Source: Aquificota bacterium (GTDB lineage: Bacteria > Thermosulfidibacterota > Thermosulfidibacteria > Thermosulfidibacterales > B14-G1). Taken from it: 34,461 bases of DNA. The number at the start of each line of letters is the position of its first letter. Positions within the stretch are counted from its first letter, which is position 1. Below the pieces are notes generated by a model, which saw only the letters and a list, made by a program, of their open reading frames with translations, searched no databases and was not told the DNA's origin. The DNA is taken from positions 1 through 34,461 of the forward strand of contig WFSL01000025.1 of the NCBI GenBank assembly GCA_015486015.1, read 5' to 3'. A program made the position numbers and the translations under genes. Below, piece after piece: positions 1 to 34,461 of the stretch.

Positions 1-2
1 AG

Positions 3-1156
3 TATGATGAGCTTAAACCAAGACTTGATAATTTAGATGCAGCCGAGCTTAATTTAAAAAAAGACAAGTAGAATGGGAGAGAAAAGTCCAGCTTGATGTC
101 GAAGCCATTAATACTTTAGCAAAAGAAAAATCTCAAGGGTTTCCTTGGCTGGCACAAACTTACGCTGATTACTTTTATCTCGAAGATCTAAAGAGGGCTA
201 GTTATCTTCAACACAAGTCTCACCCTGCCAAGAAAGCTGCTGAGCATGTCAGAGAAATAGCCACCAAACGAAGAATCGCTGAGAAGCTTTATAGGATTAT
301 GAGGTACCAATTAGAGTATTACGAGAATTTGTTTCCTTGGTTGATAGATTTCAAAGGTGAAGATATTGATAACCTCATTACACAAATACTAGAGAAAAGG
401 AAGAAGGGCAAAGATTATTTCGAGGAACCAGGTGACCCAGCGAAGAAATGGTTAACTGCAGCGGAATATGACAAACTTCCAAGAGTTGAGAAATACCAAC
501 TAGCTCTCGATCGCTATCGGAAAAAGAAGAAATCGCCGTGGGAACTTGGTAGGGATTATGAACGATACATCGGCTACTTGTATGAAAAAGATGGTTTTAG
601 GGTCTATTATCAAGGAATTATTGAAGGATTAAAGGACCTTGGAAGGGATCTAATTTGCGTTAAAGTCAATAAAATTGAAATTGTCCAATGTAAATATTGG
701 TCGCAAGATAAAACGATCCATGAGAAGCATATAAATCAATTATTTGGCACTACAGTGATGTATTGGGTTCAATCGCACAGAGTTAAAAATCTGCAAATGG
801 GGTTGTTTCCCCAGATTTTGAAACAAGGTGGTATTACACCATGTTTTATTACATCTACAAAACTTTCTGATACAGCAAAACAATTTTCAGAAGCGTTAGG
901 CATCAAGATTATAGAAAATTTCCCACTTCAGCCATACCCCCCTATTAAGTGTAATGTTTCTAGACGGACTGGTGAAAAAATTTATCATCTTCCTTTCGAT
1001 CAACAATATGAAAGAAATGAATGTTATGTTTGGACAGTGAAAGAAGCAGAAGCGCTTGGATTTCGCCGTGCGTTTCGATGGAAAGGTAAATCGCCAGAAT
1101 GGGTTGGAGATGCCTTCAAAAATATTCAGCCCGAAACAGCATCTATCACAGCATAG
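3..1156 (+). pseudogene. Mrr-like PD-(D/E)XK nuclease gene, partial, with apparent -1 frameshift
   Basis: This gene enters from the left edge. A first frame is open from position 3 and stops at TAG 69-71. A second frame is open from 53 to the stop at 1154-1156, with no good start codon before the ATG at 299. The two join naturally if one base is re-read, or one A is missing, at the A-run 56-62. The joined product has a charged, probably helical N-terminus. After the ATG at 299 comes a nuclease core at about residues 82-155 of the 285-residue downstream frame: a conserved Glu in YERYIGYLYEKDGF, then GRDL, then VQCKYW. That order fits the E...D...QxK pattern of Mrr-type restriction endonucleases. 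The C-terminus carries a GEKIYHLP...EAEALGFRRA motif, as in the small domain often attached to secreted or phage-like nucleases (sunset-type). Its base composition is A+T-rich, unlike the rest of the window, and no methylase is visible. It could be a pseudogene, a sequencing error in a homopolymer, or a gene using programmed frameshifting. The nuclease assignment is fairly secure; biological role and intactness are not. Confidence 0.6.
53..59 (+). other. T-TTA-AAA slippery heptamer at the frame junction
   Basis: The upstream frame reads TTA AAA at 54-59 preceded by T at 53, which is the X-XXY-YYZ pattern of -1 ribosomal frameshift sites. It continues into an A-run ending at 62. A one-base backward slip here moves ribosomes from the frame ending at 71 into the frame that runs to 1156. 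A homopolymer sequencing error or an ordinary indel would look identical. I did not identify a stimulatory stem-loop or an internal Shine-Dalgarno sequence. Confidence 0.4.
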
Positions 1157-1163
1157 AAGATTC

Positions 1164-1209
1164 GTCCGCCAGAGGCGGACTCGCTCAAATTTTTGCTTCG
1201 CAAAAATTT
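1164..1209. repeat. Tandem perfect hairpins after the nuclease gene
   Basis: The first hairpin pairs GTCCGCC (1164-1170) with GGCGGAC (1174-1180) across a 3-base loop. The second pairs AAATTTTTGC (1187-1196) with GCAAAAATTT (1200-1209) across TTC. They sit 8 bases past the stop codon of the nuclease gene. Neither is a textbook intrinsic terminator: the G+C-rich stem has no T-run after it, and the second stem is mostly A/T. A transcript-end structure or a small dispersed palindromic repeat are both possible. Confidence 0.6.
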
Positions 1210-1250
1210 CTTTTATGCTGAGAACGTCAGCCGCCGTTTTGTCTTTTTGA

Positions 1251-1442
1251 GGAGGAATTGCTGTAACGGATGAACTGAAGTCCCTAACGAAAGACTTTGA
1301 TGCGGCTTTTTTCAGATATGCACACCTCACTGGAGCGCTTGAATTATATATAATTGTCAAAAAATCAGTTATTATGAGCACTTTTAATATTCTACAATTC
1401 GAGAAATTTTATGTCTATAAAGTCTTAATGGGCTTCAAATAA
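1251..1442 (+). other. Possible short coding remnant, about 60 residues
   Basis: An open frame runs from just after a TGA at 1248-1250 to TAA at 1440-1442. It begins GGIAVTDELKSLTKDFDAAF and contains a plausible amphipathic helix. A strong GGAGG lies at 1251-1255, but no ATG, GTG or TTG follows it in this frame at useful distance; only an ATT at 1257 or an internal ATG at 1371 is available. It may be a decayed gene, a gene with a rare ATT start, or chance. I do not recognise the product. Confidence 0.2.
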
Positions 1443-1513
1443 TCTGTTAGAAATATGTTAGAAATTTTAATTTTGAGATTTGATTTATGGTTTGTAAGTT
1501 ATTGATTTTCTAG

Positions 1514-1587
<74 letters not shown>

Positions 1588-1598
1588 ATGGATATCTA

Positions 1599-1627
1599 TT
1601 CATAACCCCCTCCAAGGGGCAAGTCAA
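1599..1627 (-). promoter_or_regulatory. Probable promoter of tRNA-Arg
   Basis: On the minus strand a TTGACT -35 box (1622-1627) is followed after 17 bases by a TATGAA -10 box (1599-1604). This would start transcription a few bases before the tRNA 5' end at 1587. The boxes match the sigma-70 consensus 5 of 6 and 4 of 6. Confidence 0.55.
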
Positions 1628-1648
1628 CGGGGACTCAAAACCAGTACC

Positions 1649-1677
1649 TTGATTTCATCCTTCTCCCTCTGTATCTT
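1649..1677 (+). promoter_or_regulatory. Probable promoter of tRNA-Ser
   Basis: TTGATT (1649-1654) and TATCTT (1672-1677) are separated by 17 bases and end 15 bases before the tRNA. Each box matches the sigma-70 consensus at 4 of 6 positions. Spacing and location are good; box quality is moderate. Confidence 0.4.
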
Positions 1678-1692
1678 GATGACTACATTCGC

Positions 1693-1783
<91 letters not shown>

Positions 1784-2060
1784 AGAGATGCTCGAAAGAG
1801 CCCAACCTTATCCTCTCATGCAGCGTACAGCCACTTTCTGGCACACCCTGGTGCGTCAAGACCACTTGGCCAGGTTACAATTAAAGCGATACGCCTATTG
1901 AAGGATGAGGTTGCAAATGATCCCATTTGGTTTAGAAAGGGTAAGGAAAGCATGGAGAAGGGAGTTTGGGAAACAACTGTCCCAGAGGCCCGATCCTTTG
2001 GATGAGAGCCTGCATTGGGGATAGAGGTGTGATATCGAATGTGAAAGAAGGGGGTTGCAG

Positions 2061-3017
2061 ATGGGAGGATTTCAATATCTTTTTGGCCCTGTGCCTTCCA
2101 GGAGATTAGGCCTTTCCTTGGGCGTGGATCTGGTCCCATATAAGGTGTGCTCCTATGATTGTATATACTGCGAGGTGGGGGCTACCACCATCAAGACAGT
2201 AGAGCGCAAGGAATATGTGCCCCTGGATAAGGTCAAGGAAGAGTTGGAGGCATTCCTAACATCCAAAGGGGAAGCGGACTTTATCACCTTTTCAGGTTTT
2301 GGAGAACCGATGCTTCACAGCAGAATAGGCGAACTTATTGCATGGATTAAGAAGAGGAGCACTTTCCCAGTGGCTGTGCTCACAAATGGATCCTTGTTGA
2401 AAGATCCAAAGGCCAGGGACGATCTAATGATGGCCGATGTTGTGCTGCCATCATTAGATGCAGGAACCGAAAGGGTATTCAAGATCATCAATAGGCCACA
2501 TGTATCTATCTCCTTGGAAGGCTTAGTGGAAGGACTGGAGATATTTACAAAGGAGTTTCCTGGGGAGGTCTGGCTGGAAGTGCTCCTGGTGAAAGGGATC
2601 AACGATACCGCAGAGGAGCTAAAAGCCTTAGCAGAACTTATAAAGAGAATCTCTCCACATAGGGTCCAGCTCAACACTGTGGTGAGACCCCCTGCCCACG
2701 GGGGTAAGCCCTTAACCAAAGAAGAGATGGAAAGTATCCTCCCGCTGCTTGGCCCTAAAGCCGAGGTGGTAGTGTATCCCACGAAGAAGAAGGCCAAAAA
2801 AAGGGAAGGCCTCGAGGAGGCTATTGTAGGGACGGTAGCCCGAAGACCCTGCTCCAGAGAGGACATTGCAAAGGTACTGGGCCTCAATCCCATGGAGGTG
2901 ACCAAGTACCTGGGTCAGTTGTTAGAGGAGGGAAGATTAGAGCTGGTGAGGCACGGAGGGCAGATCTTTTACAAAAAAAGGCCTTTAACGAGGAATGGGC
3001 AGAAAAACAGCTCATAG
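2061..3017 (+). CDS. Radical SAM Fe-S protein, TYW1-like (COG0731 type), with C-terminal winged helix
   Basis: The protein is 318 residues and begins GGFQYLFGPVPSRRLG, a signature of COG0731 radical SAM proteins, which are distant relatives of the archaeal wyosine enzyme TYW1. The 4Fe-4S cluster motif is visible as CSYDCIYC (CX3CX2C) near residue 31. A glycine-rich SAM-binding segment, FSGFGEP, follows near residue 75. The last 60 residues (KREGLEEAI onward) look like a winged-helix domain. I chose ATG 2061 because a GGGGG ribosome-binding sequence ends 6 bases before it; a TTG at 2055 is also in frame. It overlaps tilS by 23 bases and heads the operon. Bacterial members lack a well-established reaction, so a tRNA-related role is only an inference, encouraged by the tilS neighbour. 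Confidence 0.85.
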   Translation: MGGFQYLFGPVPSRRLGLSLGVDLVPYKVCSYDCIYCEVGATTIKTVERKEYVPLDKVKEELEAFLTSKGEADFITFSGFGEPMLHSRIGELIAWIKKRSTFPVAVLTNGSLLKDPKARDDLMMADVVLPSLDAGTERVFKIINRPHVSISLEGLVEGLEIFTKEFPGEVWLEVLLVKGINDTAEELKALAELIKRISPHRVQLNTVVRPPAHGGKPLTKEEMESILPLLGPKAEVVVYPTKKKAKKREGLEEAIVGTVARRPCSREDIAKVLGLNPMEVTKYLGQLLEEGRLELVRHGGQIFYKKRPLTRNGQKNSS

Positions 3018-4380
3018 TGACTTCTTAAGGAAGGTCAGGGATACCATAGAGAAATACGGTCTCCTTGAAAAGGGAGATGGTGTATTAGTTGGTCTGTCAG
3101 GGGGCCAGGATTCAGTGGCCCTATGCCACGTCCTGCTACAACTGGCCCCCTCCCTGTCCCTACGGATAGAGGCAGCCCATTTTAACCATGGGATCCGCGG
3201 CGCCGAAGGTGACAGAGACCAAGCCTTTGTAGAAGAGCTCTGCAGAAATTGGGGGATCCATCTGGAAACAGGGAGGGGCGATGTCCCAGCCCTGGCTGCA
3301 AAGAGGGGCAGAGGCATTGAAGAGGCTGCCAGAGAGGCTCGATACGCCTTCCTCAAAGGGGTCTTGGTGAGCCGTGGGCTGCGTGGGCTTGCCCTGGCAC
3401 ATACCCTTTCAGACGCTGTTGAGACCTTCCTTATGCGCCTCATCAAAGGGGCAAGCCCATATGGTTTGAGAGGTATCCTACCCAAAAGAGGCGAAGTGAT
3501 CCGCCCCTTAGTAGAGGTCACCAGAGAAGAGGTCCAGATATATTGTGAGGCCCAAGGACTACCCTATGTGGAGGACTCGTCTAACTGCGATGTGAGCCAT
3601 TTCAGGAATTGGGTGCGCTGGCGCCTTCTGCCTCTACTTAAAGAAAGGAACCCAAAGGTAGAAGAGGCACTTGCTCGATTCATGGAGATCTTGAAGGAGG
3701 AAAACCAGGTCTTAGAAGAGGAGGCCCTCAGTATACTGAAGAACATGCCCCTCGAAGAAGATGGCATGCCAAAGGCCTCCCTGGGTCACCTGCCTCCAGG
3801 ACTCCGGAGACGGGTACTGTTGGATTTTATCCATGGGATGGGTGGCGATGCCTATTGGGGTCACCTCAAGGGCCTGGAGAGGCTCGTTGAGGGTCAAGGA
3901 GCAAAAGAGATACACCTGCCTGGGGGGCTGAAGGCCATTAGGGAAGGAGAACACATCAGATTTACCAGGTCCAATGCTGATGTACGCAGATGTGAGGCAG
4001 AAGAGGTATTGGTGTTCTGCCCCGGCCTATATGCGATAGGCGATTACCTCTTCAGCTTCGTCGAGCTGGGGGCAAGTGGAGGGGTAGTGGCCAGGACCCC
4101 ATGGTCCCTCCTCTTAGACCAAGATAAGGTGGAATTCCCTCTCATCATCAGGTATAAGAGGCCCGGGGATAAGATGTTTATTCAGAAGGTAGGACACAGG
4201 AAACTCCAAGACATCTTCGTGGATGCCAAGGTTCCTGGAAGGGAAAGGCAGAGAAGGCCCGTGCTGGCAGAGTGCAAAGGCAGGGTAATCTGGATACCAG
4301 GGTTGCGCTGGGATGCAAGGATAGTAGCTAATGGTGGAACCCGCCGGTTCCTCCTGGTAACGGTGAAGGGGGTCATATGA
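2995..4380 (+). CDS. tilS: tRNA(Ile)-lysidine synthetase
   Basis: TilS attaches lysine to C34 of the CAT-anticodon tRNA-Ile using ATP, so that the tRNA reads ATA. The 461-residue protein has the PP-loop ATP-pyrophosphatase motif SGGQDS at residues 35-40, the HFNHGIRG motif near 62-69, and a C-terminal TilS domain (about 375-460) with the conserved RPGDK segment. The length fits the full two-domain form. The ATG lies inside the end of the radical SAM gene, and the stop is one base before the hpt start, so translation is probably coupled. One departure from the family norm is AHTLSDAVET where HHxDDQAET is usual. Confidence 0.93.
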   Translation: MGRKTAHSDFLRKVRDTIEKYGLLEKGDGVLVGLSGGQDSVALCHVLLQLAPSLSLRIEAAHFNHGIRGAEGDRDQAFVEELCRNWGIHLETGRGDVPALAAKRGRGIEEAAREARYAFLKGVLVSRGLRGLALAHTLSDAVETFLMRLIKGASPYGLRGILPKRGEVIRPLVEVTREEVQIYCEAQGLPYVEDSSNCDVSHFRNWVRWRLLPLLKERNPKVEEALARFMEILKEENQVLEEEALSILKNMPLEEDGMPKASLGHLPPGLRRRVLLDFIHGMGGDAYWGHLKGLERLVEGQGAKEIHLPGGLKAIREGEHIRFTRSNADVRRCEAEEVLVFCPGLYAIGDYLFSFVELGASGGVVARTPWSLLLDQDKVEFPLIIRYKRPGDKMFIQKVGHRKLQDIFVDAKVPGRERQRRPVLAECKGRVIWIPGLRWDARIVANGGTRRFLLVTVKGVI

Positions 4381-4381
4381 A

Positions 4382-4894
4382 ATGGGAAAAATACTATATA
4401 CCGACCATCTGGTGAGGGAAAAGGTAAAGGAGCTGGCGCAGCAGATCACTGAGAGGTACAGGGGGGAAAGGCTCTTGGTGATCGGGGTATTGAAAGGGGC
4501 ATGGATCTTTATGGCAGATCTCGTGAGGTTTATGGATATGGAGCTCTTCTGCGATTTTGTGAGAGTAGCATCCTATGGAAAGGGGACAGAAAGTACAGGA
4601 GAGGTGTGTCTCCTCTACTGGCCTGACCTGGACTTCAGGGGAGAAAGGGTCCTGGTGGTGGACGATATCGCCGATACAGGGTTGACTTTAAAGTTCCTGA
4701 GGAAGAAATTCTTGAATGAAGGGGCAAAGAGTGTAGAGTTTTGCGTGCTGCTGGATAAACCTTCCAGAAGAAAAGTGGATTTCATTCCCGACTATGTGGG
4801 CTTCACCATTCCTGACCGGTTTGTAGTGGGATATGGGATGGACTTCAATGAACAATATAGGAATCTGCCCAATATTGAAATATACGAGGGATAG
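4382..4894 (+). CDS. hpt: Hypoxanthine phosphoribosyltransferase
   Basis: This 170-residue purine salvage enzyme converts hypoxanthine or guanine plus PRPP to IMP or GMP. The PRPP-binding motif is VLVVDDIADTGLTL near residues 90-103, and GVLKGAWIFMADL near 35-47 is the PPi-binding loop region. The C-terminal FTIPDRFVVGYGMDFNEQYR segment carries the base-binding loop. It sits between tilS and ftsH, the order common in many bacteria, with one base separating it from the tilS stop. The usual VEDIIDTGLT reads VDDIADTGLT, a conservative change. Confidence 0.93.
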   Translation: MGKILYTDHLVREKVKELAQQITERYRGERLLVIGVLKGAWIFMADLVRFMDMELFCDFVRVASYGKGTESTGEVCLLYWPDLDFRGERVLVVDDIADTGLTLKFLRKKFLNEGAKSVEFCVLLDKPSRRKVDFIPDYVGFTIPDRFVVGYGMDFNEQYRNLPNIEIYEG

Positions 4895-4903
4895 GAGGAT
4901 GCA

Positions 4904-6892
4904 TTGAGAAGATCGGCTCCCCCGAATATGCCGCCGCATATGCGAAACTTCACCAGAAACATCCTTATGTGGATTCTTGTAGCCATTGTGATGATAGTAG
5001 CCTTCAATCTCTTTAATGCTCCCCATCAGGTAGTAGAAGAGGTGAGTTATTCCCAGTTTCTTGATCTGCTGGAGAGAAATGCAATCAAGAGCACTGTAAT
5101 AGGGGAGCATGCCCTCACCGCAGAGGTAAATAGGAAGCTTTTCAGGGAGTATCGGAAGGAGATGGGTATTAAGAAAACCACCCTTCCGTTTTGGAGAAGG
5201 GCCTTAGGAGAAGAACAAGCAAGGAGAGGCCCACCTCCGGCTACAGTGAGGATAAAGGTGAATATCCCTTCTGACTATGGAGACCTTATCAAGAAGCTAA
5301 GAGAGCACCACGTGGGGATTTATGTGAAGCCCCCAGAGAAGACCCCCTGGTATGTAAGCATACTGGGATCCTGGCTGCCGTTCATCCTTCTTATAGCCAT
5401 CTGGATATTCTTCATGCGCCAGATGCAGGTGGGGGGCGGAAAGGCCCTCTCCTTTGGGAAGAGTAAGGCCAGGTTGATGTCGGATCAGGGTAAGAAGGTG
5501 ACATTTGCAGATGTGGCTGGCATCGAGGAGGCCAAGGAAGAGGTACAAGAGATCATTGAATTCCTTAAGGATCCCAAAAAGTTCCAGAAGTTAGGAGGCA
5601 AGATCCCCAAAGGTGTGCTTCTGGTGGGGCCCCCTGGGACAGGGAAGACTCTCCTCGCCAAGGCAATAGCAGGGGAGGCAGGGGTACCTTTCTTCTCTAT
5701 TAGCGGATCGGAGTTTGTGGAGATGTTTGTAGGCGTAGGTGCAGCCAGGGTAAGGGACCTCTTCGACCAGGCAAAGCGCCACGCACCGTGCATCATCTTT
5801 GTGGACGAGATCGACGCCGTGGGGCGCCATCGAGGCGCCGGCCTGGGCGGGGGACACGACGAGAGGGAGCAGACCCTTAATCAGCTCTTGGTAGAGATGG
5901 ACGGTATGGATACAAGTGAAGGCATCATCTTAGTAGCTGCCACCAACCGACCCGACATATTGGATCCTGCCCTCTTACGGCCAGGCCGCTTTGACAGACG
6001 CGTGGTGATCCCCAGACCCGATGTCAAGGGGAGAGAAGAGATCATTAAGGTCCATGTAAAGGGCAAACCCTTAAGCGAGGATGTAGATATCCAAGTGCTT
6101 GCCAAGTCCACGCCCGGTTTTTCCGGGGCTGACCTGGCCAACCTGGTGAATGAGGCCGCTCTCCTTGCGGCCAGGAGAGAGAAGGAACAAATCTCCATGG
6201 ATGACTTTGAGGAAGCGAAGGATAAAATACTCATGGGGGCAGAGAGAAAGAGCATGATTATAAGTGATGAAGAAAAGGAGAACACCGCTTACCATGAGGG
6301 GGGTCATGCACTGGTGGCCAAGCTCATCCCAGGCACAGACCCAGTGCACAAGGTGACCATCATACCCAGAGGATTGGCCTTAGGGGTTACCCAACAGCTT
6401 CCCACAGATGACAGATACACTTACACCAGAGAGCAATTACTGAAGAATATCACCGTACTCTTAGGGGGAAGGGCAGCAGAGGAGGTGGTACTCCACCATC
6501 AGACCACAGGGGCAGCTAACGACTTAGAGAGGGCTACAGAAATTGCCAGAAGGATGGTGTGCCAGTTTGGTATGAGCGAAAGATTGGGGCCCCTTACCTT
6601 TGGGAAGAAGGATGAGATGATCTTCTTAGGGAAAGAACTTGCTACACACAAAGAGTACAGTGAGAGAACGGCTGAAGAGATAGACGAAGAGGTGAGCAGG
6701 ATCGTTAGGGAATGTTACGAAGAGGCAAAGGGACTGCTCACAGCCAATATCGAAGCCTTAAAGGCGCTGGCGAGGGCACTCTTAGAAAAAGAGGTGCTCT
6801 CCTCAAATGAGATAGACGATATCCTATCCCAGTATGAACTGAAGAGGAGCACCCGTTTTGAGGAAGCAAAGGCAAGTGCTGAGGCTGGGTAA
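4904..6892 (+). CDS. ftsH: ATP-dependent zinc metalloprotease FtsH
   Basis: This membrane-bound AAA+ protease degrades misfolded and regulatory proteins. The 662 residues show a first membrane helix (about 19-38), a periplasmic domain, a second helix (about 152-171), Walker A GPPGTGKT (242-249), Walker B ending FVDEID, the second region of homology [20 protein letters not shown], and the zinc site HEGGH near 464. The start is TTG 4904, preceded by AGGAGG at 4893-4898, with a downstream ATG possible. The periplasmic part is about 112 residues against about 70 in E. coli, because of an extra basic segment at roughly residues 73-112. Its last 35 bases overlap folP. Confidence 0.96.
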
Positions 6893-7688
6893 ACGGGCCC
6901 TAATCATGGGAATCCTGAACGTGACCCCTGACTCGTTTTCTGATGGAGGGAAGTACGTGGACCTGGATGCAGCCCTGAAACATGCAAGAGAGATGGCAGA
7001 GGAGGGGGCAGACATCATCGATGTAGGGGGTGAATCTACCAGGCCAGGTGCCAACCCTGTGCCATTGGAAGAAGAGATGGAGCGGGTGCTCCCTGTGATA
7101 GAGGCCATTGCAAGAGAGGTGGACGTGCCAATCTCGGTAGACACGTACAAGGCCCCTGTCGCAGAGGCAGCCTTAGAAGCAGGGGCTGTCATGGTGAACG
7201 ATGTCTCGGGTTTGCGCTTCTCCCCTGAGATGGCAGATGTGGTGGCACGGCACAGGGCCTGGGTGGTGGTGATGCATATGCAGGGAACACCAAGGGATAT
7301 GCAAGAGGCACCTTATTACAAGGACGTAGTAGAAGAGATCCATGAATTCTTTCAGGAGCGTATAAGGTTCGCAGAGAAGCACGGTGTGCCAAGGGAGAAA
7401 ATTATCCTGGATCCGGGCATTGGGTTTGGAAAGAGGTTGAAGGACAATCTTGCCTTATTTCAAGGCATCCCACGGTTTCTCTCCTTGGGTTGCCCCATCA
7501 TGGTGGGGCCAAGCCGTAAATCTTTCATAGGCAACATATTAGGTCTGCCTATACAGGAGAGGCTTGAGGGTACCCTGGCAGCCGTGGCTATCGCCGTGTT
7601 TCAGGGAGCACAGGTCATCAGGGTTCACGACGTCAGGCCAGCCAAAAGGGCAGCTGACCTGGCATGGGCTATGAGGAGGAAGATATGA
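6858..7688 (+). CDS. folP: Dihydropteroate synthase
   Basis: FolP joins p-aminobenzoate to the pterin diphosphate in folate synthesis. The 276-residue TIM-barrel protein has the pterin-site motifs [15 protein letters not shown] (about 17-31) and GGESTRPGA (about 57-65), plus [13 protein letters not shown] and GPSRKSFIG further on, all intact. The start taken is TTG 6858, inside the end of ftsH; a GTG at 6876 is also in frame and would leave enough N-terminus. The stop overlaps the cdaA start as ATGA. Confidence 0.95.
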
Positions 7689-8500
7689 AAGAGATCATAC
7701 CCTATCTAACCAGATCATTCTTATCCATGCGATGGCAGGATGTATTAGACATTCTTGTGGTAGCCTTTATTATTTATCACTTCTTACTTATGCTGAAAGG
7801 GACAAGGGCATTCCGAATGCTAGTAGGTGTGGGGGTCATAGTCTTCATTACCATCCTTTCTCAGTTGTTGAAGCTCCAGGCCCTCAACTGGCTTTTTTCC
7901 AACTTCTGGCAGATGGGAGTCCTCATTCTGGTGATACTCTTCCAGCCCGAATTGAGGAGGGCCCTTGCCCAGATGGGAACCACGCCCTTTTACTTAGGTG
8001 GCACGCTTAAAGAAGAATTGGTGCTAAAGGAGATTGTGGAGGCTGCACACACACTGGCCACCAGGAAGATCGGTGCCCTAATAGTGCTGGAAAGAGAGAT
8101 GGGCCTAAAAAACTACATTGACTCAGGCATAATCATGAGGGCTGAGGTGAGCAAGGAGCTCCTCATCTCCATCTTCCTTCCCTACTCTCCGCTCCATGAC
8201 GGGGCCACCATCGTTAGATACGATAAGATTATGGCAGCTGCTTGCCTCCTCCCTCTGTCCACGGATCCGCGTATCAGCAAGGTCCTTGGAACCAGACATA
8301 GAGCAGCCCTTGGACTCTCCGAGGAAACGGACGCTGTAGTGATTGTGGTCTCGGAAGAGAGCGGGATTATCTCAGTAGCTATAGGAGGTAAGCTTACCAG
8401 GCAATTGGACAAAGAGAGCCTTTACAGGGTGTTGAGTAACCTCTTCCTCAGAGGGGGCAAAAAGGGGAGGCCCGTGTGGGCATTGATGACGCAGGAGTGA
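7685..8500 (+). CDS. cdaA: Membrane diadenylate cyclase CdaA
   Basis: CdaA makes cyclic di-AMP from two ATP. The 271-residue protein has three N-terminal membrane helices (about 18-38, 43-63, 66-86) and a DAC domain with the two signature motifs, DGA at 172-174 and RHR at 204-206. The ATG at 7685 overlaps the folP stop as ATGA and has AGGAGG at 7674-7679; a longer version starting at 7664 is less likely. In many bacteria cdaA is followed by the regulator gene cdaR (ybbR) and glmM. Here the next gene is nadK, and neither partner is visible. No c-di-AMP phosphodiesterase is in the window. Confidence 0.94.
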   Translation: MKEIIPYLTRSFLSMRWQDVLDILVVAFIIYHFLLMLKGTRAFRMLVGVGVIVFITILSQLLKLQALNWLFSNFWQMGVLILVILFQPELRRALAQMGTTPFYLGGTLKEELVLKEIVEAAHTLATRKIGALIVLEREMGLKNYIDSGIIMRAEVSKELLISIFLPYSPLHDGATIVRYDKIMAAACLLPLSTDPRISKVLGTRHRAALGLSEETDAVVIVVSEESGIISVAIGGKLTRQLDKESLYRVLSNLFLRGGKKGRPVWALMTQE

Positions 8501-8507
8501 TGATGAC

Positions 8508-9356
8508 ATGAAGGTAGGTATTGTAGCGAAGCCAAAGAAACCTGCTGGCGAGGTAGTAAAGGGTCTGGTGGAGTGGCTCTCTGATAAAGGGCATCAACCC
8601 ATATTTGATGAGGATACCGGGGCCATGGCAGGTGTGGAATCCCCATACAAGAAGTCCGAGTTGCCAGATCTTGTGGACCTAATGGTGGTCCTTGGAGGTG
8701 ATGGGACCCTCCTCTCTGTGGCCCGGTTGGTGGGTGACAGGGAGGTACCAATCCTGGCCATCAATTTAGGGGCCTTGGGCTTCCTCACTGAGGTGATCCT
8801 GGATGAGGTATACCCCGTATTGGAGAAGGTAACAGAAGGGGATTACTCCTTAGATGAGCGTTCCCTACTCGAGGCACACGTACACCGTCAGGGGGAGCGC
8901 ATAGCCCAATATCGAGTATTGAACGACGTGGTGATTCACAAGGGTACCCTTGCCCGGATTATCGAGTTGGAGACCTTCATAGAAGAATATTACCTCACCA
9001 CATACAAGGCTGACGGCCTCATCATCTCCACGCCTACGGGTTCCACTGCCTATTCCTTGGCCGCCGGGGGTCCCATAGTTCATCCTTCCCTCCCGGCCAT
9101 CATCCTGAACCCTATATGCCCCTTTACCTTGAGCCAGAGGCCCTTAGTTATCCCGGATAGCTTGGGCAAAGTCTCGGTGACATTACTCACCGAGAATGAG
9201 GATGTATTTCTCACCCTTGATGGCCAGGTGGGTTTCGCCCTGAGGGTAAGGGACACGGTGGAAGTAAGAAAGGCCCCTCACGCTATAAAGCTTATCAAGA
9301 GTCCATACAGAAATTACTTCGAGGTCCTGCGTGCAAAACTGAGGTGGGGGGAATAA
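8508..9356 (+). CDS. nadK: NAD kinase
   Basis: This enzyme phosphorylates NAD to NADP. The 282-residue protein has the ATP/polyphosphate motif GGDGT at 63-67, the NLGALGFL segment near 85-92, and the NAD-binding TPTGSTAYSLAAGGPIVHP motif near 174-192. It starts seven bases after the cdaA stop and is probably the last gene of the operon. The gene ends 42 bases from the convergent mqnD stop. Confidence 0.95.
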   Translation: MKVGIVAKPKKPAGEVVKGLVEWLSDKGHQPIFDEDTGAMAGVESPYKKSELPDLVDLMVVLGGDGTLLSVARLVGDREVPILAINLGALGFLTEVILDEVYPVLEKVTEGDYSLDERSLLEAHVHRQGERIAQYRVLNDVVIHKGTLARIIELETFIEEYYLTTYKADGLIISTPTGSTAYSLAAGGPIVHPSLPAIILNPICPFTLSQRPLVIPDSLGKVSVTLLTENEDVFLTLDGQVGFALRVRDTVEVRKAPHAIKLIKSPYRNYFEVLRAKLRWGE

Positions 9357-9398
9357 CACCTTTTAAGGTCCTATTTTCTCTGCACATAAATTCCCTCT

Positions 9399-10226
9399 TC
9401 ACCCAAGAAAGGGAGAATGCTGCATAGTTGGAATCATGCCCCTTCCCCCTGCCATCTCCATCAACCTCAGGATCGCTTCCCTCCCCACCTCACCTAAGGA
9501 ATAGGTGTACCGGTTTACATAGAGACAGATGTGTCTCCTGATCACATCGTCTCTCATCTCCTGAGCATGTGCCTTGATAAAGGGCCAAACTTCGTCCATG
9601 TGCGCCTCACTGTACTCGAGGCCCTGTGATATGGCACCTTGAATGGCCAGGATCCCCTCCCTCCCCAACGACCTCTTTGCCACAATACCCCCCAATGGAA
9701 TGGGCAGCCCTGTGGACCTCTTCCATTCTTCCCCCAGATCGGCCAAGAGGGAGAGGCCATAGGAGGGATAAGTAAACCTGCCCTCATGGATGATGAGGCC
9801 AGCTTCCGCCTTTCCCATAGCCACCGCCTCTATGATCTCGTGATATCCCATCACCACCATGTCCCGAATATGGGGATAAAAGATTTTCAAGAGCAAAACA
9901 GCAGTGGTGTGAAGCCCAGGCACAGCCACCTGCGAAATCTCGTCAATCCTCTTCCCCTTGGAGACCAGGAGGGGCCCACATCCCTCTCCCAGGGCAGCAC
10001 CTGAGTCAAGGAGCACGTACTTATCCAAGATATACCCCAGGGTATGAATAGAGACCTTGCTCACATCAAGGCCCCCTTTCAGCACCAAATTATTCAGTTC
10101 CTCTACATCCTTGATAATGGCTCTCACCTCCATCTCATGGAGCGTCACCTTCCCACAACTCACAGCATAAAAAATAAAGGTATCATTGGGACAGGGGGAG
10201 AACCCCAAGGTGATCCCCTGATGCAC
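9399..10226 (-). CDS. mqnD: 1,4-dihydroxy-6-naphthoate synthase
   Basis: MqnD cleaves cyclic dehypoxanthine futalosine to 1,4-dihydroxy-6-naphthoate in the futalosine route to menaquinone. The 275-residue protein starts MHQGITLGFSPCPNDTFIFY, the recognisable N-terminus of this family, whose fold resembles periplasmic binding proteins. The GTG at 10224-10226 is chosen because GGAGG lies six bases upstream; the frame stays open for 25 more codons to a GTG at 10301, but those codons look non-coding. No other mqn gene is near, so the pathway is scattered. It is transcribed toward nadK and divergently from the ACT-domain gene. This is one of the better clues to lineage and to anaerobic respiration. 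Confidence 0.9.
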   Translation of the reverse strand: MHQGITLGFSPCPNDTFIFYAVSCGKVTLHEMEVRAIIKDVEELNNLVLKGGLDVSKVSIHTLGYILDKYVLLDSGAALGEGCGPLLVSKGKRIDEISQVAVPGLHTTAVLLLKIFYPHIRDMVVMGYHEIIEAVAMGKAEAGLIIHEGRFTYPSYGLSLLADLGEEWKRSTGLPIPLGGIVAKRSLGREGILAIQGAISQGLEYSEAHMDEVWPFIKAHAQEMRDDVIRRHICLYVNRYTYSLGEVGREAILRLMEMAGGRGMIPTMQHSPFLG

Positions 10227-10287
10227 TGCAAGCCTCCTTTGCGTTTTCACATCAGATATGGGAAAAAGGGCTCCTTGGCAAGGTGTG

Positions 10288-10316
10288 TTGATGAGATCCA
10301 CATTACTTGATATGCT
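10288..10316 (+). promoter_or_regulatory. Weak candidate promoter for the ACT-domain/deformylase pair
   Basis: TTGATG (10288-10293) and TATGCT (10311-10316) lie 17 bases apart, about 30 bases before the ATG at 10346. Each box matches consensus at 4 of 6 positions, so it is only a candidate, supported by its location between divergent genes. Confidence 0.3.
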
Positions 10317-10345
10317 TTTGTTTATGTTTGAATTTGGGGGTCCTA

Positions 10346-10897
10346 ATGGACGGGAGACACGTGGTTATCTTTGCCGTGGGGAGAGACCGGCCTGGAATAG
10401 TGGCTGGTGTCTCTAAGGTACTTTACCTATCGGGGTGCAACATTGAGGATTCCAGCATGACCATCCTAAAGAATCAGTTTGCCATGATCCTCATTGTGGA
10501 GCCTGGGCCTGAGACAAACAAGAAAGAACTGATGGAAAAACTGAGGGAGGCAGGAAGGGAATTGGGGCTAAAGGTTACCATCAACGAGGTAGCAGGTGAC
10601 GAGCTGGACACCAGTATGTGGAAACAGGCACAGCGGTACCTCCTCACAGTCTTTGGGGCAGACAAAGTGGGTATCGTATACAAGGTATCCAAGGTTTTAG
10701 CAGATAGGCAGATCAACATAGCTAACGTCAAGACAAAAATGATCAACCAAGAGGAAGGAAATATCTACACCATGATCCTTGAGGTTGATGTACCACCAGA
10801 AGTAGATGTGGATGAGCTACGCACAGCTCTTGCAGACACAGCTAAGGAGTTAGACGTGGATATCAATTTGAGGGAGATCCCCACGGTAAGGATGTAG
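10346..10897 (+). CDS. Tandem ACT-domain protein, GcvR-like
   Basis: The 183-residue protein consists of two ACT domains, about residues 3-80 (VVIFAVGRDRPGIVAGVSKVL) and 93-180 (LLTVFGADKVGIVYKVSKVL). This is the layout of GcvR-type proteins, which in E. coli antagonise the glycine-cleavage activator. Each domain carries the DRPGI- or DKVGI-like turn that forms amino-acid binding sites in ACT domains. The ATG at 10346 follows GGGGG at 10336-10340; an in-frame upstream start at 10307 gives an unlikely Cys/Leu-rich leader. No glycine-cleavage gene or GcvA homologue is in the window, so the ligand and partner are unknown. It is followed by def after 5 bases. Confidence 0.8.
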   Translation: MDGRHVVIFAVGRDRPGIVAGVSKVLYLSGCNIEDSSMTILKNQFAMILIVEPGPETNKKELMEKLREAGRELGLKVTINEVAGDELDTSMWKQAQRYLLTVFGADKVGIVYKVSKVLADRQINIANVKTKMINQEEGNIYTMILEVDVPPEVDVDELRTALADTAKELDVDINLREIPTVRM

Positions 10898-10902
10898 TTC
10901 CT

Positions 10903-11418
10903 ATGAGTATAAGAAGAATCATAACCTATCCAAACCCCTTCCTTAGAAGGAGGAGCAACGAGGTAAAGGAGCTCAATGGGACTACTATGAAGGTTGTGGA
11001 TGATTTGGTGGAAACCATGTACGCTCTTCCCCATGGCATTGGCATTTCTGCCCCTCAAATCGGTGAGGGACTCCGGATCATCCTGGTAGACGTCACCAGA
11101 AACCCTCACTACAAGAAGAGCAACCATGGTAAATTAATACTCCTCAATCCCACCATCGTGGAGGCCAGCGGTGAGAAGGTGACCAGGGAAGGGTGCATGA
11201 GTATCCCTGACTTTGTAGCCTTTGTGAAGCGCCCAAGGATCGTGGTGGTGAGGGGCTGGACCACTGAAGAGAGAGAGGTAGAGATCGAGGCCAGGAACCT
11301 GGAAGCGGTGGCGCTACAGCATGAGATTGACCACCTCGATGGGGTGCTATTCATAGACCGGATCACCTCCATCTCTGAGCTGATTCCCAGAAACTCCTTA
11401 GGTAAAAGGAAGAGATAA
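10903..11418 (+). CDS. def: Peptide deformylase
   Basis: This metalloenzyme removes the formyl group from nascent proteins. The 171-residue protein has all three motifs: GIGISAPQIG (about 45-54), EGCMS with metal ligand Cys98, and QHEIDH with ligands His140 and His144 and catalytic Glu141. The length is standard. The methionyl-tRNA formyltransferase gene that often accompanies def is not present; instead def is paired with the ACT-domain gene. It ends 63 bases from the convergent small gene downstream of tsaD. Confidence 0.95.
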   Translation: MSIRRIITYPNPFLRRRSNEVKELNGTTMKVVDDLVETMYALPHGIGISAPQIGEGLRIILVDVTRNPHYKKSNHGKLILLNPTIVEASGEKVTREGCMSIPDFVAFVKRPRIVVVRGWTTEEREVEIEARNLEAVALQHEIDHLDGVLFIDRITSISELIPRNSLGKRKR

Positions 11419-11481
11419 AAAGATTGGTACTTGAGTTTTGCTGGATATCGCAGCGTCAATTCAAATTAAGGAAGTGATCTG

Positions 11482-11712
11482 TTAGTCCCAACCGCCTGGC
11501 ACAGGCATGATGATAGTCACATCACCTGGATGAAGGGAGATCCTATAAGAGACACCATCCTCCAACTCTACCATAAATTCCCTGTACTCCCGGTTATCCT
11601 TATCCCTCCTGATGCCTAAGGGCTTCCATCTTATCACGAGGAGGCGCATACCCTCCCTCCATAAGGCCAGGGGCCTCACCAAACCATGCCCTTGATACCA
11701 CTCCACCTTCAT
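11482..11712 (-). CDS. Small hypothetical protein translationally coupled to tsaD
   Basis: This 76-residue protein starts KVEWYQGHGLVRPLALWREG. Its ATG (11710-11712) overlaps the tsaD stop as ATGA and is preceded by AGGTGG with 5-base spacing. A GTG three codons earlier is also possible. The protein is basic in the middle (RRDKDNREYREF), has no membrane segment, cysteine or obvious motif, and ends in a short hydrophobic Pro/Gly stretch (VTIIMPVPGGWD). I do not recognise a family. Its tight coupling to tsaD and good ribosome-binding site argue that it is real. A role connected with TsaD is only a guess. Confidence 0.6.
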   Translation of the reverse strand: MKVEWYQGHGLVRPLALWREGMRLLVIRWKPLGIRRDKDNREYREFMVELEDGVSYRISLHPGDVTIIMPVPGGWD

Positions 11713-12719
11713 GGATTCCACCTTGGATACTGGGATCGAGAGGAGACATCAAGATCCAGTCCGTGTACCTCACCTCTGCAAAAGCGGTAATGGGCAACAT
11801 AGCCCACCATTGCAGCATTGTCCATACACAGGCCCATGGGTGGAAAGTACACTTCTATCCCTGCTTCCTTGCCCCTCTCTGCCATAAGGGATCTCAGGAG
11901 CCTATTTGCGGATACACCGCCCGAGACCACCACACGAGGTACCCTAAAGCTCTTAGCAGCCATTATGGTCTTCTCCACAAGCACCTCTACTACAGCCATT
12001 TGAAAGGCAGCAGCCACCTGAACCACCTCTCCCCTTTTGGAAAGGTCTATCGTCCCCCTTTTACAAAGCTGGACTACCGCCGTCTTTAACCCGCTAAAGC
12101 TAAAGTCCCAGCTATTGGGCAGCAGGGGGCGCGGTAGCTCTGGACCTGCAGGTACAATCCCCTCTGTGGCTGCATCTATGGCCGGACCACCAGGATAGCC
12201 TAACCCAAGAAGCTTGGCCACCTTATCAAAGGCCTCGCCTGCAGCATCATCCCTTGTTTGGCCCAAGAGGTACATGTCCCCCTCCCCCTGGACCAGAAAG
12301 AGGGCTGTGTGCCCCCCCGAAGCCACCAGCGAGATAAAGGGGTATGCCACCGGATGCTCCAGAAAAATACTGAAGGTATGGGCCTCCAGATGGTCTACAC
12401 CGACAATGGGTTTGTTGAGCCCAAAGGCCAGGGCCTTGGCAAAGGAGAGTCCTACAAGCAGAGAAGGGACGAGACCGGGTTTCACTGTAACGCCGATACA
12501 GTCCACCTCATCCAGTGTGACACCCCCTTCCTTTAAGGCATGGCGGGTAAGTGGAAGCAGGGCCTCTAAGTGCTTTCTGGCAGCCAACTCAGGTACAATG
12601 CCCCCAAAGAGGGCGTGCATGTCTACCTGAGATGAGAGGACATTAGCAAGGATCTCCCTTCCCTGGAGTATAGCCACCCCCGTGTCATCACAGGATGTTT
12701 CTATAGCGAGTAGTATCAA
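11709..12719 (-). CDS. tsaD: tRNA N6-threonylcarbamoyladenosine transferase TsaD
   Basis: TsaD (Kae1/Gcp) transfers threonylcarbamoyl to A37 of ANN-reading tRNAs, working with TsaB and TsaE. The protein is 336 residues, the usual length, beginning LLAIETSCDDTG. It has the metal-binding HLEAH motif near 113, a SLVASGGHT segment near 133-141, and the late VSGGVSANRLL motif. The start is taken as TTG (12717-12719), which overlaps the upstream stop as TTGA and has GGGAG seven bases before it; the longer frame to 12770 adds a non-homologous leader. tsaB and tsaE are not in the window. Confidence 0.94.
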   Translation of the reverse strand: MILLAIETSCDDTGVAILQGREILANVLSSQVDMHALFGGIVPELAARKHLEALLPLTRHALKEGGVTLDEVDCIGVTVKPGLVPSLLVGLSFAKALAFGLNKPIVGVDHLEAHTFSIFLEHPVAYPFISLVASGGHTALFLVQGEGDMYLLGQTRDDAAGEAFDKVAKLLGLGYPGGPAIDAATEGIVPAGPELPRPLLPNSWDFSFSGLKTAVVQLCKRGTIDLSKRGEVVQVAAAFQMAVVEVLVEKTIMAAKSFRVPRVVVSGGVSANRLLRSLMAERGKEAGIEVYFPPMGLCMDNAAMVGYVAHYRFCRGEVHGLDLDVSSRSQYPRWNP

Positions 12720-14344
12720 GGTGTTGCTCCCTCTATCCGGTACCTTTGCTCCCCCCTGGGCACGTACCAATGAATGAAATTGTACCAGATCCCCGTCTTT
12801 GCCGGCTTTACCCCTTGAAACCTGGAGCTAAGGATAGACAGGGAGTCAGGCACATAGAGAAAGGTGTAAGGCTGGTCCCTGGCGATGATCTCGTGGAATC
12901 GCCAATAGAGCCTTTGCCTCTTCTCTCTGTCGAAGGTGGCCCGAGCCTCCGTTAGTATCCGGTCTACTTCAGGGTTCTTATAGCCTATGAAGTTAAACTC
13001 CCCTGGGCCCGTCTTGCTGGAATGCCAGATATCGTAGGGGTCTGGCTCAAATCCGAGTGACCATCCCAAGATTACTGCTTGGAAGTTCCTCTCCATAATG
13101 GAGTGTAGCATAGCCTGCCATTCTAAGATCCTTATTTTCACCTTGATCCCCACCTGGGCAAGCTGGTACTGGATAATTTCTGCTACGGCACTCCTCTGGA
13201 GATTACCTTGGTTGGTAAGCACAGTGAACTGAAAAGGTTTACCCCCTTTATCCAGAATGCCATCCCCGTCTGTATCCCTCCACCCCGCCTCCCTCAAAAG
13301 CTCCCTGGCCTTCTGGGGATCATAGGGATAAGGTTTCACATGGGGATTGTAGGCCCAGAGGGAAGGGGGAAAGGGCCCGGTACATACCTTCCCAAGACCC
13401 AGGAGGACCACATCCACAATCATCTTCCTGTCTATGGCATACGTGATGGCCCTCCTCACCCGTGGGTCCTTGAACATTGGGAGACGCAGGTTGTAACCCA
13501 GGTATGTATAACCAAAGGAGGGATAGCAGAATTTCCTAAAATATTTAGCGAAAAAGGGCGAATCAGTCTGCCTCTTGTACTGAAAGGGAGTGAGCCCCAT
13601 GTAGTCTAAGTTGTTTGCCTTGAGTTCCATAAACATGGTGGAGGAGTCAGGAATGATCCTGTAGATGATTCGGTCTATGCAAGGCCTCCCTTCAAAATAC
13701 ATAGGGTTGGCCTCTAAAATGAGCTCTTGCCCAGTGATCCACTTCACCAATCTATAAGGACCCGTACCAATTGGGTGCCTGTTAAATGTAGTGGTGTTGA
13801 GGTCTTCATGTTCCAACAAGTGGCGTGGAATGATTCCCATGGTCCAGCTCGATAGAGCAGGTGCAAAAGGCTTGGCATAATACACCCGGAATGTGTAATC
13901 GTCTATTACTTTGGCTTTCTGCACCTCAAGATAGTCTCCACTGTAAGGGGTGGCCACCTTAGGATCCCTCAGCTTCTGAAGGGTGAACAGCACGTCCCAT
14001 GCGGTAAAGGGCGCCCCATCTTGCCACTTCACCCCCCTCCGAAGGTGAAACGTGATCACCTTGCCTCCATCTTCAACCTCCCAATTAGTGGCGAGATCCC
14101 CGGTAATGTTTCCATCCTTGTCGTATTTCAGGAGACCATTGAAAATAAATCCTGCAATGGTAGCAGAAGCAGAATCGGAAGCCAAAAGGGGCAAAAGACG
14201 CTTGGGCTCTCCAATAGAGCCTATTACGATAGCACCCCCATAAGACGGGCAAACTACCCGGGCACTATGAAGGGCCTTAGGGATCCACAGCGTCAAAATA
14301 AGAACACAAAACACCCTTAAACAGCGGCTCTCCCATCGAACCAT
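12716..14344 (-). CDS. ABC transporter peptide-type substrate-binding protein (SBP family 5)
   Basis: The 542-residue protein has a signal peptide (hydrophobic core about 9-22, likely cleavage after SA near residue 28) and the DppA/OppA-type fold. Family signs include LATNWEVEDGGKVITFHLRRGVKWQDG-type text near 85-112 and DPRVRRAITYAIDR in the middle. These proteins deliver oligopeptides, nickel or other solutes to an ABC importer. No permease or ATPase gene is adjacent, so the substrate is open. There is no lipobox cysteine at the expected cleavage site. Unusually it lies between rpoZ and tsaD, and its stop overlaps the tsaD start. Confidence 0.88.
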   Translation of the reverse strand: MVRWESRCLRVFCVLILTLWIPKALHSARVVCPSYGGAIVIGSIGEPKRLLPLLASDSASATIAGFIFNGLLKYDKDGNITGDLATNWEVEDGGKVITFHLRRGVKWQDGAPFTAWDVLFTLQKLRDPKVATPYSGDYLEVQKAKVIDDYTFRVYYAKPFAPALSSWTMGIIPRHLLEHEDLNTTTFNRHPIGTGPYRLVKWITGQELILEANPMYFEGRPCIDRIIYRIIPDSSTMFMELKANNLDYMGLTPFQYKRQTDSPFFAKYFRKFCYPSFGYTYLGYNLRLPMFKDPRVRRAITYAIDRKMIVDVVLLGLGKVCTGPFPPSLWAYNPHVKPYPYDPQKARELLREAGWRDTDGDGILDKGGKPFQFTVLTNQGNLQRSAVAEIIQYQLAQVGIKVKIRILEWQAMLHSIMERNFQAVILGWSLGFEPDPYDIWHSSKTGPGEFNFIGYKNPEVDRILTEARATFDREKRQRLYWRFHEIIARDQPYTFLYVPDSLSILSSRFQGVKPAKTGIWYNFIHWYVPRGEQRYRIEGATP

Positions 14345-14367
14345 CGTTCCTCTTTCTGGTGCTTCCC

Positions 14368-14589
14368 CTAAGACTCGGACCAGTCTTCCTGCCCAGGTGC
14401 CTTATACTCTAAGTAGTCTTTGGCAAACTCCTCTAAGGCGATAGAGACGGGCTTTGTGTAACGACTCTTGATAAGAGGCTCATCTCCAGCCGCCAGGAGC
14501 CTTGCCCTCTTAAACACTATAACCGCCAGGCGATATCTACTATCCACCTTAGAGAGGGCCTCATTCATCATCCTTATCTTGTTATACAC
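14368..14589 (-). CDS. rpoZ: RNA polymerase omega subunit
   Basis: This 73-residue protein fits omega, which helps assemble the beta-prime subunit. The core DSRYRLAVIVFKRARLL at about residues 16-32 and the following KPVSIALEEF match the family. The start is GTG at 14587-14589, with GAGG 11 bases upstream (loose spacing). It sits 16 bases after secF and 23 before the peptide-binding protein gene, so it is probably cotranscribed with the Sec genes. The more usual rpoZ partner gmk is absent. Confidence 0.85.
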   Translation of the reverse strand: MYNKIRMMNEALSKVDSRYRLAVIVFKRARLLAAGDEPLIKSRYTKPVSIALEEFAKDYLEYKAPGQEDWSES

Positions 14590-14605
14590 AACGAAACTAC
14601 CTCCT

Positions 14606-15562
14606 CTATGACGTAGCCTTCGCCGCTCCCCTCCTCAGGGGCCTGCCCTTCCTTAATTCCTCCCACCACACTACCAAAGGGCTGGCAATATAAACAGAAG
14701 AGTAAGTTCCTACAATGATGCCAATGATCATGGCAAGGGCAAAGCCCTTGATCACCTCGCTCCCTAAGACGAAAAGGGCAAGCACAGCCAGCAAGGTAGT
14801 AAGGGAAGTAAGGATAGTCCTGGAAAGGGTCTCATTAATACTCCTGTTTACAAGGGGGACAAAGCCTTCACCCCTTTTCATAGCCATGTTCTCCCGGATC
14901 CTGTCATATACCACTATAGTGTCATTGAGGGAGTATCCAACAATGGTAAGTAAGGCCGCCAGGATTTGTAAGTCCATCTGTTTATGGAGAAGGGCAAACA
15001 CCCCAGCAGTAATGGTCACATCATGAAACAAGGCTACCACAGCCCCCACCGCAAAACGAAACTCAAACCGCCAAGAAACATAAATCAGAATGCCAATGAG
15101 CGCGAAGATGATAGCCTCCAACCCTTTCTCCTTTAGCTCTTTCCCTACCTTGGGTCCCACCATCTCCACCCTACGGACCTCGAAGGGGTTACCTGGATAG
15201 TATCGCTTTACCCCTGCCGACACCCGATCCTGAAGGCCCCTTAAGGATGTAGAGGACTTCTCCATTCTGATCAAGACCTCTCTGGTGCTCCCAAAATCCT
15301 GGATCACGACATCCCTAAGCCCCACCTTTTTTAAAGCATCCCTGAGTCTATCGAGATTGGCAGGTCTCTGAAAGCGGAGTTGGACCAAGGTGCCTCCAGC
15401 GAAGTCTACACCGTAGTTAAAGAGCTTACCCGTAGTGACCTTGTTATAGACCATAGCTGCGAGCCCGATAAGGATAAGGAGAATGGATGTAGGAATGGCG
15501 ATCTTCCTGGCCCTCATGAAGTCAATGGCCGTTCCTGCTTTGATAAACTGAAAGGGCTTCAT
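14606..15562 (-). CDS. secF: Protein translocase subunit SecF
   Basis: SecF, with SecD, uses the ion gradient to pull proteins through SecYEG. The 318-residue protein has an N-terminal membrane helix (about 22-41), a periplasmic loop starting near YGVDFAGGTLVQLRF, and five further helices. The family motif DTIVVYDRIREN is in the fourth membrane region. Start ATG 15562 follows the secD stop by 10 bases. Length and topology are normal. Confidence 0.96.
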   Translation of the reverse strand: MKPFQFIKAGTAIDFMRARKIAIPTSILLILIGLAAMVYNKVTTGKLFNYGVDFAGGTLVQLRFQRPANLDRLRDALKKVGLRDVVIQDFGSTREVLIRMEKSSTSLRGLQDRVSAGVKRYYPGNPFEVRRVEMVGPKVGKELKEKGLEAIIFALIGILIYVSWRFEFRFAVGAVVALFHDVTITAGVFALLHKQMDLQILAALLTIVGYSLNDTIVVYDRIRENMAMKRGEGFVPLVNRSINETLSRTILTSLTTLLAVLALFVLGSEVIKGFALAMIIGIIVGTYSSVYIASPLVVWWEELRKGRPLRRGAAKATS

Positions 15563-15572
15563 CCGGCCCTCC

Positions 15573-17114
15573 TCATATGCTCAGGGACTTTACCCTGAAA
15601 CGATCCAGCACCAGGTCATAGACAGCCTTACAAAAGACAATGGCAGTAAACATACTGGCGGCAATCCCTATGCTTAGGGTAACGGCAAACCCCTTGATGG
15701 GACCTGTGCCGAACTGAAAAAGAACCAAGGCAGCTATAAGTGTGGTCACATTGGCATCCAATATGGTAATGAACGCCCTGGAAAAACCCGCATCCACAGC
15801 AGCCCTAACAGTCCTTCCTACCCTAAGTTCCTCCCTAATGCGCTCGAATATAAGGACATTGGCATCCACCGACATGCCGATAGTAAGGATGATGCCAGCG
15901 ATGCCTGGCAGGGTAAGGGTTGCTCCAAAGGCAGCCAATGCTCCCATGATAAGCACCATGTTGAGCAGCAACGCCGCATCCGCCAGCATCCCAGAGAGAC
16001 GGTAATAGATAGCCATAAAGAGGAGCACCAGTATAAGCCCCACTATAGCTGCCTTTACCCCCTTATTAATGGAATCCCTCCCTAAGGAAGGCCCCACAGT
16101 GCGATTCTCAAGGATCTGGACAGGTGCAGGGAGGGCCCCAGCCCTAAGGACTAAGGCGAGGTCGTGTGCCTCCTCAGAGGTGAAGTGACCTGTAATCTGA
16201 GCCCTACCGTTGGGAATGGGCTCCTGGATAACAGGAGCAGAATAAACCACGTTGTCCAAGATTATAGCCAACCGCTTCTTCACGTTCTCCCTTGTAATCC
16301 TGGCAAAGATTTTGGCCCCAATCTTGTCGAAAGTCAGCGCCACGTAAGGCTCGTTATACATAGGGTCAATCCTCACCCTGGCATCAGTAATGTGATCCCC
16401 GGTGAGTAACACCTGCCTCTTTAGGAGATAAGGTATACGTCCCTGCCCAGCGCCCCTCCCTTCAGGTTTCCCATAGAGGATCTCATCGCCAGGTGGGATC
16501 CCCCCATTCAAAGCCTTCTGAACATCATGTTCCTCGTCAAGGAGCTTAAATTCCAACCTTGCTGTTTTCCCAATGATCTTGATAGCCCTCTTGGGATCCC
16601 TTATCCCTGGGAGCTGCACAAGTACCCTGTCACTCCCCACTCGCGTGATAGTGGGTTCTGCCACCCCGAACTGGTCCACCCTGTTGCGTATCACCTCTAA
16701 GGTTTGGCTGATGGCGTTTTCCTTGATACGTTTTATCTCTGAAGCCTTAAGGGCCAGCACCACGTAATCTCGGCCCTCCTCCTTTTTCTCAAGCTCTGGA
16801 TACTGACGAAGGACCTTGTGAAGCTTCACCATATCATCTGGAATGATAAGCTTCAGCTTGAAGGTACTGGGTCCCAACTTCTCTATGGTGTCTATGTCTA
16901 TCTGCTTCTCCTCCAAGTCACCCTTCATGAGGGTGATCTCTTTCTCTAAGGATGCATCCAAAGCCTTTTTGAGATCTACCCCCAATACTAAATGCATCCC
17001 ACCCTTCAGATCCAAACCGAGCCTAATCTTCTGAGACGGAGGATAGGAATACCAGGAGGCTACCACTATGAGCAGGAGGATCACCAACCATCGCAGATTA
17101 CGCCAACCCTTCAT
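15573..17114 (-). CDS. secD: Protein translocase subunit SecD
   Basis: The 513-residue partner of SecF has an N-terminal membrane helix (about 8-24), the LGLDLKGGMHLVLGVD motif, a large periplasmic region, and five C-terminal helices. GMSVDANVLIFERIREEL lies in the conserved transmembrane motif. SecD and SecF are separate proteins here, not fused. The gene follows yajC by 29 bases in the standard yajC-secD-secF order. Confidence 0.96.
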   Translation of the reverse strand: MKGWRNLRWLVILLLIVVASWYSYPPSQKIRLGLDLKGGMHLVLGVDLKKALDASLEKEITLMKGDLEEKQIDIDTIEKLGPSTFKLKLIIPDDMVKLHKVLRQYPELEKKEEGRDYVVLALKASEIKRIKENAISQTLEVIRNRVDQFGVAEPTITRVGSDRVLVQLPGIRDPKRAIKIIGKTARLEFKLLDEEHDVQKALNGGIPPGDEILYGKPEGRGAGQGRIPYLLKRQVLLTGDHITDARVRIDPMYNEPYVALTFDKIGAKIFARITRENVKKRLAIILDNVVYSAPVIQEPIPNGRAQITGHFTSEEAHDLALVLRAGALPAPVQILENRTVGPSLGRDSINKGVKAAIVGLILVLLFMAIYYRLSGMLADAALLLNMVLIMGALAAFGATLTLPGIAGIILTIGMSVDANVLIFERIREELRVGRTVRAAVDAGFSRAFITILDANVTTLIAALVLFQFGTGPIKGFAVTLSIGIAASMFTAIVFCKAVYDLVLDRFRVKSLSI

Positions 17115-17143
17115 TCACCGACCCCCTGATGCGCCACCCCCGT

Positions 17144-17491
17144 TCAAGACCTATCCTTCTTCCCTTTTACTGAAGAGACAGCCCCTCTGTTTAGCTTAAT
17201 CTTTATATCCTTCTCCTTGTCAATCCTGAGGGTCAAGGTGGCATCATCGAGCTGAACAATAGTCCCATGGATCCCGCCCATGGTGACCACCTCGTCTCCC
17301 TTCTTCAAGGCCTCGATCATCTTCTTATGCTGCTTCTGCCTCTTTTGTTGAGGCAGAATGAGCAGCAGATAAAATATGACAAAGATGGCAATGAGGGTAA
17401 TAAACCCTCCCCAGCGCTGAAGGCCTCCACCACCTTGGGCCCCAGCAGCCCAGGCTACAGTGCCCAAAACCGGAATCCCCACTGTATGCAT
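17144..17491 (-). CDS. yajC: Preprotein translocase accessory protein YajC
   Basis: YajC associates with SecDF in the inner membrane. The 115-residue protein has one membrane helix (about 31-47, ending LLLILPQQKRQKQHKKM) and a cytoplasmic SH3-like domain with KKGDEVVTMGGIHGTI. The start is set at ATG 17489-17491, preceded by GGGGGGAAG; the frame extends upstream to 17623, but that leader adds a second hydrophobic stretch absent from the family. The first gene of the yajC-secD-secF set. Confidence 0.92.
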   Translation of the reverse strand: MHTVGIPVLGTVAWAAGAQGGGGLQRWGGFITLIAIFVIFYLLLILPQQKRQKQHKKMIEALKKGDEVVTMGGIHGTIVQLDDATLTLRIDKEKDIKIKLNRGAVSSVKGKKDRS

Positions 17492-17619
17492 GCGACTTCC
17501 CCCCTGAATTATCGTAATCAAAAACAGATCGAGAAATAGCATTGATGCGCCTGAGGTGTCAACGAAAGGATGGCCTTGGAGGTAACCTAAGGAAAATACA
17601 AAACCGGCCCTGATAAGCC

Positions 17620-18888
17620 TCAACCTTGATTATTTGTTGATCCCCAGTCCCCCTCAGGGCCTCTCTCCTTCTCAACAGGCAACCTCCTCGGATAGAGATA
17701 AGGCCTTTCTGCCTCTTTCAACGGCCAGACTTGAAAGAGCCCTCCACCTTGCCACTGGTATAAGGCTGTGAGATTGTAAGCCCTATTCTGGTTCGTGTAT
17801 CCCTCAAAGTCCTCAAAGTGCACATGCCCAAAAACGGTATCCATGTCTACCCGGCTTAAGCTATCTCTTAGCTCAGTTCTCTCCTCCTGAATGTCACCCC
17901 ATTGGGCCACCCCTCTCGCCGCCTGAGCCAACACCTGAATAGCTGCATACCCCTCTGCCTCTTGGCTGCCCGGCTGATATCCGAACCGCTTCACCCATTC
18001 TTCTCTCCAGGCTTGAAAAGCGGATGAGGAAATTGGCCCCCTCCACGGCATCGAGACAAGGTACCCCTCAGCAGACTCCCGGGCCTGGAGGGCAAACTCC
18101 TTAAGGCTATGTCCACCATCTACCCCCGCCAGGAGCTTGGCTTCTATCCCCATTTCATCCGCCTCCCTCGCCAAGATCACAGCATCCGATAGGTATGAGG
18201 TGAAGAGGAGCAAATCGGGCCGCCTCTCCTTCACCTGAAGGAGGAGACCCCTGAAATCCGGGGCCACACCCTGATATGGAGCCACCATTATAAGGTCGAA
18301 GAGGTCCTTACACCTGTTAAAAAAGGGCTTGAGGCCGAACTCCCAAACCTGACGGCCATAAGGATTGTCCATATAGAGATACGCCACCCTCAACCTCCTC
18401 CCCTCAGTCCGGGCCACCACGTTCACCAGAAACGTTTCCAGGGCAAAAGGATACATCCCCGCCGTGGGCTCCAACCTAAAGACCCATTCCCACCCCTTGC
18501 GGGTGAGATCATCTGAAGAGGGATGATCCAAGAGGTACGGCACATGGGTCTCCTGAGCCAATTTGGCCACATCCTCAGCCACATCACTGGACCATCCTCC
18601 AACTAGGGCCAACACGTTGGCCGAATCCAGCAATTCCTCAGCCGCCTTAACGGCCTCCCGAGGCTTTGACTGGGTATCCCTCACGATCACCTCGATGGGT
18701 CTCCCTTGTATACCTCCCCGAGAGTTTATCTCCTGCGCAGCCAAGGTGTATGCCCTTTGAAAGATTTCTCCATAAGCGGCCTCCGGTCCAGTGAGGGGCA
18801 AAAGCGCCCCGATCTTTATGGTCTCCTGGGCCAGGGAGACGTAGGAAAACATAAAAACCGTTACGGTTACCAGCAGGATCCTTACCAT
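17620..18888 (-). CDS. Branched-chain amino acid-type ABC substrate-binding protein
   Basis: The 422-residue protein begins with a signal peptide (VRILLVTVTVFMFSYVSLAQ), followed by ETIKIGALLPLTGPEAAYG, the signature N-terminus of LivJ/receptor family periplasmic ligand-binding proteins. The ATG at 18886-18888 has GGGGGGA just upstream, and a 21-residue extension upstream looks non-coding. No liv permease or ATPase is adjacent. It lies 128 bases before yajC in the same direction, so it may share a transcript with the Sec genes, but that gap could hold a separate promoter. Substrate is unknown. Confidence 0.88.
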   Translation of the reverse strand: MVRILLVTVTVFMFSYVSLAQETIKIGALLPLTGPEAAYGEIFQRAYTLAAQEINSRGGIQGRPIEVIVRDTQSKPREAVKAAEELLDSANVLALVGGWSSDVAEDVAKLAQETHVPYLLDHPSSDDLTRKGWEWVFRLEPTAGMYPFALETFLVNVVARTEGRRLRVAYLYMDNPYGRQVWEFGLKPFFNRCKDLFDLIMVAPYQGVAPDFRGLLLQVKERRPDLLLFTSYLSDAVILAREADEMGIEAKLLAGVDGGHSLKEFALQARESAEGYLVSMPWRGPISSSAFQAWREEWVKRFGYQPGSQEAEGYAAIQVLAQAARGVAQWGDIQEERTELRDSLSRVDMDTVFGHVHFEDFEGYTNQNRAYNLTALYQWQGGGLFQVWPLKEAERPYLYPRRLPVEKERGPEGDWGSTNNQG

Positions 18889-18977
18889 ATTCCCCCCAAT
18901 GGTCAGCGTTAGGTATCCTTTACAACAGATCCCGTTGGTATGGAAAGGCAATACTCAGAAAACCCCTTTAGAGGGCT

Positions 18978-19006
18978 TTGACTGGAACAGACAGAGGGGA
19001 TAAATA
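18978..19006 (+). promoter_or_regulatory. Candidate promoter for cobT-cbiB
   Basis: TTGACT (18978-18983) lies 17 bases before TAAATA (19001-19006), with the cobT ATG at 19035. The -35 box is good and the -10 box poor (3 of 6). No cobalamin riboswitch is recognisable in this leader. Confidence 0.3.
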
Positions 19007-19034
19007 AATCGCAAGGCCTTCAGGAGGAAGAAGA

Positions 19035-20102
19035 ATGGAGGAGTGGCTAAGGCACTTGACGGAGAACATTAAGCCCATCAATCAGGAGGTCCTAAAAGCG
19101 GCTCAAGAGAGGCTGGATAGCCTTACCAAGCCTAAAGGAAGCTTGGGCATGCTGGAAGAGCTGGGCAAGCGATTTGTGGCCATCCGGGGAAGCTTGGCGG
19201 CCCGCGTGGAGAAGAAGGCGGTCTTTATCTTCGCTGCGGACCACGGCGTAACAGAAGAAGGGGTGAGTGCCTTTCCCAAAGAAGTAACAGCCCAAATGGT
19301 GTACAACTTTCTCAGAGGAGGGGCAGGTATCAACGTGATCGCCAAGCACACGGGAGCCGATGTGGTAGTGGTAGATATGGGGGTAGATCACTTTTTCCAA
19401 CCCACTCCGGGAATCTTCCACGCCAAGGTGAGGATGGGCACCGAAAACATGGCAAAGGGGCCTGCTATGAGCAGGGAGGATGCCTTAGAGTCTATCAGGA
19501 TGGGCGTAGAGGTAGCCTTCACATACGCTGCCAAGGGTTACAACCTCTTTGCTGCAGGTGACATGGGCATAGGCAATACCACACCCAGCAGCGCCATCTT
19601 TTCTGTACTCATCGGCAAGCCCTCAGAAGAGGTAACAGACAGGGGCACCGGCATAGACGAGGAGACCCTCCACAGAAAGATCGAAGTGGTAAAGCGCTCT
19701 TTGGAGATCAACAGGCCTGATCCCTATGATCCCGTGGATGTCCTGACCAAGGTGGGAGGATTGGAGATTGGGGGCATAGCGGGACTCATCCTGGGTGGAG
19801 CCGCCCTCTCCATACCGGTGGTGGTGGATGGCTTCATCTCCACGGCAGGGGCCCTTATCGCTGCCGCCCTGTGCCCAACAGTAAAGGACTATATCGTCTG
19901 CGGCCACAAATCCGCCGTCCTGGGTCACCAGGCAGCCCTGGAATGGTTGGGATGTCGTCCTCTCCTAAACCTCAACATGCGCTTAGGAGAGGGCACTGGA
20001 GCCGCCATAGGGATGTGGCTCATAGAATTGGGAGAAAAGATCCTCCACGATATGGCCACCTTCGAAGAGGCCCAGGTGGCAGAAGGTGAAGAAGCATCAT
20101 AG
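19035..20102 (+). CDS. cobT: Nicotinate-nucleotide:dimethylbenzimidazole phosphoribosyltransferase
   Basis: CobT activates the lower-ligand base of cobalamin as its alpha-ribotide. The 355-residue protein has KPKGSLGMLEELG near 32-44, AADHGVTEEGVSAFP near 67-81, GDMGIGNTTPSSA near 175-187, and the catalytic glutamate in MRLGEGTGA (Glu319). The ATG follows AGGAGG at 19022-19027. cbiB follows 15 bases after the stop. The length is typical and the active site intact. Confidence 0.95.
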   Translation: MEEWLRHLTENIKPINQEVLKAAQERLDSLTKPKGSLGMLEELGKRFVAIRGSLAARVEKKAVFIFAADHGVTEEGVSAFPKEVTAQMVYNFLRGGAGINVIAKHTGADVVVVDMGVDHFFQPTPGIFHAKVRMGTENMAKGPAMSREDALESIRMGVEVAFTYAAKGYNLFAAGDMGIGNTTPSSAIFSVLIGKPSEEVTDRGTGIDEETLHRKIEVVKRSLEINRPDPYDPVDVLTKVGGLEIGGIAGLILGGAALSIPVVVDGFISTAGALIAAALCPTVKDYIVCGHKSAVLGHQAALEWLGCRPLLNLNMRLGEGTGAAIGMWLIELGEKILHDMATFEEAQVAEGEEAS

Positions 20103-20117
20103 ACAAGGGCCCGCCAA

Positions 20118-21077
20118 TTGAGGCTTATAGAACCCATAAATCCTTTGGTTCTCTTCACCGCTGCCCTACTTGATATTGTGATAGGCGATCCCCACTATCC
20201 TTTTCACCCGGTGCGCCTCATAGGCTACCTTGCCTCTTCGAGCGAGGGGTGGTTTCGCAGGATAACCATACCTGAAAGGGCACAGGGGATCCTTTTCACT
20301 GGGTTTGTCCTGATAATAGTAGTAGGGACCACCCTGCTCTTGCTGAAGGTAGCATGGGTCGCCCCTCCACTAAGAATCATGCTGGAGATCTACCTGAGCT
20401 ACACTGTCCTGGCAGGAGGGGCACTATGGAGAGAGGTGGAAAATGTAGCCAGACTCACAGGAGAGGGGAAGATAAATGAAGCCCGAAAGGCCTTGTCCTT
20501 CCTCGTTTCCAGAGACACAGAGTTTATGGGCTCTGAGGACATCCTAAGGGCGGATATGGAGACCCTGGCAGAAAACACCTCTGATGGGATCATCGGTCCC
20601 CTATTTTACTTGGCCATTGGAGGAGTCCCCTTAGCTATACTCTACAAGGTAGCCGATACCTTAGACTCCATGGTGGGATACAAAAGGGGGCCTTATATGG
20701 ACTTTGGCTGGGCTTCTGCCAAGTTGGACGATGTAGCCAACTTCATCCCCTCCAGGCTCACGGCCCTGCTCATGGCCCTTGCTGCATGGTTCATGGAGAA
20801 AAACGCCATAGGCACCTTGGAAGCAGTGAGGAGATACGCCAGGCTCCACGAAAGCCCCAATGCTGGATACCCCGAAGCAGCCATGGCAGGTGCCCTGGGA
20901 GTGAGGTTGGGAGGGCCCTGCCACTACCTTGGAGAGCCTTTAAAAAGGCCATACATAGGGGGAGAGATAAGGCCCCTGACCTTAAAGGAGATAAGCTCCG
21001 GTATACTCCTAAGCAAGCTTACCTTCCTGATAGCCCTCCTCTTGGCCCTGACCTTTCTAGGACTTTTATATCCGTAA
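20118..21077 (+). CDS. cbiB: Adenosylcobinamide-phosphate synthase CbiB (CobD)
   Basis: This membrane enzyme attaches aminopropanol or its phosphate to adenosylcobyric acid. The 319-residue protein has several membrane helices and family motifs: DIVIGDPHYPFHPVRLIG (about 19-36), RDTEFMGSEDILRADMETLAENTSDG (about 131-156, in two parts), YKVADTLDSMVGYK, and ESPNAGYPEAAMAGALGV. The start is TTG 20118, with a weak ribosome-binding site, so coupling to cobT is likely. Its last 59 bases overlap the opposite-strand cobQ gene. Confidence 0.93.
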   Translation: MRLIEPINPLVLFTAALLDIVIGDPHYPFHPVRLIGYLASSSEGWFRRITIPERAQGILFTGFVLIIVVGTTLLLLKVAWVAPPLRIMLEIYLSYTVLAGGALWREVENVARLTGEGKINEARKALSFLVSRDTEFMGSEDILRADMETLAENTSDGIIGPLFYLAIGGVPLAILYKVADTLDSMVGYKRGPYMDFGWASAKLDDVANFIPSRLTALLMALAAWFMEKNAIGTLEAVRRYARLHESPNAGYPEAAMAGALGVRLGGPCHYLGEPLKRPYIGGEIRPLTLKEISSGILLSKLTFLIALLLALTFLGLLYP

Positions 21078-22542
21078 CCTCAAGTAGCTTTTTCAAATCA
21101 AGATAGGTTAAAAAGTGCCTGGCCAGTGCGTCGTATGGATCCTCCACAAGCCCACCATTGTCCCATTTGAGATCCGGATTGAGCTTCCTTAGAAAAGACT
21201 TCCGAAAACCCTGGGAGTCGAATAGCCCGTGCAGATAGGTACCCCACACTTTACCGTCGAAGGTGCAGGCTCCATCGCTATCTTCCACCCTTTTCCCATT
21301 ACGAGAGGAAACCTCAATGAGGGGCAGTGCATATGGGCCACGACTGGTAGTACCCATATGGATCTCATAACCCTCTACATAAGATCCATCTGGCAGCCAC
21401 AATCCTTTGGTTCTGCAGAGTATCTTCTCTCTTTGTAGGGTAGTATCAACATCAAGGAGACCCAAGCCTTTTGTCTCCCCAGGATGCCCTTCTATCCCAT
21501 ATGGGTCTCGGATTACCTTGCCCAGCATCTGGTAGCCTCCACAGATGCCACCTATTTCTCCACCAACCTCCCTGTATTCATACAACGCCTGATCCCATCC
21601 CACCTTCCTCATCCACGCCAGGTCGCTCCGCACATTCTTCGTGCCCGGAAGGACAACAAACTGATACCCCTTGAGGTCTCGAGGCCTCAAGAGATAGTGG
21701 AGATGCACCCCCTCCTCCCGCCCCAATGGAGAAAAATCCGTAAAGTTGGAGATGTGAGGGAGCCGCAGCACAGCAATGTTCACCATGTCTTTTTGAGGGC
21801 AAGGGGGATCCAGCTCTCTCTCCAGCACTACACTGTCCTCTGGGTCAACCCTCAGGTGCGGTAGGTAAGGAATAAGCCCAAGCACTGGCACCCCGGTTTT
21901 CCTCTCTATGTATCTGATGCCGTCCACGAATAGCTCCGGCTCTCCCCTGAATCGGTTGATAATGAGCCCCTTGATCAGGTTGCGGTCCGCAAGGGGCAAC
22001 ACCTCAAATGTGCCCACAATCTGGGCGAACACACCACCCCTGTCGATGTCAGCCACCAATATCACAGGTGCATTAGCGACACGGGCCATCCGGAAGTTTA
22101 CAAAGTCTCGGTCCATGAGATTTACCTCTGCACAGGAGCCCGCCCCCTCTATCACGACCAGATCGTAGCGGGAGCAAAGGCGCTGGAAGCTCCTCAGGGC
22201 CTTCTCAAAGAGCCATCCCGATCGCCTGAAGTACTCGGAGGCCTGCACATTGCCTACAACCTTTCCGTAAAGGACAACCTGAGAGCCGACATCGGTGCTC
22301 GGCTTGAGCAACACAGGGTTCATATCTACATGGGGTTCTACCCTGGCAGCCAGGGCCTGAACAGCCTGGGCCCTACCCATCTCCCCCCCATCTTTGGTCA
22401 CAAAGGAGTTGTTGGACATGTTCTGGGCCTTAAAGGGGGCCACTGCCATACCCAAATTGCTAAAGATGCGGCAAAGGGCGGTCACTACCACACTCTTTCC
22501 CACATCCGAGGCAGTACCAAAGACCGCTATGGCCCTCTTCAT
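21019..22542 (-). CDS. cobQ: Cobyric acid synthase
   Basis: CobQ (CbiP) amidates four side chains of adenosylcobyrinate diamide. The 507-residue protein has an N-terminal dethiobiotin-synthetase-like ATPase domain starting AVFGTASDVGKS, and a C-terminal glutamine amidotransferase domain with nucleophile Cys334 in GGICGGYQMLG and His438 in GTYLHGL. It is intact and of normal length. It faces cbiB tail-to-tail with a 59-base coding overlap, so the C-terminal 19 residues (after DLKKLLEV) are read antisense to the last residues of CbiB. Confidence 0.95.
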   Translation of the reverse strand: MKRAIAVFGTASDVGKSVVVTALCRIFSNLGMAVAPFKAQNMSNNSFVTKDGGEMGRAQAVQALAARVEPHVDMNPVLLKPSTDVGSQVVLYGKVVGNVQASEYFRRSGWLFEKALRSFQRLCSRYDLVVIEGAGSCAEVNLMDRDFVNFRMARVANAPVILVADIDRGGVFAQIVGTFEVLPLADRNLIKGLIINRFRGEPELFVDGIRYIERKTGVPVLGLIPYLPHLRVDPEDSVVLERELDPPCPQKDMVNIAVLRLPHISNFTDFSPLGREEGVHLHYLLRPRDLKGYQFVVLPGTKNVRSDLAWMRKVGWDQALYEYREVGGEIGGICGGYQMLGKVIRDPYGIEGHPGETKGLGLLDVDTTLQREKILCRTKGLWLPDGSYVEGYEIHMGTTSRGPYALPLIEVSSRNGKRVEDSDGACTFDGKVWGTYLHGLFDSQGFRKSFLRKLNPDLKWDNGGLVEDPYDALARHFLTYLDLKKLLEVTDIKVLERSGPRGGLSGR

Positions 22543-22738
22543 ATCCGTCCTGGCCCCTCCTCCCCTTGCTACCAGACCTCAGACCTATTCCCATCAGCCC
22601 CATCTTTGGCAGAGTTCAAACCCTATTCTTGCAGGTATTACAGCTCATGTCCATTGGGCTGGAGGGGATCTGGGTTAAGAGACTTGGGACTCTAAAGATA
22701 AGCTCGAAATGAGGGGGCATCCCATACACAATGGGGCC

Positions 22739-23134
22739 TTAGGCAAAGGCTATGACCTTTAAGGGTCTAATTTTTGCTATCTCTTCGAAGTCCTGGTCTC
22801 TATGGAGTAAAGGTACCCCATTTTCTATGGCTAATTGGGCTATGCAACAGTCTATGGGACTGTTGATGGTGATCCCCTTTCTCCTGAGGTCGTAGTAGAT
22901 TCGGGCTGCTTCGACCCAAGTCTTCTCCGTAGCCTCCAGATAAATCTGGGTATCCAGGTATTCTTCCAGTCTCCTCCATTCGTAGTCGTCTTTTGCTCCC
23001 TGAAGGAGTTCTAACTGGGTGAATCTGGTGAGGACATAGAAATTGTCTCCTACAATTCCGCGAAAGGCCTCCACCGCTTCTCCCCCTCTGTCTCTCAAGA
23101 CATCTATCCAGACTGAGGTATCAACCAGGATCAC
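22739..23134 (-). CDS. vapC: VapC-type PIN-domain ribonuclease toxin
   Basis: VapC toxins are Mg-dependent RNases, often cleaving tRNA or rRNA. The 131-residue PIN domain keeps the acidic active-site residues: Asp5 (LVDTSVW), Glu42 (TQLELLQG), Asp95 (SPIDCCIAQLA) and Asp113/Asp115 (HRDQDF). It overlaps vapB by four bases as ATGA, the common toxin-antitoxin arrangement. The pair lies between cobQ and the efflux operon, about 200 bases upstream of cobQ on the same strand. Confidence 0.92.
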   Translation of the reverse strand: MILVDTSVWIDVLRDRGGEAVEAFRGIVGDNFYVLTRFTQLELLQGAKDDYEWRRLEEYLDTQIYLEATEKTWVEAARIYYDLRRKGITINSPIDCCIAQLAIENGVPLLHRDQDFEEIAKIRPLKVIAFA

Positions 23135-23334
23135 ATCCTCGTCCTTCTCAGCTTTTTGTGATTGTATCCCTCATGGAAGGAGATTGATCCTGCCAACTCC
23201 GTCAGGTCTTTTCGCTTTCTGACTTTGATGAGTAGCCTTAAGGCTTCGTGGATGAGCTCCTTTTTTGTCTTGGCCTGGCTAAGGGAAAAAGCCTCCTCGA
23301 GCAACTCGTCATCAATGACAACATTTGTCCTCAT
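23131..23334 (-). CDS. vapB: VapB-type antitoxin
   Basis: The 67-residue protein starts RTNVVIDDELLEEAFSLS, a ribbon-helix-helix DNA-binding N-terminus typical of VapB antitoxins, with KTKKELIHEALRLLI forming the second helix. The basic, probably disordered tail (SFHEGYNHKKLRRTRM) would wrap the toxin. It precedes vapC with a 4-base overlap. The upstream promoter carries repeats that are plausible autorepression sites. Confidence 0.88.
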   Translation of the reverse strand: MRTNVVIDDELLEEAFSLSQAKTKKELIHEALRLLIKVRKRKDLTELAGSISFHEGYNHKKLRRTRM

Positions 23335-23353
23335 AGCTTCATACCCCCTTTAG

Positions 23354-23397
23354 TGTGCAGTTCATGTGCATTATGTGTACTGAAGGTGTATTGTCAA
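23354..23397 (-). promoter_or_regulatory. vapBC promoter with overlapping direct-repeat operator
   Basis: On the minus strand, TTGACA (23392-23397) is followed after 16 bases by CATAAT (23370-23375), about 35 bases before the vapB ATG. The -10 region overlaps three near-identical hexamers seen on the plus strand: TGTGCA at 23354 and 23365 and TGTGTA at 23374. They are spaced 11 and 9 bases apart, so they lie on nearly one face of the helix. This suits cooperative binding by VapB or VapBC; binding itself is inference. Confidence 0.6.
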
Positions 23398-23447
23398 TAG
23401 TATCCCTTGGCATATGGAGAGACTATTCAGGACTTCTCCCTAAAATT

Positions 23448-24929
23448 TTACTTCTCCGATCTTTCTGCCAGGGGCTCCATGTACCTCCATCCACCACCTA
23501 AGGCCTTATAGAGACGTACGAGATTGGAGGTTACAGCCCCCTCGCTCTCGGCCAGCTTGTCCTGGTAGAGCTGGAGGGACCTCTCGGCGTCCAGTACATC
23601 CGTGAAGTCTACCAGACCCGCCTTGTACCGATCCCAGGCAATATCGTAAGCAAGGCTGGCCGCTTTAGCGGCAGCCTTCAAGGACTCAAGACGCTGCTGC
23701 TCTTTGGCGTAGGCCACCAATGCATTCTCTACCTCCTCCAGGGCGTTGAGGACCGTTGATTCATACTGAATGAAGGCCTGCCTTTGGCGGGCAGTTTGGA
23801 CCTTTACATTTTGGCGAAGCTCACCAGCATGGAAGATCTTCCAAAAGATGTTGAACCCGAAATCGGATGTGCGACTCACCCACTCCCACAAGTGAGCTGT
23901 GGACACAGATTCCAACCCAATAGTGCCTGAAAGGTTGAACTTGGGATAGAGCTCAGCTTTAGCCGCTCCTATTCTGGCTGTAGCGGCAGCAAGTTCTCTC
24001 TCTGCCCTCCGAACATCTGGCCTCTGGCGCAGGGTATCTGCTGGTATACCTACGGCCACCTTCACGGGGGGAACAGGTATGGGTTTTGGTTTCTCAAGCT
24101 CCTGGTGAAGGGCACCCGGTTTCTCACCCAAGAGGACCGCCAACCGGTTCAATGCCCTCTCCAGACCTGTCTCAAGAGCAGGAATCTGGGCCTCTGTATT
24201 CTCCAAGACATAGCGCGACTGCTGGACTGCAAGTTCATCAATGAGCCCTGCCCGATACCTGGAGAGGTTGAGCTCGTATATGTGCCTCTGGGCCTCCATA
24301 TTGACCCTGGCAGCAGCCAACCGTGCCTGGTAGGTCCGCACCTCCACGTAGTTCAGGGCCACCTCGGCTGACAAGCTCACCAGCACATCACGCAGCTCCT
24401 CCTTAGTAGCCTCGAGCTCTGCCTGAGCGGCCTCAACAGAGCGATTTATGCCGCCGAAGATGTCGAGTTCCCACCTGGAATCGAAGCCCACCTTATAGAG
24501 CTTGCTCTCCTCTCCCCTCCTCTTGCCTCCCACAGGCTTCTCGGTACTATAGGCGCTGGTGCGCTTCTCCTGAGCAGAACCTTTGATATCTATGGTGGGA
24601 AAGAGCCTTGCCTTCTCAACTCCTCTTAAGGCCCGGGCCTCCCGGATCCTCGCCAAGGCCTCCTTTATATCCAGGTTACCTTTAACAGCCCTCTCCTCTA
24701 AACTGGAGAGGATAGGATCTTTCAGTGTGGTCCACCACCGGGCTAAGGCTTTAGGATCTGGTGTCTCTGCATTCAGTCCTCGCTGAAGCTTCGTATGCCA
24801 TCTCAAAGGGGCATTGGGCTTTGGAGGGGTGTACCTGGGCCCAGCGGCACAGCCAAAGAGAACAAGGGAGAGAAACACAACCAATAAGAAACAGAATCCG
24901 CTCCCTGAGGCCCAATAAGCGAGGTTCAT
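23448..24929 (-). CDS. Outer-membrane efflux lipoprotein, NodT/OprM type
   Basis: This is the TolC-like exit channel of the pump. The 493-residue product has a lipoprotein signal with lipobox LFGC (Cys27) and the CAAGPRYTPP start of mature NodT-type proteins. Two outer-membrane efflux repeats follow, with YVEVRTYQARLAAAR in the first and YDIAWDRYKAGLVDFTDVLD in the second. The ATG at 24927-24929, 10 bases after the pump stop, gives a clean signal peptide; the frame stays open to 25043 inside the pump gene, and an ATG at about 24962 is an alternative. Last gene of the efflux operon. Confidence 0.9.
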   Translation of the reverse strand: MNLAYWASGSGFCFLLVVFLSLVLFGCAAGPRYTPPKPNAPLRWHTKLQRGLNAETPDPKALARWWTTLKDPILSSLEERAVKGNLDIKEALARIREARALRGVEKARLFPTIDIKGSAQEKRTSAYSTEKPVGGKRRGEESKLYKVGFDSRWELDIFGGINRSVEAAQAELEATKEELRDVLVSLSAEVALNYVEVRTYQARLAAARVNMEAQRHIYELNLSRYRAGLIDELAVQQSRYVLENTEAQIPALETGLERALNRLAVLLGEKPGALHQELEKPKPIPVPPVKVAVGIPADTLRQRPDVRRAERELAAATARIGAAKAELYPKFNLSGTIGLESVSTAHLWEWVSRTSDFGFNIFWKIFHAGELRQNVKVQTARQRQAFIQYESTVLNALEEVENALVAYAKEQQRLESLKAAAKAASLAYDIAWDRYKAGLVDFTDVLDAERSLQLYQDKLAESEGAVTSNLVRLYKALGGGWRYMEPLAERSEK

Positions 24930-24939
24930 ACTTGCCCAA

Positions 24940-27900
24940 TTAGGCTTTAGTGCTCTCATCATCACTATCACTTCCCCTATGCCCGCTGGAATGGGAACCC
25001 CTGCGCAGTAAGATCCCACGCTCTCCCAAAGATTGAAAAACATAGTAGAGACCAGGAACTATCAGTATCCCCACGGTGGTAGCCACCAGCATACCGGAAA
25101 AGACCACAGTCCCTATATGCCTCCTGCTGGCAGCCCCTGCACCTGTGGCTACAACCATAGGAGATACACCAATGATAAAGGTGAAAGCCGTCATCAAAAC
25201 TGGGCGAAACCTAATCCTCGCACCATCCAAGGCAGCCTCCTCTATGGATGCCCCCTCTCTCCTCCTGTCCCTAGCAAACTCCACAATGAGAATGGCATTC
25301 TTGCTGGCCAGGCCCACCAACATCACCAGGCCTATCTGGGCATAAATGCTAAAGCTAAGACCGGTGATCTCGAGACCAAGTAGGGCCCCAAAAGCGGCCA
25401 CTGGGATGTAGAGGATGACCGGCATGGGCAGGGTCCAACTCTCATACTGGCCCACTAAGAAGAGATAGGCAAAGATGATGGCCAGAAAGAATAAAATCTG
25501 TACCTGCCCTTTTGTCTTCTGCTGCTGGAAGGAGGAGGAAGACCATTCATAGCCAAAGCCCTTAGGTAGCACCTTGGATGCCACCCTCTGCATGGCAGAC
25601 ATGGCCTCACCGGAGCTGCATCCAGGGGTTGCCTGCCCATTTATCTGAACACTGGGAAACTGGTTGTAACGATGGACAACCTTGGGGCCTAATACGGTCG
25701 AAAGACTCGCCATGCTGGTAAGCTTAACCATCTTTCCCTCAGTGTTGCGCACGTATATGTCGGTGATATCCGACAAGGCCTTTCTATAAGAGGCCTGGGC
25801 CTGGATTTTTACCTGGTATGTCCTATTGTAGAGATTAAAGTCGTTCACATACATGGAACCCAAATACGCCTGGAGGGTGGAAAAGACCCTGCTCACAGGT
25901 ACCTTAAGATACTCGGCCTTGGTACGGTCCAGATCTACATAGATCTGGGGTGTGTCCGCCCGATAGGTGGTAAAGACATTCATAAGGTGAGGATCCTGAT
26001 TGGCTGCAATGACCAATGACCTGGCAACAGCGGCCAGCTCCCTGGGACCTTGACCCTCCTTAGCCTCCAAGCGGAAGTCAAACCCCCCAGTCCTCCCAAG
26101 ACCGAGGATAACGGGAGGGGCAAATGCAAAGACCGTGGCAGAGGGGATCATCATCAGCCTCCCCTGTACCCTCCTTATAAGGCTGAGAAGATGCAGCTCC
26201 TTTCTCTTGCGTTTATTCCAGTCCTTCAGGTTCACAACACCGAAGCCTACGTTGGAGGCGACACCACTCAGGATACTGAATCCACTGACAGTAATAACGT
26301 TGTCTATACCTTCCATGCCCTTTATACCTTCACCGATTTTCTTCACCACCTCCATTGTGCGGGCCTGGGATGCACCCTCTGGGAGCTGAATATCCATGAA
26401 AAAGTAACCTTGATCTTCCATGGGCAGGAACCCCCTCGGTGTAATTCTGAACAGTAAGTATGAGGCACTAACCACCAAAAGGAACAACACGCCCAAAACC
26501 ACCAACTTCCTAATGAGCCAACCTGCCGCCGCCACGTAGCCACTTCGAGAGATAAGAAGAACCCTGTTAAACCAGGCAAAGGGTCCCCTTCTACGGAGAT
26601 GTACCTCCGATTTGAAGAACACTGCACACAGGGCGGGGCTCAGGGTGAGGGCACACACGGCAGAGATGATCACAGAGGTGCATATGGTCAAGGCAAACTG
26701 CCTGTAAAGCTGGCCGCTGAGACCAGGCACGAATGCTATAGGTACAAAGACAGCCAAGAGCACAAGCGTTGTCGCGATGATGGGGCCCGTAACCTGTTCC
26801 ATGCTTCTTACAGCCGCCTCTTTAGCAGCGAGACCTTCCTCCTCTATGAGGCGATGCACATTCTCCACCACCACTATGGCATCGTCCACCACAAGGCCTA
26901 TAGCCAAGACCAAGGCGAAGAGGGATATGGTATTGGCATTCATGCCCAAGGCTAGGAGAACAGCAAAGGTGCCAATGATAGAGACAGGTACGGCGATACT
27001 GGGAATAAGGGTGGCCCGCCAGTTTTGCAAAAAGAGGTATATGACAAAGATCACCAATAAGGCTGTAAAAAAGATGGTAACCTCTATCTCGTGAACAGAG
27101 GCCCGTATATACCTGGTGGAATCCATAATGATCTTGTAATCCACATCACTGGGCATCCCCTTCTTGAGGCGCTTTAACTCCTCCTTTACCTCATCCATAG
27201 ATTGGAGGGCATTGGCCCCTATGGCCCTGTAAACGGCCATACCTATGCAGGGTTTGCCATTCAGAAAGGAGGCTGTGGTGTAAGTCTCTCCACCCATCTT
27301 CACCTCTGCGATGTCCCCAATGCGCACCACAGCGCCGTTATTATTGGTTCGGACCACGATCCTTTTGAACTCCTCCACATCCTTCAGCCGCCCCTTGGCC
27401 CTCAGGGTGAGCTGCAGAGGTTGGCTTTTATCTATGGGTTCGGCACCTATGGTACCCAAAGCCGCCTGGATATTTTGACGACGTATAGCCTCCACTACAT
27501 CCTGAGGTGTGAGACCCATAGCCGCCATACGGTCGGGGTTGAGCCATACTCTCATGCTGTAACGCCTTTCCCCAAAGATATAGACGTCGCTTACCCCTTC
27601 CAGGCGCAGAAGGGCCTCCCTGATGTATCTGTCCACATAGTTGCTCAAAAACAGCTTAGACCTTGTGCCCCCAGGAGAGTAGAATATGACCACCGCCATC
27701 ATATTTAGGGATCTCTTGCGGATGTCCAGTCCCTGGTCCACCACCTCCTTAGGTAGCCTGGGCACAGCCAATTGCACCCTGTTCTGGACATTCACTTGGT
27801 CTATGTCGGGATTGGAACCTACGGCGAAGGTGACTGTAAGGGTATATAACCCGTCATTAGAGGAGGTGGATTCCATATAGAGCATCTTGTCTACCCCATT

Positions 27901-28110
27901 CATCTCCCTTTCAATGGGTGCGGCTACCGTCTGGGCCACCACCTGGGCACTGGCACCAGGATAATAGGCCCTCACCCTGACCTGGGGTGGTAAAATATGG
28001 GGAAACTTGGCCACGGGTATCCTAAGTAGCGATATGAACCCTGCCAGGGTAATGATGATGAAGATCACTACAGCCAGCCTGGGGCGTTCGATAAAGACAC
28101 GGGAAATCAC
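24940..28110 (-). CDS. RND multidrug efflux pump, HAE1/AcrB family
   Basis: The 1056-residue inner-membrane pump exports drugs or other hydrophobic compounds using the proton gradient. It has 12 predicted membrane helices, the N-terminus ISRVFIERPRLAVVI, the proton-relay pair Asp409-Asp410 in GLVVDDAIVVVEN, and the lysine in GLASKNAILIVEFA near residue 950. This is the hydrophobe-amphiphile class, not the heavy-metal class. The gene lies 12 bases after the membrane fusion protein. Substrate cannot be read from sequence. The C-terminal tail ends in a basic stretch, RRGSHSSGHRG, then an acidic run. Confidence 0.95.
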   Translation of the reverse strand: MISRVFIERPRLAVVIFIIITLAGFISLLRIPVAKFPHILPPQVRVRAYYPGASAQVVAQTVAAPIEREMNGVDKMLYMESTSSNDGLYTLTVTFAVGSNPDIDQVNVQNRVQLAVPRLPKEVVDQGLDIRKRSLNMMAVVIFYSPGGTRSKLFLSNYVDRYIREALLRLEGVSDVYIFGERRYSMRVWLNPDRMAAMGLTPQDVVEAIRRQNIQAALGTIGAEPIDKSQPLQLTLRAKGRLKDVEEFKRIVVRTNNNGAVVRIGDIAEVKMGGETYTTASFLNGKPCIGMAVYRAIGANALQSMDEVKEELKRLKKGMPSDVDYKIIMDSTRYIRASVHEIEVTIFFTALLVIFVIYLFLQNWRATLIPSIAVPVSIIGTFAVLLALGMNANTISLFALVLAIGLVVDDAIVVVENVHRLIEEEGLAAKEAAVRSMEQVTGPIIATTLVLLAVFVPIAFVPGLSGQLYRQFALTICTSVIISAVCALTLSPALCAVFFKSEVHLRRRGPFAWFNRVLLISRSGYVAAAGWLIRKLVVLGVLFLLVVSASYLLFRITPRGFLPMEDQGYFFMDIQLPEGASQARTMEVVKKIGEGIKGMEGIDNVITVSGFSILSGVASNVGFGVVNLKDWNKRKRKELHLLSLIRRVQGRLMMIPSATVFAFAPPVILGLGRTGGFDFRLEAKEGQGPRELAAVARSLVIAANQDPHLMNVFTTYRADTPQIYVDLDRTKAEYLKVPVSRVFSTLQAYLGSMYVNDFNLYNRTYQVKIQAQASYRKALSDITDIYVRNTEGKMVKLTSMASLSTVLGPKVVHRYNQFPSVQINGQATPGCSSGEAMSAMQRVASKVLPKGFGYEWSSSSFQQQKTKGQVQILFFLAIIFAYLFLVGQYESWTLPMPVILYIPVAAFGALLGLEITGLSFSIYAQIGLVMLVGLASKNAILIVEFARDRRREGASIEEAALDGARIRFRPVLMTAFTFIIGVSPMVVATGAGAASRRHIGTVVFSGMLVATTVGILIVPGLYYVFQSLGERGILLRRGSHSSGHRGSDSDDESTKA

Positions 28111-28122
28111 AGGTTACTTCCC

Positions 28123-29259
28123 CTATTCGCCTTTCTGGATAATGGCCTTCACCACCTGTCCGGGCCTTACCTTCTGAACACCCTCTACGATCACCCTGTC
28201 TCCTGGATTGAGGCCCGACTCCACTACCCACTCGGTGCCTACCTGTGGACCCAGTCGTAACCTCTTCTGCACAACCCGATCCCCTTTACCCACAACTAAG
28301 ACGTAGTGCCCTTCAAGATCCGTCATCACGGCCTTTTGGGGTATCACTACCATCTTTTGGGCCCTCTCTTGGCTCACCAAAACGTCCACGTACTCCCCTG
28401 GCCTTAGAAGGTGATCCCTGTTTTGAAAGAGGGCGTATACGGCTATGGTACCTGTGGATGGATCCACTTCGTTGTTTACGAAATCCACCCTCCCGGTTTC
28501 AGGGTACAGCTCCCCATTGGGGAGCCTTATGCGAACCTCCAAAAGTGGGTGATCTTCATTTTGAGGGGCCCTCCCCAAGACCCTTTGAAGTGATATCAGA
28601 TCCCTTTCACTGATGGAGTAAACCACTCTTATAGGCTCTATCTGAACGAGTCTGGCCAGAGGACCCTTTTCTGGCCCCACCAGATTCCCCTTAGTGAAAA
28701 AGGTCTTCCCTAAAAGTCCAGTGATAGGCGCCCTAATGGTAGTATACCCCAGATTGATCTTGGCCAATTCCAATTGGGCCTGGGCCTCCTTAAGCTTTGC
28801 CTTTGCCATCCTTTCGCTGGCTATGGCATCGTCTATTTCAGTGGCGGGTATGCTCTCGGGCCTGGCAGCTCTCAGCCTCGCCAGTCTTCTGCTCGCCCTG
28901 TACAGCTCAGCCCGTGCCTCTGCTATCTTTGCCATGTCCGCCTCGACCTCGGCCTGATAGGGCCCCTGCTCTATTACATACAAGAGGTCACCCTCTCGGA
29001 CATAGGCCCCCTCTTTGAAATTCACCTTCACCAAATACCCGCTGACCCTTGGTTGAATCTCTACGGTTTGGATGGCCTCCACATGACCCACGTATTTTTG
29101 TGGTGGATTCACATCCTTCATCAGGGCAGGCTGAACCACTACGGCGGGAGGTGGGAGTCTCCCAGGCCCTGGCGGGCCTGCAGTGGCCCATGCAGGAAGC
29201 ATCAATATGGAAAGCACTGCCGCTAAGCTCGATAGATAAATGCCTCTTCTTAGCCCCAT
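28123..29259 (-). CDS. RND efflux periplasmic adaptor (membrane fusion protein), AcrA family
   Basis: The 378-residue adaptor links the pump to the outer-membrane channel. It has a Sec signal peptide (about 1-26, cleavage near ATA-GPP) without a lipobox. Next come a lipoyl half-motif VEIQPRVSGYLVKVNFKEGAYVREGD (about 67-92, in two parts), a helical hairpin (about 95-165), the second lipoyl half starting TTIRAPITGLLGK, then beta-barrel and membrane-proximal domains. The lack of a lipid-anchor cysteine differs from E. coli AcrA but is common elsewhere. It is first in the operon, with a promoter and likely TetR operator upstream. Confidence 0.93.
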   Translation of the reverse strand: MGLRRGIYLSSLAAVLSILMLPAWATAGPPGPGRLPPPAVVVQPALMKDVNPPQKYVGHVEAIQTVEIQPRVSGYLVKVNFKEGAYVREGDLLYVIEQGPYQAEVEADMAKIAEARAELYRASRRLARLRAARPESIPATEIDDAIASERMAKAKLKEAQAQLELAKINLGYTTIRAPITGLLGKTFFTKGNLVGPEKGPLARLVQIEPIRVVYSISERDLISLQRVLGRAPQNEDHPLLEVRIRLPNGELYPETGRVDFVNNEVDPSTGTIAVYALFQNRDHLLRPGEYVDVLVSQERAQKMVVIPQKAVMTDLEGHYVLVVGKGDRVVQKRLRLGPQVGTEWVVESGLNPGDRVIVEGVQKVRPGQVVKAIIQKGE

Positions 29260-29294
29260 CCTCTCTTCCCTGGCCTTGACTTTTCCGAACAGCT

Positions 29295-29322
29295 ATTTTA
29301 AATGCAAATTTGAAAATGTCAA
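29295..29322 (-). promoter_or_regulatory. Efflux operon promoter covered by palindromic operator
   Basis: On the minus strand TTGACA (29317-29322) and TAAAAT (29295-29300) are 16 bases apart, a near-consensus sigma-70 promoter for the adaptor gene at 29259. An imperfect 23-base inverted repeat spans 29295-29317: ATTTT-A-AA on the left matches TT-G-AAAAT on the right at 7 of 8 positions around a 7-base centre. It covers the -10 box and the whole spacer, so a bound repressor would block RNA polymerase. The adjacent TetR regulator is the obvious candidate; that link is inference. Confidence 0.65.
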
Positions 29323-29336
29323 GAAAGGATGTGAGC

Positions 29337-29963
29337 ATGAGGGAAGACGGTAGGGAAACACGTAACCGCCTCCTGGAAGCAGCATGTGAGCTGTTTTCCA
29401 AGAAAGGCTATCACAAAGCCACAGTTGCGGAGATCTGTAAGAGGGCCGGTGTGAATGTGGCTGCCGTTAACTACTACTTTCACGACAAGGCCAGCCTCTA
29501 TGTAGAGGCCTGGAAACATGCATTCGAAAAGTATCCATGGCCAGAGTTATCTGACTCATCAACCTCCCCCGAAGAGCAGCTCCGTGCTTTGATCAACTAT
29601 TTGATCAGGAAATTTACCGATCAGGGATATCAGGGGCAATTTGCCCGATTATACATGATGGAGCTATTGAATCCCACAGGGTTGGTACGGAAGTGCTGGC
29701 ATGAACTAATTGAGCCAAGGAGGAGGACACTCTTAGAGATTATCCGCAAAGTCATGGGAAAGAAGACCGTAGACGAGGACGTGTTGCTTTGTGAATTGAG
29801 CATTGTCAATCAGTGCAGGGTCTTGTTGACAGTGAGACCATGTGATCTCGAGTATCTCCTCGATCAGCCCATCACCCCTGGTTTTCTGGAGAAACTTGCG
29901 AGCCATATAGCCGAATTCTCGCTGGCCGGGATGAAAGCAATTGGTAGAAAAGAGCACATATAA
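29337..29963 (+). CDS. TetR-family transcriptional regulator, CecR-like
   Basis: The 208-residue protein has the TetR helix-turn-helix: TRNRLLEAACELFSKKGYHK then ATVAEICKRAGVNVAAVNYYFHDK. Its ligand domain contains RLYMMELLNPTGLVRKCWHE and LCELSIVNQCRVLLTVRP, resembling the CecR (YbiH) C-terminal domain. ATG 29337 is chosen because AAAGGA (29324-29329) lies seven bases before it and because an earlier start at 29310 or 29316 would place the operator inside the coding region. It is divergent from the efflux operon and probably represses it. The thioesterase gene follows 15 bases after the stop. Confidence 0.9.
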   Translation: MREDGRETRNRLLEAACELFSKKGYHKATVAEICKRAGVNVAAVNYYFHDKASLYVEAWKHAFEKYPWPELSDSSTSPEEQLRALINYLIRKFTDQGYQGQFARLYMMELLNPTGLVRKCWHELIEPRRRTLLEIIRKVMGKKTVDEDVLLCELSIVNQCRVLLTVRPCDLEYLLDQPITPGFLEKLASHIAEFSLAGMKAIGRKEHI

Positions 29964-29978
29964 GGGAAGGAGAGAAAC

Positions 29979-30419
29979 ATGGAAAACGATGCCTCAAGAG
30001 TTGCAGCCGAGAGGGTGAAGAGGTACATCAGCAGCAAGGACAGGTTGATAGATCTGTTGGGAGCCAAGGTGTTAGAGGTCTCCCCTGGATACGCAAAGGT
30101 GGCCCTCACTGTAGAGGATAAGCACTTGAATGCAGCCAATGTTTGCCATGGTGGGGTCCTCTTCTCTTTAAGCGATCTGGCCTTTGCCCTGGCGAGCAAT
30201 AGCCACGGAAGCCTGGCACTGGCACTGGAGGTAAGCATGAGCTTTTTAAGAGCCGTTTCGATGGGTGAGCAGATCGTGGCAGAGGCAAAGGAAGCGCACT
30301 TAGGTAAAAAAACAGCTACATACATCATGACCGTGACCAATGCCAGAGGAGAGAAGATTGCCCTCACCAAAGGGACGGTTTACCGCTTTGATAGGCCTTT
30401 TCCACCAGAAGGGGAATAG
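29979..30419 (+). CDS. PaaI-family hotdog thioesterase
   Basis: The 146-residue single hotdog domain has the family motif [20 protein letters not shown] (about 51-70), including the conserved His-Gly-Gly and the Asp expected for catalysis. Members hydrolyse aryl-CoA or acyl-CoA thioesters, the best known being hydroxyphenylacetyl-CoA thioesterase. It follows tetR closely with a GGAG site upstream, so the two are probably cotranscribed. No phenylacetate pathway genes are present, so the substrate is unknown. Confidence 0.85.
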
Positions 30420-30539
30420 GCGGGATCCCAGATAACATCTGGCAATATTTCCTCCATCCCCATACAAAAACCTTGGGAAGGCCTTTTCTATCTCGAGGGT
30501 TTGTCCTATATTCCCTCAAGAGGGAGAAGGAGGGATTCA

Positions 30540-30866
30540 ATGGGTAGCTTCCACAGCTGGAGAGAGTTGCCAGTAAGAAGGCCAAAAGAAGGTGTCCAGA
30601 TGAGAGTGTTGTCCGGGGACAAGGGTATGATGGTCCTCTTCGATATTGAGCCGGAGGTGGAGATCGAACTTCACGCCCACCCCCATGAACAGATGGGCAC
30701 TGTTTTGGAAGGGGAGATCACTTTAAAGATAGGGGAAGAAGAACAGGTACTTAAGGCCGGGGATTGTTATGTAGCCCCTGCTAACTCTCCCCACAGCGCC
30801 CGCACTGGCAAGGAAGGAGCACGGGTAATAGATTTCTTTTCTCCACCACGGGAAGAATACAGATAG
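30540..30866 (+). CDS. Small single-domain cupin protein
   Basis: The 108-residue protein is one cupin barrel. The first metal motif reads [16 protein letters not shown] (two or three His, Glu near 49) and the second APANSPHSA has the closing His. Function in such small cupins ranges from enzymes to ligand binding, and nothing here decides it. ATG 30540 follows GGAGGG; the frame upstream to 30501 is probably not translated. ilvE-like follows after 10 bases. Confidence 0.8.
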
Positions 30867-30876
30867 GAGGCACAGA

Positions 30877-31791
30877 TTGGAAAAGGCAAAATACATCTGG
30901 TTTAATGGGGAGCTCATTCCATGGGATGAAGGGCATGTCCATTTGCTCACTCATACCCTCCATTATGGGCTTGGGGTATTTGAAGGGATACGCTGTTACA
31001 ATACCCCAAAGGGACCAGCAATCTTCAGAAACAAAGAACACATAGAGAGACTCTTCAACTCCGCCCATATAGTGAGGATGAAGGTCCCCTTCACCCGGGA
31101 AGAGCTGAGAAAAGGGATGTTCCAGTGCATCCAGGCAAATGACTTGAAAGAGTGCTATGTAAGGCCCATTATCTTTTATGGTGTAGGGGCCATGGGACTT
31201 AATCCTCTGAACAACCCTGTTGACGTGGCCATAATCTGCTGGCCGTGGGGGGCGTATCTGGGAGAAGAGGGGCTTAAGAAGGGCATTAGATGCAAAATCT
31301 CCTCTTTCACCAGGCATCATGTAAATATAGCTATGACAAAGGCAAAGGTATGCGGAAACTATGTGAATTCTCAGTTAGCCAAAATGGAAGCCCTGGAAGA
31401 TGGATACGACGAGGCCCTTATGCTGGACGTGGACGGTACTGTTACCGAGGGCTCGGGTGAGAACCTCTTCATTGTGAGAAAGGGGGTGATTAAAACCCCA
31501 CCTGTGATAGGGGTGTTGGAGGGAATCACAAGAGAGTCTATCATAGAATTGGCACAGGACAGGAATTACCCCCTGAGGGAAGAGAGAATATCGAGGGATG
31601 AGCTCTATATAAGTGACGAGGCATTCCTCTGCGGCACTGCTGCAGAGGTAACTCCCATAAGGGAAGTAGACAGGAGAACCATAGGTGCCGGACAACCAGG
31701 GCCTATCACGAGGCACCTTCAAGAGGCCTTCTTTAAGGCAGCAAGGGGAGAGGACCCCCGGTATGAGAAGTGGTTAGACTATGTAGAGTGA
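30877..31791 (+). CDS. ilvE: Branched-chain amino acid aminotransferase
   Basis: This class IV PLP aminotransferase interconverts leucine, isoleucine and valine with their keto acids. The 304-residue protein has [17 protein letters not shown] (about 25-41), the PLP lysine Lys157 in [14 protein letters not shown], and the cofactor motif [10 protein letters not shown] (about 191-200). The start is TTG 30877 after AGGAGG with 6-base spacing. No other ilv or leu gene is nearby. D-amino-acid aminotransferases and aminodeoxychorismate lyases share the fold, but overall similarity favours IlvE. Confidence 0.92.
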
Positions 31792-31814
31792 AGAACAGGT
31801 GAGGAGGTGTAGCC

Positions 31815-32093
31815 ATGCCTATCTACGAGTATAAGTGCAACTTATGTGGTTACAAGTTTGAGAGATTTCAATCCTTCAGCGAGGACCCTGTAAGAACTTG
31901 TCCCCGCTGCGGTGGAGAGGTAAAAAGGCTCATCTCCCGCTCCTCCTTTATTCTAAGGGGCACAGGTTGGTATGCCACTGACTATGCTAAGAAGAATGGG
32001 GGAAGCGATGCCAGGACCTCCAGAGAGGAGAGAACACCTTCCAAATGCTCCAGCTGTTCAAGTGGCAACTGTTCTAATTATTCCTCGTCCTAA
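31815..32093 (+). CDS. FmdB-type zinc-ribbon protein
   Basis: The 92-residue protein starts [20 protein letters not shown] and has two Cys pairs, CNLC (8-11) and CPRC (29-32), the zinc ribbon of the FmdB family. FmdB was named as a putative regulator of formamidase genes, but most members have no known function. The tail is Ser- and Cys-rich ([15 protein letters not shown]), seen in many homologues. It ends 22 bases from the convergent NfeD-type gene. Confidence 0.85.
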
Positions 32094-32115
32094 GGTCACA
32101 ACCAACAAGCCCTTT

Positions 32116-33432
32116 CTAAGGCCCTCTGGGGGTCTCCTCCTGGGGGTCCACTTCAAGCATGAGCCCCTTCACACCCACTACCTTTACCTTTGTACCAGGC
32201 AGGATGGGTCTTGAAGAAACAGCCTTCCATATCTCACCATGCACAAAGACCTGCCCACCGGAGAAATCCACCTTCGACCTGGCCACACCCTCCTCCCCCA
32301 CCAGGCTCTCTGCACCAGAGTAGGGCCTCCTTAACTGGGCCCGAAGACCTGCTGCCACGATAGCTACCATAAAAAGCACAGTGGACATAGCCACAGGGGC
32401 CACTACCCTGAGGGACACCTTCAGATACTTCGCCGAGGTGTCCACAAGCATAAGGGAACCCAGAAAGAACGAAACCACGCCGCCCGCCGTTAAAAGGCCG
32501 TGAGAGGGGACCTTTATATCCAAGATCATGAGGCCAAGTCCAAAAAGTATGAGAAAAACTCCCGCATAGCTGAGGGGGAGGGTGTGAAATGAGTAGAAGG
32601 AAAGTATCAGGAATATTACCCCTACTATACCAGGAAATATGAGTCCAGGGTTGGAGAGCTCAAAGAGCAAACCGTAGAAACCCAAGATGGCTAAAATATA
32701 AGCCACATTGGGGATGGAGAGAAAGTAAAGGATCCTCTCCTTGGCAGTGGGTTTACATTCCTTCACCGAGGCACCGGCAAGGTGCAAGATAACTGGGCCC
32801 CTGGAAGTCCTCACCCTTCTCCCCTCCACATCTTTCAAAAGCTGGGGCAGAGAGGGGGCAATGAGGTCTATAGCCCCTACTTTCAGGGCCTCCTTTGCCG
32901 GAATAGAACTGCTGGCCAAGACTGCATCCTCAAACCACGAGCACACCCTCCCACGTTCCCTGGCTATAGACTCCAAGAAGGCAAGCGCATCATTGGCGAC
33001 CTTCTCCTGCATGGTCTTCCCCATCTTCCCCCCTATGGACACAGGATGGGCAGCACCCGCATTGGTCCCAGGAGCCATTGCTGCAACGTTGCCCGCCTCG
33101 AGGACAAAAAGCCCTGCCGAGGCTGCGCGGGCACCAGGAGGATAAACGTAAGTGATTATGGGCAAAGGGGCTCCCATTATGGCCTTCACAATCTCCCTCA
33201 TGGAGGTATCCAGCCCACCGGGAGTATCCAAGAGTATCACTACGCCATCTATCCCTGAAGCGACCCCAGCCTTCACGCCTCTACAGATATAACTGGCCAT
33301 AGGGGGGTTGATCACCCCTTTCAGCTCCAATACCTCAACCTGCGCTCCACCTGCCAAGGGTACATGCAAAAGCAGCGTGATCAAAATGAAGAGGAAGCTT
33401 GTCACAAAACAGCGATTAAGGCACGGTAACAT
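32116..33432 (-). CDS. NfeD-type membrane serine protease (NfeD1b, ClpP-like)
   Basis: The 438-residue protein has a signal peptide (about 10-30), a ClpP-like protease domain with nucleophile Ser105 in ARAASAGLFV and general base Lys144 in TMQEKVAND, four or five membrane helices (about 240-370), and a C-terminal OB-fold NfeD domain. Characterised archaeal 1510-N homologues cleave the C-terminal hydrophobic region of stomatin. The usual stomatin/slipin partner gene is not downstream here: the next gene, fmdB-like, is on the other strand. It overlaps the phosphoesterase gene by 17 bases. Confidence 0.92.
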   Translation of the reverse strand: MLPCLNRCFVTSFLFILITLLLHVPLAGGAQVEVLELKGVINPPMASYICRGVKAGVASGIDGVVILLDTPGGLDTSMREIVKAIMGAPLPIITYVYPPGARAASAGLFVLEAGNVAAMAPGTNAGAAHPVSIGGKMGKTMQEKVANDALAFLESIARERGRVCSWFEDAVLASSSIPAKEALKVGAIDLIAPSLPQLLKDVEGRRVRTSRGPVILHLAGASVKECKPTAKERILYFLSIPNVAYILAILGFYGLLFELSNPGLIFPGIVGVIFLILSFYSFHTLPLSYAGVFLILFGLGLMILDIKVPSHGLLTAGGVVSFFLGSLMLVDTSAKYLKVSLRVVAPVAMSTVLFMVAIVAAGLRAQLRRPYSGAESLVGEEGVARSKVDFSGGQVFVHGEIWKAVSSRPILPGTKVKVVGVKGLMLEVDPQEETPRGP

Positions 33433-33916
33433 GTCTTCCTTCTACCCGGTCCCCCACAATCTCTAATACCCCAAGCGTTTTGAGGGAGGTGAATCTTGTG
33501 TCTGTAGGGGTACCAGGGTTGAATAGTAACGTACCATGGATGAGCCTGTTTGCAGGCCTATGAGAGTGGCCAAAGACAATACACTGAACCCGATCCTGGG
33601 CAAAAGATTCCATCACTCTCTCCTCCAGGCCATGAGGAGCTCCCCACCCATGGATAAGTCCAATCCTCACTCCCTCCACCTGAACCACCTCCCTTATGGG
33701 GAGCACTTCCTGAAGCGGATAAGGATCCATGTTGCCTCTCACTGCCTTTACAGGTGCCACCTCCAATAAACAATCCAGCACCTCCTGGGAAACCAAATCC
33801 CCAGCATGAAGAATAAGAGATACCCCCTCCCCTCTGAATATCTCTATCACTGTACGAGGCAGCTTAGGGACAACTACAGGAATATGGGTATCAGCTATCA
33901 CCCCCACCTTAACCAT
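33416..33916 (-). CDS. YfcE/MJ0936-type metallophosphoesterase
   Basis: The 166-residue protein is a minimal calcineurin-like phosphodiesterase with all metal ligands visible: Asp9 and His11 (ADTH), Asp40 (HAGD), Asn62 (GNMD), His89 (HGWG), and His117 and His119 (GHSH). Homologues hydrolyse phosphodiesters such as bis-pNPP, with natural substrates mostly unknown. The ATG is followed at the far end by a 17-base overlap with the NfeD-type gene, so the two are probably translated together. Confidence 0.92.
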   Translation of the reverse strand: MVKVGVIADTHIPVVVPKLPRTVIEIFRGEGVSLILHAGDLVSQEVLDCLLEVAPVKAVRGNMDPYPLQEVLPIREVVQVEGVRIGLIHGWGAPHGLEERVMESFAQDRVQCIVFGHSHRPANRLIHGTLLFNPGTPTDTRFTSLKTLGVLEIVGDRVEGRHVTVP

Positions 33917-34075
33917 GAAATTGCCTCTTCGAACCCAAAGAAAAAGGCCACCTTACCCTGCCCTGAGTGATCTACCTCCCCACTTCTATATTTGCCTCTT
34001 CCCAAGTTTTTGGGCCAGATAATCTGATCCCAACCCACCGCCTCCACAACACTACCACCTAAACCTCCAAATAAC

Positions 34076-34360
34076 TCAAACGATGGGCTTATTGACCGCC
34101 TCTTTCATCTCTTTCCCAGGCTTGAAATAGGGAACCCGCTTTGGAGGAATCTGTATCTCCTCTCCAGTCCTGGGATTGCGCCCCCTTCTGGCCCTCTTCA
34201 CCTTTACTCGGAAACAACCGAAGCCACGAAGCTCCACCTTATCGCTGCCCTCGATGGCCTCCACTATGGAACGAAACACGGTGTTGACTATGGCCTCTGC
34301 CTCTTTCTTGGTAGTGTCCAGCTTTTCGGCCACGCACTCCACAAGGTCCGCCTTGGTCAT
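34076..34360 (-). CDS. HU/IHF-family DNA-binding protein
   Basis: The 94-residue histone-like protein starts TKADLVECVAEKL and has the DNA-binding arm signature GFGCFRVKVKRARRGRNPRTGE with IPPKRVPYFKPGK after it. A proline in the arm (NPRTGE) should intercalate in bent DNA. HU or an IHF subunit are both possible from sequence; a cysteine at residue 49 is uncommon. The ATG overlaps the stop of the upstream reading frame as ATGA, with GGAGGTGA just before it. Confidence 0.92.
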   Translation of the reverse strand: MTKADLVECVAEKLDTTKKEAEAIVNTVFRSIVEAIEGSDKVELRGFGCFRVKVKRARRGRNPRTGEEIQIPPKRVPYFKPGKEMKEAVNKPIV

Positions 34361-34461
34361 ATCATCTCACCTCCCACAGGTATCTTCTTCTGAACAATAT
34401 AGAGTCGAGCATCCCCCTGGTCCTCTGAAAAATCCCCCTCCAACCCCCACGCTTCCTGAAG
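34357..34461 (-). CDS. C-terminal end of an unidentified gene, partial
   Basis: On the minus strand, 34 codons are open from the window edge to TGA at 34357-34359, ending QKKIPVGGEMI. The stop overlaps the HU gene start as ATGA, as in many gene pairs here, which favours a real gene. A stretch this short could also be open by chance. The product is not recognisable from 34 residues. Confidence 0.5.
   Translation of the reverse strand, partial: LQEAWGLEGDFSEDQGDARLYIVQKKIPVGGEMI

What the first reader, a model, noticed from the sequence alone, without database searches (positions are those of the whole stretch)
3..71. Nuclease frame broken at a T-TTA-AAA slippery heptamer
The upstream frame (open from 3, TAG at 69-71) and the frame carrying the nuclease (open from 53) meet at a canonical -1 slippery heptamer running into seven A's. 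A -1 slip gives one continuous coiled-coil plus nuclease protein. Programmed frameshifting in a restriction or defence nuclease would be unusual. A one-base deletion or homopolymer sequencing error is equally consistent.
Basis: partly seen in the sequence, partly recalled or inferred. Interest (0 to 1): 0.5.

Follow-up and report, generated by a model that had tools for sequence, protein, structure and literature searches.

The report
Broken nuclease frame at contig end
A bacterial DNA-cutting enzyme gene appears split by a one-base slip in a run of A's right at the ragged end of an assembled piece of DNA, which is most likely a sequencing or copying error and not a deliberate trick of gene expression.

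Summary
In detail: frame 3 is open to TAG 69-71, the nuclease frame is open from 53, and they meet at T-TTA-AAA (53-59) running into A7, with a second in-phase heptamer, A-AAA-AAA (56-62). The window is one whole contig, so the break lies about 55 bases from a contig end. And 12 of 12 full homologues found (47-62% identical) have one uninterrupted frame through the equivalent distance. The heptamer is weak evidence: in simulated genes of this codon usage 80% of A7 runs hold one in phase, and 8 of 12 unbroken homologues have one in their N-terminal part. No significant downstream structure or Shine-Dalgarno-like stimulator was found. The nuclease half keeps 64 of 66 columns invariant in nine relatives, so the break, if real, is recent. 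Best reading: an ordinary one-base frame break in an A-run (sequencing or assembly error, or recent indel) in a coiled-coil, Mrr-type restriction nuclease gene cut off by the contig edge. Programming is unsupported, but not excluded without reads or a close relative. Side result: the nuclease's relatives are often linked to predicted membrane segments and zinc-ribbon partners.

The parts
3..71 (+). 3' end of the upstream reading frame (22 codons then TAG); presumed continuation of the nuclease's N-terminal coil, cut off by the contig edge
   Evidence: the only frame without a stop from 3 to 68
53..59 (+). T-TTA-AAA, in phase with the upstream frame
56..62 (+). A7 run; also an in-phase A-AAA-AAA heptamer overlapping the first; the likely place of the one-base length difference
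53..1156 (+). nuclease frame (367 codons, no ATG/GTG/TTG before 299), Mrr_cat restriction endonuclease
548..763 (+). Mrr_cat (PF04471) match, residues 166-237, with the conserved D...QCK residues
   Evidence: E 6.6e-8, 33.1 bits, cut-off 21; alignment; the catalytic role of the motif is recalled
944..1072 (+). sunset-like C-terminal domain, residues 298-340, below the curated cut-off; six or seven residues shorter than in the 12 homologues

Best explanation
This is an ordinary, non-programmed frame break. The gene codes for a coiled-coil, Mrr-type restriction endonuclease, cut off at its 5' side by the end of the contig. About 55 bases inside that end, in a run of A's in the Lys-rich coil, the assembled sequence differs by one base in run length from what one continuous frame needs, through either a sequencing/assembly error at the contig end or a recent indel. 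The slippery heptamers come with an A-run in a Lys codon context and need no function. Shown: the break, the contig end, the unbroken homologues, the conserved nuclease half. Inferred: that the upstream frame is this gene's N-terminus, and whether it is an error (about 60%) or a real indel (about 30%).
For: The window is the whole contig C25, 34,461 bases, starting at base 1. 12 of 12 full homologues have a single frame, bounded by stops inside the fetched DNA, with 56-139 residues from first Met to the FPWL motif; the window's nuclease frame has 29 residues and no ATG/GTG/TTG before FPWL, so an upstream part is needed, and in relatives it is continuous. In simulated genes of this codon usage 80% of A7-or-longer runs hold an in-phase heptamer. 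8 of 12 unbroken homologues (5 of 9 counting the four near-identical Hymenobacter copies once) have one before FPWL. The nuclease frame keeps 64 of 66 columns invariant in nine other members (L021-L023 left out as near-copies of L020), the same proportion as four of the nine and above the other five. Downstream RNA folds within the shuffled range: z 0.04 for 60-140, 97 of 200 shuffles as good; z -1.17 for 65-115, 23 of 200. No GGAG/AGGA/GAGG/AAGG in the 27 bases before the heptamer. In PMC3711429 (passages) programmed-frameshift clusters need a conserved site and five or more genes, and singletons validated by BLASTp are expected to be sequencing errors.
Against: No reads were available, so the A count is untested. 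The closest homologue found is about 62% identical, so a break confined to the window's own species cannot be excluded. For 7 of 12 homologues the sequence match itself starts only at residue 10 or later of the window's nuclease frame, after the site, so there the site is placed by distance from FPWL, not by alignment. The heptamers include A-AAA-AAA, which is common in bacterial IS elements (PMC4066793, passages), and one homologue has A-AAA-AAG at nearly the same place. The other three A7 runs in the window lie inside listed ORFs (2055-3017 twice, 29979-30419 once), so not every A-run here gives a break; I did not check those ORFs against homologues.
Confidence: 0.9

Rival explanations
1. 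Programmed -1 ribosomal frameshifting: ribosomes slip on T-TTA-AAA / A-AAA-AAA and make a full-length nuclease at a set ratio to a short coil peptide.
For: Heptamers in the right phase and direction, with the 0-frame stop starting 10 and 7 bases after their last bases. A-AAA-AAA is common among IS-element motifs and on the list of 18 selected motifs in PMC4066793 (passages). L005 has A-AAA-AAG at nearly the same distance from FPWL.
Against: 12 of 12 homologues unbroken. T-TTA-AAA is neither among the motifs that paper calls most efficient in E. coli (U_UU.A_AA.G is) nor on its list of 18 selected motifs. No significant downstream structure and no SD-like element. Contig-end position.
Confidence: 0.03
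2. Real one-base indel in the A-run, partly rescued by low-level ribosomal or transcriptional slippage on A7 (adventitious correction, not programming). This is a sub-case of the real-indel branch of the best explanation, so its weight overlaps with it.
For: A7 with an in-phase A-AAA-AAA; the nuclease half is still conserved. Corrective frameshifting as a class is described in PMC5009743, which says most known cases are mitochondrial (passages).
Against: The review's passage on bacterial transcription slippage speaks of runs of 9 A's or T's, and this run has 7. Nothing here shows that the indel is real.
Confidence: 0.05
3. The first ~50 bases are a chimeric contig tip and are not the N-terminus of this gene at all.
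For: Contig tip. The upstream 22 residues have no Pfam match and are too few to show homology; an open frame of that length has an 18% chance.
Against: In the assembly the first 75 bases match only themselves and one 14-base stretch of C38 (E 1.3). The frame meets the nuclease frame within the A-run, where a one-base length difference suffices, and its charged, Leu/Lys-rich composition is coil-like (read by eye).
Confidence: 0.05

Closest known systems
Mrr_cat (PF04471) restriction endonucleases
   Same: Curated-threshold match with the conserved nuclease residues
   Different: Long variable N-terminal coil and a sunset-like C-terminal domain below the curated cut-off; substrate untested
Bacterial -1 programmed frameshift genes (IS transposases, dnaX; named in PMC4066793 and PMC3711429, passages)
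   Same: In-phase X-XXY-YYZ heptamers before a 0-frame stop
   Different: Break not kept in homologues, no stimulators found, and the gene is neither a transposase nor dnaX
Singleton frame breaks, pseudogenes and sequencing errors of the GeneTack survey (PMC3711429, passages)
   Same: A single frameshift not seen in relatives, in a homopolymer, in a gene whose relatives are intact
   Different: No difference noticed; the survey used complete genomes, whereas this is a draft contig end
CoCoNuTs, coiled-coil nuclease tandems (PMC11090510; start of abstract in a search listing only)
   Same: Coiled coil plus nuclease
   Different: That family is a branch of McrBC; no GTPase or tandem was searched for here, so membership was not tested

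Membership tests
Programmed -1 frameshift genes | Slippery heptamer in phase, upstream of the 0-frame stop | tested here: met
   53-59 and 56-62, stop 69-71
Programmed -1 frameshift genes | Break and site conserved among homologues | tested here: not met
   12 of 12 homologues unbroken; none has T-TTA-AAA in phase before FPWL; one (L005) has A-AAA-AAG nearby in an unbroken frame
Programmed -1 frameshift genes | Stimulatory downstream structure or upstream SD-like element | tested here: not met
   z 0.04 and -1.17; no SD-like tetramer in 27 bases. No pseudoknot search was made
Programmed -1 frameshift genes | Both products made in cells | not testable with these tools
   needs proteomics or a reporter
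Mrr_cat restriction endonuclease | PF04471 match above the gathering score | tested here: met
   33.1 bits against 21
Mrr_cat restriction endonuclease | Conserved nuclease residues (D...QxK) | tested here: met
   GRDLI...IVQCK aligned with 12 homologues; their catalytic role is recalled
Mrr_cat restriction endonuclease | Cleaves DNA | not testable with these tools
   no assay
sunset domain (NF051437) | Score above the curated cut-off of 27 bits | tested here: not met
   23 bits; the seven homologues in the same call are below it too, six at 17.8-24 bits and one without a hit

The most novel reading that the evidence does not exclude
A species-specific, leaky -1 slip on two overlapping heptamers sets a low level of a full-length, possibly membrane-linked restriction nuclease while most translation ends in the coil: dosage control of a self-damaging enzyme by recoding.
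Probability: 0.03. Interest if true: 0.55.

Novelty: not a real feature. Interest (0 to 1): 0.1.

Why it matters
As it stands it matters mainly as a caution: a slippery heptamer at a frame break in an A-run is expected by default, and a break at a contig tip should not be read as recoding. If programming were real it would be an unusual way of dosing a restriction nuclease; two narrow paper searches (10 of 12 and 2 of 2 papers listed) showed no such case by title, and none of those 12 listed papers was read.

Tried and rejected
Internal start for the nuclease: rejected. The first ATG/GTG/TTG in its frame is at 299, beyond the FPWL motif; of seven start-like codons looked for before FPWL the only one present is an ATT at 107. 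Homologues have 56-139 residues from first Met to FPWL.

Gene decay shown by the gap in FDQQY-ERNECY: first taken as a sign of decay, then dropped. The sunset profile scores the window's shorter form (23 bits) above six of the seven homologues scanned, and the invariant-column test shows no decay.

Overlapping contig carrying the 5' part: none found. Phages and viral contigs (two pattern matches, none confirmed): no relative. PDB by sequence: two matches at E 0.14 and 0.25, both nanobody-like. PADLOC: one type IIG match at E 0.026. A paper search for the sunset domain with Mrr/restriction: none of the six papers listed holds the term.

Rows dropped before the homologue count: weak partial matches L017, L018 and L024-L027, which cover only part of the protein and do not reach the site (L017 has one TAG inside its 241-348 match); and L012-L016, the same contigs and genes as L004-L008.

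A disagreement: the genome search gives open frames of 454 and 681 residues for L003 and L019, while my stop-to-stop reading gives 441 and 417. I did not resolve why; both readings have no stop inside the match.

Full report
What is there. Bases 53-62 read TTTAAAAAAA. The frame starting at base 3 is open to TAG 69-71. The nuclease frame is open 53-1156 and is blocked upstream by six stops. T-TTA-AAA at 53-59 is in phase with the upstream frame, and so is A-AAA-AAA at 56-62. The direction is -1.

Where it is. The window is the whole of contig C25 of a 43-contig, 1.62 Mb draft genome, starting at base 1. The upstream frame is open at its left side only because the contig begins there. In the assembly the first 75 bases match only themselves and one 14-base stretch.

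What the gene is. The protein matches Mrr_cat (PF04471, 33.1 bits, cut-off 21) and weakly a sunset domain (23 bits, cut-off 27). It has one copy in its own genome. In the 'relatives' search 2 of 60 genomes match, the window's own and G049, listed as same domain; the eight closest (G001-G008) do not. Further full relatives: five loci of genome contigs, four Hymenobacter plasmids, G469 among 132 genomes and G1009 among 124. Besides members already known, samples of 400 and 395 genomes from the phyla of two of these gave only weak partial matches, and the other three genomes held of G049's phylum gave none. Phage records and viral contigs gave none.

Test by homologues. In 12 of 12 full homologues, 47-62% identical by tblastn, one frame runs from before the site's distance to the stop; all 12 frames are bounded by stop codons within the fetched DNA. 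From first Met to the FPWL motif they have 56-139 residues; the window's nuclease frame has 29 and no ATG/GTG/TTG there. So an upstream part is needed, very probably the upstream frame, and relatives read it without a slip. A caution: the sequence match itself reaches within four residues of the frame's start in 5 of 12 (L005, L006, L007, L008, L028); in the other seven the site is placed by distance. None of the 12 has T-TTA-AAA in phase before FPWL. L005 has A-AAA-AAG 29 residues before FPWL, against 28 in the window, in an unbroken frame. 8 of 12 hold some in-phase X-XXY-YYZ heptamer before FPWL (5 of 9 with the four Hymenobacter copies counted once).

Test by chance. In simulated coding sequences with this gene's codons, 80% of A7-or-longer runs contain an in-phase heptamer, against 3.3% for a random overlap of about 19 bases. 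Once the break is in an A-run, the heptamer is expected. The exact in-phase TTT-A7 string is rarer, 1% of such runs, and TTTAAAAAAA occurs twice in the assembly. But T-TTA-AAA is not among the motifs that PMC4066793 calls most efficient in E. coli, nor on its list of 18 selected motifs, while A-AAA-AAA is on that list (passages).

Test for stimulators. Folding of 60-140 and 65-115 is within the shuffled range (z 0.04 and -1.17). No SD-like tetramer lies in the 27 bases before the heptamer. Pseudoknots were not searched for.

State of the gene. The window's nuclease part keeps 64 of 66 columns that are invariant in nine other members, as good as or better than each of them. It is functional or only recently broken, as expected for a sequencing error or a fresh indel, and equally for a working recoded gene. 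A gap of six or seven residues in the C-terminal domain relative to the 12 homologues is not taken as decay, because the sunset profile accommodates it.

Base rate. In the GeneTack survey 146 clusters were assigned to recoding against 4010 pseudogene clusters. More than half of the predicted frameshift genes were singletons, and the singletons validated by BLASTp (about 30% of them) were expected to be sequencing errors (PMC3711429, abstract and passages). By what was tested here this case is a singleton.

Conclusion. One-base error or recent indel in an A-run at a contig tip: 0.9. Programmed frameshifting: 0.03. Chimeric tip: 0.05. Adventitious rescue (0.05) overlaps with the real-indel branch.

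Side result. The nuclease family tends to be linked to a predicted membrane segment. In 6 of 12 loci (L003, L005, L006, L007, L019, L028) a 110-139 residue gene with a strongly hydrophobic stretch near its N-terminus lies 1-18 bases upstream on the same strand. In four of these six (L003, L005, L007, L019) it carries a Top1-type C4 zinc ribbon (PF01396) in its C-terminal part, and those four are similar to one another. In 5 of 12 (L004 and the four Hymenobacter copies) the nuclease frame itself has a hydrophobic N-terminal stretch. In L008 the nuclease has none and the upstream gene lies on the other strand, untested. This is hydropathy only; no topology prediction was run. One paper search listed four papers, none with a title describing this arrangement; I did not read them.

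Noticed in passing
L003, L005, L006, L007, L019, L028, L004, L020-L023: Relatives of the nuclease are linked to predicted membrane segments: a tightly adjacent upstream small gene with a hydrophobic N-terminus (6 of 12 loci, 4 of them with a Top1-type C4 zinc ribbon) or a hydrophobic N-terminus on the nuclease itself (5 of 12). Possibly a membrane-tethered restriction unit.
   Followed up: partly
window 1-1512: Low-GC stretch (36-40% GC in 1-1500; nuclease GC3 0.32) beside 46-56% GC from 1501 to 8000 (GC3 0.57-0.62 in six window genes). It lies at the 3' side of tRNA-Arg(CCT) 1513-1587 (-); in stretches of 2.5-4 kb read around the same tRNA in four relatives no nuclease was found. Suggests an acquired island at a tRNA gene.
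   Followed up: partly
window 995-1027: Six or seven residues present in the FDQQYDxTxI... block of the 12 homologues are absent, in frame, in the window's copy.
   Followed up: partly
window 1164-1209: Two perfect palindromes after the nuclease stop (1164-1180 and 1187-1209), terminator- or repeat-like; read by eye, letters checked.
   Followed up: no
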